In this document: positions 1 through 43,306 of the stretch, piece by piece
Layout of the letters: each line of letters starts with the position of its first letter
Numbering within the stretch: position 1 is the first letter of the stretch
Assembly (NCBI GenBank): GCA_944324695.1
Contig: CALUXH010000097.1
Location: 1 to 43,306 of the forward strand
Length of the DNA: 43,306 nucleotides
Origin: an uncultured Elusimicrobiales bacterium
Lineage (GTDB): Bacteria > Elusimicrobiota > Elusimicrobia > Elusimicrobiales > Elusimicrobiaceae
Direction: 5' to 3'
Translations under genes and position numbers: made by a program
Notes under the pieces: generated by a model
The model's input: the letters and a program-made list of their open reading frames with translations, nothing else
Database searches by the model: none
What the model was told of the DNA's origin: nothing

Positions 1-957
1 CTGACGGGACAGGTATGCAGCAGTTGCGGGGGTACACGGACTCGTACGGCGGTATGTAACCACAGTACAGGGAATTGGGAATACGGAGAGTGGTCGGCAT
101 GCAGCAGACCCGAGAGCGAGTGCCCTAGTAACAAATGTGATGAAGCCGAGAAACCTGATACGTCACGGGAGTGCAACGGCTGTGGCACGCAGACACGCAT
201 AGTCACCTGTATATCCGGTAGATGGATAACTGCCAACTGGGGAGAGTGCAGCAAAACCCAGGAAGAGTGTAATACGTCAGCCAGTGCTTGCGAAGGAACT
301 CGTCCCTCCGAATTTGAAACCAGCTGCGGATGTGGCACCATGACGGTCAGTTATACCTGTAATGAAGAGACCGGGCAGTGGCAGACGGTCACATCAGAAT
401 GTGTTTTGCCGGAGGGAGCCTGCCAGAATGGAGATACGGAAACAAGAAAAATTCCGTATATAGTCAAAGAAAATGGAGTTTCCGTCACCAAATATCGCAC
501 CCAGAAACGCACTTGCAATAATTGCAGCTGGGGAGAATGGGAAACGGTGCCGGAAGAGGAAGGGGAAGAGGGCAGCTGTCCTTCCGGTTACACCTATAAT
601 TCTTCCACCGGCAAATGCTGCAGGTATTCCGTCAGCAAACAGTCAGCCAAGGCGGGGGTTACGGTTCGTGGCTGCACCCTGCCAGATCTGAGTACGCTGG
701 CATATCCGGGGCAGGCGCGTTGCAGCGGCAGTGTCAGCGCTTCCTCCTGCCCGTTTATGACGTGTACGGTATCGGCTTCTAACCTCCAGGCAGACGTGGC
801 CAACTCCGCGGGGGAAAAGACGGTGTCGGCCAACAGCCTTGTTTGCCGGAACGGGAGCTTGGTGTATATTGAAAACGGCACGGTATATAACCTCAACAGC
901 ATGATGGCCTCATTTACTTATGCTTCTTGCGTATCGGATTGTGTAGACCCGAAATAA
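1..957 (+). CDS. Cys-rich repeat protein, 3' part (5' end outside window)
   Basis: The reading frame is open from the first base, so the gene begins upstream of the window; an internal ATG at 340 is unlikely to be the real start. The visible 318 residues hold about four imperfect tandem units with the plan C-x(1-2)-CG-x-x-T-x-x-x-x-C, then G-x-W, a second W or equivalent, and two more cysteines. Examples are GEWSAC near residue 30 and WGECSK near residue 80. The unit loosely resembles a thrombospondin type-1 repeat (WSxC plus paired Cys), but no family was confirmed. The last 120 residues are Ser/Ala/Cys rich without clear repeats. The many Cys suggest disulfide bonding outside the cytoplasm (inference). 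The missing N-terminus could be a signal peptide or a pilin-like segment. A strong terminator follows the stop codon. Confidence 0.75.
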   Translation: MTGQVCSSCGGTRTRTAVCNHSTGNWEYGEWSACSRPESECPSNKCDEAEKPDTSRECNGCGTQTRIVTCISGRWITANWGECSKTQEECNTSASACEGTRPSEFETSCGCGTMTVSYTCNEETGQWQTVTSECVLPEGACQNGDTETRKIPYIVKENGVSVTKYRTQKRTCNNCSWGEWETVPEEEGEEGSCPSGYTYNSSTGKCCRYSVSKQSAKAGVTVRGCTLPDLSTLAYPGQARCSGSVSASSCPFMTCTVSASNLQADVANSAGEKTVSANSLVCRNGSLVYIENGTVYNLNSMMASFTYASCVSDCVDPK

Positions 958-980
958 ACCGCAAAGACGTAATCTATCAT

Positions 981-1009
981 CTCCCCCGGCACAATGCCGG
1001 GGGAGTTTT
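981..1009 (+). terminator. Intrinsic terminator after the Cys-rich gene
   Basis: A perfect 11-bp stem (arms 981-991 and 995-1005, loop CAA) is followed by TTTT. It lies 23 nt after the stop codon at 957. Confidence 0.85.
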
Positions 1010-1128
1010 ATAAAAATTCCTCGCCGCAAATCCCGGGCATAGACCCGGGGAACGAATGAAAATGTCGCCACGGGCCGGTAAAATCTCCGCAGGTTACGGG
1101 CGGATTTTTGCCCAACCCCTAACTTTTC

Positions 1129-1134
1129 TATAAT
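1129..1134 (+). promoter_or_regulatory. -10 box TATAAT, 6 nt before the peptidase ATG
   Basis: TATAAT ends at 1134 and the ATG is at 1141. Transcription would start at or within a base or two of the start codon, and no Shine-Dalgarno sequence fits between. This predicts a leaderless mRNA. A weak -35 candidate (TTGCCC) lies about 15 bp upstream. Confidence 0.55.
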
Positions 1135-1140
1135 TTATCT

Positions 1141-3192
1141 ATGAAAAAAATAGTAACTGGTTTAGCCGTATTTTCTTTGCCCTGTGCTTTGTTCGGAGGG
1201 GCTTATGACAAACTGTTTGAAAACGGTTTGCTGCGTTTTAATTATACGCCGGCGGAATTGACCGCCTTGGAAGCGACTGCGCGCGCGGAATTGGAGGAAA
1301 ACCTCTCCGCCGTTACGGCCGTGCCGTCTGCGGAGCGGGACTTTGAAAACACGGCGTTGGCGGTGGAAAACGCCTATACCAATTATTGGTTTGTGCCCAA
1401 AGCCTTGTCCCTGTTGGCTTATTTCCATGAAGACGCGAACGTCCGTGCCACCGCGGCAGAACTGGAAACCAAAGGCAGCCGCGTCAAAACGGATTTCTTT
1501 ACCCGTCGCGAAGTGTATCGGGCGCTAAAAGAATATGCAAACACCAAACCGGCTTTGGACGCAGAACAACAGCGTATGTTAGATAAATGGCTGGTGAAAT
1601 TTGAACGCAACGGCATGGGCCTTTCGGACAAAGACCTAAAAAAATTCGTCAAACTTAATTCTGAACGTTTGGATAAAATCACGCGTTACAACGTGAATTT
1701 AAATAATTACCGGGATCAGCTGGAGCTTACGCGCCAAGAGCTGGAGGGTATGGAAGAAACCTATATAAACCGACTCTCCCGCACGGAAGAAGGCAAGTAT
1801 ATCGTCACGCTGAAATACCCCGATTATAACCCGTTTATGGCCAATGCCAAAAACGAAGCCGCCCGCAAAGCCCTGCAGACCAAATTTGCCCGGCGCGGCG
1901 GCAAAGAAAACGTTAAGCTGTTGGAAGACACGCTGCTCCTGCGCTCCAAAACCGCGCGGCTGCTGGGCTATGAGAAATATCCCGATTATGTGCTGCCTTC
2001 CCGCATGGCCCGGAATGATGAAAATTTGGAAGCGTTTTTAAAAGACTTGGAAAAACAAATACGCCCGCTGGCCGACGGGGAAATGAAAGAATACCTGGCG
2101 CTTAAAAAAGAAATGACGGGTCAGGAAAGCCGTACGCTGAACGCCTGGGAAACGGCCTACTGGGCCAACCAGTACAAAAAACGGAAATATGCCGTAGACG
2201 ATGAAAAAATAAAAGAATATTTCCCGGCGGACAAAGTGATTTCCGGGATGTTTGATACATTTGGCCCGCTGTTTGGGCTGACGTTTGAATCCGCCGCCCT
2301 GCCCGTCTGGCATAAAGACGTGCAGACGTATATCATCAAAGATAAAAAGAGCGGGGAAATTGTTTCCTATTTTTATTTGGACGCTTACCCGCGCGACGGC
2401 AAATATACCCACGCCGCCACGTGGAGCTTTGTGGACCGCTTCCAAAAGCCGGACGGCTCTTATCAAATTCCGTCCGTCGTCATCGCGGCCAATTTTACGC
2501 CCGCAGGCGGCGGCTTGCCCGCGCTTTTGACGCACAGTGACGTGGTAACTTTATTCCACGAATTCGGTCATGTGCTGCAAATGTCTTTGGCGACGTCGCG
2601 TTACGCCAGCCTGACCGGGGACAATGTGGCCTGGGATTATATAGAAACCCATTCCCAACTGCTTGAGAACTGGGCCTGGCAGCCGCAGGTGCTGAAAAAT
2701 ATTTCCGCCCATTACCAAACGGGCGAGCCTTTGCCGGATGAGTTGATTGCCGCGTTGGTGCGTTCCCGCCGCGCCGGGGAGGCAACGGCTTTCCTTCGCC
2801 AAAACTTCCTGGGGCAGTTTGACGTAGACGCCCACGCATCCAACAAACGCGTGAACACCACCAAATTGTACGGCAGACTGATGGAACAGATAACAGGCAC
2901 GCCGCTGACCAAAGGCACCTATCCGCAGGCCAGTTTCGGCCACATTATGAGCCTGACCGATCCGTATGACGTGGGTTATTATGTGTATGCGTGGTCTTTG
3001 GTCATAGCGGAAGATATATTTGCCCAGTTTGCGCAGCAGGGGTTGTTTAACAAAGAGTTGGGTGCAAAACTGCGTGAGTATATCTACACGCCCGGTACGG
3101 CTAAAGACGAAAATGAAATGGTGGAAGCCTTTTTGGGCAGGCCGTACAATAATAAGGCGTTTTTAAAAAGTTTGGGAGTAACTGAACACTGA
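1141..3192 (+). CDS. M3 family zinc metallopeptidase (oligopeptidase), probably exported
   Basis: This 683-residue protein belongs to the thimet oligopeptidase/oligopeptidase A/Dcp group (M3), which cleaves short peptides with one zinc ion. The zinc motif HEFGH is at residues 473-477 (His473, Glu474, His477); the third ligand Glu is expected in the downstream helix around WDYIETHSQ. The C-terminal block with SLTDPYDVGYY is typical of the family. Length matches M3 enzymes (about 600-700). Residues 1-20 form a signal-peptide-like segment (MKK, then hydrophobic), so the enzyme may act in the periplasm, whereas many M3 enzymes are cytosolic. The ATG at 1141 is preceded by TATAAT and has no ribosome-binding site. 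The gene stands alone and ends in a shared terminator. Confidence 0.93.
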   Translation: MKKIVTGLAVFSLPCALFGGAYDKLFENGLLRFNYTPAELTALEATARAELEENLSAVTAVPSAERDFENTALAVENAYTNYWFVPKALSLLAYFHEDANVRATAAELETKGSRVKTDFFTRREVYRALKEYANTKPALDAEQQRMLDKWLVKFERNGMGLSDKDLKKFVKLNSERLDKITRYNVNLNNYRDQLELTRQELEGMEETYINRLSRTEEGKYIVTLKYPDYNPFMANAKNEAARKALQTKFARRGGKENVKLLEDTLLLRSKTARLLGYEKYPDYVLPSRMARNDENLEAFLKDLEKQIRPLADGEMKEYLALKKEMTGQESRTLNAWETAYWANQYKKRKYAVDDEKIKEYFPADKVISGMFDTFGPLFGLTFESAALPVWHKDVQTYIIKDKKSGEIVSYFYLDAYPRDGKYTHAATWSFVDRFQKPDGSYQIPSVVIAANFTPAGGGLPALLTHSDVVTLFHEFGHVLQMSLATSRYASLTGDNVAWDYIETHSQLLENWAWQPQVLKNISAHYQTGEPLPDELIAALVRSRRAGEATAFLRQNFLGQFDVDAHASNKRVNTTKLYGRLMEQITGTPLTKGTYPQASFGHIMSLTDPYDVGYYVYAWSLVIAEDIFAQFAQQGLFNKELGAKLREYIYTPGTAKDENEMVEAFLGRPYNNKAFLKSLGVTEH

Positions 3193-3220
3193 AAAAACCC
3201 CGCCGTTCGGCGGGGTTTTT
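3193..3220. terminator. Bidirectional terminator
   Basis: A GC-rich stem with arms AACCCCGCCG and CGGCGGGGTT has A-runs on the left and T-runs on the right. It can therefore stop the peptidase gene (+) and the convergent membrane-protein gene ending at 3230 (-). Confidence 0.88.
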
Positions 3221-3229
3221 ACGCTGTTT

Positions 3230-4060
3230 TTAATGGGGTATATTCCGGCTGATATAGTAGGCAAGTACCGGCAGCGCCAGCAAAACAAGCAATAAAATAA
3301 CTGCTTTCCAGGCATTGAAACCGCCGCTTTGGGCGAGCGGTGTATACGGTGCCGGCCGGGCTGCAGCCAACAGGGCCAATACTTTTTCATCCGGGAGTTC
3401 TTCCGGCATTTTTGCCGCGTGTTGTGCCCGTGCGGGCGGAGTTTGCCGCTCCTCTTTTGTCAATTCCGCCAGCACTCTTGTCGCACGCAGACGGAAATCC
3501 TCCGCTTCCCCGGGTGGCACCAGACGCCCTTCGTGGTATACAAAAGCATTGTCATATATTTCCACATAAATATCCGTCCGCCGGGCCAACAGCCTTTGCA
3601 GCGGGGCGGTCAGCAGGTGCGCCGCCTGCGGCGCGGAAAGGAAAATGCGGTAGGCCGTGTTGATGTTTTCGTCTGTGGTCTTAACGGCGGTGAAGCGGCT
3701 GCGGCAAAAAGGGCTTTCCGTCGGAGTAATTTTCAGTGCGGGCCGCCCTCCCGTAAAGCATTCCGCTGAAAATACGGTAAAGGCAGGCAGTTTGTTGCCG
3801 TTTTCGTCCTGTGCCGTCATATCGGCCAAGCGGGTAAAAGCAGAGACTTCTTTGCGTGTGACGACATTTTTAAAAGAACAAACAAAAGAAGAAAAAATTT
3901 CCAGCCTGTCGGTATTTTGGGAAGTCAGCAGTTCGGAGCGACTGCGGCAGAAAATTCCGCCCGTGCGTTTAGCCAGGCGTTTTAGGCGCGCCGGACGGGA
4001 AGCGGCTGTATAAACCGCCGCCGCGGTTCCCGTTGCTAAAATGAGAATGAAAACAGACAT
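3230..4060 (-). CDS. Membrane protein of unknown function
   Basis: This 276-residue protein has a hydrophobic segment at each end (about residues 1-18 and 248-270). The middle, about 225 residues, is soluble. The middle region (roughly residues 115-185) loosely recalls DUF3137-type proteins, which have an AxxLLTxxLxxLL stretch followed by a short strand-rich part, but the match is too weak to name. A Pro/Ala-rich linker precedes the second membrane segment. The start ATG follows AGGGA on the minus strand with short spacing. The gene is divergent from the lipoprotein gene at 4130, and its 3' end shares the terminator at 3193-3220. No function is proposed. Confidence 0.7.
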   Translation of the reverse strand: MSVFILILATGTAAAVYTAASRPARLKRLAKRTGGIFCRSRSELLTSQNTDRLEIFSSFVCSFKNVVTRKEVSAFTRLADMTAQDENGNKLPAFTVFSAECFTGGRPALKITPTESPFCRSRFTAVKTTDENINTAYRIFLSAPQAAHLLTAPLQRLLARRTDIYVEIYDNAFVYHEGRLVPPGEAEDFRLRATRVLAELTKEERQTPPARAQHAAKMPEELPDEKVLALLAAARPAPYTPLAQSGGFNAWKAVILLLVLLALPVLAYYISRNIPH

Positions 4061-4104
4061 AATTCCCTAGAGTTTATCTTATCAAAAAAAAGAGGATGAT
4101 TTGC

Positions 4105-4125
4105 TATAATTTGGCATCGGAGGGA
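4105..4125 (+). promoter_or_regulatory. -10 box and ribosome-binding site of the lipoprotein gene
   Basis: TATAAT at 4105-4110 is followed by GGAGGGA at 4119-4125, 4 nt before the ATG at 4130. The leader is short but conventional, unlike the leaderless genes elsewhere in the window. Confidence 0.6.
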
Positions 4126-4129
4126 GCCT

Positions 4130-4477
4130 ATGAAAACGTTTGTATTAGTTGTTTTTTCCGGGATATTGCTGGCGGGTTGTGTGGCCGGCGGACCTAATAT
4201 ACGGAGCGCCGTTGGCGGCAGTAACATTCAAATTGTCGGCCAAAAACCGCAGGGCTGTGTATTTATTGCGGGGGTGTTGGGAGAACAAAGCGACTTATCC
4301 CGGGGCTGGAGTGAACAATGGCTGGAAAATATCCGTACCAATGCCCAAAGGCTCGGCGGGAATGTGGTGTATTTGCGTGCAGCGCAGGCGGCCGAACCTG
4401 GTGCGTCGGACGAGTATTTCCGCGATTTTTACGTCAACGGCGTACAATACGGCGCGCTGGTCTATAAGTGTCCGTAA
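4130..4477 (+). CDS. Small outer-membrane lipoprotein, DUF4156-like
   Basis: This 115-residue protein has a signal peptide ending in the lipobox ILLAGC (Cys near residue 17), so it should be lipid-anchored. The mature part has two further cysteines (in QGCVFIAG and at the C-terminus, YKCP) that could form a disulfide. A helix with the pattern NIRTNAQRLGGNVVYL resembles DUF4156 lipoproteins, which carry a similar N-x-A-x-x-L-G-x-N-x-V segment. The role of that family is unknown. The gene has its own promoter and terminator, so it appears monocistronic. Confidence 0.75.
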   Translation: MKTFVLVVFSGILLAGCVAGGPNIRSAVGGSNIQIVGQKPQGCVFIAGVLGEQSDLSRGWSEQWLENIRTNAQRLGGNVVYLRAAQAAEPGASDEYFRDFYVNGVQYGALVYKCP

Positions 4478-4504
4478 TGCCGGAAGATTTTAAGTTGCCT
4501 GATC

Positions 4505-4540
4505 GGTGGATAAAACAGTACGTTTTATCCGCCGTTTTTT
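4505..4540 (+). terminator. Terminator of the lipoprotein gene
   Basis: Arms 4505-4516 and 4522-4533 form a 12-bp stem with one G-T pair, followed shortly by TTTTTT. Confidence 0.8.
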
Positions 4541-4625
4541 GTTGAAACGATGACGAATGCGCGGGGAAATTTTGCCTTGTTTCGTCGTTGTTTGTTTTTT
4601 GGTTGATTGGGGTATTTAAAAAGCC

Positions 4626-4684
4626 TTGATTTGTGTTTTTTTTTTTTTGATAAATTTTGCTTATGAACAAAATTTATCAAAAAA
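4626..4684 (+). promoter_or_regulatory. Pilin 1 start region: T13 tract, putative promoter, start-codon hairpin
   Basis: A run of 13 T (4636-4648) is followed by GATAAA (4649-4654), a possible -10 box; TTGATT (4626-4631) lies 17 bp upstream and could be the -35. Arms 4643-4659 and 4668-4684 are a perfect 17-bp inverted repeat. The 8-nt loop (4660-4667) contains the ATG at 4663. No Shine-Dalgarno sequence is present. The same arrangement occurs before pilin 2 at 23308-23355. Confidence 0.65.
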
Positions 4685-5199
4685 TGTATCTGCAAAATAA
4701 AAACCGCTCTAAAAGCGTTTTAGGCGGGTTTACGCTTATTGAGCTTTTGGTGGTTGTTTTAATTATCGGCATATTGGCCGCTGTGGCTTTGCCGCAATAT
4801 GAACGTGCTGTATTACGTTCGCGCATGGCTACGGCCAGACCGATGTTGGCTACCATGAAAGAAGCCATAAGGCTTTATCATATGGAAACGGGTGAGTGGC
4901 CTGCTTCTTTGGACGATTTATCTATTCAAGTTCCGGAAGATGAAGGATTTTGGATGCACTCCGCTATAGCTGCTTGGGGAGAGGAAGCCGCACCTATTGT
5001 GGTATGGACGGGGCTGACGCAGGATTCCACGATATTTGGTCTTGCCGCTTCCGTGGCGGGGGATGTGTGGGCGTGTTGCGGCAACGCTATTGCTGATAAC
5101 GCCAAACTGAAAGAATTGTGTAAAAAAGCCGGATATACGGAAGATATCGGTACGCCTACAGGCGGTTTACGCGGCTGTTATAAACAAAAGGGCACTTAA
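4663..5199 (+). CDS. Type IV pilin-like protein 1 (prepilin-type N-terminus)
   Basis: This 178-residue protein has the class III signal GG|FTLIELLVVVLIIGIL: a basic leader of about 22 residues, cleavage between Gly and Phe, and Glu at mature position 5. A hydrophobic helix follows, ending in AAVALPQYE. The C-terminal domain is short, with three late cysteines, two of which could form the usual D-region disulfide. It should be processed by a prepilin peptidase and built into a pilus or pseudopilus; no assembly genes are in the window. The ATG at 4663 was chosen because it sits in the loop conserved with pilin 2. A second in-frame ATG at 4684, at the base of the stem, is an alternative that would give a shorter leader. 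The 5' 65 nt are nearly identical to pilin 2, while the C-terminal halves differ. Confidence 0.9.
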   Translation: MNKIYQKMYLQNKNRSKSVLGGFTLIELLVVVLIIGILAAVALPQYERAVLRSRMATARPMLATMKEAIRLYHMETGEWPASLDDLSIQVPEDEGFWMHSAIAAWGEEAAPIVVWTGLTQDSTIFGLAASVAGDVWACCGNAIADNAKLKELCKKAGYTEDIGTPTGGLRGCYKQKGT

Positions 5200-5231
5200 A
5201 AAAACCCCCGCTCTTTTGAGTGGGGGTTTTT
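5197..5231. terminator. Bidirectional terminator
   Basis: A stem of ACCCCCGCTC and GAGTGGGGGT (one G-T pair, loop TTTT) is flanked by A7 and T5. It separates pilin 1 (+) from the convergent hppA (-). Confidence 0.87.
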
Positions 5232-5247
5232 GCATCAGAGTTTAAAC

Positions 5248-7620
5248 TTATTTTTGTTCAGCCGTAATATCCTGGGCGGGAGCTTTGCTCTTTAAAATAG
5301 CCCAGGTCAGTACGGCCAAAAGCACCACGACGCACACCCAGCCCGCTTTGCCCAGCGGGGTATAATCGTTGTGATAGTTGACGATGATAGGCGCCACGAT
5401 GACGGCCACCATGTTTACCACTTTAATCAGCGGGTTCACGGCCGGGCCGGCGGTGTCTTTGAGCGGATCGCCTACGGTGTCGCCTACCACGCTGGCTTTA
5501 TGGCGTTCGGAGCCTTTGCCTGTGTTGGCGGCAATGTCGGACGGTTCGTCCTCCACCACTTTTTTGGCGTTATCCCATGCGCCGCCGGAGTTGGCCATAA
5601 ACACGGCCAACAGCTGACCGGACACGATAATGCCCGCCTGGAAGCCGCCCAGGGCTTCCACGCCCATGGCCAGGCCGACCAAAATAGGCGACACAATGCC
5701 CAGCGTAGCCAGCACAATCAGCTCTTTCTGCGCGGCCACGGTGGAAATGCCCACCGCACGCGTATAGTCGGGCTGGGCTTTGCCTTCCAGCACGCCCATT
5801 TTGAACTGGCGGCGTACTTCCATGACAATCAAGCCCGCCGCGCGGTTGACGGCGTTAATGGCAAAAGACGAGAACAACCACGGCAGCGCCGCGCCCAGCA
5901 GCATGCCCACAAACACCGTGGGGTTGGACACTACAATGCCCACCTCAGACAAAAGCTCTAGCGCTTTGTTTTCGCCGGCGGCTTTCCAGGCTTCGTTTAA
6001 GAGCGTCTGCACATTGCTTACGTCCACCATGTACGAAGCGAACAGGGCTACGGCCGCAATAACGGCAGAGCCGATGGCCACGCCTTTGGTAATGGCTTTG
6101 GTGGTGTTGCCCACGCCGTCCAGGTCGGCCATGATTTGGCGGGCTTTTTTGGTGTCCGCGTCATCCTGTCCGTGCCAGGACATTTCGCCGATGCCGTTGG
6201 CGTTGTCGGCAATGGGGCCGAAGGAGTCCATGGCCACGTTGTTGCCCGTCAGTGTCAGCATGCCGATACCGGTCATGGCCACGCCGTAAAGTACGAAAGT
6301 AAAGGATTCCGCGGCGCTCAGGCCGTCAATGGTGCCGAACACCATGACCGAGCAGAAAATGGCCGCGGCCAGCACGCCCGTCGTCCATACGGCCGATTCC
6401 ATGCCCACGGCAAGACCCGCCAAAATGGTCGTAGCTGAACCAGTAGTGGTGGCTTTTTTGACTTCCTGTACGGGTTTTTTGTCCGTGCCCGTGAAGTATT
6501 CGGTCAAGCGGTCAATGCTGATAGCCAGCAAAATACCGATGGTGGTTACGGCAAAAGGCCGCCACCAGCCGCCCGGCACGTCCTGCATATAGAAATAAGC
6601 CAGCGTACCGAAAATGGCGATGGAGATAATGGCGGAAATGCTGTAGCCTTTGAAAATGGCTTTCATGGCGTTTCCGGCGGTGCGGTTGGAATCTTTCACC
6701 GCGTATGTGCCGATGATGGAGCACAACACGCCGATACCGCGCACCAGGAGGGGGTATACAATCCATTCGTGGTGCCCCGTAATGCGCCACAGCGAAATGC
6801 CCAAAATCAAACCCGAAACGATGGTGACTTCGTAGGATTCAAAAATGTCCGCGGCCATACCGGCGCAGTCGCCCACGTTGTCGCCCACCAAATCGGCCAC
6901 CACGGCGGGGTTGCGCGGGTCGTCTTCGGGGATGCCCGCTTCCACTTTACCCACCAGGTCCGCGCCCACGTCGGCTGCTTTGGTGTAAATACCGCCGCCC
7001 ACGCGCATAAACAGCGCCAGCAGCGTGCCGCCGAAACCGAAGCCCAGCAGGGCGTCCGGCGCGGCGATGCCGAAAATGATGAAAATCACCGTGCCGCCCA
7101 AAAGGCCCAGGCCGTCGGTCAACATACCGGTAACGGTGCCGGCGCGGTAAGCGATTTTCAGCGCGTCTCCGAAGCTGCGTTTGGAAGCGGCCGCCACGCG
7201 CACGTTGGCGTCTACGGCAATGCGCATGCCCAACTGTCCGACCAACAGCGAGAACACCGCGCCCAAAATGAACGCGCCCGCACGGCCGAAAGCGGCGATG
7301 AGTTTAACCGTGTCCGGCGTCAACCCCGCAAAGCGTTCCGACGCGTCGTGCGATACGGGCACAATATATACAGACAGGAAAAGACAAATCGTCAAAAGAC
7401 CGATCAGCGGCAAGATAGTCTTTAGCTGTCTTTTCAGGTAGGCGTTGGCGCCTTCTTTAATGGCCGTCCATACTTTGATCATGGCCGGCGTGCCCATGTC
7501 TTCGCTTAGTACCTGGTTGCGCAAGAACAGGGCATACAAAAGCCCCAGCACCGCAATAAACAAAACGCCGAACAGCGCGTATTGCTCAAAAGGGCGCAGG
7601 GCCGCAATACCATACCACAT
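5248..7620 (-). CDS. hppA: Membrane-bound H+-translocating pyrophosphatase, K+-independent type
   Basis: This 790-residue polytopic inner-membrane protein hydrolyses pyrophosphate and pumps protons outward. The substrate-binding block around residues 215-262 is canonical: DVGADLVGKVEAG, then DDPRNPAVVADLVGDNVGDC. The late block GDTVGDPLKDTAGPAVNPL is also present. At the position that separates subclasses the sequence is GNTTKAITKG. Lys there (instead of Ala) marks K+-independent enzymes, which are generally H+ pumps (established family knowledge). The start has GGAGGG upstream and a TATAAT on the minus strand further up. It is monocistronic, convergent with pilin 1. In an anaerobic fermenter it would recover energy from biosynthetic PPi (inference). 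Confidence 0.97.
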   Translation of the reverse strand: MWYGIAALRPFEQYALFGVLFIAVLGLLYALFLRNQVLSEDMGTPAMIKVWTAIKEGANAYLKRQLKTILPLIGLLTICLFLSVYIVPVSHDASERFAGLTPDTVKLIAAFGRAGAFILGAVFSLLVGQLGMRIAVDANVRVAAASKRSFGDALKIAYRAGTVTGMLTDGLGLLGGTVIFIIFGIAAPDALLGFGFGGTLLALFMRVGGGIYTKAADVGADLVGKVEAGIPEDDPRNPAVVADLVGDNVGDCAGMAADIFESYEVTIVSGLILGISLWRITGHHEWIVYPLLVRGIGVLCSIIGTYAVKDSNRTAGNAMKAIFKGYSISAIISIAIFGTLAYFYMQDVPGGWWRPFAVTTIGILLAISIDRLTEYFTGTDKKPVQEVKKATTTGSATTILAGLAVGMESAVWTTGVLAAAIFCSVMVFGTIDGLSAAESFTFVLYGVAMTGIGMLTLTGNNVAMDSFGPIADNANGIGEMSWHGQDDADTKKARQIMADLDGVGNTTKAITKGVAIGSAVIAAVALFASYMVDVSNVQTLLNEAWKAAGENKALELLSEVGIVVSNPTVFVGMLLGAALPWLFSSFAINAVNRAAGLIVMEVRRQFKMGVLEGKAQPDYTRAVGISTVAAQKELIVLATLGIVSPILVGLAMGVEALGGFQAGIIVSGQLLAVFMANSGGAWDNAKKVVEDEPSDIAANTGKGSERHKASVVGDTVGDPLKDTAGPAVNPLIKVVNMVAVIVAPIIVNYHNDYTPLGKAGWVCVVVLLAVLTWAILKSKAPAQDITAEQK

Positions 7621-7656
7621 GGAACCCTCCTTTATAAATGAAAAAACATCTCTTTC

Positions 7657-7662
7657 ATTATA
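7657..7662 (-). promoter_or_regulatory. -10 box of hppA
   Basis: TATAAT on the minus strand, about 36 nt before the start codon. GGAGGG (minus strand) precedes the ATG by a few bases. No clear -35 was seen. Confidence 0.5.
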
Positions 7663-7703
7663 GTATAAACGAGGGCGGCTTGGGCGGGAAAAGATTCAAA
7701 AAA

Positions 7704-8996
7704 TTAAAACTGACCGCCCAGGACAAAAGACACCATGTCGCTGTGGTCGCTTAAATTGCGCGTATAATTGAGTCCCAACGGAAACGGGAAACGCCAAAAT
7801 TTGTAGGACAAAGTGGCTCCCGCGCCGCTGTGGTCGCGGTAGGCTCGGCCGGTATAAACATAAGCCAGTTCGTAAAAGGGCCGCAGGGCCAGGAGGCCCG
7901 TGTCGTTGCGCAGGATATAGTAAAGAAAGCAAGCCGTTATGCCTGCCCCGCGGTTGCCGCGTATTAAGCGGCGGTATTTGCCCTGCCCGCCCAGCAGGTC
8001 GGTGGACAAAATTTGGTCCGAAAACGGGGAGCCGTAAGCGTTTTGGCCCTTGACTTGCAGAGAGAATATATGGTGTTGTTTAAGTTCCATTTGCCACAAA
8101 AAATTTAAAGACAGTTTGGTAATGTCGTAATCGGCTCCGCTCCAGTCTCCGCCTTTGGTAAAGGCGACGTCGGCCGCGTAAGCATAGCGCGGGGCGGGCA
8201 TATTGGCAATCATTCGTTGTTTGTCGGAAAGGCCGAAACCGAACCATGCCCCCATGCCCGATGACGTGCGCACCCGTTTGCGGTAGGACAGACCGGCGGA
8301 AAGCCGGTTGTGGTTGCCGGCATCTGCCGGGGCGGAGTAGGAAGTGTGTTTAAATTGCGGAGAAATAAACGCGCTGAAATCACCGAAGGTGCGCGCATAA
8401 GTGAGTCTGAAGTCATAGTCGCGCATGTCCCATTTGTACAGCGGGGCGCCGTATTCTTCTTCATCGTCGGCCACGTTCATCACCCCGTACATGCTGGACC
8501 AGTAGTCCCCGTAAAAACGCTGTTCCGTGTCCAGCTTGGTAAAACTGACATTAAAAAAATTGTCCTCAACGCCGACCCCGCCGGAAAAAGTGTATCCGTC
8601 GTTGCTGACGCCGCCCAGCGCAAAAGCCGTTTCGCCTTTTTTGAAAAAATTGCCCTCAAAAAGCGACATAAAAAATACGTCTTTGTCTCCGGAAGAAAAA
8701 AACGCCAGCGGGAAAAAGTAGTATCCGTCTTCGGCGGAAATGGAAATGTCGGTGCGGCCGTTTTTTGTTTGGGCGTCAAAATCCAGCTTTTTAAACAGGC
8801 GCATGTCATGCAGTTTGTCCTGGGCCTCTTCATAGGCCTGCGAAGTGAAAAGGTCCCCTGCTTTTAACGGGAATTTGCGCGCCACTACCGCGGGATCCAC
8901 ACGCGTGGTGGTAATATGTATGTCTCCCACAACGGAAGCGTCCGCCCCGAAAGCCGCCGCCGGCAGCATGAGGCATAAAAACAGCCATTTTTTCAT
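7704..8996 (-). CDS. Outer-membrane beta-barrel protein with one N-terminal POTRA-like domain (BamA/TamA-like)
   Basis: This 430-residue protein has a cleavable signal peptide (about residues 1-18). Then comes one POTRA-like module of about 75 residues (VVGDIHITTTR, helix, LRLFKKLDF-type strand, ISAEDG). The rest is a region of alternating aromatic strands ending in GGQF; a terminal Phe is the usual outer-membrane barrel signal. It is much shorter than BamA (five POTRAs), closer to small Omp85/surface-antigen proteins. The start at 8996 was chosen over an upstream in-frame ATG because it opens the signal peptide. A TATCAT box lies 8 nt upstream of it on the minus strand, so it may be leaderless. 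It is 34 nt downstream of the GNAT gene on the same strand. Confidence 0.75.
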   Translation of the reverse strand: MKKWLFLCLMLPAAAFGADASVVGDIHITTTRVDPAVVARKFPLKAGDLFTSQAYEEAQDKLHDMRLFKKLDFDAQTKNGRTDISISAEDGYYFFPLAFFSSGDKDVFFMSLFEGNFFKKGETAFALGGVSNDGYTFSGGVGVEDNFFNVSFTKLDTEQRFYGDYWSSMYGVMNVADDEEEYGAPLYKWDMRDYDFRLTYARTFGDFSAFISPQFKHTSYSAPADAGNHNRLSAGLSYRKRVRTSSGMGAWFGFGLSDKQRMIANMPAPRYAYAADVAFTKGGDWSGADYDITKLSLNFLWQMELKQHHIFSLQVKGQNAYGSPFSDQILSTDLLGGQGKYRRLIRGNRGAGITACFLYYILRNDTGLLALRPFYELAYVYTGRAYRDHSGAGATLSYKFWRFPFPLGLNYTRNLSDHSDMVSFVLGGQF

Positions 8997-9030
8997 ATAA
9001 CTATATGATAGCTTTTTATACGGAGTAATT

Positions 9031-9528
9031 TTACCGCAAGGTAGGATTAGATGCGTGTTGAAAAGCCCGGCGTGGTGTGCCGTCGTCAGTGTGGATAATG
9101 CCGCAGCAGACAAAACCGTTTTTCAGTAAGACTTTTTGCATGGGGATGTTTTTCTCATGAGTGTCTATGCGCAGGTTGGGGCATTGTGCCAAACACCATT
9201 GTATGCAGAAAGAGGCCGTGCCTTTTCCGGGCCGCGCCGCAGCCAGACGGTGTATGACTCCGTAGGGCCGGTCATTGAGCCAGGCGCCGTCTATGTGAGC
9301 ATAGGTGGGGTCATCCCCCGTGCGGAAGCAAAACACCGCCGCGATGTCTTCCCTGTCCAAACAAGTGTATAAATGCCCGCATGCTATGTCGTTGCGCAGA
9401 AGCTCTGCGGAAGGATAACCGTTTGTCCACTGTCCTGCATTGCCGTTTTCAGCCATAAAAGCCCGTGCCCGCTCATATACGGGCAGGATAAGCGGCAGTT
9501 GGGAGAGTGCGGCTTTTAAAATATGCAT
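9031..9528 (-). CDS. GNAT family N-acetyltransferase
   Basis: This 165-residue protein starts with the typical GNAT opening (helix, ARAFM, then QWTNGYPS). It has an AVFCF strand and a degenerate acetyl-CoA loop (AARPGKGTASF), and closes with IDTHEKNIPMQKVLLKNGF, the conserved TxxxNxxxxxxxxKxGF-type block. It transfers an acetyl group from acetyl-CoA to an unknown small molecule or peptide. The open frame extends to 9681, but the family alignment favours ATG 9528. No ribosome-binding site is visible. Instead a hairpin with a T-rich tail ends only a few bases upstream of the start (see 9536-9553). It is the last gene with chromosome-like context before the island boundary. Confidence 0.85.
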   Translation of the reverse strand: MHILKAALSQLPLILPVYERARAFMAENGNAGQWTNGYPSAELLRNDIACGHLYTCLDREDIAAVFCFRTGDDPTYAHIDGAWLNDRPYGVIHRLAAARPGKGTASFCIQWCLAQCPNLRIDTHEKNIPMQKVLLKNGFVCCGIIHTDDGTPRRAFQHASNPTLR

Positions 9529-9535
9529 AAAACAA

Positions 9536-9553
9536 AAGCCCCTTGCGGGGCTT
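9536..9553 (-). terminator. Hairpin plus T-rich tail immediately before the GNAT start
   Basis: Read on the minus strand, AAGCCCC and GGGGCTT form a 7-bp stem, followed by TTGTTTT and then the ATG at 9528. It looks like an intrinsic terminator for minus-strand transcription, or an attenuator in the GNAT leader. The plus-strand copy is followed by GAAAA, so it is not a plus-strand terminator. Confidence 0.5.
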
Positions 9554-9606
9554 GAAAATGGCGGTGCTTTTAGTTTCTCTAGCACTATGCTGAATATTTT
9601 TTTATC

Positions 9607-9866
9607 AAACAGGCAATAAACAGGCAAAAAATGGCACTTTTTTCTTTCCAAAGCGGTAGAAAAGCGGTTGAAAATGGCCAATTTCTCTTTTTGGCCGAAT
9701 CGGCAATGAAACGGTAAAAAATGACAATTTTTTCAAAGCGACGATAACGCGAGGAAAAATACTTTCAAGCAGGTGACAAACAGGCGAGAATTTACATTTT
9801 ATTCCCTGCTAAACAGGGAAAATACAGGGAAAAACAAGGAATTTATTTAAATTTTAAATGTTTTTT
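9607..9866. repeat. Array of five degenerate ~45-bp units with 11-bp-phased submotifs
   Basis: The gene-free stretch 9529-10044 contains five imperfect units starting near 9607, 9650, 9697, 9766 and 9811. Each begins with two submotifs of the type CRGGNNANAA spaced exactly 11 bp apart: 9610/9621, 9653/9664, 9701/9712, 9770/9781 and 9814/9825. Most then have a third (ATGGC or ATGAC) and a T-rich tail ending TTTTTTC. CAGGGAA recurs again near 9914 and 9936. One helical turn between submotifs suggests protein binding on one face of the DNA, not coding. The array sits at the left edge of the inferred island. Confidence 0.6.
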
Positions 9867-10011
9867 CGTACTAACACCCCATATAAATTCACTCAATTTC
9901 CTAAAATTCAAAACAGGGAACAAGTAATTCTTTGCAGGGAATCGATTAACGCCGTAACAGGACCTTAGTTACCACATGAGGCAAATGCACACACTAACAT
10001 AGGAAATAATG

Positions 10012-10040
10012 TATTATAGACATATATTACGTTAGGAGGT
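10012..10040 (+). promoter_or_regulatory. Putative promoter -10 and strong ribosome-binding site of the island operon
   Basis: TATTAT at 10012-10017 is a possible -10 box. AGGAGGT at 10034-10040 is a consensus ribosome-binding site 4 nt before ATG 10045. Confidence 0.5.
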
Positions 10041-10044
10041 AGTT

Positions 10045-10416
10045 ATGAAGGCAATTAAGACGTTATTTTGGATAAGTGGGTTGTACGATTTTGTACTAGG
10101 TGTGGCCTTTTTGGCATTACCCGTGTGTTTGTTTGATTTATTTACGATTACACCGCCTAATCACTGGGGTTATGTAACCTTTGCGGCTTCTATGCTTACT
10201 ATCTTTGGTATTATGTTTTTTCAAGTGGCCAAAGACCCGAGGGCAAACCGCAACCTCATTCCCTATGGTATCCTACTAAAAATTACATATTGTGGTACCG
10301 TATTCGGGTTTTACTTCTTCGCTTCGCTTCCCGTATTATGGGTAGTGTTTGGCGTGTTTGATTTCCTGTTTTTGTTGGCTTTTGTGTGGGCTTATCAAAA
10401 GTTAGGTAAAATCTAA
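10045..10416 (+). CDS. Small four-helix membrane protein of unknown function
   Basis: This 123-residue, very hydrophobic protein has four predicted membrane segments (about residues 5-30, 42-62, 73-93, 96-117). The short polar loop between helices 2 and 3 contains KDPRANRN. Size and layout recall DoxX-like or other small integral membrane proteins, but no signature allows a name. It has the best ribosome-binding site of the operon and is separated from the UbiA gene by a hairpin that looks like a terminator. It may thus be expressed at a higher level than the genes downstream. Function unknown; association with a lipid-type pathway is by position only. Confidence 0.75.
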   Translation: MKAIKTLFWISGLYDFVLGVAFLALPVCLFDLFTITPPNHWGYVTFAASMLTIFGIMFFQVAKDPRANRNLIPYGILLKITYCGTVFGFYFFASLPVLWVVFGVFDFLFLLAFVWAYQKLGKI

Positions 10417-10430
10417 ATTCTGCATGTACC

Positions 10431-10464
10431 GAAGTACCAATCGTTTCGGTTGGTACTTCTTTTT
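10431..10464 (+). terminator. Terminator/attenuator hairpin abutting the UbiA start codon
   Basis: Arms GAAGTACCAATCG (10431-10443) and CGGTTGGTACTTC (10447-10459) pair over 13 bp (one G-T), loop TTT, followed by TTTTT. The ATG at 10465 comes directly after the last T. Confidence 0.75.
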
Positions 10465-11397
10465 ATGAAAATACTATCCTTTCTGTACTATTACTTAAAA
10501 TCCATGCGGTTGTACTACGGCTTTGTTACGTTAAGTGCCGGATGGGTAGGGATAGTATTGTATCCGGGCATAGTTAGCCGGGGCAGTTATGTTTTGCTAT
10601 CAGTTATTTTGTTTAGTTGTTGGGGTGTCAATCAAATTATCAATGACTACTTCAACTTGGAAGAAGACAAAATCAATGCTCCGGGGCGTCCGATGGCTTG
10701 CGGAAAGTTAAATGTACGCGGGGCCATGACCATTAGTGTAGGTTGTATAATCGGTATTTTAGTTTATTCTATGTGGAAAAATCCTATTGCGTGTGTACCG
10801 ATTGCGGCAGGCGTGCTGGCCAACATTTACTATTCTAAGACGAAAAATATTCTACTCTTTGCGTTTAGTATTTCTTGCTGTGCGTGGTTCGCTTATGGGG
10901 TATTAGGCGGTCGCGTGGACGCGTTTTTCACGGCAAATCATGGACAAAATGCTATTCTCTTTTTGGGCTTACTTGGGTGCAATGCACTGATGACCTTTTT
11001 TACCTATTTCAAAGATGTGCAAGGGGACAAGTCCGTCGGGAAACGGACCCCGCAAGTCATTTTCGGAAACGAACCCATGCGCAAGGCCGGGCTGGTGTTG
11101 GGCTTGCTGCCCTTGGGAGTTGCCGTATTGGTTTATTTGTGCACCGGTTGGCATGTTGCTTTGGGGGTATGGTTAGCCGGAAGTATTTTAAGTGCATTAA
11201 CGGGATTCTTGTTCTACAGACCGCACTCCATACAAAATGATTACTTTTACTTAAAGTACAACTTTGCCGCTTGCTGCGCGTTGCAAGCCGGTTTAGTGGC
11301 ATGGGTCAATCCGCTGGCCGGCAGCTGGTTGGCATTAGGTTGTGCGTTGGGGGTACTTAGTATTTTTAGCGGGGGATATACACATGCAGACGAGTAA
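10465..11397 (+). CDS. UbiA family prenyltransferase
   Basis: This 310-residue integral membrane enzyme of the UbiA superfamily transfers a polyprenyl chain from its diphosphate to an acceptor (aromatic ring, glycerol phosphate or other). The two Asp-rich motifs that bind Mg-diphosphate are visible: NDYFNLEED at residues 60-68 and YFKDVQGDKSVGKRT at about 181-195. Seven to nine hydrophobic segments surround them. ATG 10465 follows the T run of a hairpin without a ribosome-binding site; a TTG at 10450 in frame is a less likely start. It overlaps the radical SAM gene by 14 nt. The acceptor cannot be read from sequence; no chorismate or quinone genes are nearby, so a lipid-type acceptor is plausible (inference). 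Confidence 0.88.
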   Translation: MKILSFLYYYLKSMRLYYGFVTLSAGWVGIVLYPGIVSRGSYVLLSVILFSCWGVNQIINDYFNLEEDKINAPGRPMACGKLNVRGAMTISVGCIIGILVYSMWKNPIACVPIAAGVLANIYYSKTKNILLFAFSISCCAWFAYGVLGGRVDAFFTANHGQNAILFLGLLGCNALMTFFTYFKDVQGDKSVGKRTPQVIFGNEPMRKAGLVLGLLPLGVAVLVYLCTGWHVALGVWLAGSILSALTGFLFYRPHSIQNDYFYLKYNFAACCALQAGLVAWVNPLAGSWLALGCALGVLSIFSGGYTHADE

Positions 11398-12640
11398 AAC
11401 AGGCCTTTCCAAAACCGTTATCTACGTACGTATTGCGTTGCATGTAGTGTGGAAATACCGCCGCCATTTAAGTATTCGCTTTTTATACCGGGCTGCTCGG
11501 CTGCTTTGGGCATTCTATGATAACAAAATCATTGTGCGTAACCATACCTACAAATTGCACCTCTATTTACCTGCGTATCCTACGCCCGCTTTCTTTAAGG
11601 CCGTGGAAGGGAAATTGCTTTACCGTCCGCCTAAACCGATTTCTATGGTGTGGGGAATTACAAAAGCATGTTCGTACAAGTGTCCGCACTGTTACCAACG
11701 GTTAGATAAGGGGACCGATTTGCCCGCCGACAAACTAAAAGAAACGGTACATGCTATTTCCAAAGCCGGGGTGTCTTTCTTAAACATAGAAGGCGGAGAC
11801 GCATTTTTGATGTTTGATAAACTGTGCACGTTGTTAGATGCAACAACCTCCGATATGGAAGTATGGATAAACACCACAGGTGCACACGTTACGCGGGAAA
11901 AGTTAGCCATTCTCAAAGAGAAAAACGTGTATGGGTTTATGGTATCTTTGCATAGCGCCGATGCCAAGGTGCACGACGATTTTGTAGGTATTCCCGGTGC
12001 CTTTAAACAAGCGAAAGATACGCTTGCCCTATGTAGCAAAATGGGGTTTGGAACGGCTATCAACACGGTGCTTCAATATAAAGATATTCAAAACCATACG
12101 TTAGAGCAAATTATGGATATTGCGAACCGGTTACACTGCGGTTTTGTGCAACTGATTCACCCTAAGCGGGCTGGAAAGTGGCTTTCCAACACCGCCTTAT
12201 ACGAGCAAGACAAAGACCTTATCGCATACGTTAAACATGCTTATTACCAATACAACAAAAAACCGCAACTTCCCGCTTTGCCGGCCCAAGCCGAAGAGGA
12301 AGATGTAAAACGCTTTGGATGTACGGCAGGCGGAGTGGACCGTTTTTACATTGGGGCCAGCGGAGAAGTGCAACCGTGCGAGTTCCTAAACATTTCGTTT
12401 GGTAACCTAACCCAGGAACCCTTTGAAGTGATTTTCAAGCGGATGCGGGCCGCGTTCCCTACGCCGTTTGTGGAATGGGCGTGTGAAAAACGCGCACCGC
12501 AGATTTATGCATTTATGCAGCAACATAACATTTCACAAACCCCGCTCCCTTACGAATACACGCGTGAATTAGTGGCCGGGTGGACGGACGGGACACCTAC
12601 TCCCATTTATAAGAAAATAGGCATCTATGAACAAAACTAG
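11384..12640 (+). CDS. Radical SAM enzyme with SPASM-like C-terminus
   Basis: This 418-residue protein binds a [4Fe-4S] cluster through Cys96, Cys100 and Cys103 (CSYKCPHC, the CxxxCxxC motif) and should cleave S-adenosylmethionine to start radical chemistry. Next are a GGD block (NIEGGDAF), which is the SAM-binding GGE equivalent, and a beta/alpha barrel. The C-terminal region, with FGCTAGGVD and VQPCEFLNISFGN, resembles the shortened auxiliary-cluster (SPASM/twitch) part of MoaA-like enzymes. The first 80 residues are basic and hydrophobic and could lie on the membrane. The start at ATG 11384 has GGGGGA upstream and overlaps the UbiA gene. The substrate is unknown; the product of the neighbouring prenyltransferase or kinase is a reasonable guess. 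Confidence 0.87.
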   Translation: MQTSKTGLSKTVIYVRIALHVVWKYRRHLSIRFLYRAARLLWAFYDNKIIVRNHTYKLHLYLPAYPTPAFFKAVEGKLLYRPPKPISMVWGITKACSYKCPHCYQRLDKGTDLPADKLKETVHAISKAGVSFLNIEGGDAFLMFDKLCTLLDATTSDMEVWINTTGAHVTREKLAILKEKNVYGFMVSLHSADAKVHDDFVGIPGAFKQAKDTLALCSKMGFGTAINTVLQYKDIQNHTLEQIMDIANRLHCGFVQLIHPKRAGKWLSNTALYEQDKDLIAYVKHAYYQYNKKPQLPALPAQAEEEDVKRFGCTAGGVDRFYIGASGEVQPCEFLNISFGNLTQEPFEVIFKRMRAAFPTPFVEWACEKRAPQIYAFMQQHNISQTPLPYEYTRELVAGWTDGTPTPIYKKIGIYEQN

Positions 12641-13484
12641 CACGATGTTGTTTCTAAACCCTAGTTCGAAAAGTAAAAAAGGCCAACGCAACTGGCCTTG
12701 CTTTCGTAAGGCCGGTTTTGGGGAAGTGATTTCCCAAGGGGCCGAAGATTTGGTCACCCAAGTAGCGCAAAGTTCATGCGAAACGGCGGTGTCCGTCGGC
12801 GGAGATGGAACAATCAACCTGGTTATCAACGGCATTATGCGTTCCGCTACGCCTAAGAAACTGAGCGTACTTTATAGTGGAACCAGCCCGGATTTTTGCC
12901 GCTTTCATCATATTTCCATTAAGCCACAAGCCGCTTTAGAACAACTGTTAAATGGAACCTCGCACACCATAGATATTTGTCAAATTACCTATGCTAACGG
13001 AAATACGTGTTATTTTGCGTCCAGTTGTAACATTGGCCTAGGGGCGGAGATTGCCCGTACGTCCAACAAAGTGCGTAAATATATGGGAGATTTTTGTGGC
13101 ACGTTACTGGCGGCCTTGAAAGCGTTTGTAAGTGTGAAACCTTTTGCAGCAACCGTAACCCTAGACGGACAAACAAAAGCTTTCCCACGGGTGCGGCATA
13201 TTGCCGTGCTTAAAAATAAGTTTATTGCTTCGGGACTGTATTTAGATGTTCCCGCTAAACCGGATGACGGTCTACTACACGTGGTGGTGCTACCGAAACT
13301 TACATTGCGGGGATTGCTTAACATTTATAAAGGTAAAATTCCGCCCGGTGCGCAAGTGTTTACTTGTAAAGAGGTATACGTCCATACCGAGCCCACGCAG
13401 TACACAGAATTTGACGGGGACCCACAACCTGCAGGAGACGTGTATATTGTTTGTTTGCATAAACGCTTGGAGTTACTAAAATGA
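12627..13484 (+). CDS. Diacylglycerol/sphingosine kinase-like protein (DAGK catalytic fold)
   Basis: This 285-residue protein has the two-domain fold of the lipid kinase family (YegS, DgkB, LCB5, ceramide kinases), which phosphorylates a lipid hydroxyl with ATP. The nucleotide-binding GGDGTIN lies at about residues 58-64, as expected. The second signature, normally GTGND, reads SGTSPDF here, so the Asn is replaced by Pro and the pocket differs. The C-terminal half keeps the beta-sandwich pattern, with DGLLHVVVL and FDGDPQPAGD, which contains the conserved D-G-E/D region. It overlaps both neighbours (14 nt and 4 nt). In sphingolipid-making bacteria a similar protein sits beside serine palmitoyltransferase; here such an enzyme is encoded three genes downstream. 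Confidence 0.83.
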   Translation: MNKTSTMLFLNPSSKSKKGQRNWPCFRKAGFGEVISQGAEDLVTQVAQSSCETAVSVGGDGTINLVINGIMRSATPKKLSVLYSGTSPDFCRFHHISIKPQAALEQLLNGTSHTIDICQITYANGNTCYFASSCNIGLGAEIARTSNKVRKYMGDFCGTLLAALKAFVSVKPFAATVTLDGQTKAFPRVRHIAVLKNKFIASGLYLDVPAKPDDGLLHVVVLPKLTLRGLLNIYKGKIPPGAQVFTCKEVYVHTEPTQYTEFDGDPQPAGDVYIVCLHKRLELLK

Positions 13485-14335
13485 ACGAGTATGCTCTAAT
13501 TCGCCACTTATTTGGCGACGTAAAAGATTTGTTTAAGACCGATGCCCAACTTATAGAAGTGGCCGGGCAAACATGGGGTATTACGTGTGATAGTTTTTCA
13601 TTGGAAGAAGATTTATTCACGGCGGATGACCCGCACGTGCTGGGCCAAAATTTAGTAACGGCTACGTTGGCGGACTTGATTGCTACCGGGTGTAAACCTG
13701 CTTTTTACGAGCACACACTTACACTTTCTAAAACCTCATCCGAAACGTGGGTGCGGGATTTCGCATCGGGTATTTTGCACGCACTTACGCAGGCCGGATG
13801 CCAACTTGTCGGTGGGGATATGGGGCAGGCTGATGCATTTGCCTATACTGGGATTGCGCTCGGTCCTCAACAGCACAATGTGTCCCGCGTAATCCCCAAT
13901 ATGCCACAAAGGTTATACGTTTCCGGCGAACTCGGAGACGTGAACGAAAGTGTATTAAAGCGTTTGCCTACTCCCTTGTTGGAGCCACGCGTGTTGCCCG
14001 CGAGTGCCTTAGCCGCCATAGATACCAGTAGTGGTTTTATGGATGCATTGTGGCAACTGCACGAAGTAAGTCCACACGTGAAGATAGAAGTGGTGAATCC
14101 TCCTGTGAAAGATATCCGTTTTTTATTTGGGGCAGCTGGAGAATATGAACTGCTCTTTACCAGCGCGGAGCCCGTGCCGGGGGCTATTTGCATTGGCACC
14201 GTTACGCCGGGGGAAACAGGCGTGTACGTAAACGGTAAAGAAATCAAAGTGTCGCCGCCGGACCCGCGTTCTTTTACCTCGTTGCCAGATTATATTGCTT
14301 CGGTGGAGAAACAAGTACATGAACTATTTGGATAA
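13481..14335 (+). CDS. AIR synthase-related protein (ThiL/PurM fold), divergent
   Basis: This 284-residue protein matches the PurM/ThiL/SelD/HypE superfamily of ATP-dependent enzymes. Landmarks are DSFSLEEDLF (ThiL has D-x-L-V-E-G-x-H-F there), the ADLIATGCKP block (A-D-L-x-A-M-G-A-x-P in ThiL), and QLVGGDMGQAD, which fits the GGD nucleotide loop. The usual N-terminal GDD motif that holds Mg-ATP in ThiL is not seen: that position reads VAGQTWGITCD. It is therefore unlikely to be a standard thiamine-monophosphate kinase, and no thiamine genes are near. It may phosphorylate or activate an intermediate of this operon's pathway, or may be non-catalytic (inference). It overlaps the kinase gene by 4 nt and the next gene by 17 nt. 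Confidence 0.72.
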   Translation: MNEYALIRHLFGDVKDLFKTDAQLIEVAGQTWGITCDSFSLEEDLFTADDPHVLGQNLVTATLADLIATGCKPAFYEHTLTLSKTSSETWVRDFASGILHALTQAGCQLVGGDMGQADAFAYTGIALGPQQHNVSRVIPNMPQRLYVSGELGDVNESVLKRLPTPLLEPRVLPASALAAIDTSSGFMDALWQLHEVSPHVKIEVVNPPVKDIRFLFGAAGEYELLFTSAEPVPGAICIGTVTPGETGVYVNGKEIKVSPPDPRSFTSLPDYIASVEKQVHELFG

Positions 14336-15431
14336 AATTATCCGCAGTGCAACCGTGGAGAATATGGCAGCCACAAACGGCGTGCCCAACGTGCAAGCAT
14401 TTGTCAATTTGTACCGGGCTATTTCCGCACGGACGATTATTACCGGGTTTGTGTATGTGTCCGAAAACGGACGTGCCATGCAACCCTTGCAAGCCGGAAT
14501 AGTCAACCAAACGCAAGCGGACGCGTGGGCCAATGTGCGGCAGGCTCTGCCGGATAAACAACTCATTATGCAACTGGCGCACGTGGGCCGTCAAACTACC
14601 CGATCCGGTGCGGTGGGGGCGTCTAACATTAAGTGTATGTATTGCAAAGCTCCGGTGCGCGTTTTAACCAAGGCTGAAATTGAAGAAATCGTGCAGGACT
14701 TTGCAGAGGCCGCGCTGCGTGCTCAAAAGGCCGGATTTGACGGTGTGCAAATCCATGCTGCGCACGGATATCTAATCCATCAATTTTTATCCCCTTACAC
14801 CAACAACCGTACGGACGAGTACAAAGACAGGCCCCTTTTGTTAGAGCTGGTTTTGAAGGCCGTTCGGGCCGCCTGTCCCGCTCCGTTTATCGTGTGGGTG
14901 AAACTCAGCCACGGCGATGACCGCGGGCTCACGATTACAGATACGTTAGCCACTGTTAAACGCATTGAAACGTTGTGCGACGGCATAGAAATCAGTTACG
15001 GAACGATGGAATATGCGCTTAACATTATCCGCGGAGCCATTCCTATAGATACGGCTTTTGAAGTAAACCCCTTGTTTAACAAGTATTCGCCGCTGATAGA
15101 ACGGTTGTGGAAACGGTTTGTGTTTCCCTTTTACAAACGTCGTTTCAAACTGTTTACACCTAACTATAATGTGCAAGCTGCGTTGGAAATTAAAAAGCAA
15201 ACTTCGCTACCTGTATTTGTAACGGGCGGTATCCGCACGCAGCAGGATATAGACACTATTTTAAATAGCGGGATTGATAAAGTATCGCTTTGCCGCCCGT
15301 TCATCAAAGAACCGGATTTGCTGCACAAATTAACGGGCAACTGGAAGTCCGGTTGCGTAAACTGTAATCTTTGTACAATATACTGTGATAGTGCGCAGTC
15401 CATCCGTTGCCACTTGGGAGAAAAGAAATGA
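14319..15431 (+). CDS. Old yellow enzyme family reductase (2,4-dienoyl-CoA reductase-like, FMN domain only)
   Basis: This 370-residue TIM-barrel flavoprotein reduces activated C=C bonds. Family marks are QLAHVGRQ (about residues 85-92), the catalytic loop HAAHGYLIHQFLSP near residue 145-158 followed by NNRTDEY, and the FMN-phosphate region FVTGGIRT. The usual GGS after RTDxY is replaced by KDR. Near the C-terminus five cysteines (GCVNCNLC, then IYC and IRC) resemble the Fe-S cluster site of the larger 2-enoate and dienoyl-CoA reductases. The protein ends there, without the FAD/NADPH half, so another protein may supply electrons. In this operon it could reduce a prenyl or enoyl double bond (inference). 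ATG 14319 lies inside the preceding gene, with GGTGGAG upstream. Confidence 0.87.
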   Translation: MNYLDKIIRSATVENMAATNGVPNVQAFVNLYRAISARTIITGFVYVSENGRAMQPLQAGIVNQTQADAWANVRQALPDKQLIMQLAHVGRQTTRSGAVGASNIKCMYCKAPVRVLTKAEIEEIVQDFAEAALRAQKAGFDGVQIHAAHGYLIHQFLSPYTNNRTDEYKDRPLLLELVLKAVRAACPAPFIVWVKLSHGDDRGLTITDTLATVKRIETLCDGIEISYGTMEYALNIIRGAIPIDTAFEVNPLFNKYSPLIERLWKRFVFPFYKRRFKLFTPNYNVQAALEIKKQTSLPVFVTGGIRTQQDIDTILNSGIDKVSLCRPFIKEPDLLHKLTGNWKSGCVNCNLCTIYCDSAQSIRCHLGEKK

Positions 15432-16663
15432 AATTTGAAGATTTTACGTCCTCTGAGCAGGCGGATTTGTTTGAGAAAGCCACGCGCTTTTTAACCCTGC
15501 TTAATAGCACCAAAGATACCGGCGGTGAGGCGCTGGGTATTCAACTCATGCAAGCCGTGCGCCCCACCTCGTGTATGAAGGAAAAAGACGGTACGGTGGC
15601 TCCGTATTTGATGTTAGGGTCTAATTCGTATTTGAATTTAACCACGCATCCGCAAGTGGTGGAAGGGGCCCGCAAAGCACTAGAAAAATACGGCTATGGT
15701 ATGGGGGCCGTTTCGCTGTATGGCGGCATTACCGATTTGCACCGCGAATTGGAAGAACGCATTGCCGCTTTTTATCACACCGAAGATGCCGTTTTATTCC
15801 CCAGCGGGTACGGTACGAATATTGGTACTATCTCCGCCCTGTGCGGCCCCGGGGACGTGATTGTAAACGATAGCGCGAACCACGCTTCTATTTTTGACGG
15901 GTGCCGGTTGTCCGGTGCCGATATTAAAATCTACCCGCACGGCAAAATCAAATACTTAGAACAAGTGCTTGCCAAAATCCCGGCAAACGTAAAAGGCCGA
16001 CTGATTATTACAGATGGTGTGTTTTCCATGCATGGAGACATGGCAAAATTAGATGAAATTTACGCGCTTGCCCAAAAGTACAGAGCGCGGCTCATGGTAG
16101 ATGATGCACATGGACTGGGTATTGTCGGACCGACGGGTCGCGGAACGGCGGAGCACTTTAATCTATTGGGCAAAATTGACTTAAATGTAGGCATGCTTAG
16201 TAAAGTGCCGGGGGCGATTGGCGGCTATTGCGCCACCACCAAAGAAGTGGCTGCGTATCTGCGCATTTATGCACGTACCTACTTTTTCTCTACGGCTATT
16301 CCTGCCCCGGTAGTGGGCGGCCTTATAGAAGTATTTAAATTGTTAGCCGCCGACCAAGCCGGGCGCAAAGAACTTTGGCAAAACATTACGTATTTGAAAA
16401 CGGAACTACAAAAGCGCGGGTTTAACACGGGAGAAAGTGAGTCGGGCATTGTGCCTGTCATTGTAGGGGACGAGCCGAAACTGATTCGCTTTACCAACGA
16501 CTTGCGTGTTCACGGTGTGTATGCCAATATTGTTACGTATCCGGCGGTGCGGCGTAAAGAATGCCGCGTGCGCTTGTGCGTGATGAAAGATTTAACAAAA
16601 CAAGATTTAGACAAAGCGCTCTGCGTTATTACTGAGCAGGGAAAGAAACATGGCATCATCTAA
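15428..16663 (+). CDS. Alpha-oxoamine synthase (serine palmitoyltransferase / AONS / KBL family)
   Basis: This 411-residue PLP enzyme, fold type I, condenses an amino acid with an acyl-CoA with loss of CO2 to give an alpha-amino ketone. Seen: LGSNSYLNL near the N-terminus, NHASIFDGCRLSGA, the PLP-binding DDAHGLGIVGPTGRG, and the Schiff-base lysine in GMLSKVPGAIGGY. In most relatives that stretch reads TxSKAxGxxGG, so Val-Pro here is a small change. It could be a serine palmitoyltransferase, 8-amino-7-oxononanoate synthase or 2-amino-3-ketobutyrate ligase. No biotin or threonine genes are near, and an SDR and a lipid-kinase-like gene are. I therefore favour a long-chain amino-ketone (sphingoid-like) product, not proven. 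It overlaps the OYE gene by 4 nt with GGGAG upstream. Confidence 0.85.
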   Translation: MKFEDFTSSEQADLFEKATRFLTLLNSTKDTGGEALGIQLMQAVRPTSCMKEKDGTVAPYLMLGSNSYLNLTTHPQVVEGARKALEKYGYGMGAVSLYGGITDLHRELEERIAAFYHTEDAVLFPSGYGTNIGTISALCGPGDVIVNDSANHASIFDGCRLSGADIKIYPHGKIKYLEQVLAKIPANVKGRLIITDGVFSMHGDMAKLDEIYALAQKYRARLMVDDAHGLGIVGPTGRGTAEHFNLLGKIDLNVGMLSKVPGAIGGYCATTKEVAAYLRIYARTYFFSTAIPAPVVGGLIEVFKLLAADQAGRKELWQNITYLKTELQKRGFNTGESESGIVPVIVGDEPKLIRFTNDLRVHGVYANIVTYPAVRRKECRVRLCVMKDLTKQDLDKALCVITEQGKKHGII

Positions 16664-17615
16664 TACGGTTTTAATTACCGGCGCGGGTGGCTTTATCGGG
16701 CATCATATTGTGCGCGAATTTGCCAAACATCAGTGGACGGTGTATGCACTTATCCACCGCCAACTGCCCGAAGAACTGAAACAACTGCCCAACGTGCATC
16801 TTATTAAGGGAAGTGTTACTGCCCCGGACATTATTAGTCAAATTACCACTGCCATAGGCGGGCGGCCTGAGGTAGTCGTGCATGCGGCGGGATTGGCCTC
16901 CGACGTGGGAGCAGACCGTATTTACAAAGCCCTCAACTTTGAGAGTGTTAAAACATTTTCTTCACTGCCCACTCGTAAACTTGTTTATATTTCATCTTCC
17001 GACGTGTACGGCATTAAAGATTTTCATGGGGAAGATGAAGATACACTACCTTTTGAAACCAAACCGTTAAGTCCCTATCCCAAATACAAGATAGAAAGCG
17101 AGAAGTGGTTGCGTGCCAACTTGCCTACGGACAAATATGTAATTTTACGCCCGGCCGCGGTGTATGGGGAAGGAGATAAAAGCATTGGTATTCGCATGGT
17201 AAACTTCTTGGCTTCTTCACCCGTTATTATCCATTTTGGCAAATGGAAAGGACAAAACCGTTGGCCGGCCGCGGCGGTGGAAAAGGTAGCGCAGGTAGCG
17301 TATGTAGTGGCTTGTTGCACGGACTTTGACGGGCAGGCCATTAACATTATTGACCCCGAACATATCACGCTAGATGCTTTTTACCGCAAAGTGGCGGCTG
17401 AACACTTCCCAAATAAGAAGTTTCCTTCTATTACCTTGCCGTTTTGGGTAGGCAAACTACTGGGGCGTATTTCTACCACACTTTCTAATTTGTTAGGCCG
17501 CACAGAGCAACTTTTTGACCCGTCTTTTTATGCGGTGCATCATGTAGCCAGTAATTTGGATTTAAGTTGTGCCCGTCAACAAAAGGCCCTGGAAGTATAC
17601 AAGAAGTTAACTTGA
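16650..17615 (+). CDS. NAD(P)-dependent extended SDR (epimerase/dehydratase or ketone reductase)
   Basis: This 321-residue extended short-chain dehydrogenase has the Rossmann motif GAGGFIGHH (GxxGxxG) at residues 11-19. It also has HAAG, then SSSDVYG, and the catalytic YPKYK (YxxxK) at about residues 148-152, followed by RPAAVYGEGD. Such proteins act on sugar nucleotides or, in several lipid pathways, reduce a beta-keto group. The gene overlaps the alpha-oxoamine synthase by 14 nt, so the two are probably made together. By analogy with bacterial sphingolipid loci, where an SDR of this type (CerR) reduces the keto-sphingoid, it may reduce the amino-ketone (inference). It is the last gene of the operon. 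A 16-bp palindrome follows the stop codon. Confidence 0.85.
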   Translation: MASSNTVLITGAGGFIGHHIVREFAKHQWTVYALIHRQLPEELKQLPNVHLIKGSVTAPDIISQITTAIGGRPEVVVHAAGLASDVGADRIYKALNFESVKTFSSLPTRKLVYISSSDVYGIKDFHGEDEDTLPFETKPLSPYPKYKIESEKWLRANLPTDKYVILRPAAVYGEGDKSIGIRMVNFLASSPVIIHFGKWKGQNRWPAAAVEKVAQVAYVVACCTDFDGQAINIIDPEHITLDAFYRKVAAEHFPNKKFPSITLPFWVGKLLGRISTTLSNLLGRTEQLFDPSFYAVHHVASNLDLSCARQQKALEVYKKLT

Positions 17616-17631
17616 CTTCTAGGCCTAGAAG
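17616..17631. repeat. Perfect 16-bp palindrome
   Basis: CTTCTAGGCCTAGAAG directly follows the stop codon of the SDR gene and lies 26 nt before the DUF2924 start. It has no T tail, so it is not a terminator. It could be an operator for the recombinase module or a recombination-related site; nothing in the sequence decides. Confidence 0.6.
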
Positions 17632-17657
17632 AAGCGGTAATGTGTATAGGAAGAAAC

Positions 17658-18041
17658 ATGCAAAACTATACACAATTAACCGCACGGGAATTGCGCCTAA
17701 AATGGACCGAAGTCATAGGCCGGCCTATGCCACCAATTGGGCGAAGTTTAGTTATTAAGTACCTGTTATGGTACGAACAAGCCAAGCGTGAGAAGATTTC
17801 TCCACTTGGCTTTTTTCATGAAGTGGCCCAATCCGTTAAAAGTATTGATAAACGCCCCAAAGCCACATTGGAAGTTGGTTCTAAAATGGTCCGGTCCTAT
17901 CAGGGCGCTAAATACGAAGTAGAAATCGTTTCACAAGGGTATCTATACAAGAAGACACTCTACAAGAGTCTGTCCGGTGTAGCAAAGGCCATTACAGGTA
18001 AGAGTTGGAACGGAAATGTATTCTTTGGAGTGAAGAAATGA
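17658..18041 (+). CDS. DUF2924 domain protein, partner of the recombinase
   Basis: This 127-residue basic protein matches DUF2924 along its length. It has an N-terminal ELRLKWTEVIGRPMPP helix block, then a strand-rich half with YQGAKYEVEIVSQGYLY, LSGVAKAITGKSWNG and a final NVFFGV. The family has no proven function; it is typically encoded immediately upstream of a large serine recombinase in phages and integrated elements, as here. The ATG at 17658 has AGGAAG 5 nt upstream and is preferred over the in-frame ATG at 17640. The stop overlaps the recombinase start (ATGA), so the two are translationally coupled. A role as a recombination accessory or DNA-binding factor is inferred from this linkage only. 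Confidence 0.88.
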   Translation: MQNYTQLTARELRLKWTEVIGRPMPPIGRSLVIKYLLWYEQAKREKISPLGFFHEVAQSVKSIDKRPKATLEVGSKMVRSYQGAKYEVEIVSQGYLYKKTLYKSLSGVAKAITGKSWNGNVFFGVKK

Positions 18042-19639
18042 GTGATAAGAAAATACGTTGTGCTATCTATACCCGCAAATCAACCGAAGAAGGATTAGAA
18101 CAAGAGTTTAATAGTTTGCAAGCCCAACGGGAAGCGTGTGAGGCCTACATTAAAAGCCAAAAGCACGAACATTGGCAGTTGTTACCAACGGAGTATGATG
18201 ATGGTGGGTATTCGGGTGGCAATATGGAACGCCCGGCGCTAAAAAAGCTTTTATTGGATGTCCAAAACGGACTTATAGATATTATCGTAGTATACAAGAT
18301 AGACCGCTTAACCCGCAGTCTAATGGATTTTAGCAAGATTGTAGAAGTGTTAGATAAACATAATGCCTCATTTGTATCTATAACGCAGCATTTTAATACC
18401 ACTACCAGTATGGGGAGATTGACGCTTAATATGCTACTCTCATTTGCACAATTTGAGCGTGAAGTAACCGGAGAACGTATCCGTGATAAAATCAGCGCTA
18501 GTAAGAAAAAGGGGATGTGGATGGGTGGCAAACCGCCATTAGGATATTACCGCAAGGATAAGAAGATATATCCGGATGAAGAAAAAGTAGGACTTGTTAA
18601 TAATATATTCAAAAAGTATGTAGAACTTAAAAGCACCACGCTTGTTAAAGATTGGCTCAAAGAACAGGGGCAAAAAATATCCGTAGGCAATTTGAATTGT
18701 ATTTTGCGTAATAAAGCATATATAGGCATGGTTGGCCATAAAGGCACATGGTATCAGGGGGAACATCAGGGAATAATCTCACAAGAACTATTTGAACAAG
18801 TCCAAACAGTGATGGCGGATAACCGTATCAACCGCCAACATTATGACCCTAGCAAAAGCCTTTTATCGGGTAAATTATATGACGATAAAGACAATGCTAT
18901 GAGCCCGAGCTGGAGTACAGGCAGTGGCGGTAAGAAATATCGCTATTATGTAAGCCAAGCTATTATCCACAAGGAGCCAGGCAAAGTGGGGAAAATTAGT
19001 AAGGTATCGCTCCCCAAATTGGAGCAGTTTATAGATAATTGGTTTAGTGTATTTTTGAAAGACAAGACAAAAATATATTCGTATATCCAACAATTTGGAG
19101 TAAGCAAGCAAAAGGAAATCATCAAACGGCTACCGTCATATCCGATAACGCGGGATGTAGAAAAAGAACTGATCAAACGCGTGAAATTAAATCCAAGCAA
19201 GATAGCAGTCACGCTATATCAAGAACAAATAACTGAACTATTAAATGCCATTTGTGAAAATCGTGAAATGCACCGACTTAAACCCGAAGAATTAAAACAA
19301 GAAAACACCTATACAGAGCCATACCATATCGGTACAATAGCCAACGGAGAAAAGATAATTGTAGGTCACTTTGTAGAACCAAGAAAAAGACCCAATACTG
19401 AACTTATCAAAATCCTAAACCAATCCTATACTTGGCATCAAGATATATTAGACGGTAAGACTACCCAAGAAATAGCAAATAGAGAAAAGGTATGCGTACA
19501 GTATGTCCGCAGGATCCTTAATTTAAGTTTTTTGTCGCCTAAAATCGTGCGAGCTGTCCTAAACGGTACCCAACCCGCAGACTGCACCCTCAAAAAATTA
19601 CTCTCTATCAAAACTTCAAATTGGCAAGAACAAGAGTAA
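18038..19639 (+). CDS. Large serine recombinase (site-specific integrase/resolvase)
   Basis: This 533-residue protein has the N-terminal resolvase domain. The catalytic Ser lies in YTRKSTEEG (near residue 14), followed by SLQAQREAC, the arginine segment YKIDRLTRS, and FEREVTGERIRDK leading into the long helix. A recombinase domain follows (about residues 155-290, with GGKPPLGY and LRNKAYIGMV) and then a C-terminal part of 240 residues with SWSTGSGGKKYRYYV. No CxxC zinc ribbon is apparent, unlike many integrases of this type. It probably integrates or excises the surrounding element. The stop codon lies 180 nt from the tRNA-Asp gene. Base composition is more AT rich by eye than the flanking chromosomal genes. 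Confidence 0.92.
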   Translation: MSDKKIRCAIYTRKSTEEGLEQEFNSLQAQREACEAYIKSQKHEHWQLLPTEYDDGGYSGGNMERPALKKLLLDVQNGLIDIIVVYKIDRLTRSLMDFSKIVEVLDKHNASFVSITQHFNTTTSMGRLTLNMLLSFAQFEREVTGERIRDKISASKKKGMWMGGKPPLGYYRKDKKIYPDEEKVGLVNNIFKKYVELKSTTLVKDWLKEQGQKISVGNLNCILRNKAYIGMVGHKGTWYQGEHQGIISQELFEQVQTVMADNRINRQHYDPSKSLLSGKLYDDKDNAMSPSWSTGSGGKKYRYYVSQAIIHKEPGKVGKISKVSLPKLEQFIDNWFSVFLKDKTKIYSYIQQFGVSKQKEIIKRLPSYPITRDVEKELIKRVKLNPSKIAVTLYQEQITELLNAICENREMHRLKPEELKQENTYTEPYHIGTIANGEKIIVGHFVEPRKRPNTELIKILNQSYTWHQDILDGKTTQEIANREKVCVQYVRRILNLSFLSPKIVRAVLNGTQPADCTLKKLLSIKTSNWQEQE

Positions 19640-19686
19640 ATCTTCTATAAATAATCGCAAGTGCGCCACTTCCCACTTACTCTTGT
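19630..19686. repeat. Nested inverted repeats after the recombinase stop
   Basis: Outer arms ACAAGAGTAA (19630-19639, including the stop codon) and TTACTCTTGT (19677-19686) pair perfectly. Inside is AAGTG-CGC-CACTT (19659-19671). There is no T tail on either strand. It may be a weak terminator, an mRNA-stabilising structure or part of the attachment site. Confidence 0.5.
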
Positions 19687-19756
19687 CAGCATAAAAAGAG
19701 AATATTCACAGAAAAGCCGGAAAACTCGCCAAAATTTGCATGCTATCCGTGGTTTA

Positions 19757-19796
19757 CAAAAAAATCCCCGTCGGGAGTTAATCCTAACGGGGATTT
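19757..19796 (-). terminator. Terminator of tRNA-Asp
   Basis: Read on the minus strand, AAATCCCCGT and ACGGGGATTT pair around a 15-nt loop, followed by a run of T. It starts 26 nt after the 3' end of the tRNA gene. Confidence 0.8.
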
Positions 19797-19821
19797 ATGC
19801 TAACAATTCAAAACTAAAATA

Positions 19822-19897
19822 CGGAGTCGACGGGATTCGAACCCGCGGTCTCTGCCTTGACAGGGCAGCGTGTTAGACCAGGCTACACCACGACTCC
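19822..19897 (-). tRNA. tRNA-Asp (anticodon GTC)
   Basis: The minus strand folds as a cloverleaf. The acceptor stem is GGAGTCG/CGACTCC with discriminator G. The D stem is GTGT/ACAC. The anticodon stem is CTGCC/GGCAG around loop CTGTCAA, giving anticodon GTC. The T arm is GCGGG-TTCGAAT-CCCGT. CCA is not encoded. Its 3' end faces the inferred island, the usual side for integration at a tRNA gene, but no copy of the 3' end was seen at the other boundary. Confidence 0.95.
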
Positions 19898-19923
19898 AAC
19901 GGCTCAAATTCTTTCGTACTAAT

Positions 19924-19953
19924 ATTTTAACTTATTGTGCGGTGGCGCGTCAA
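19924..19953 (-). promoter_or_regulatory. Promoter of tRNA-Asp
   Basis: On the minus strand TTGACG (19948-19953) and TAAAAT (19924-19929) are separated by 18 bp, a near-consensus sigma-70 promoter placed about 27 nt before the tRNA 5' end. Confidence 0.7.
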
Positions 19954-19972
19954 TTTTTTTGTGCGGCAGATT

Positions 19973-20875
19973 TCAATCGGCAAATTCTCCCCAAAGGATT
20001 TGCTCCGGTTCCAGCTCTATTCCGGTTTTTTCATACACCTGCCGTTTTACTTCGTCCATAAGATTTTTGATGTCTTCGGGGGAAGCGTAATTGAAGTTAA
20101 TAATAAATCCGGCGTGTTTTTCAGACACTTTGGCTCCGCCGATGCTTAATCCCCGCAGGCCCGCTTCATCAATCAGCCGCGAAGCGTAATCCCCCGCAGG
20201 GCGCTTGAATACGCTACCGGCGGAAGGGAAATCCAGCGGCTGTTTTTCCATTCGTTTATGCAATACGGAGTTGCGGGCTTCGGTAAGGACGGTAAAATCT
20301 TTTTTTTCCAACAGGAAGCCCGCACTGAGCACAATATAATCTTTCAGTCCTTCTACCCGGCGGTAGCCGTGAGGCAGCTGTTCTTTTGGAAGCATGGCGG
20401 GGCGCCCGTCAAAATCTACGGCTTCCACGTATTCCAGGCAGTCAAAAGTTTCCTGGCCGAAAGCGCCCGCATTCATATATACCGCACCGCCTACGCTGCC
20501 CGGGATGCCGGAGAGCTTCTCCATTCCTCCCAGACCAGCGGATACGGCCGTTTCGCAAATTTTATCCAGCGCCGCACCGGCTTCGGCGGTGATGCGGCTG
20601 CCTTTGACGGCGGTATGATCCATGTGGCGCGTAGAGCAGATAATACCTCCGACGCCTTTTCCGCCTACCAGAATATTGGAACCGAAACCGATAATATGCA
20701 AAGGGATGTTTTCCGTTCGGGCCAGTTTGAGTACAAAACACCAATCTTCGGTGGTTTTAGGATACACATAAACTTCCGCCGGACCGCCGGTACGGTAAGT
20801 GGTATGGCGGTCCATGGGTTCATTAAAAAGGCAATGTTCCCCGAAATAGGCGGAAAGTTCTTTTTTATAATCCAT
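19973..20875 (-). CDS. murB: UDP-N-acetylmuramate dehydrogenase
   Basis: This 300-residue cytosolic flavoenzyme reduces UDP-GlcNAc-enolpyruvate to UDP-MurNAc with NADPH, an early step of peptidoglycan synthesis. FAD-binding marks are TYRTGGPAE, GFGSNILVGG and GIPGSVGGAVYMNAGAFG. The catalytic Ser lies in SAGSVFKRP, and the proton-donating Glu is expected in IELEPEQILWG at the C-terminus. The short form with GSVFKRP and no extra loop fits type II MurB. It starts 2 nt after the stop codon of the outer-membrane protein gene, so the two form a small operon. Confidence 0.96.
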   Translation of the reverse strand: MDYKKELSAYFGEHCLFNEPMDRHTTYRTGGPAEVYVYPKTTEDWCFVLKLARTENIPLHIIGFGSNILVGGKGVGGIICSTRHMDHTAVKGSRITAEAGAALDKICETAVSAGLGGMEKLSGIPGSVGGAVYMNAGAFGQETFDCLEYVEAVDFDGRPAMLPKEQLPHGYRRVEGLKDYIVLSAGFLLEKKDFTVLTEARNSVLHKRMEKQPLDFPSAGSVFKRPAGDYASRLIDEAGLRGLSIGGAKVSEKHAGFIINFNYASPEDIKNLMDEVKRQVYEKTGIELEPEQILWGEFAD

Positions 20876-20877
20876 AA

Positions 20878-21564
20878 TTAAAAGTTCAGGCCAATGCCGC
20901 CCTGAAAACCGTGGCTGTATTTGGTGTAGGTGTAAGCTCCGTATACGTAAAACAGCGGCAGCGGGTGAAAGTTGACGCCGGCGGTATAACGCACCAGGCC
21001 GTCATCGGATTTTTCGCCGGAAAAGATATCTTTTGTTTCCATTTCGCTGTAATCGTAGCCGACACCCACATACGGCGTCAAAAATAAAATATTTACGGAA
21101 GCGGACGCAGAGGCGGAGTAGTGGTTCCCGTCGTAATAATCCGTGCTGTAGCGGTCGTAAAAAGCGCCGGCGGCCAGATTGACAAAGGCCAAAGACCCGT
21201 GCCATTTTACGCCGCCGCCCAGGGATTCAAATCCGTCATAACGTGTGCCGCGCAGCGCGACGCCCAGATTAAAAAGAGGAAGCTGCGTTTCCGCGGTGAT
21301 GAACGGGGCATAGAGGTAATCTTCGGAGGAAAAGCTGTCCGAAGAGGTGTTCACAGCGGATACGGAAACGCCCACGTCAAAACCCGGGAACGTCACCCCG
21401 CGTCCGGTGTGAAAATCGGCCAGGCCTATCATGGTGGACACGTCGCGGTTGTAGTCGGCCAGTGCGCCTGCGCTGAAATGATCATGAAAATCACTGTTGA
21501 TGCTGGCGGAAGCGGTTGCGGCAAAACAAAAAGCAAACAATACGGCGGCAACTGTTTTTTTCAT
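20878..21564 (-). CDS. Outer-membrane beta-barrel protein, function unknown
   Basis: This 228-residue protein has a signal peptide (about residues 1-20, ending ASA). The rest is a run of amphipathic strands, with many Tyr/Phe/Gly alternations, ending in GGIGLNF; a terminal Phe after alternating hydrophobic residues is the barrel assembly signal. It recalls YfaZ-like or OmpA-barrel-type proteins of 8-10 strands, but no family is certain. AAGGA lies a few bases before the ATG on the minus strand. It is the first gene of a two-gene unit with murB and is divergent from pgm. Confidence 0.75.
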   Translation of the reverse strand: MKKTVAAVLFAFCFAATASASINSDFHDHFSAGALADYNRDVSTMIGLADFHTGRGVTFPGFDVGVSVSAVNTSSDSFSSEDYLYAPFITAETQLPLFNLGVALRGTRYDGFESLGGGVKWHGSLAFVNLAAGAFYDRYSTDYYDGNHYSASASASVNILFLTPYVGVGYDYSEMETKDIFSGEKSDDGLVRYTAGVNFHPLPLFYVYGAYTYTKYSHGFQGGIGLNF

Positions 21565-21664
21565 AAAAAATCCTTATTGATAAATTTAGTTACATATCAT
21601 ATCATAGAAAAAGAGGACGCGGCGCGCAAGGAGCCCGCGCTGATTTTATTTTGGGAGGTATATT

Positions 21665-23212
21665 ATGGTAAGCCCTTTGGCCGGAACGCTGACAAAAGAA
21701 CGCATCGACGCGGAAAAGCTGTGTAAATTGTTTTGGGAACCGGACGGAGAAGCCGCACCGGTTAAATTCGGCACCTCGGGCCACCGCGGGGCGTTGGGGC
21801 GCGGGTTTTGCGCCGCGCACGCGCGGGCTATAGCGCAGGCGGTGGCGCGCATTCATTTGGAAGACGGCGTCACCGGCCCCGTACTGTGCGGAGGGGATAC
21901 GCGCTTAATGTCGCGCGATACGGCGCGGCTGTGCGCCGAAGTGTTGGCGGGCAACGGATTGCATGTGATTTTGCCCGATATGCCGCTTCCTACTCCGGTG
22001 TTTTCTTTTGAAATTATCAGCGGGCGCGCGGCGGCGTCTTTAAACGGAACGGCCAGCCATAACCCGCCCCAAGATATGGGACTGAAGTATAATCCTTCCC
22101 ACGGTGGCCCCGCCGGTGGCGAACTGACGGGACGCATTGAAAAATATGCCAATGAATATTTGCAAAATCCTTCTTTAATTAGGAGCCTGCCGCTGGAACA
22201 GGCGCGCGAAAAAGGCCTGGTCACCACGACGGATGTTATTACGCCTTACGTGAGCGCGTTGGGGCGTATGGTGGATTTTGAAGCCATTAAAAAAGCCGGC
22301 CTCAAAGCGGCCATTCATCCGCTGGGGGGCAGCAGCCTGGCTTTTTACCGCGCGATTAAAGAAAAATACGGGTTGGACAATTTGCATATTGCCGATGAAA
22401 CCATAGACCCGACTTTTTATTTCATCCCCATAGACCACGACGGCAAAATCCGCATGGATCCGTCTTCGGTGTATCCGATGAAGCCGCTGATTGAACTGGT
22501 GCAAAGCGGAGAGTATGACTTTGCCGGCGCCAGCGACCCGGATGCGGACCGCTTCGGCTGCGCCACCAAGGAGGGCGGGCTGGTGTCGCCCAACCATGCG
22601 CTGTGCGTGGCGGCAGATTATTTAATCCGCACCCGCAAGCCCCGCAAAGGCATGTTGATAGGGCGTACGCTGGGTACGACGGCGTTGTTGGACCGTATTG
22701 CTTCCGCCGCGGGATACGCGGTAGATGAAGTCAATGTCGGTTTCAAATATTTCGTCAACGGCATTGTGGACGGGAAATATATTTTGGCCGGAGAAGAAAG
22801 CGCGGGCATGAGCATGAGCGGCTGGACGCCGGAAAAAGACGGCATTTTGGCCGTATGTCTGCTGTTGGAAATTGCGTCCAAAGAGGGCGATATTGCCGCG
22901 TTGTATGACGGCCTGACGCAAAAATACGGCAAGCCGTTTTATACGCGCGTAGACGTGCCAACTGATGAAGCGGCCAAGAATAAAGTCAAATCTTTTAAAA
23001 AGGAGGACTTGAAAGATTTAACTGCCGTGGCCGGAGAAAAAGTGACGGACGTGCGCGATACGGACGGCATCAAGGTGTATTTGCAAAGTTCATGGTTTTT
23101 GGTGCGTCCTTCGGGCACGGAAAACATTCTGAAGTTCTATGCCGAAACTTTTATCAGTGAGGAGCATTTGCAACACATTATAGAGGAAGGGCGCAAATAT
23201 TTCGGCGTCTAA
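21665..23212 (+). CDS. pgm: Phosphoglucomutase (alpha-D-phosphohexomutase family)
   Basis: This 515-residue enzyme interconverts glucose-1-phosphate and glucose-6-phosphate through a phosphoserine. Seen: KFGTSGHRG near residue 34-42, the active-site loop TASHNPP with phospho-acceptor Ser131, the Mg loop DPDADR, the sugar-binding GEESAG, and the phosphate-binding RPSGTEN at the C-terminus. The layout is that of E. coli Pgm-type mutases (about 546 residues). The ATG is preceded by GGGAGGT. It should supply glucose-1-phosphate for glycogen or for nucleotide sugars used in LPS. Confidence 0.94.
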   Translation: MVSPLAGTLTKERIDAEKLCKLFWEPDGEAAPVKFGTSGHRGALGRGFCAAHARAIAQAVARIHLEDGVTGPVLCGGDTRLMSRDTARLCAEVLAGNGLHVILPDMPLPTPVFSFEIISGRAAASLNGTASHNPPQDMGLKYNPSHGGPAGGELTGRIEKYANEYLQNPSLIRSLPLEQAREKGLVTTTDVITPYVSALGRMVDFEAIKKAGLKAAIHPLGGSSLAFYRAIKEKYGLDNLHIADETIDPTFYFIPIDHDGKIRMDPSSVYPMKPLIELVQSGEYDFAGASDPDADRFGCATKEGGLVSPNHALCVAADYLIRTRKPRKGMLIGRTLGTTALLDRIASAAGYAVDEVNVGFKYFVNGIVDGKYILAGEESAGMSMSGWTPEKDGILAVCLLLEIASKEGDIAALYDGLTQKYGKPFYTRVDVPTDEAAKNKVKSFKKEDLKDLTAVAGEKVTDVRDTDGIKVYLQSSWFLVRPSGTENILKFYAETFISEEHLQHIIEEGRKYFGV

Positions 23213-23245
23213 AGACGCGGGTTATTTGGTTTGCCGGTATTGAAT

Positions 23246-23272
23246 GGGGCGGAATCTGTTTGATTTCGCCCC
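23246..23272 (+). terminator. Hairpin after pgm
   Basis: Arms of 11 bp (GGGGCGGAATC and GATTTCGCCCC, one G-T pair) lie 33 nt after the stop codon and are followed by GTTTG. The T tail is poor, so termination strength is uncertain. Confidence 0.55.
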
Positions 23273-23299
23273 GTTTGTCGGTGGACCTTTCAGAAGGTC

Positions 23300-23355
23300 T
23301 TGCATTGTTTTTTTTTTTTGATAAATTTTGCGTATGAGCAAAATTTATCAAAAAA
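23300..23355 (+). promoter_or_regulatory. Pilin 2 start region: T12 tract, putative -10, start-codon hairpin
   Basis: T12 (23308-23319) is followed by GATAAA (23320-23325). Arms 23314-23330 and 23339-23355 form a perfect 17-bp inverted repeat. The 8-nt loop (23331-23338) contains the ATG at 23334. The arms are identical to those of pilin 1, while two of eight loop bases differ. A possible -35 (TTGCAT, 23300-23305) is only 14 bp from GATAAA, against 17 in pilin 1. Confidence 0.62.
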
Positions 23356-23888
23356 TGTATCCGAGAAATAAAAACCGCTCTAAAAGCGTTTTAGGCGGTT
23401 TTACGCTGATTGAACTTTTGGTGGTGGTGTTAATTATCGGTATACTGGCAGCCGTTGCCTTGCCGCAATATGAAAAGGCCGTGCTCAGAAGCCGCTTTAC
23501 GCAGGTGATGGTGGCAGGAGATGCGGTGTATAAAGCCGCGGAAATATACCGCTTGGCCAACGGCAGCTGGCCGCGCAGCCTGGATGAGCTGGATATCCAA
23601 ATGCCGGGCGCAGTAAGCGGGTCCGTTGGCAACGTCCTGACCGGAACCAATTACCAATGCTTTTTGGTGGGGAAGAAGGGGGATGTGGATACGAGTTCAA
23701 CGGGGATTCAATGTTATTTACACAATACGTCTTTGGTCTCCAGCGGTTTCAGACGTTATTTTGACGCCTATCCCGGCAAACGGTTTTGCTTTGCCCGCAG
23801 CAGTGATACGGCTGGCAATAACTTTTGCGCCGGCTATGGCCCTTATTCCCATGCCAATGACAGCCACAAGTTTTATGAGATAAATTAA
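23334..23888 (+). CDS. Type IV pilin-like protein 2 (prepilin-type N-terminus)
   Basis: This 184-residue protein has the same leader and helix as pilin 1 (GG|FTLIELLVVVLIIGIL, Glu at +5, AAVALPQYE). The globular part is different and contains Cys in NYQCF, IQCYL, RFCFA and NFCAG, enough for two disulfides. The first 65 nt match pilin 1 at 61 positions, and 32 of them in a row (23365-23396) are identical including synonymous sites. Past the cleavage site the two diverge, mostly at third codon positions. No pilus assembly gene is near. The ATG at 23334 sits in the hairpin loop; the in-frame ATG at 23355 is an alternative start. A strong terminator follows. Confidence 0.9.
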   Translation: MSKIYQKMYPRNKNRSKSVLGGFTLIELLVVVLIIGILAAVALPQYEKAVLRSRFTQVMVAGDAVYKAAEIYRLANGSWPRSLDELDIQMPGAVSGSVGNVLTGTNYQCFLVGKKGDVDTSSTGIQCYLHNTSLVSSGFRRYFDAYPGKRFCFARSSDTAGNNFCAGYGPYSHANDSHKFYEIN

Positions 23889-23922
23889 GCACAACCTTAA
23901 AAATACAGACCCTTTCGGTTAA

Positions 23923-23958
23923 AAAAACGCGGCGCGCAGTAAGGCGCGCCGCGTTTTT
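23923..23958. terminator. Bidirectional terminator
   Basis: A perfect 15-bp stem including ACGCGGCGCGC, loop AGTAAG, has A-runs on one side and T-runs on the other. It serves pilin 2 (+) and the response-regulator gene (-). Confidence 0.88.
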
Positions 23959-23980
23959 ATGCCGACGGGAAATCATGGAC

Positions 23981-24907
23981 TCAGCTTCTTCGGTCTACTG
24001 CGTAATAGCTTCCTTCGTGTTTTTTGGCCAGGCATTTAAGCTCGCTGCCGATGCTGCTTACCTGGGCAAACGAGGTCAGTTCTTTTAAACTGTTGTGCAC
24101 AATGCCGATGCCTACGGAGAGGAAATTAAATTTCTCCTGCTCTCCCCTGCGGTTGGTGGATATCATATATCCCTGGGCGCGGTCCGAATCATTGTAAAAA
24201 GACGGGGCCAGGCGGGTCATGCCCTCTACAATTTGCCGGGCAATGGGCTCGGCCTTGTCCAAAGCGCAGACAATGATAAAGTCATCTCCTCCCACATGCC
24301 CCACAAAAGAGGTCGGGTCCTGTCGGGCAGCCTCTGCCAGCAGGCGGGAGGTGGCCAGCAGCACTTTGTCCCCTTCGCCAAAGCCGTAGCGGTCATTAAA
24401 CGCTTTAAAATTATTTAAGTCGCAGTATAAAACGGCGAATTTGTGTCCGGCCGATATTTCCCGCTCAATGCGCGCTTGGATGGAGGGGTTGCCCGGCAGG
24501 CGGGTCAGCGGGTTGGAATCCATTTTTTGCCGGCTGCGTTTAAGCAGCAGTTTTACGCGCGCGACCACTTCGTCCGCGTCGGTGGGTTTGGTTAAATAGT
24601 CGTCAATATCCAGTCCCAGGCCTTCCAGCTTGGTTCCTTTGTCCGTTACGGCGGTAAAGATAATAATGGGAGTATTGAGATATCCTGTATGGCTGCGTAC
24701 GTCCTGTACTACTTCAAAGCCCGTTTTACGGGGCATTTCATAGTCCAAGATAAGCAGGTCGGGGTTTTCTTTGTAAATTTTATCCAGGGCGTCCTGTCCG
24801 TCTTCGGCGGTGATGACCTCAAAACCGGCATCGGTCAGGATTTCGGATATCAGGGCACGAATGGCGGCGCTGTCGTCGGCCAGCAGAATTTTCGCTTTGT
24901 GTTCCAT
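23981..24907 (-). CDS. Response regulator with GGDEF output domain (diguanylate cyclase)
   Basis: This 308-residue protein has an N-terminal receiver domain (residues 1-122) with acidic residues in LLADDS, phospho-acceptor Asp55 in LILDYEMP, and Lys107 in LTKPTD. The C-terminal GGDEF domain has the active-site motif GGDDF at residues 206-210; GGDDF is a less common but active-looking variant. NPLTRLPGN marks the domain start. It should make cyclic di-GMP when phosphorylated, a PleD-like logic with one receiver. No RxxD inhibitory site was recognised upstream of the motif. No histidine kinase is in the window. It lies next to pilin 2, and c-di-GMP often controls pili, but they are convergent and not co-transcribed. 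Confidence 0.92.
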   Translation of the reverse strand: MEHKAKILLADDSAAIRALISEILTDAGFEVITAEDGQDALDKIYKENPDLLILDYEMPRKTGFEVVQDVRSHTGYLNTPIIIFTAVTDKGTKLEGLGLDIDDYLTKPTDADEVVARVKLLLKRSRQKMDSNPLTRLPGNPSIQARIEREISAGHKFAVLYCDLNNFKAFNDRYGFGEGDKVLLATSRLLAEAARQDPTSFVGHVGGDDFIIVCALDKAEPIARQIVEGMTRLAPSFYNDSDRAQGYMISTNRRGEQEKFNFLSVGIGIVHNSLKELTSFAQVSSIGSELKCLAKKHEGSYYAVDRRS

Positions 24908-24984
24908 ACTTCTTTATTAAACGAAATAAGCTTCCGTAAAGCAAGGGGGAGGTTTTTTGTTCCCGGAAGAAAAAGCACATTTTA

Positions 24985-24990
24985 TATAAT
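24985..24990 (+). promoter_or_regulatory. -10 box TATAAT, 8 nt before the antiporter ATG
   Basis: TATAAT ends at 24990 and ATG begins at 24999, so the expected transcript has a leader of 0-2 nt. No ribosome-binding site is seen. Confidence 0.55.
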
Positions 24991-24998
24991 AGCTGCAT

Positions 24999-26288
24999 AT
25001 GACATCGGCTATTTTATTTATCGGTATTATTTTATTTTTGGGGCAGGTGTTTTCTTCTTTGTTTGAAAAAACGCGGCTGCCGGACGTGCTGCCTCTGATG
25101 ATATTGGGCATGATTTTGGGCCCCGTTACCGGTTTGGTCAGGCCGGAAATGTTCGGCGATGCGGGACAGATTTTTACCACGCTGGCTTTGATTGTGGTGC
25201 TTTTCCACAGCGGGCTGGAATTTAAAATCCTTTCTTTGCGCGGAGCTATGGGGCCCGGTCTTCTGCTGACGACGGTGGCTTTTGTATTGATTATGCTGGT
25301 CGTGACTTGGCTTTCACGGGTGATGCTGGGGCTGCCGCAGCTTTATGCGCTGATGATCGGCTCCATCGTGGCGGGCAATTCCACCGCCGTCATTACGCCG
25401 TTGCTGGCCAAGCTGAATATCTCTTCCAAAAGCAAAACGATTTTATTTCTGGAAGCCAATATAACGGGGGGATATTCCATTGTTGTCGCGCTGGCCCTGC
25501 TGGGCGTGGCTGTAAAAGGAGGCCATTTCTCGGTGCAGGAAGTGGGGGCGGAAATTCTGCTTTCGTTTGGCCTTGGGCTTGTGCTGAGTGTGGCGGCGGG
25601 CCTGTTTTGGATGCGTGTTTTAAACCGCGTGCGCGGTTTGGAAAATGCCATCTCTTTGACGTTTGCGTTTGTACTTTTGGTGTACAGCGTCAGTGAATAT
25701 GCGGGCGGGGACGGCGCTGTTGCCACGCTGGTTTTTGGCGTGGTGGTGGGCAATATGCGTTTGATTAAACGGCTGTGGCTGAAAAAACTGGATTTTAAAA
25801 CCCTGGCGTTTAATGAAGGAGAGAAAGGGTTTTTTGAAGAAGTGGAATTTATTTTCAAAACATTGTTTTTCGTGTTTATGGGGATTTCCATGCGTGTGGG
25901 GGAAATCCATTTGGTGTTGTTGGGGCTTTTCCTTGTATTGGTCAAATTCTTGGTGCGTATGCCGTGCGTAAATTGGTGCACGGGGGCGTCCACCGACCGC
26001 AATGACTGCGCCGTCATGCTGGCCATGTGCCCCAACGGGCTGGTCAGCGCGGTGTTGGCGGCCATGATTGCCCAGGAGTTGGGGGAGCAGGGGCGCGTCA
26101 TCCCGGATGTTATTTACTCCGTCATTTTCTTTGGCGTTATTTTGTCCAGTCTGATGTCTTTCCGTATAGAAAAAGGCGGGCTGCAATGGATAGGCCGTTT
26201 GTTTTTTGCCCGCCATAACGACGTGGCTCCGTTTCCGGAGTCTGCGTCGGCACAAATGCCGTCAGAAGGACAAAATCAGGGTTTATAA
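24999..26288 (+). CDS. Cation:proton antiporter (CPA2, KefB/NapA-like)
   Basis: This 429-residue polytopic inner-membrane protein has about 12 hydrophobic segments. Family marks are the early helix LFEKTRLPDVLPLMILGMILGP (here split by charged residues), LFHSGLEF, and GSIVAGNSTAVITPLL, where an Asp is usual in GATDP-type motifs but Asn/Ser appear here. It lacks the cytosolic TrkA-N domain found in KefB/KefC. It probably exchanges Na+ or K+ for H+ to control pH and ion balance. The ion-binding Asp pair of NapA is not obvious, so ion specificity is open. Its last 13 nt overlap the end of the convergent pgeF gene. Confidence 0.85.
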   Translation: MTSAILFIGIILFLGQVFSSLFEKTRLPDVLPLMILGMILGPVTGLVRPEMFGDAGQIFTTLALIVVLFHSGLEFKILSLRGAMGPGLLLTTVAFVLIMLVVTWLSRVMLGLPQLYALMIGSIVAGNSTAVITPLLAKLNISSKSKTILFLEANITGGYSIVVALALLGVAVKGGHFSVQEVGAEILLSFGLGLVLSVAAGLFWMRVLNRVRGLENAISLTFAFVLLVYSVSEYAGGDGAVATLVFGVVVGNMRLIKRLWLKKLDFKTLAFNEGEKGFFEEVEFIFKTLFFVFMGISMRVGEIHLVLLGLFLVLVKFLVRMPCVNWCTGASTDRNDCAVMLAMCPNGLVSAVLAAMIAQELGEQGRVIPDVIYSVIFFGVILSSLMSFRIEKGGLQWIGRLFFARHNDVAPFPESASAQMPSEGQNQGL

Positions 26289-26965
26289 ACAAAAGTCATC
26301 ATTGCGTCTTTGGTATGGTCGCGGCGGTAGGAAAAGAAATTTTCTTTGTCGCCGCAGGTGCAGTAATAAGGCAGGCGTATATTCTCTTCTTTCAATCCGG
26401 CGGCGGTGAGCTGCCGGATAATTTCTTTATTTAAATCCACGTATAATTTGCCGTTTTTGCGCAATACGCAACCCGGGAATTTGTCCGCCACGTCCTGCTG
26501 CACTTCAAAACAGCAGCTTTGTATATGGGGGCCGGCCCAGGCAGATAAATGCCCTTTCCCGCCGTGTTCCGTCACCGCCCGGGCGGTTTTGCCCGGCAAT
26601 CCGGCGGCCACGCCGCGCCAGCCGCAGTGCGCCAAACCGATGGCGTTTGCTTTTTCGTCCCAAATAATCAGCGGCACGCAGTCCGCCGTCAGTATGGCCG
26701 CACCGTAACTGCGCCCGGTCAGCGCCCAGCCGTCGGCCTCCTGCAGAGGGCGGTTTGACAGGGCCCGGGCTTCTTCGGCGGAGGCGACAGAAACCAGCGT
26801 GTCCGAATGGATTTGTTTAAAACGCAAAATACGGCCTTCCGGTATGGCCAGCGCGTCAAACAGCTTGTGCGTGTTTTCCGCCAGACGCATGTTGCCTGCG
26901 CCGCGATCGGTAGTGCCGTGTACAACTCCAAGAGAAAGCAAACGGGGATCGGAATAAATTTTCAT
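26276..26965 (-). CDS. pgeF: Multicopper-oxidase-like laccase-domain protein (YfiH/DUF152, PgeF)
   Basis: This 229-residue cytosolic protein of the YfiH family acts as a purine nucleoside phosphorylase/adenosine deaminase-like enzyme and, in E. coli, as a peptidoglycan editing factor. Metal-binding marks are LTADCVPLI, LAHCGWRGV and WAGPHIQSCCFEV; each carries the Cys/His residues that bind zinc. The start overlaps the murI stop as TAATG, so it is translationally coupled to the glutamate racemase gene. That pairing with a cell-wall gene agrees with a peptidoglycan role. The 3' end overlaps the antiporter gene tail to tail by 13 nt. Confidence 0.92.
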   Translation of the reverse strand: MKIYSDPRLLSLGVVHGTTDRGAGNMRLAENTHKLFDALAIPEGRILRFKQIHSDTLVSVASAEEARALSNRPLQEADGWALTGRSYGAAILTADCVPLIIWDEKANAIGLAHCGWRGVAAGLPGKTARAVTEHGGKGHLSAWAGPHIQSCCFEVQQDVADKFPGCVLRKNGKLYVDLNKEIIRQLTAAGLKEENIRLPYYCTCGDKENFFSYRRDHTKDAMMTFVYKP

Positions 26966-27762
26966 TAATTTAATTTTTTAAGGTATACGCGTTTAAGCTC
27001 ACGGCCTAAAATATTTTTGGCCAGGCGCTTGAAACGTGCCGGCGCGTCGCTGGCGTAAATTTTCATGCCTCCGCGGCCCGACGGGTTTAATTGGTCCGTC
27101 TGCGTCAAACGGGTTTTGACTTCTTCGGCCAATACTTCGGCCGAATCCACGAGTTTTACGCTTTTGCCCAGCCGCGCCGCAATGCGCTTTTTGATAACGG
27201 GATAGTGCGTGCAGCCCAAAATGACGGTGTCTGCACCGCTTTTGACGGCGGGGGCCAGGTAATCGTCAATAATATATTGCCCGGCTTTGGCGTGCAGCCA
27301 CCCTTCTTCTATCAGCGGCACCAGGACGGGACAGGCCCGCTGAACGGCGCATATGCGTTTGTCCAAGCGTTTTAAAGCGCGCGGATAAGCCTTGCTTTGC
27401 ACGGTGGCTTCGGTGGCCAGGACGGCCACTTTGCCGTTTTTGGTGCATTGGGCGGCTTTCATAGCTCCGGGTAAAATGACGCCGATGACGGGTACGGGAA
27501 TTTTCTTTTGCAGTTCCGGCAGCGCCAGCGCGGAGGCCGTATTGCAGGCAACTATAATCAGCTTGACGTTTTGTTTTTGCAAGAAACGGGCGATGTCCAG
27601 CGAGAAACGCGTGACCGCCGTCTTGGATTTTGAGCCATAGGGCACATTGACGGTGTCCCCGAAGTAAATGAGCTTTTCTTTGGGCAGCGTGCGGGAAAGC
27701 GTTTTCAAAATCGTCAGCCCGCCCAGGCCGGAGTCAAAAACACCAATGGGACGTGTATCCAT
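26965..27762 (-). CDS. murI: Glutamate racemase
   Basis: This 265-residue cytosolic cofactor-free enzyme makes D-glutamate for peptidoglycan. The two catalytic cysteines are Cys73 in VACNTASA and Cys184 in LGCTHYPV. VFDSGLGGLT and FGDTVNVPYG are the usual N-terminal blocks. The start at 27762 (MDTRPIG) fits the family; an upstream in-frame ATG at 27804 would add 14 residues. TATAAT lies 6 nt before ATG 27762, so the mRNA is probably leaderless. It is the first gene of a murI-pgeF pair and is divergent from the kinase gene at 27855. Confidence 0.96.
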   Translation of the reverse strand: MDTRPIGVFDSGLGGLTILKTLSRTLPKEKLIYFGDTVNVPYGSKSKTAVTRFSLDIARFLQKQNVKLIIVACNTASALALPELQKKIPVPVIGVILPGAMKAAQCTKNGKVAVLATEATVQSKAYPRALKRLDKRICAVQRACPVLVPLIEEGWLHAKAGQYIIDDYLAPAVKSGADTVILGCTHYPVIKKRIAARLGKSVKLVDSAEVLAEEVKTRLTQTDQLNPSGRGGMKIYASDAPARFKRLAKNILGRELKRVYLKKLN

Positions 27763-27768
27763 GTTTAT

Positions 27769-27774
27769 ATTATA
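27769..27774 (-). promoter_or_regulatory. -10 box TATAAT, 6 nt before the murI ATG
   Basis: On the minus strand TATAAT is followed by 6 nt and then ATG 27762. GCGACA 18 bp upstream is a fair -35 (4 of 6 matches to TTGACA). Confidence 0.6.
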
Positions 27775-27842
27775 GTAATTCGCAAAAGTATTTGTCGCAT
27801 TCAAAGGGCTGAAGGGACAACACAGCCCGGCTCCGTTTGTGC

Positions 27843-27848
27843 TAGAAT
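27843..27848 (+). promoter_or_regulatory. -10 box TAGAAT before the kinase gene
   Basis: TAGAAT ends at 27848, 6 nt before ATG 27855. The other in-frame ATG at 27849 is too close to the -10 box to be in the transcript, so 27855 was chosen as start. Confidence 0.5.
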
Positions 27849-27854
27849 ATGAAT

Positions 27855-29342
27855 ATGCTGAAAACCTTTACGCTTTCCATAACTTTGCTTTTGGCCGGAG
27901 CAGGGGCGTTTGCCGCGCCTGCGCAAAAAGCCGCTCCTTTAATGGTGGGGGGGAATTTTTCCAGCCGGGTAGGCAATGAGCGGACGGTGGTTTTTGACCA
28001 GCAAGCGCGCGACGCCGAAGTGGCGGCTTTAAACGCACGGCTGCAGAATAAAGATTTTGCGGGTACCGTTCGCCGTATTAATGAACTGTCTGCGCAGAAT
28101 TTACTGGATCAGCGTTTTTACCTGCTTTTGGCTATAGCCTATGACGGTCTGCATCGGTACGACGATGTCATTTATTCCGCCGGAGAAGCCATTGCCGTTG
28201 CCCCGCAGGATCCGCGCGCCTATATTTTGCGCGCGCAGGCCTATCTGCAACGCGGTGATTATGAACGCAGCCGTATTGATGTGGATACGGCGCTGCGTTT
28301 GAATCCTCGTTCCCAGCTGGCTTTAAAGGTCAAACACGATTTGGATGAAAAAAATACGGCTCTGGCAAAAGGGCAGGCCCCGGCAGCCAAACAGACAAAG
28401 CGCACTCCTCCTTGGCTGATTTTTTATTTTACGGCGCTTATTTTGGCTATTGCCGTTTTTGTGTATTTGCGGTATGAAGATGTTTTCCGGCGGGGACCGA
28501 AGACCTCTTTTAACCGTAAAGAGGTGGAAGTCAAAGAACAATATGACTTCCTGCGCCAAATCGGCGAGGGCGGCATGGGTAAAGTATATGAAGCCTATGA
28601 TAAGGTGCTCAAGCGCAAAGTGGCCATTAAGCGCGTCCGCCCCGAGTTGGTGCGCAGCGCGTATGTGCGCGAGCAGTTCTTGGCCGAAGCGCGCATGGTG
28701 GCGCTTTTGCGCCATCCGTGCATTGTGGAAATTTATACGGTCATTGAATCGGAGAGCAGCTTATACCTGGTGTTTGAATATGTAGACGGTCAGACGCTGG
28801 AAACGCGGTTGGATATTGACGGGCGCATTCCCTTTTCGGAAGCGAAACGGATTTTTGATTATGTGTGCCGCGGCCTGCACTATGCGCATTCGCAGGATAT
28901 TATCCACTGTGATTTGAAGCCGGGTAATATTATGATTAAAGAAGACGGCACAGCCAAAGTCATGGATTTCGGCGTGGCTAAAAAAGCCATGGAAGGCAAC
29001 ACCGGCGCGCGCACCGTGGCCGGCACGCCGGCCTATATGGCGCCGGAACAGCAGAAAGGATTTATGCGCAAACAGTCGGACGTGTATTCTTTGGCCCTGT
29101 GCCTGTATGAAGCGCTGGTGGGGCAGGTGCCCTGGAGCGTAAAAGGCTTTGACATTGCCACCAAACGCATTTATCCCGCTTCCAAGCTGGCCCCGGGTAT
29201 CCCGCCCGAAGTGGATAAATTGCTGGAGGACGCCCTGCGTGAAGATCCGAAAGAGCGTATACAGAGCATAGACGAGTTTTGGTCTCGCTTAAATGCCATA
29301 GAACCGCTGCCGGAAGAGAACCTGGAGCAAACGCATTACTAA
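27855..29342 (+). CDS. Membrane-bound Ser/Thr protein kinase with N-terminal TPR domain
   Basis: This 495-residue protein has a signal peptide (1-20), then a helical region with tetratricopeptide repeats (about 55-165, with AIAYDGLHRYDDVIYSAGEA and the unit after it). A membrane segment follows at 187-205, and a Hanks-type kinase domain at about 230-485. Kinase marks are GEGGMGKVYEA, Lys259 in VAIK, HCDLKPGN (351-358), DFGVAK and GTPAYMAPEQ. The catalytic HRD is HCD here, so it is a non-RD kinase. The TPRs would face the periplasm and the kinase the cytosol, if the signal peptide is cleaved; in most PASTA-type kinases the order is reversed. The partner is unknown. It is monocistronic. Confidence 0.93.
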   Translation: MLKTFTLSITLLLAGAGAFAAPAQKAAPLMVGGNFSSRVGNERTVVFDQQARDAEVAALNARLQNKDFAGTVRRINELSAQNLLDQRFYLLLAIAYDGLHRYDDVIYSAGEAIAVAPQDPRAYILRAQAYLQRGDYERSRIDVDTALRLNPRSQLALKVKHDLDEKNTALAKGQAPAAKQTKRTPPWLIFYFTALILAIAVFVYLRYEDVFRRGPKTSFNRKEVEVKEQYDFLRQIGEGGMGKVYEAYDKVLKRKVAIKRVRPELVRSAYVREQFLAEARMVALLRHPCIVEIYTVIESESSLYLVFEYVDGQTLETRLDIDGRIPFSEAKRIFDYVCRGLHYAHSQDIIHCDLKPGNIMIKEDGTAKVMDFGVAKKAMEGNTGARTVAGTPAYMAPEQQKGFMRKQSDVYSLALCLYEALVGQVPWSVKGFDIATKRIYPASKLAPGIPPEVDKLLEDALREDPKERIQSIDEFWSRLNAIEPLPEENLEQTHY

Positions 29343-29375
29343 TTAACGATTTACCGTTTGTCGGACTTTGCATAC

Positions 29376-29409
29376 AAAGCGCAAGACTTTTCTTTATGTC
29401 TTGCGCTTT
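29376..29409 (+). terminator. Hairpin after the kinase gene
   Basis: A perfect 12-bp stem AAAGCGCAAGAC/GTCTTGCGCTTT, loop of 10 nt, 33 nt after the stop. The T tail is weak (GCTGTTCG), so this may be a partial terminator. Confidence 0.55.
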
Positions 29410-29476
29410 GCTGTTCGTATGGGAAAAGGATATTATCTCCGGCTATCACGTAAAAGGCTGGGATTTGTAAGCATAT

Positions 29477-29656
29477 TGTAAAAGGCCGGAGGCCGAAGTA
29501 CCCGAGGGAGCGAGAACGAAGTTTTGACTTAAAAAGTGGGTGCGGAATTTTACGAGTATTTTAAGTTCAAAACGAGGCCGCAGCGACCGAGTGTATACTG
29601 TAAAAGGCCGGAGGCCGAAGTATCCGAGGGAGCGAGAACGAAGTTTTGACTTAAAA
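29477..29656. repeat. Pair of 58-bp direct repeats with 64-bp spacer
   Basis: Copies at 29477-29534 and 29599-29656 differ at one base (ACCCG versus ATCCG). A shorter related stretch starting GAGGCCG at 29574 lies in the spacer, so a GAGGCCG-N-AG motif occurs three times (29489, 29574, 29611). The spacer also carries TTTTAAGTTCAAAAC, nearly the reverse complement of the repeat end GTTTTGACTTAAAA. It fills much of the gene-free stretch 29343-29670 between the kinase and the corA-like gene. It is probably a dispersed intergenic repeat family. Confidence 0.8.
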
Positions 29657-29670
29657 GACGAAGTAAATAT

Positions 29671-30585
29671 TTACCAGTTCTTGTGCCGCCAGTATAACAT
29701 CACCAGCCATACGGATATCATTCCCAGTCCGAGCAGCATCCAAAAAGCATCGGGATGGTGTTCCATGGGCAACGCTACGTTCATGCCGTACAGGCTGGCA
29801 ATCAGTGTGGGCATCATCAGCGAAATGGTAATAATATTTAGCTTTTTAATCAGCAGGTTTAAATTGTTGTTTACAATGCTGGCCCGCGCGTCCAACATCT
29901 GGGCCAAAATGTTGGAGTAAATATCGGCCTGGGTTTTGCACTGCAGGTTTTCCACGATAATATCGTCCAACATTTCATCGTCGTTGTCGTCAAAGCCAAT
30001 GCGCGCCGAAAGGTTGCGCATTTTTTCAAATACAAATCCGTTGGCCGCAATGGCTTCCGCGTAATACACCAGACTTTTTACCAGGCTGAACAAATTGAGC
30101 AAGTAAGTATTATCCATAGATTCATTGAGCTTGTCTTCAATTTCTTCGGAAATCATATGGATGATGCGCAAATGTTCTATATAGTGGGAAATGGCATTGT
30201 AAATAAGTTTTAGGAATACATTTTTAATGGAAGTTACGCTCTGAAAACGTTTGCCCACGAACAGCGGGATGTCTTCCGCCAGGACGACGGCCAGTTTGTC
30301 TTCAAATAAAAACATTCCGACGGAAGCGACTTTAAATTCTAGCTGGTCTTTGCCGGAGTAATTTTTGGGACGTTTGTAAATCATGACGATGTGCTCGGGT
30401 TCAAATTCCAACCGGGGCAGTTCGTCCGGGTCCAAAGCGGAAGCGAGCGTGTGTTCGTCAATTTCAAAATCTTTTACCAGCGTGCGCTGTTCTTCCACGG
30501 AAGGGTTGGTAAATACATATACTTGCGCTTTTTCTTCATCTGTTTGTGTGAGTTTGCGCTCCACAATATTGTACTTAGTCAGCAT
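29671..30585 (-). CDS. corA: CorA family divalent cation transporter
   Basis: This 304-residue protein of the CorA Mg2+/Co2+/Ni2+ channel family acts as a pentamer in the inner membrane. It has a soluble N-terminal domain, a long helix (about residues 120-250), then two membrane helices. The signature YGMNV (GMN motif) lies at the end of the first helix, followed by a short loop EHHPDAF and the second helix ending in a basic tail. The loop between helices lacks the usual MPE acidic pair: ALPMEHHPDAF is close to it. The minus-strand start has GAGGCGGGT about 9 nt upstream. Mg2+ is the likely main ion. Confidence 0.93.
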   Translation of the reverse strand: MLTKYNIVERKLTQTDEEKAQVYVFTNPSVEEQRTLVKDFEIDEHTLASALDPDELPRLEFEPEHIVMIYKRPKNYSGKDQLEFKVASVGMFLFEDKLAVVLAEDIPLFVGKRFQSVTSIKNVFLKLIYNAISHYIEHLRIIHMISEEIEDKLNESMDNTYLLNLFSLVKSLVYYAEAIAANGFVFEKMRNLSARIGFDDNDDEMLDDIIVENLQCKTQADIYSNILAQMLDARASIVNNNLNLLIKKLNIITISLMMPTLIASLYGMNVALPMEHHPDAFWMLLGLGMISVWLVMLYWRHKNW

Positions 30586-30724
30586 GGCACACCCGCCTCA
30601 TAAAGTTCTTTTTATATGATAACACCTCGGGGGCGGGTTGTAAAGTTTTTTCGGCGGGCATTCGTAGGCCGTGTGGCGTTTTTGCTATAGTATACATATC
30701 TCTTGATATAACAGGTGGCAAGCT

Positions 30725-31477
30725 ATGGCGCTTCTTTTTCCTAAAAAACGCAAAGCCGGACTCAAAGAACTTTCCGGCGCGAAGATGTATTTAAAACATT
30801 TGCACTGTGCATTAAAACTGCCTAAAAAAGCGGTCATTTGTCCGCTCAGTTCCCTGACGAAATATGCCTTAAGCCAGGGGAAGTTTAAACACTATAACTG
30901 TGAAGCCGATATTTATGCCGAAGAGCAAAAAGGCTTTTGCTATGTAACGGGTTTCGGCGTAGGGGCGCCTGCACTGGCTATGGCATTGGAAGTGCTTATC
31001 GGGCTGGGCGTTCGGGAATTTGTGTTTGTGGGGCTGGCGGGGTCTTTGCAGCCGGAGGTATTGGCTTCCGACATGGTGTTGTGCGACGGGGCCCTGGCCG
31101 ATGACGGAGTGTCGGCGCATTATGTGCCTCAGGAGTTTCTGCGTCCCAATCCCGGCCTGACCAAAAAGTTGGCCGGCGTGTTGAAAAAAGAAAACCTGCC
31201 CCACCATACGGGGCCGAACTGGACAACGGATGCCATGTTTCGCGAAACGGCGGAAGAAGTGGCGCATTATCAGAAGAAAAACATATTGACGGTGGAGATG
31301 GAAGCTTCTGCCTTTTTTGCCATTTGTGCGCAAAAAAAAGTGAAGGGGGCGGCGGCTTTTGTCGTCAGCGATGAATTGCACCGTTTAAAATGGGAACCGC
31401 ATTTCGGGGAAAAAGCCATTTTCCAAAATTTACATACCCTGTATCATGCGGCGGTGAAAACCCTGACCGGAAAATAG
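30725..31477 (+). CDS. Nucleoside phosphorylase (PNP/UDP family 1)
   Basis: This 250-residue protein of the purine/uridine phosphorylase superfamily (hexameric or trimeric, cytosolic) splits nucleosides with phosphate. Landmarks are TGFGVGAPALAMALEVLIGLG, in which GxGxPxA binds phosphate, FVGLAGSL, and MEASAFFAICAQK, with the ribose-binding MEA/ME motif. LVSDELHRLKW is VVSDELHRLKW here, as in uridine-phosphorylase-like proteins. The N-terminal 55 residues are rather basic and less conserved. GGTGG precedes the ATG, with a TATAGT/TATACA-type box about 40 nt upstream. Exact nucleoside unknown. Confidence 0.88.
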   Translation: MALLFPKKRKAGLKELSGAKMYLKHLHCALKLPKKAVICPLSSLTKYALSQGKFKHYNCEADIYAEEQKGFCYVTGFGVGAPALAMALEVLIGLGVREFVFVGLAGSLQPEVLASDMVLCDGALADDGVSAHYVPQEFLRPNPGLTKKLAGVLKKENLPHHTGPNWTTDAMFRETAEEVAHYQKKNILTVEMEASAFFAICAQKKVKGAAAFVVSDELHRLKWEPHFGEKAIFQNLHTLYHAAVKTLTGK

Positions 31478-31485
31478 ATCTATAC

Positions 31486-31510
31486 AAAACCCCGCCTATG
31501 CGGGGTTTTT
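31486..31510 (+). terminator. Terminator of the nucleoside phosphorylase gene
   Basis: AAAACCCCGC/GCGGGGTTTT stem with loop CTAT and T5, 8 nt after the stop codon. Confidence 0.88.
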
Positions 31511-31529
31511 ATAAGCGCAATCGAAATCC

Positions 31530-31547
31530 CCCGGGCTAAAGCCCGGG
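31530..31547 (-). terminator. Hairpin after lptG
   Basis: CCCGGGCT/AGCCCGGG is an 8-bp stem lying 7 nt after the lptG stop. Minus-strand T tail is weak (GGGATTT); the plus-strand side has AGTTTTATT, so it may act on both strands. A similar CCCGGG hairpin is seen near 1033-1051. Confidence 0.5.
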
Positions 31548-31554
31548 AGTTTTA

Positions 31555-32640
31555 TTATAATTTCAGCCATTTAAATTCAAAAAACACCACTGCGCCGAAA
31601 AACAACACCGGCCCCCACCCGGCCAGGAAAGGATTGATGTAGCCGTTTTCCCCTATAGAGGTAACCATGCTGATCAGCCACCAGAATGTAAACGCAATAA
31701 CCATGGACGCAATGATGTTTAGAATTTTACTTTTGCGACGCAGACTGATGGCAAAGGGCATGCCCAGCAAACACATGATCAGCGTAACAAACGGGGTGGC
31801 CAGCTTGGCCTGGCGTTCGGTTTCCGCCGCGTAAGAGGACAAGCCGGTATGTTTAAAGAAATTGATGCGTTTAGTCAGAGCCCGGATGCTTAAAAGTTTG
31901 TTTTCCGTCCGGTTGACGGACATATCGTCCGGGTTCATTTCCACGGGGCTGTCCGTGCGTTCAAAATGTTGGTCTTTGGTGTCCAGCTCGTCTACAAACG
32001 TGCGGTAGGTGCCCTGTTCAAATACCCAGCTGCGGCTGGCCTCGTCCCAAACCATGCGTTTGGCTACATATTGTGAGGCGATGTTCCACAGACTGTCATA
32101 TGTATCCAACGAAACGTTTTCCATAACCCCGGTGCCCAGGTCCACCAGCTTGGCATAAAGCATTTGGTTGTCGGCAATTTTCATGACCACGTCTTTTTCC
32201 GCGTTAAGGTTAAAGCTTTCGTCGGGGCTGATTTTAGTGTAATACCAACTTTCCGATTTAATGTTAAGCGGAGGGACGATAAATTCCTGTACGGCCATGG
32301 TCAGCAGCGTAACCAGGATAATACACATAATAACGGGTTTAAACAGCTGTTTTGGGGAAAAGCCGCTGGCCACGCAGGCCGTCCATTCCCCCGAAGACAC
32401 CATTTCCGATATGACCGATATGGCGCCCAGCAGACAGGCCACCGGCATAATCGTAGTCAGCCAGCTGGGGAATGTGAGCAGAGAGTAGGTTAGCACTGCG
32501 CCCAGGGTGGAATAGCCGTTGCTGAGGGTTTTGAGTTTCTCAAACGTATCGCCCAACACCACCAGCGCGGCAAACACACCCATGGCGAAAAAGAACGGGC
32601 CCCAAAACTTTTTGGCAATATAACGGAACATGCGGCTCAT
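31555..32640 (-). CDS. lptG: LPS export ABC transporter permease LptG
   Basis: This 361-residue inner-membrane permease of the YjgP/YjgQ family works with LptF and LptB to extract LPS and push it along the Lpt bridge. It has three N-terminal membrane helices, a periplasmic beta-jellyroll domain (about residues 125-260), then three C-terminal helices. The segment ending GASGFSPKQLFKPV-type (here VASGFSPKQLFKPV) is the coupling helix that contacts the ATPase. The start is ATG 32640, overlapping the lptF stop as TGATG; a much longer upstream open frame is inside lptF and was not used. Assignment as LptG rather than LptF rests on gene order and weak sequence cues. Confidence 0.88.
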   Translation of the reverse strand: MSRMFRYIAKKFWGPFFFAMGVFAALVVLGDTFEKLKTLSNGYSTLGAVLTYSLLTFPSWLTTIMPVACLLGAISVISEMVSSGEWTACVASGFSPKQLFKPVIMCIILVTLLTMAVQEFIVPPLNIKSESWYYTKISPDESFNLNAEKDVVMKIADNQMLYAKLVDLGTGVMENVSLDTYDSLWNIASQYVAKRMVWDEASRSWVFEQGTYRTFVDELDTKDQHFERTDSPVEMNPDDMSVNRTENKLLSIRALTKRINFFKHTGLSSYAAETERQAKLATPFVTLIMCLLGMPFAISLRRKSKILNIIASMVIAFTFWWLISMVTSIGENGYINPFLAGWGPVLFFGAVVFFEFKWLKL

Positions 32641-33743
32641 CAGATATTTAACCTCTTTTTCCACAAGTACCAAGCGGCGCCCGCTCCCGTCAGAATGGGC
32701 AGCCAGGGGGCGGGATAAGACAGCCAAGCGTATTTTTTGCCTACGCTTAATCCCAGCGTCATTAACAGATAAAATGTAAAAATAATAATCAGGCTGAACA
32801 GCATCCCCCAACCTTTATTGCTGCGCTTGCCCAGCGAAAACCCCAGCGGGCAGCTGACAAAAAGCAATATCAAAGGGGCAAAAGCCATCACGTTGCGCAC
32901 GCTGACTTCCGTGCGGTATTCGGCCTTTTGTTCCGGAGACATGCCTCCGGCGCGCAGCAGCCGGAAAATTTTGGTTGTGGTGTATTCTCCTACGCGCAGG
33001 CTGCGGTGATGGTCGCGCGTGAGGGAAATACTCATGGTGTATGTGTCAAAATTGGCCGCTACAATGGCGGAGGGATCTTTGACGTCAATACGCTGCATTT
33101 GCCCGTCTTTAAGCTGCAGGCCGATGGCCTTGTCTGTCAAAATTACTTTGCCGGAAGTGGCGTTGACTTTGGTGCTTAAAGCGCCGTCGTCTTTTTTGCG
33201 GATGAGATGAATCATTTGCGCGACGTCCGTGTCTTCGTCCAGTTCTTCCAAATACAAGTCCCATTCTCCCAAATTTAAAAACGTTTTGGGTTCCAGGGTA
33301 ACTTTGGTGATTTTCTGTCTGGCTTCTTCGCGCCGGTCCAGCAGGCGTTTGTAGCTGCGCGGCGTAACCCAGTTGGCCAGGAAAAACAACAGTACGGTTA
33401 AAGCCACGGCGCAAAACGCCAGCGGCCGCACGATTTCTTTAAAGGAAAAACCTGCCGCGCGCAAGGCAATCAGTTCGCCGTGTTCACTCATGTTCGTCAA
33501 AGTCAATAAAACGGAAATTTGAAAAGCCATGGGGGCGGCCATGGTGAACACATCCGGCATTACGTTAAGCAGGGAGGAGGCAATCCAAGCCCAGCTGGTG
33601 CCGTATGTCATGGCCATGTTCATGATTCGGATAAACTGATTCATGAAAATCACGAACATCAAAATGCCCACCACGCCGCAGAAAAAGGTCAGCAGACTTT
33701 TGGCAATATAACGGGTAAAAATAGACGGCCGCGAGATTTTCAT
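32640..33743 (-). CDS. lptF: LPS export ABC transporter permease LptF
   Basis: This 367-residue partner of LptG has the same plan of three helices, periplasmic domain and three helices. RAAGFSFKEIVRPL is the cytoplasmic coupling helix. The periplasmic part contains LNLGEWDLYLEE, like other LptF proteins. On the minus strand TAGAAT lies 10 nt before the ATG and no ribosome-binding site is visible, so the leader is at most a few bases. It is first in a two-gene operon; lptB, lptC, lptA and lptD are elsewhere. Together with waaA and the GT9 gene it shows that the cell makes LPS. Confidence 0.9.
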   Translation of the reverse strand: MKISRPSIFTRYIAKSLLTFFCGVVGILMFVIFMNQFIRIMNMAMTYGTSWAWIASSLLNVMPDVFTMAAPMAFQISVLLTLTNMSEHGELIALRAAGFSFKEIVRPLAFCAVALTVLLFFLANWVTPRSYKRLLDRREEARQKITKVTLEPKTFLNLGEWDLYLEELDEDTDVAQMIHLIRKKDDGALSTKVNATSGKVILTDKAIGLQLKDGQMQRIDVKDPSAIVAANFDTYTMSISLTRDHHRSLRVGEYTTTKIFRLLRAGGMSPEQKAEYRTEVSVRNVMAFAPLILLFVSCPLGFSLGKRSNKGWGMLFSLIIIFTFYLLMTLGLSVGKKYAWLSYPAPWLPILTGAGAAWYLWKKRLNI

Positions 33744-33953
33744 AATTATTTCTATTCTAACAAATTACATGCGCGTTCGTGATACTTTGCGCTTACTGCA
33801 AATTGTAAGTCCGTACGTGCGGCTTTACCGCATCCGTCGGAGACAACCCTTTCCCCCGCGGCCCTGCGGCCGGGCTGCCGTCCCGACGGTATATTTTGAC
33901 GTGGAAAACAGGCAAATATTATACAATGAAAAAATGAGGTTTTGTGGCGTCTT

Positions 33954-36900
33954 ATGAAAACCGCACGGGTGGTTTTATGCCTTTTTCTCATCCCCCAGTT
34001 GCTTTTCGGTCCGTATCTGCAGGCCGAAACGCTGCCGTATCAGCTGGTGGACAGGGACAAGTATGACTTGTTTGAGGAAGACCGCAAAGCCGCCGAAGAA
34101 AAAGAACTCATCATTGAAGATGCCCCGGATGACGCCCAGCTGCTTAAATATACCAATGAATTTTGGCGCCAGGCTGTTACTGCCGTAGAGGGGGATTACA
34201 GCCTGGATAAAGAGCCGGAGCCCATACCGGACCTGACGCTGCTGAACCCCACCCTTTCTCTTCCGCTTTACGGCACCAACGTGGCCCTGACGGGGCGGTA
34301 TGTTATCGGTTTTCAGCTGGATGCCCGTCGTTATACACAGGATGACAACAACGATATTGAAGAGCGCAATGTCCAAAATTTTGAAATGCGGCAGGAAATG
34401 CAGTTAAAAATGCAGGGGAAAATACTGGACCGCATTTTTGTGGATATTGACTATGATGACCAAAGCGAAGACGAGCAAACCATTTCCGTCGCGTACCGGG
34501 GAAAGCCGGGGGAATTTGTGCAGAAAGCGGAATTTGGGGATATCCAGCTGTCTTTGCCCCAGACGGAATTTATTGCTTATGAAAAACAGCTTTTCGGCGC
34601 ACAAGTGCATTTGCAACATAAAGATTTGAACGTGAATATTATTGGCAGCCAAACCAAAGGTACCAATAAACAGAAACAATTTGTGGGCAGCAGCGTATTT
34701 GAAATTGTTTCCATTAAAGACACCGATTACATCCGCCGCCGGTATTATGATTTGACTTTCGGTTCTAACACGCCGGTCGGGCCGAACAGCGTTTGGACCG
34801 GCACCATGGGCAACGTGGCTTCCGGTTCGGAAGAAGTATACGTGGACACCAATACCGTCAGCGGCGATTATGTGCCCGTTTCTCTGTCTGTGCGGGATTA
34901 CGGCACGGGGGACGTGGTGTATTCCGGCACCTTCAAGCTGCTGCAGCGCGGCGTGGACTATACCATAGATTATAGCCGCGGTATTATTGAATTTACCAGC
35001 GCGCAGACAGCAGCCAGTATCATTGCGGTAAACTACCAGAATAATGCCGGCACCTGGCTTAGTCCCAACCAGCTGCAGCCGTATGTGATTAAAACGTCCA
35101 ACGAAAAATACATTTATTCTTCTGCGGAGCTGGGTTATCAGATGGAAATGAAGACGTTTTATAATATCGGCGCCCAGCAGATTACGCGTGACAACGGAAA
35201 GGGGAATTTCCTGCTCAACTTGTTGGACGCCAACGGGCAATCGGTCGGCTCCAGTGCCAGTCCCCGCCAGGTTTATCCAGCTACTATCGACGTGGATTTT
35301 GACAAAGGTATTTTTGAACTGCAAAGCCGCATGACCGATGACCTCGGCCTCTATAACGCCACGCCGACATCTTCCAAAAACCGTACCTTTCAGGTGGAAT
35401 ACACTTCCACCGTGAAAACATATTTTGTGGAGGCCGGCATTGTCGTGGAATCAGAAACCGTCAAATTAAACGGCGTGCCCCTTCAGCGCAACAATGACTA
35501 TTATATTGACTATACTTCCGGATATTTGGCTATTTACAACGGGGAGCGTATTACCGAAGATTCCGTAATAGATATCACCTACGACACGTCTGATGGTTCC
35601 AGCTCGGACAATTCGCTGATTGGCGGGCGTTTGGATTATAAATTGTTTGACAAAATTAAGTTGGGCGCTACGGTTTTAAAGGAGGGGTGGGATGCGTCGG
35701 ACACCGTGCCGCAGGTGGGTGACTATTCGCAGGATTTGCTTGTGTACGGGGCCGACATCAGCGCCAAAGATATCAAAGTGACGGACGGACTCTCGGTGGA
35801 CGTCGCCGCCGAAGTGGCCCAGAGCGAAAAAAATGAAAACCCGTTCGGCTATGCCATGGTGGACAGTATGAACGAAGTCAACATACAGACTTCCGGCAGC
35901 AATGTTTTTTATGATTGGACCATTGCTTCCAACCCCAACGGGAAGCCGGCGTTTCTGGATTCCGTTTCCTGGGATACGCAAAATTTGCCCGCCTTGCAGA
36001 TTAATCCTCATTCCGTAAGTGCGTATAATGAAGAACAACAAGTCCTGGTAATTAATTATGATTTTAGCCGTGCCGTGGCCCAAGGCTATGCCGACCAGGG
36101 ACATGATGAAATATCCATCGTATATCCTTTAAGCACCAGCGGGGTGGATTTGTCTTCCAAAACTTCTTTTGAAATGACTATGTTGGGGGAAGGACGCAAT
36201 ACGGCCGCCCCCCAAATTAACGTTACGTTTGGTAATATCAGCGAATATTCCGACTCTCCCAACCCCTCCGCCGTACCGGACGGACTGGTGCCTGGAGGGC
36301 AGGGTATGTATACCAGTTGCAGTCCCGATACGGCCGTACCTAAAACGGAAGACGTGAATTGCTTAAGCACTTTGGCCCCCAATGAAGACCAGGGATGGTG
36401 GTTTGCCAACCCGGACGGGACGCTGCAGCGTTTTGATCCGTTTGTCAATAATGCATACAATCCGCAGCGCCAGCCTAACGGACGCATTGACACCCAGGAT
36501 TTAAACAATAACGGCCGTTATGACAGCGAAGAACCCACCGTGGGTGGAAACTTCGGTTATATGCCGTCCGACAGCGTGCTGGCCTCCCGCAACCACAGCA
36601 TCCGGGAGTTGGATAACAACAGCCTTTCTTATGACGGCTGGCGCACGTTTACCACGCCGTTGGATATTGCCGATGCGGATAAGGAAAACTGGACGGCCGT
36701 GCGTCACTTGCGTATTACGTTGAAGCTGACGGATGAAATGCGCGCCGCCGGTCGTTTAAGCGGGACCGTAAAAATTGCCAATGTGTCCCTGTCCGGCACG
36801 GCCTGGAACCCGCAGGAAGGAGTAGAGCCGGAACAATTTTCCGTTTCCGGCATTAACAATGTGGATAATGCCGATTATGTGCCTATCTTTGCTTCCAATA

Positions 36901-39383
36901 ACGGGGACGGACAGCAGGTGTTCCGTTATTTGTACGGTTCGGTGTCCGATTACATGGAGCAGTACAACACGGTCAACGTAATGGATCAGGCTTTGAATTT
37001 GACCTTCAATACGCTCAACGTTAATGATGACAGCCTGTATGCCAACCGCAACTTTAACAGCATGGATTTTACGCAGCACAAAGAATTCCGCTTCCTGCTT
37101 TACAGCAACCCGTCCAATGCCGGCAGTGAATTTTTTATGAAAGTCGGTACAGATGAAAATTATGACAAAGTAACCGTTCCGCTGGATTTCGGCACTTCCC
37201 AGTGGCGGCTGATCTCCCTGCGTATGGTGGACGGAGACGGGGACGGCGTGCCAGACTCTTTTGAAAACGCCTCTAATGAAGATTACGGCGTACGTGTGTC
37301 TCATGTGCGCACCTCCGCCGGCATTATGAACTTTCAGCAGGTCAGTATGATTATGGCCGGCGTGGAAAAAGAAACGGACGCCAGCGGCGCCTATGTAGGC
37401 ACGGGCAGCAGCGGAGAAGTGTGGCTCAATGTCATCCATTTGGCGGAATCGGTCACTACCACAGGTACGGCGTATATGGGGGAAACGGTCGTGCGCTTGG
37501 ACGGCTGGGGCAGCGCGGGCGCCAAATACAAACACCAGGACGGTACGTTTGAAACGCCGTTGACCGTGGCCACCAACCAGGAAGTAACGGAAGAGGAATA
37601 CTTCCTGAAAGTGGATAAGATCAAGGAATTCCCCATGGAGGCCACCTTAAACCGCAGTACCACCGTTACCCCGTATGTTACGGATTCCGACAGTTATAAT
37701 ACGGTCAGTTCCCTGGATAAAGGTAGCGTGGAGCGGCAGCGGGCCAGTGTGAAAGGAGATTTTATTAAAGGGAATTTGCCCAAAGTCAGTCTGCAGTATA
37801 CGTTGGATCAGGTGGAATATGATTTAATGCAGCGCAAAGACAAGGCGCAAACCTATGCGCTGACCGTTTCCCATGCGTCCCAGGGGGCTGTGAAAAGCCT
37901 CAACGCCGGCTATTCCTATACCAATACCACCATCGATTATGCCAAGCAAAAACATTTGGAGTCGGACTCTTATTACAATACGGATGAAGATACGCAGCGC
38001 ATGAACGTTAAAATCAGTTATGAGCCTGCGAAGAATTTTAATATTACCCCCAGTTATTCATTGACGCAAAGTACGGAAGAGCGTTTGCAATATACGTCGC
38101 AAAACGCGGCAACGGACCGGCGCTATCCCAAAGGCATGAACCAGAGCGCGGGCTTTAACAGCACCTGGCGTATCGCCAAATGGCTGGCCCCTTCCGTCAG
38201 TTACAATATATCCACCACCGAAAGCAATAATTTAACGGCCCGCACGCTCAACGCCGGCACGGCGTCCGAACGGTCTTTTGAACCGGGCGAGTTGAAAAGT
38301 TTAAACCGCAGTTCCGACGGAGGGGTGTCCCTTACGCTCAACGGCAATGAAATCCTGCCCAAAAGCAAATTGTTTAAAAGCTTAGTGATTTCTTCCAGTT
38401 ACCGGCTGCAGGACGCCGATTCTTGGAGCTATGTGGATGAAGGATTTGATTCCAAGAAAGAACTGTGGATACGTTCTTCCCTTTCCGGCACCGGCGATTA
38501 TTCCAGCCGCCAAAGCTTGGTGTTGCGCGATACGATTACTTCTTCTCAGCGGTGGACGCCTTTTTCGGAATATGAGCTGAACGGGGCTCTGTCCCCCTTA
38601 AAAACCCTTTCTATTTTAAACAACTTTACCCAAAGCGTGCAGCAAAACAACCAGACCGGTACGGAATATGAAACAAAAAGTTTGACGCTGCCGGATTTGG
38701 TGGTGTCCGTTTCGGATTTGGAAAAGACCTTTTACGGCGGCAGATGGATCAGCTCGGTAAACGTAAAAGTGCGTTACAGCGAAATAGAAAACCTGACGTT
38801 AAACAGCAGCGAAGCGCTCACGACGCAGTACGGGGGGGATTTGCGCTTTTTGCTGTTTAATAAGTTTGACACGGTGCTGACGTATAATAAAAATACGTCC
38901 CGTGAGGATGATTTGCGGGCCGATAAAAGTCTGTCGGATTCTTTTGAAGAAAATTTTTCCGCACAAACGTCGTTTTATTTGGGCAACTGGCGTTTTACGC
39001 CGAAAGTGGAATACAACAATTATGAAAACCGTTTGGTAAACAGGCAGCTCAGCGAAAGCAGCAAGGAAGTAATCCCCAGCCTGACCGCCCGTTTGGATTT
39101 TAATTTGCCGCGCGGTATCAAGCTGCCCTTTTTCAACCGGACGTATAACACCACCAATCGTGTCATTTGGGATACGACGGTGGCCTATACCCAGCGGGAA
39201 TCCCCCGTGGAAGTAAATGATAATTACGACTTGCTGGATATCACTTCTTCATTAGATTACGAGCTGTCGCAGAACCTGCGTTTGAATTTGTCGGGTTCCG
39301 TGCAGTGGTTGACGCATGCCTATGTGGAAACGGAAGATTATATCGCCTACAGTTTGGGGGCCAATCTTACTATCCAGTTTTAA
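33954..39383 (+). CDS. Giant outer-membrane protein related to SprA/Sov (T9SS translocon-like)
   Basis: This 1809-residue protein has a signal peptide (about residues 1-25). The first 300 residues show the pattern of SprA's repeated domain: NFEMRQEMQLKMQGKI, then LDRIFVDIDYD, followed by KAEFGDIQLSLPQTEF. Near residue 840 is a Ca-binding-like stretch NGRIDTQDLNNNGRYDSEE, comparable to the acidic DINxN repeats in SprA. The C-terminal 600 residues are rich in beta strands and end in LGANLTIQF, the barrel signal. SprA of Bacteroidota, the type 9 secretion translocon, is about 2,400 residues, so this is shorter. No other T9SS gene is in the window, so function as a secretion channel is a hypothesis. 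ATG 33954 is preferred over an in-frame TTG at 33942. Confidence 0.65.
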   Translation: MKTARVVLCLFLIPQLLFGPYLQAETLPYQLVDRDKYDLFEEDRKAAEEKELIIEDAPDDAQLLKYTNEFWRQAVTAVEGDYSLDKEPEPIPDLTLLNPTLSLPLYGTNVALTGRYVIGFQLDARRYTQDDNNDIEERNVQNFEMRQEMQLKMQGKILDRIFVDIDYDDQSEDEQTISVAYRGKPGEFVQKAEFGDIQLSLPQTEFIAYEKQLFGAQVHLQHKDLNVNIIGSQTKGTNKQKQFVGSSVFEIVSIKDTDYIRRRYYDLTFGSNTPVGPNSVWTGTMGNVASGSEEVYVDTNTVSGDYVPVSLSVRDYGTGDVVYSGTFKLLQRGVDYTIDYSRGIIEFTSAQTAASIIAVNYQNNAGTWLSPNQLQPYVIKTSNEKYIYSSAELGYQMEMKTFYNIGAQQITRDNGKGNFLLNLLDANGQSVGSSASPRQVYPATIDVDFDKGIFELQSRMTDDLGLYNATPTSSKNRTFQVEYTSTVKTYFVEAGIVVESETVKLNGVPLQRNNDYYIDYTSGYLAIYNGERITEDSVIDITYDTSDGSSSDNSLIGGRLDYKLFDKIKLGATVLKEGWDASDTVPQVGDYSQDLLVYGADISAKDIKVTDGLSVDVAAEVAQSEKNENPFGYAMVDSMNEVNIQTSGSNVFYDWTIASNPNGKPAFLDSVSWDTQNLPALQINPHSVSAYNEEQQVLVINYDFSRAVAQGYADQGHDEISIVYPLSTSGVDLSSKTSFEMTMLGEGRNTAAPQINVTFGNISEYSDSPNPSAVPDGLVPGGQGMYTSCSPDTAVPKTEDVNCLSTLAPNEDQGWWFANPDGTLQRFDPFVNNAYNPQRQPNGRIDTQDLNNNGRYDSEEPTVGGNFGYMPSDSVLASRNHSIRELDNNSLSYDGWRTFTTPLDIADADKENWTAVRHLRITLKLTDEMRAAGRLSGTVKIANVSLSGTAWNPQEGVEPEQFSVSGINNVDNADYVPIFASNNGDGQQVFRYLYGSVSDYMEQYNTVNVMDQALNLTFNTLNVNDDSLYANRNFNSMDFTQHKEFRFLLYSNPSNAGSEFFMKVGTDENYDKVTVPLDFGTSQWRLISLRMVDGDGDGVPDSFENASNEDYGVRVSHVRTSAGIMNFQQVSMIMAGVEKETDASGAYVGTGSSGEVWLNVIHLAESVTTTGTAYMGETVVRLDGWGSAGAKYKHQDGTFETPLTVATNQEVTEEEYFLKVDKIKEFPMEATLNRSTTVTPYVTDSDSYNTVSSLDKGSVERQRASVKGDFIKGNLPKVSLQYTLDQVEYDLMQRKDKAQTYALTVSHASQGAVKSLNAGYSYTNTTIDYAKQKHLESDSYYNTDEDTQRMNVKISYEPAKNFNITPSYSLTQSTEERLQYTSQNAATDRRYPKGMNQSAGFNSTWRIAKWLAPSVSYNISTTESNNLTARTLNAGTASERSFEPGELKSLNRSSDGGVSLTLNGNEILPKSKLFKSLVISSSYRLQDADSWSYVDEGFDSKKELWIRSSLSGTGDYSSRQSLVLRDTITSSQRWTPFSEYELNGALSPLKTLSILNNFTQSVQQNNQTGTEYETKSLTLPDLVVSVSDLEKTFYGGRWISSVNVKVRYSEIENLTLNSSEALTTQYGGDLRFLLFNKFDTVLTYNKNTSREDDLRADKSLSDSFEENFSAQTSFYLGNWRFTPKVEYNNYENRLVNRQLSESSKEVIPSLTARLDFNLPRGIKLPFFNRTYNTTNRVIWDTTVAYTQRESPVEVNDNYDLLDITSSLDYELSQNLRLNLSGSVQWLTHAYVETEDYIAYSLGANLTIQF

Positions 39384-40101
39384 ATATGTCTGGCGCGGCC
39401 TACTGCATGTATTGCTTCCGCGCACATGTTATGCCTGCCGCCGGGATGTTCCGTTTGGATGGGAAGCCCCGTTGTGCGCGGCGTGCCGGGAGCGGGTGCA
39501 AACGCCGGGACCTTTGTACTGCCTCCGCTGCGGCAAGCCGCTTCCGGACGGCGGGGCGCATTGTTATCAGTGCCGCGGCAGCAAGGCCGGGAAGTTCTCC
39601 TGCAAAATTATCCGCTCCGCCGTATTGTTCAATCCTCCGATGCGCGCGCTGGTGCATGCGTTTAAATATGCAGACCGGATGCAGCTGGCCGTTTATTTGG
39701 CGCAGTATATGGCGTGGCAGTGGGATAAATATCCGGACTTGCATGGCGCGCAGTTGTTGTTGCCTGTGCCGCTGCATGCCAAAAAGTTAAAACGTCGCGG
39801 CTATAACCAGTCCGCTCTGCTGGCGCGTGCCTTGGGCGGAATATTACATTTGCCGGAAGCGGAGGATGTGCTGGTGCGCGTGCGCAATACGCCCAGTCAG
39901 ACAGGGTTCGGCCGGGAAGGACGCTTGCAAAATATGCGAGGGGCGTTTGCCTGTGTGCGTCCCGAGGCCGTGAAAGGGAAAACCGTTTTGCTCATAGACG
40001 ATGTGGCCACCACCAGCGCAACGCTGGAGGGCTGTGCCGAAGCGCTGAAGGCGGCGGGGGCAAAGAAGGTGATGGCCTATACGCTGGCGCGGGAAGTATA
40101 G
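39316..40101 (+). CDS. comF: ComF family phosphoribosyltransferase-like protein
   Basis: This protein of up to 261 residues has a zinc-ribbon start, with CYACRRDV, LCAACRE, YCLRCGKPL and HCYQCRG giving four CxxC pairs, then a PRTase fold with VLLIDDVATTSATLEGC as the PRPP loop. ComF proteins are needed for DNA uptake in competent bacteria and probably act in the cytosol on single-stranded DNA processing. The start is uncertain: ATG 39316 and 39322 both lie inside the SprA-like gene, which ends at 39383, and no ribosome-binding site is obvious at either. A TTG at 39412, just before the first CxxC, is another option. The family is usually 200-250 residues. Confidence 0.86.
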   Translation: MPMWKRKIISPTVWGPILLSSFKYVWRGLLHVLLPRTCYACRRDVPFGWEAPLCAACRERVQTPGPLYCLRCGKPLPDGGAHCYQCRGSKAGKFSCKIIRSAVLFNPPMRALVHAFKYADRMQLAVYLAQYMAWQWDKYPDLHGAQLLLPVPLHAKKLKRRGYNQSALLARALGGILHLPEAEDVLVRVRNTPSQTGFGREGRLQNMRGAFACVRPEAVKGKTVLLIDDVATTSATLEGCAEALKAAGAKKVMAYTLAREV

Positions 40102-40210
40102 CGGGAAAGCGTTTTTGCATCGGAAAGAAGCCGGAGGCGGTTGCTCCGCCCGCTCTGGGATTTCGGCGCCAGGCGGTATTTCCTGTGCGCGTAACGGCAG
40201 GCAAAATTAT

Positions 40211-40216
40211 TATAAT
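40211..40216 (+). promoter_or_regulatory. -10 box TATAAT, 7 nt before the waaA ATG
   Basis: TATAAT ends at 40216 and ATG begins at 40224, with no ribosome-binding site. An in-frame ATG at 40215 overlaps the box itself and would not be in the transcript. Confidence 0.58.
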
Positions 40217-40223
40217 GACATAT

Positions 40224-41504
40224 ATGGGTAATTTTTTGCTGTTTATCACCAATTTGGCTTTCCCGTTTGCCGCCCTGGGGGTGCTGCTGGGGTTCGTTTT
40301 TTCCCCGCGTCGGCGCGTGCTTAAAACCCTGAAACAGGAACTAAAAGAACGTTTTGCCCTGGAGGACCCGTCCCTTATCCCGCAGGGGGCTCTGTGGGTG
40401 CACTGTGCCAGCGTGGGAGAAGTGAAATCCGTCTCCGCTCTGATGAAGCGGTTAAAAGATTTTTACGGCAAAGAGCTGCTGGTTACCACCAGCACCGCCG
40501 CCGGCAAAGCCGAAGCCGAAAAGAATCCTGACGTTTCCAAAGCTTTGCTGGTGCCGTTGGATTTTTATCCCAATGCCTGCCGTTTTCTGCGCGCGGCCAA
40601 TCCGTACCGTTTATTTGTCGTGGAGCGCGAAATTTGGCCCAATCTGATTGCCGCCGCAGAAAACCAAGGCGTACCCGTTATTTTGCTCAATGCGCGCATT
40701 TCCCGCAAAAGCACCAAAGCTTATGCTTATGTGCGGCCTTTGTTTAAAATGCTGTTTAAACGTTTGGCACTGGCCTGCATGCAGGACGCGGATGCCGCCG
40801 CACGTTACAAGACCTTGGGCCTTCCGCGGGAAAAGATGTGTGTGTGCGGCAATGTGAAATATGACACTTTGAATGATACGCCCGGAAAACTAAAAGAAGC
40901 CCGGGAACTTTTCAAACAGTTGGACTGGGAAAAGGCCCCCGTGCTGGTGTGCGGCAGCACGCACCCGCTGGAGGAAGAACTGATTGTAAAAGCCGCTCCC
41001 AAATGGGCTGAAGAAGGCATCAAGGTTGTTTTTGCACCGCGCCATTTGGAACGGAAAGAGGAAATCAAAGCCGCACTCTCCGCCCAGCCGTTGGCCTATG
41101 CTTTTGTGAGTGATAAAAAACGTCCCAAAAATTGCGTATTGCTGTGCGCGGACGTAATGGGGTTGTTGCAGTCTTTGTATGCGGTGGGCCGGCTGGCTTT
41201 TGTGGGCGGCAGCATTGCTCCGCGCGGGGCGCATAATTTGCTGGAGCCCGCCATATTGGGCAAAACGGTTTTATTCGGTAAGAGTTTCCACCACACGCCG
41301 GATGTGGCGCATGCGCTGCTGTCTGCCGGCGGAGGGGTATTGGTGGATGAAGAAAATTTGGAGCGGACGGTGCTGCGTTTGTTTAAAGACCCGGCCGCGC
41401 TGGAAAACATGGCCGCCAAAGCGCGGCTGACGGCTCTGAAGTTTAAAGGGGCCACCCAAAAAACCATGGAAGCGGTGAAGAATTATGAGCGAAAATCAGC
41501 CTAA
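40224..41504 (+). CDS. waaA: 3-deoxy-D-manno-octulosonic acid transferase (Kdo transferase)
   Basis: This 426-residue GT-B enzyme attaches Kdo to lipid A precursor at the inner-membrane face. A membrane anchor lies at residues 1-25. The N-terminal domain has the conserved HCASVGEV and TTSTAAGK, the catalytic Glu region VEREIWPNL, and NARIS. The C-terminal domain has CGNVKYD, CGSTHPLEEE, APRHLERKEE and GGSIAPRGAHNLLEPA, which bind CMP-Kdo. All family blocks are intact, length matches KdtA (about 425). It overlaps the GT9 gene by 20 nt, so lipid A-Kdo and core sugar addition are coupled. Confidence 0.96.
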   Translation: MGNFLLFITNLAFPFAALGVLLGFVFSPRRRVLKTLKQELKERFALEDPSLIPQGALWVHCASVGEVKSVSALMKRLKDFYGKELLVTTSTAAGKAEAEKNPDVSKALLVPLDFYPNACRFLRAANPYRLFVVEREIWPNLIAAAENQGVPVILLNARISRKSTKAYAYVRPLFKMLFKRLALACMQDADAAARYKTLGLPREKMCVCGNVKYDTLNDTPGKLKEARELFKQLDWEKAPVLVCGSTHPLEEELIVKAAPKWAEEGIKVVFAPRHLERKEEIKAALSAQPLAYAFVSDKKRPKNCVLLCADVMGLLQSLYAVGRLAFVGGSIAPRGAHNLLEPAILGKTVLFGKSFHHTPDVAHALLSAGGGVLVDEENLERTVLRLFKDPAALENMAAKARLTALKFKGATQKTMEAVKNYERKSA

Positions 41505-43017
41505 AATTCTGGTCGTTCGTCTGTCCTCGCTGGGCGATATTGTGTTGTCGTCGCCGGTGTATAAAAATTTAAAGGCCAAATGGCCCCAAAGCCACATTAC
41601 CCTGTTGGTAAAACCTCAGTTTGCCCAGGTGTTGTCCGGCCACCCCGATATTGACGAAATTATGGTGGCCAAAAAGGGCCTGTGGGGCAATATCCGTCAG
41701 GTGCGTGCGGGGCATTTTACGCATTACCTGGATTTGCATTCCAACTTAAAAAGTATTTTAATCGGCTTTTTCAGCCGTATTCCCCATAAGCTGCGCTACA
41801 GCAAAAACCCCGTGGCGCGCCGACTCTACGTTAAATTCAAAAAAAATTCGCCCGTGTTGGAAAAACATACACTGCAGCGGTATTTGGAAACCCTCAAAGG
41901 CTGGGATGTGCCCGTACTGTACAAAAACCCCGAGCTGGGGGACTGGGCCTATAAACACGCCAACCTGGACGGCAAAAAAATAAACAAAATCGGTATTTTT
42001 CAGACCTCGTTTATTGGGGACAGCGTGCTGACCACCCCGCTGATACAAAAGACGGCCAAGCTGTTTCCCGACGCTAAAATCGTGGTCATTACCCGCCCGC
42101 AGACGGAAGATATTTTCCGCCCTATGCGCGAGGTGAACCAGATTATTTTAAATGACAAGCGCGGCTGGAACAAGATTTTCGGCGTGTGGAAAACCGCCAA
42201 AGCCATTAAGCGGGCCGGCATAGACATTCTTTTGGTGCCGCACCGCAGTTTCAGAAGTGCGCTGATTGCCTGGCTTTCCCGTGTGCCCATACGCATCGGC
42301 TTTACGTCCAGCGAAGGCTGGTTCCTGTATACCAAGACCATTCCGTTTAACTGGATGATACATGACGCGGAGCGCAATTTGTCTTTGCTGCACGGCATTG
42401 TGAAAGAAAATTTTAAGGCCGAGAAACTCAATATGCGTTACGCGCCTTCGGCCGAAGAAAATGTGGCCCGCCTGATGAAGGATTACAACCTGGAAGGCAA
42501 AACGCTGGTGGGCATTCACCCCGGTTCTGCTTGGCCGACCAAGTGCTGGCCCTTTGAAAACTTTGCCGAGCTCATCAGCCGCTTGGAAACGCAGCTGCAC
42601 GTGCAGACCGTGATTGTGGGCGGCGGCAAAAAGGATGCGGACCTGGGCGAAAAGCTCTGCCAGATTTCTCAGGGGCATTGCGCCAATTTGTGCGGCAAAA
42701 CCAGCCTGGCCGATTTAATGGCGCTGATGCCGCATTTTAAACTGTTTATCACCAATGATTCCGGCCCCATGCATATCGCGACTGCGTTTAATGTGCCGAC
42801 GCTGGCCATTTTCGGGCCGACCACGCGCGAACTCGGCTTTTTCCCGTACGGGCACGGGCACCGCGTGCTGGAGGTCAAAGGCCTGCCCTGCCGTCCCTGC
42901 GCATTGCACGGAGGCAAAAAATGCCCTCTGGGCCACTTTAAATGCATGCGTTTGATTACGCCGGACGACGTGTTTAAAAACGCCAAAGAAATGCTGCAGG
43001 AAAACCACGTGATTTAA
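41485..43017 (+). CDS. GT9 family heptosyltransferase with duplicated N-terminal half
   Basis: This 510-residue protein resembles ADP-heptose:LPS heptosyltransferases (WaaC/WaaF), which are usually about 320-350 residues. Residues 7-160 carry a first N-terminal Rossmann half (KILVVRLSSLGDIVLSSP). At about 165 a second copy starts (INKIGIFQTSFIGDSVLTTP), followed by a complete GT9 enzyme with GIHPGSAWPTKCWP, VGGGKKD, LCGKTSLADL, TNDSGPMH near residue 423, and IFGPTT. The final part has a Cys cluster (CRPCALHGGKKCPLG, CMR) also seen in other WaaF-like enzymes. It should add a heptose or related sugar to the Kdo-lipid A core. The ATG 41485 is inside waaA with GGTGAAG upstream. Confidence 0.87.
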   Translation: MSENQPKILVVRLSSLGDIVLSSPVYKNLKAKWPQSHITLLVKPQFAQVLSGHPDIDEIMVAKKGLWGNIRQVRAGHFTHYLDLHSNLKSILIGFFSRIPHKLRYSKNPVARRLYVKFKKNSPVLEKHTLQRYLETLKGWDVPVLYKNPELGDWAYKHANLDGKKINKIGIFQTSFIGDSVLTTPLIQKTAKLFPDAKIVVITRPQTEDIFRPMREVNQIILNDKRGWNKIFGVWKTAKAIKRAGIDILLVPHRSFRSALIAWLSRVPIRIGFTSSEGWFLYTKTIPFNWMIHDAERNLSLLHGIVKENFKAEKLNMRYAPSAEENVARLMKDYNLEGKTLVGIHPGSAWPTKCWPFENFAELISRLETQLHVQTVIVGGGKKDADLGEKLCQISQGHCANLCGKTSLADLMALMPHFKLFITNDSGPMHIATAFNVPTLAIFGPTTRELGFFPYGHGHRVLEVKGLPCRPCALHGGKKCPLGHFKCMRLITPDDVFKNAKEMLQENHVI

Positions 43018-43040
43018 CGGGTCTTGAAAATGAATTGTTT

Positions 43041-43073
43041 ACTCCTCCGGCTTTGCAGCGGAGGAGTTTTTTT
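43041..43073 (+). terminator. Terminator after the GT9 gene
   Basis: ACTCCTCCG/CGGAGGAGT 9-bp stem followed by T7, 24 nt after the stop codon at 43017. Confidence 0.88.
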
Positions 43074-43107
43074 CGGATAAATTATCATAGCCGCATTGTG
43101 AGGACGT

Positions 43108-43136
43108 AAAAAGCCGCCCCAAAAAGGGCGGCTTTT
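43108..43136 (-). terminator. Terminator of rnpB
   Basis: AAAAGCCGCCC/GGGCGGCTTTT 11-bp stem with A-runs left and T-runs right. It lies immediately after the 3' end of the minus-strand RNase P RNA and may also stop plus-strand readthrough. Confidence 0.8.
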
Positions 43137-43139
43137 ATC

Positions 43140-43306
43140 TGATGACGGTCCATACCCCGGATTCTGTCGGGCCCGCAGGCCCGTGAGAACCATTACTCTA
43201 AGCGGCCTACTCTGCCTCTGGCGCGGGACACGCATGGGCATATTTGGCCTTGCTCCGCGCGGGGTTTGCCCTGCCGCACGCATTGCTTTGTGCGCGGTGC
43301 GCTCTT
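43140..43306 (-). ncRNA. rnpB: RNase P RNA component, 3' part (cut by window edge)
   Basis: The plus strand shows the reverse complement of conserved RNase P RNA segments: TTTGGCCTTGCTCC (43239-43252 region) and GGGTTTGCC, matching the J/P loops near the E. coli P5-P7 area, and CCCCGGATTCTGTC near the 3' end (E. coli: GCCGGGTTCTGTC). It is the catalytic RNA that trims tRNA 5' leaders. About 167 nt are inside the window; the 5' half is beyond position 43306. The exact 3' end near 43140 is estimated from the E. coli match and the adjoining terminator. Any open frame read across it is spurious. Confidence 0.88.

Follow-up and report, generated by a model that had tools for sequence, protein, structure and literature searches.

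Among the closest described counterparts of the locus analysed here is the bacterial ceramide operon spt-acpR-cerR-aasR with cerS, known from Caulobacter (CC_1162-1165/1154) and E. coli B (ECB_RS15055-15075). Two further routes resemble parts of it: the DGGGP synthase of archaeal-type ether lipid formation links a phosphorylated lipid hydroxyl with a prenyl diphosphate, and phytol salvage to tocopherol runs through phytol kinase, phytyl-phosphate kinase and homogentisate phytyltransferase (VTE5, VTE6 and HPT). Radical SAM enzymes, ThiL and old yellow enzymes (OYE) are not known to take part in any sphingolipid pathway. We found these three enzyme types together with an alpha-oxoamine synthase (AONS) in one operon of an uncultured Elusimicrobiales bacterium of the gut, in a window (the whole stretch of DNA analysed) of 43,306 nucleotides. 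The preliminary description could connect this gene combination with no described pathway, and it was found in no paper among the open full texts. We see an about even chance that the operon makes an undescribed sphingoid-type envelope lipid.

Gene order and enzyme families

The operon measures 7.2 kb, and its seven enzyme genes, all on the forward strand, overlap by 14, 14, 4, 17, 4 and 14 nt (window ORFs). They encode, in this order, a UbiA-superfamily membrane transferase (10465-11397), a radical SAM protein with a short SPASM region (11384-12640), a YegS/DAGK-type lipid (or sphingoid) kinase (12627-13484), a ThiL-like ATP-dependent kinase with a phosphomonoester kinase fold (13481-14335), an OYE-type flavoprotein (14319-15431), an AONS (15428-16663) and an extended SDR of the epimerase/3beta-HSD type, a putative ketone reductase with YxxxK present (16650-17615). 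All Pfam scores exceed the gathering scores (UbiA 66 bits; Radical_SAM 55 and SPASM 22; DAGK_cat 63 and YegS_C 37; AIRS 53; Oxidored_FMN 129; Aminotran_1_2 172; Epimerase 85), and ORF coordinates and scores agree with the overlapping run of seven enzyme families that had been described.

A gene for a small membrane protein of 123 aa with four TM segments precedes the enzymes on the same strand (10045-10416). It was first counted with the overlapping run, to which it does not belong, as a terminator- or attenuator-like hairpin intervenes: 13 base pairs (-20 kcal/mol) and a T5 tail on the forward strand (10431-10459), stopping just 5' of the UbiA ATG. Equivalent hairpins that differ in sequence occur in two other Elusimicrobium copies (L033, L034); none occurs in L049, and in the Gastranaerophilales copy the membrane protein and UbiA genes overlap. 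Elusimicrobium and Gastranaerophilales both keep the gene beside the operon; in the former it is probably transcribed as a unit of its own, or under attenuation. The protein belongs to no known family or fold, and a fold search with it returned noise only.

The UbiA protein matches its Pfam profile at 66.1 bits (3.7e-18; cut-off 34.2), and its nearest solved structure is DGGGP synthase (1.7e-16), followed by chlorophyll synthase. In the family alignment, the second Asp motif (KDxxGDxxxGxxT) is intact, with FKDxxGD kept in all aligned members. The first is altered: NDxx[G/N/T]xxED replaces NDxxDxxxD in every member covering it, so that all of them have Gly, Asn or Thr in place of the metal-binding Asp that is D66 in DGGGP synthase, and ordinary prenyl transfer is therefore not assured.

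The YegS/DAGK-type protein retains its GGDGT motif, and the AIRS-like protein, whose family had been recognised at the outset, is on profile and fold model specifically a ThiL homologue: its AlphaFold model (pLDDT 91.5) has ThiL as each of its top 15 Foldseek matches, with 8e-22 and TM 0.75 to AaThiL. Its score against the curated ThiL model, 81 bits, lies below the cut-off of 184, and a separate ThiL above that cut-off is encoded in four other carrier genomes (G257, G304, G310, G311); on both grounds we rejected a housekeeping ThiL.

The AONS forms a clade of its own, sister to the serine palmitoyltransferases (SPT; support 87/89) and apart from Kbl and BioF as well as from the host's own SPT; it scores 327 bits against an NCBIfam SPT cut-off of 640. 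In Fibrobacterota-type operons, the AONS is only about 26% identical and sits on a long branch. The host has a separate Kbl, and elsewhere (contig C82) a separate SPT beside a CerS-like gene (YghO 35.5%). We rejected a housekeeping SPT, Kbl or BioF on account of these separate genes and the distinct clade.

In the radical SAM protein, identified by profile matches, CxxxCxxC and Cys 313, 332 and 367 are invariant in 18 homologues. The Cys cluster noted earlier in the OYE takes the form of a C-terminal four-Cys Fe-S motif, C-x2-C-x3-C-x7-C. No OYE homologue was found in the genomes of four related operons (L036, L039, L045, L048), and by this distribution the OYE appears to be an optional pathway member. 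The SDR matches the CerR-type protein of E. coli B weakly (5e-9, 26.5% over 181 aa), no better than it matches another SDR.

Recurrence and mobility of the gene set

The gene set recurs in genomes of about ten bacterial lineages, all named carriers being MAGs, and in three gene orders, at roughly 20-69% identity in other phyla. Elusimicrobiota, Gastranaerophilales and further MAGs share all seven genes in one order, and two other orders characterise Bdellovibrionota and Fibrobacterota/Delongbacteria; recurrence in order, which the preliminary description had set as a check, was thus often found. Between-operon distances correlate across the radical SAM, DAGK, ThiL, AONS and SDR proteins (Mantel r 0.79-0.93, 0 of 2000 permutations) and more weakly for UbiA (r 0.31-0.65); the set therefore travels as a unit. 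Its recurrence in other phyla is far beyond chance.

The related operons contain additional genes. ACP lies directly 5' of the AONS gene in Bdellovibrionota, Delongbacteria and Oligoflexia operons, and is absent from the window operon; acpR and spt are likewise adjacent in E. coli B (PMC9386255). A FabF-like ketosynthase (KAS) shares the operon with ACP, AONS and SDR in Fibrobacterota/Delongbacteria-type clusters, and is missing from the window and Bdellovibrionota types. In L135, the gene for an MMPL transporter shares 4 nt with the OYE stop, and one encoding a 49% identical protein begins 16 nt 3' of the OYE gene in L146; LolA_like genes lie near the operon in L135 and L147. The window operon has neither a transporter nor an acyl-activating enzyme, and no ceramide synthase (N-acyltransferase) was found in it or in the related operons.

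Judged by its junctions, an integrative element of 10,260 bp (9565-19824, forward strand) that is specific for tRNA-Asp carries the operon as cargo and sits at the 3' end of the tRNA-Asp(gtc) gene (19821-19898, reverse strand; ARAGORN). The mobility suspected from the neighbouring recombinase is borne out by precise empty sites: in two congeners (L111 in G001 and L112 in G020), window position 9564 directly abuts 19822. MAG contamination was considered, but the flanks are 83-87% identical to these congeners; the insertion therefore belongs to Elusimicrobium. A repeat search inside the window found no long att repeat, and the insertion site was defined by comparison with the empty sites. CGG is present at both junctions (9562-9564 and 19822-19824), the left one reading CGG-TGCTTTTAGTTT (9562-9576), and the joined ends form a palindromic attP-like site, AAACTAAAA-taCGGtgc-TTTTAGTTT. 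The GC content of the element is 0.40-0.50, that of the flanks up to 0.57.

On the forward strand behind the operon, a DUF2924 gene (17640-18041; Pfam 4.3e-24) accompanies its partner, a large serine recombinase with Resolvase and Recombinase domains (18038-19639). This pair carries different cargo in G034, G039 and G041, the element's end sequences recur in tandem arrays of congeners, and other lipid genes occupy the same tRNA-Asp site in other congeners. A search of a plasmid collection with the radical SAM protein gave no match. Like tRNA-specific SCC/IME-like elements with large serine recombinases, the element has an integrase with Resolvase/Recombinase domains and a palindromic attP-like site, is inserted precisely at the 3' end of a tRNA and occurs in tandem arrays; unlike these, it carries only DUF2924 and the recombinase beyond its biosynthetic cargo, and no transfer genes were seen in it. 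In G039, an Aas gene precedes the operon. Because an unrelated lipid operon of G032 contains Aas as well, there together with a MarR gene, we regard it as a possible partner only, not as a pathway member.

A putative lipid pathway and its alternatives

The lipid product first proposed for this locus, a membrane or prenylated amino-lipid, gains support as a lipid from the ACP, ketosynthase, MMPL and LolA-like genes of the related operons, and also from the AONS clade beside SPT, the nearness of the UbiA to a lipid enzyme and the other lipid genes found at the tRNA-Asp site of congeners, whereas the prenyl donor and the amino-lipid are what we infer. The same holds for the lipid class, the substrates, the order of steps, the product and its export. 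The AONS would condense an amino acid, most likely serine (a proposal, as sequence alone cannot name the substrate), with a long-chain acyl thioester, and the SDR would reduce the resulting alpha-amino ketone. The YegS/DAGK kinase would then phosphorylate a hydroxyl, onto whose phosphate the ThiL-like kinase may add a second one; in operons having both, the DAGK and ThiL genes follow one another (at a short distance in L047), as would suit kinases acting in sequence. The UbiA homologue would bond a diphosphate-activated hydrophobic chain, most likely a polyprenyl diphosphate, to the lipid, giving two tails without an acyltransferase. The radical SAM enzyme would introduce a modification of unspecified nature, and the Fe-S OYE, in hosts having it, could saturate an activated double bond. 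In the Bdellovibrionota relatives, the MMPL exporter and probably the LolA-like protein would take the product to the outer membrane.

Some features run against a sphingoid-type lipid, namely the lack of CerS and of an acyl-activating enzyme, the weakness of the SDR's likeness to CerR, the missing D66-equivalent Asp, the presence of three enzyme types foreign to known sphingolipid pathways, the absence of ACP and transporter from the window operon, and the distant AONS of the Fibrobacterota type. We advance only tentatively, a little short of even odds, the fuller proposal of a new membrane lipid class: a sphingoid base or amino-ketone lipid would be phosphorylated in two steps and then receive its second chain from a UbiA whose metal site is altered. 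The pathway would have spread between phyla by horizontal transfer and, in Elusimicrobium, by way of tRNA-Asp islands, a system whose cargo includes other lipid-remodelling genes.

The two kinases could also be read differently. DAGK and ThiL might turn a lipid alcohol into a diphosphate, making the lipid the electrophile with which UbiA, by analogy with phytol salvage, would lipidate a small acceptor. ThiL chemistry is the phosphorylation of a phosphomonoester, the ThiL fold is found here, and phytol salvage is a known precedent. DAGK and ThiL are the only pair consecutive in all three gene orders, and motif 3 of UbiA is intact. However, UbiA chemistry requires an allylic diphosphate, which the AONS/SDR product does not obviously yield. 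In DGGGP synthase, the place of the altered motif 1 serves to handle the phosphorylated acceptor (PMC9385802). We consider this rival unlikely.

A specialised metabolite instead of a structural lipid, such as an alkyl-pyrrole or prodiginine-like compound or another prenylated amino-ketone compound, appears distinctly unlikely. Following RedL/RedK logic, an amino acid and a beta-ketoacyl chain, condensed by KAS, ACP and AONS, would cyclise to a pyrrole, the SDR would reduce it, both kinases would pyrophosphorylate a hydroxymethyl group, and UbiA would couple the product. The shared operon of KAS, ACP, AONS and SDR would suit such a route, as would the operon's sporadic distribution within Elusimicrobium and its mobility, which are typical of specialised metabolism. 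Yet the KAS, which matches PigJ weakly (60-85 bits), is far closer to FabF (252-272 bits) and is confined to one operon type; the window-type AONS is nearest to SPT, no prodiginine-type adenylating, oxidase or condensing enzyme was seen, and the LolA-like and MMPL genes suggest outer-membrane delivery.

A lipid-soluble, quinone- or heme-like redox cofactor, with an ALA-synthase-like AONS, an AhbD/NirJ-like radical SAM enzyme and UbiA as cofactor prenyltransferase, is very improbable. AhbD (99 bits) and NirJ2 (90 bits) are among the best NCBIfam matches of the radical SAM protein, and chlorophyll synthase ranks second among solved UbiA structures; but these and all other radical SAM matches fall far short of their cut-offs (500 bits for AhbD and NirJ2 alike), the AONS scores 230 bits to ALA synthase, much below Kbl/SPT-type models, and no other tetrapyrrole or ring-forming enzyme occurs in any operon. 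Chance adjacency of general-metabolism enzymes, each of a common family, has a negligible probability and is refuted by the recurrence of one set in three orders and about ten lineages with correlated divergence; the overlapping reading frames also speak against it.

Relation to known systems

If the sphingoid-type lipid is real, at least ten lineages, mostly uncultured, share an undescribed lipid pathway, and an animal-associated genus can swap a membrane-lipid pathway as a mobile cassette. The joining of bacterial sphingolipid chemistry with a UbiA enzyme familiar mainly from archaeal lipids would bear on membrane-type exchange between lineages, and the related operons suggest how a carrier protein, elongation and export may come in.

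To our knowledge, the ebo operon contains no AONS, ThiL or DAGK. The ebo cluster with UbiA-297 resembles the present one as a conserved operon with a UbiA-superfamily enzyme in several taxa, but UbiA-297 retains an Asp-rich motif like DXXDXXXD; concerning a different system, it was rejected as a precedent (PMC9235831). Archaeal-type ether lipid synthesis provides the nearest solved relative of our UbiA, whereas the operon lacks GGGP synthase and differs at the D66 position. Phytol salvage likewise places an alcohol kinase, a phosphate kinase and a UbiA enzyme in series, an analogy only, as its kinases are unrelated to those of the operon, which has no aromatic acceptor pathway. The ceramide operon shares an AONS related to SPT, an epimerase-type SDR, an adjoining ACP (in related operons only) and a lipid kinase step, which in Caulobacter belongs to the ceramide kinase CC_1160. 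Unlike it, the window operon dispenses with CerS and the acyl-AMP ligase, has an AONS of a separate clade and adds UbiA, a radical SAM enzyme, a ThiL-like kinase and an OYE.

A recurrent operon in three architectures

We found the eight genes at the positions proposed for them in the preliminary description: a gene for a 4-TM protein (10045-10416), followed by UbiA (10465-11397), rSAM (11384-12640), DAGK (12627-13484), ThiL-like (13481-14335), OYE (14319-15431), AONS (15428-16663) and SDR (16650-17615). The seven enzyme genes overlap successively by 14, 14, 4, 17, 4 and 14 nt, and Pfam and NCBIfam agree on their families. The small membrane protein described as preceding them is a member of the operon, but stands outside the overlapping run: its gene, upstream of UbiA, has its own ribosome-binding sequence (AGGAGG), and a strong terminator-like hairpin with a T run (10431-10459) intervenes directly before the UbiA start codon. 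The two other Elusimicrobium copies have a hairpin of differing sequence at the equivalent place, conserving the structure. In the Gastranaerophilales copy (L049), by contrast, the 4-TM protein gene and UbiA overlap, and no hairpin was found. In the Elusimicrobium genus, this gene thus probably forms a unit whose transcription ends separately or is attenuated. Attenuation at the hairpin before UbiA is possible; the window's UbiA gene has no clear ribosome-binding site.

The gene set recurs in other genomes across many MAG lineages, in three architectures. Type A, that of the window, reads UbiA-rSAM-DAGK-ThiL-OYE-AONS-SDR; L036 and L048 lack OYE, L050 has a truncated one, the SDR of L048 lies 3 kb distant, and locus L035 stops within AONS. 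Type B reads UbiA-ACP-AONS-SDR-rSAM-DAGK-ThiL-OYE-MMPL, whole in L146 and split between two contigs, L041 and L135, from a single genome, with a LolA_like gene close by in L135 and L147. Type C, UbiA-OYE-(ACP)-AONS-DAGK-ThiL-KAS-SDR-rSAM, is found in Fibrobacterota and in L043, which is related to Delongbacteria; in L042, OYE comes last. DAGK-ThiL is the sole pair to stay consecutive in every architecture. The divergence of five operon genes is correlated (r 0.79-0.93), that of UbiA less so.

A strict pattern scan for the rSAM across 85,000 species gave 18 loci in MAGs labelled, with possible error in single cases, as Elusimicrobia, Phycisphaerae, Lentisphaerae, Victivallales, Armatimonadetes, Bacteroidetes, Gastranaerophilales, Bacteriovoracaceae, Oligoflexia, Fibrobacteres, Delongbacteria and Zoogloeaceae. 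Owing to this strictness all occurrence counts are lower bounds: 3 of 49 sampled genomes in the genus, and 5 of 340 in the phylum (window's own genome left out). For the phyla of L042 and L044 the figures are 4 of 340 and 5 of 168, one of these last five being weak, and for the L046 family 1 of 151. At 46-69% identity, the Gastranaerophilales copy is nearer to the window copy than are the same-order L037 and L038 (36-62%), which argues for horizontal transfer.

Integration at tRNA-Asp

The mobility suspected earlier is borne out by precise empty sites in two congeners (G001, G020), where window positions 9564 and 19822 directly adjoin, between flanks 83-87% identical. The element (9565-19824; 10,260 bp) carries only the operon, a DUF2924 gene and a large serine recombinase gene, and its attachment gene is tRNA-Asp (19821-19898). 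CGG is common to both junctions (9562-9564 and 19822-19824), and the joined ends read AAACTAAAA-taCGGtgc-TTTTAGTTT, a palindrome with 9-bp arms, as would be expected for a serine-recombinase attP.

The recombinase/DUF2924 pair accompanies different cargo in G034, G039 and G041, adjoining the same tRNA-Asp wherever the contig reaches far enough to show it, and end-to-end junctions reveal tandem element arrays in congeners. For elements of this Elusimicrobium genus, tRNA-Asp serves as a hot spot of integration, and their cargo varies (L113-L117). The site repeatedly holds lipid genes, since G043 (L113:4016-9514) carries a CDP-alcohol phosphatidyltransferase, a PAP2/dual-specificity phosphatase fusion, a hydrolase-methyltransferase fusion and an LplT-like MFS protein at the same site, and an array element of G032 (L116:7774-16289) carries another uncharacterised lipid-like operon (MarR, Aas, FabH-like KS, ATP-grasp, SDR, metallo-beta-lactamase fold protein, AMP-ligase-like protein). 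In G039 (L034:4705-8638), the operon lies away from tRNA-Asp, and MarR and Aas genes stand in front of it; these two genes also begin the different operon of G032.

Enzymes and putative host ceramide genes

The nearest solved proteins to AONS are Kbl/BioF-type and SPT-type enzymes. In our tree, AONS of types A and B form one clade (95/93), sister to SPT (87/89), and that of type C sits on a long branch. The host has a separate SPT-like gene (505 bits to the CFB-type model), beside one for a GNAT protein that shares 35.5% identity with YghO of E. coli B, the N-acyltransferase in the predicted ceramide route. This gene pair (L003:340-2685 on G000:C82, and L004) suggests that Elusimicrobium makes ceramides, and the operon thus comes on top of what looks like an ordinary ceramide pathway. 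The start of the host SPT recurs on contig C32, perhaps as an assembly duplicate.

UbiA is nearest to DGGGP synthase, but every member has Gly, Asn or Thr at the motif-1 position that is Asp66 in that enzyme; motif 3 is intact. Motif-1 changes in DGGGP synthase leave GGPP binding nearly unchanged and impair binding of the phosphorylated acceptor (PMC9385802), so that an altered acceptor is the simplest reading for the operon UbiA.

The ThiL-like protein is modelled with a ThiL fold (pLDDT 91.5) and keeps several conserved Asp residues. In type A, the ThiL motifs SDG and GEDYE appear as S[G/S]G and GEYE; type C retains SDG. Four carrier genomes encode a true ThiL elsewhere, and a search of the three Elusimicrobium genomes found no other ThiL. 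In the rSAM, the three Cys of the SAM cluster are invariant, as are three others, so that one auxiliary cluster is probable. OYE, with a 4-Cys Fe-S motif, is dispensable.

A candidate lipid pathway

AONS and then SDR would follow established sphingolipid logic. The constant DAGK-ThiL pair, together with ThiL chemistry, points to a two-kinase step in which DAGK would act before the ThiL-like kinase. A UbiA step is proposed from its enzyme family, and export of the product may be added from type B only. No described pathway with this gene set was found in the open-access papers searched. Each enzyme family is already known, and there is a fair chance that the product is a new lipid class. We place the operon among the bacterial sphingoid-type lipid operons, as a variant with new features.
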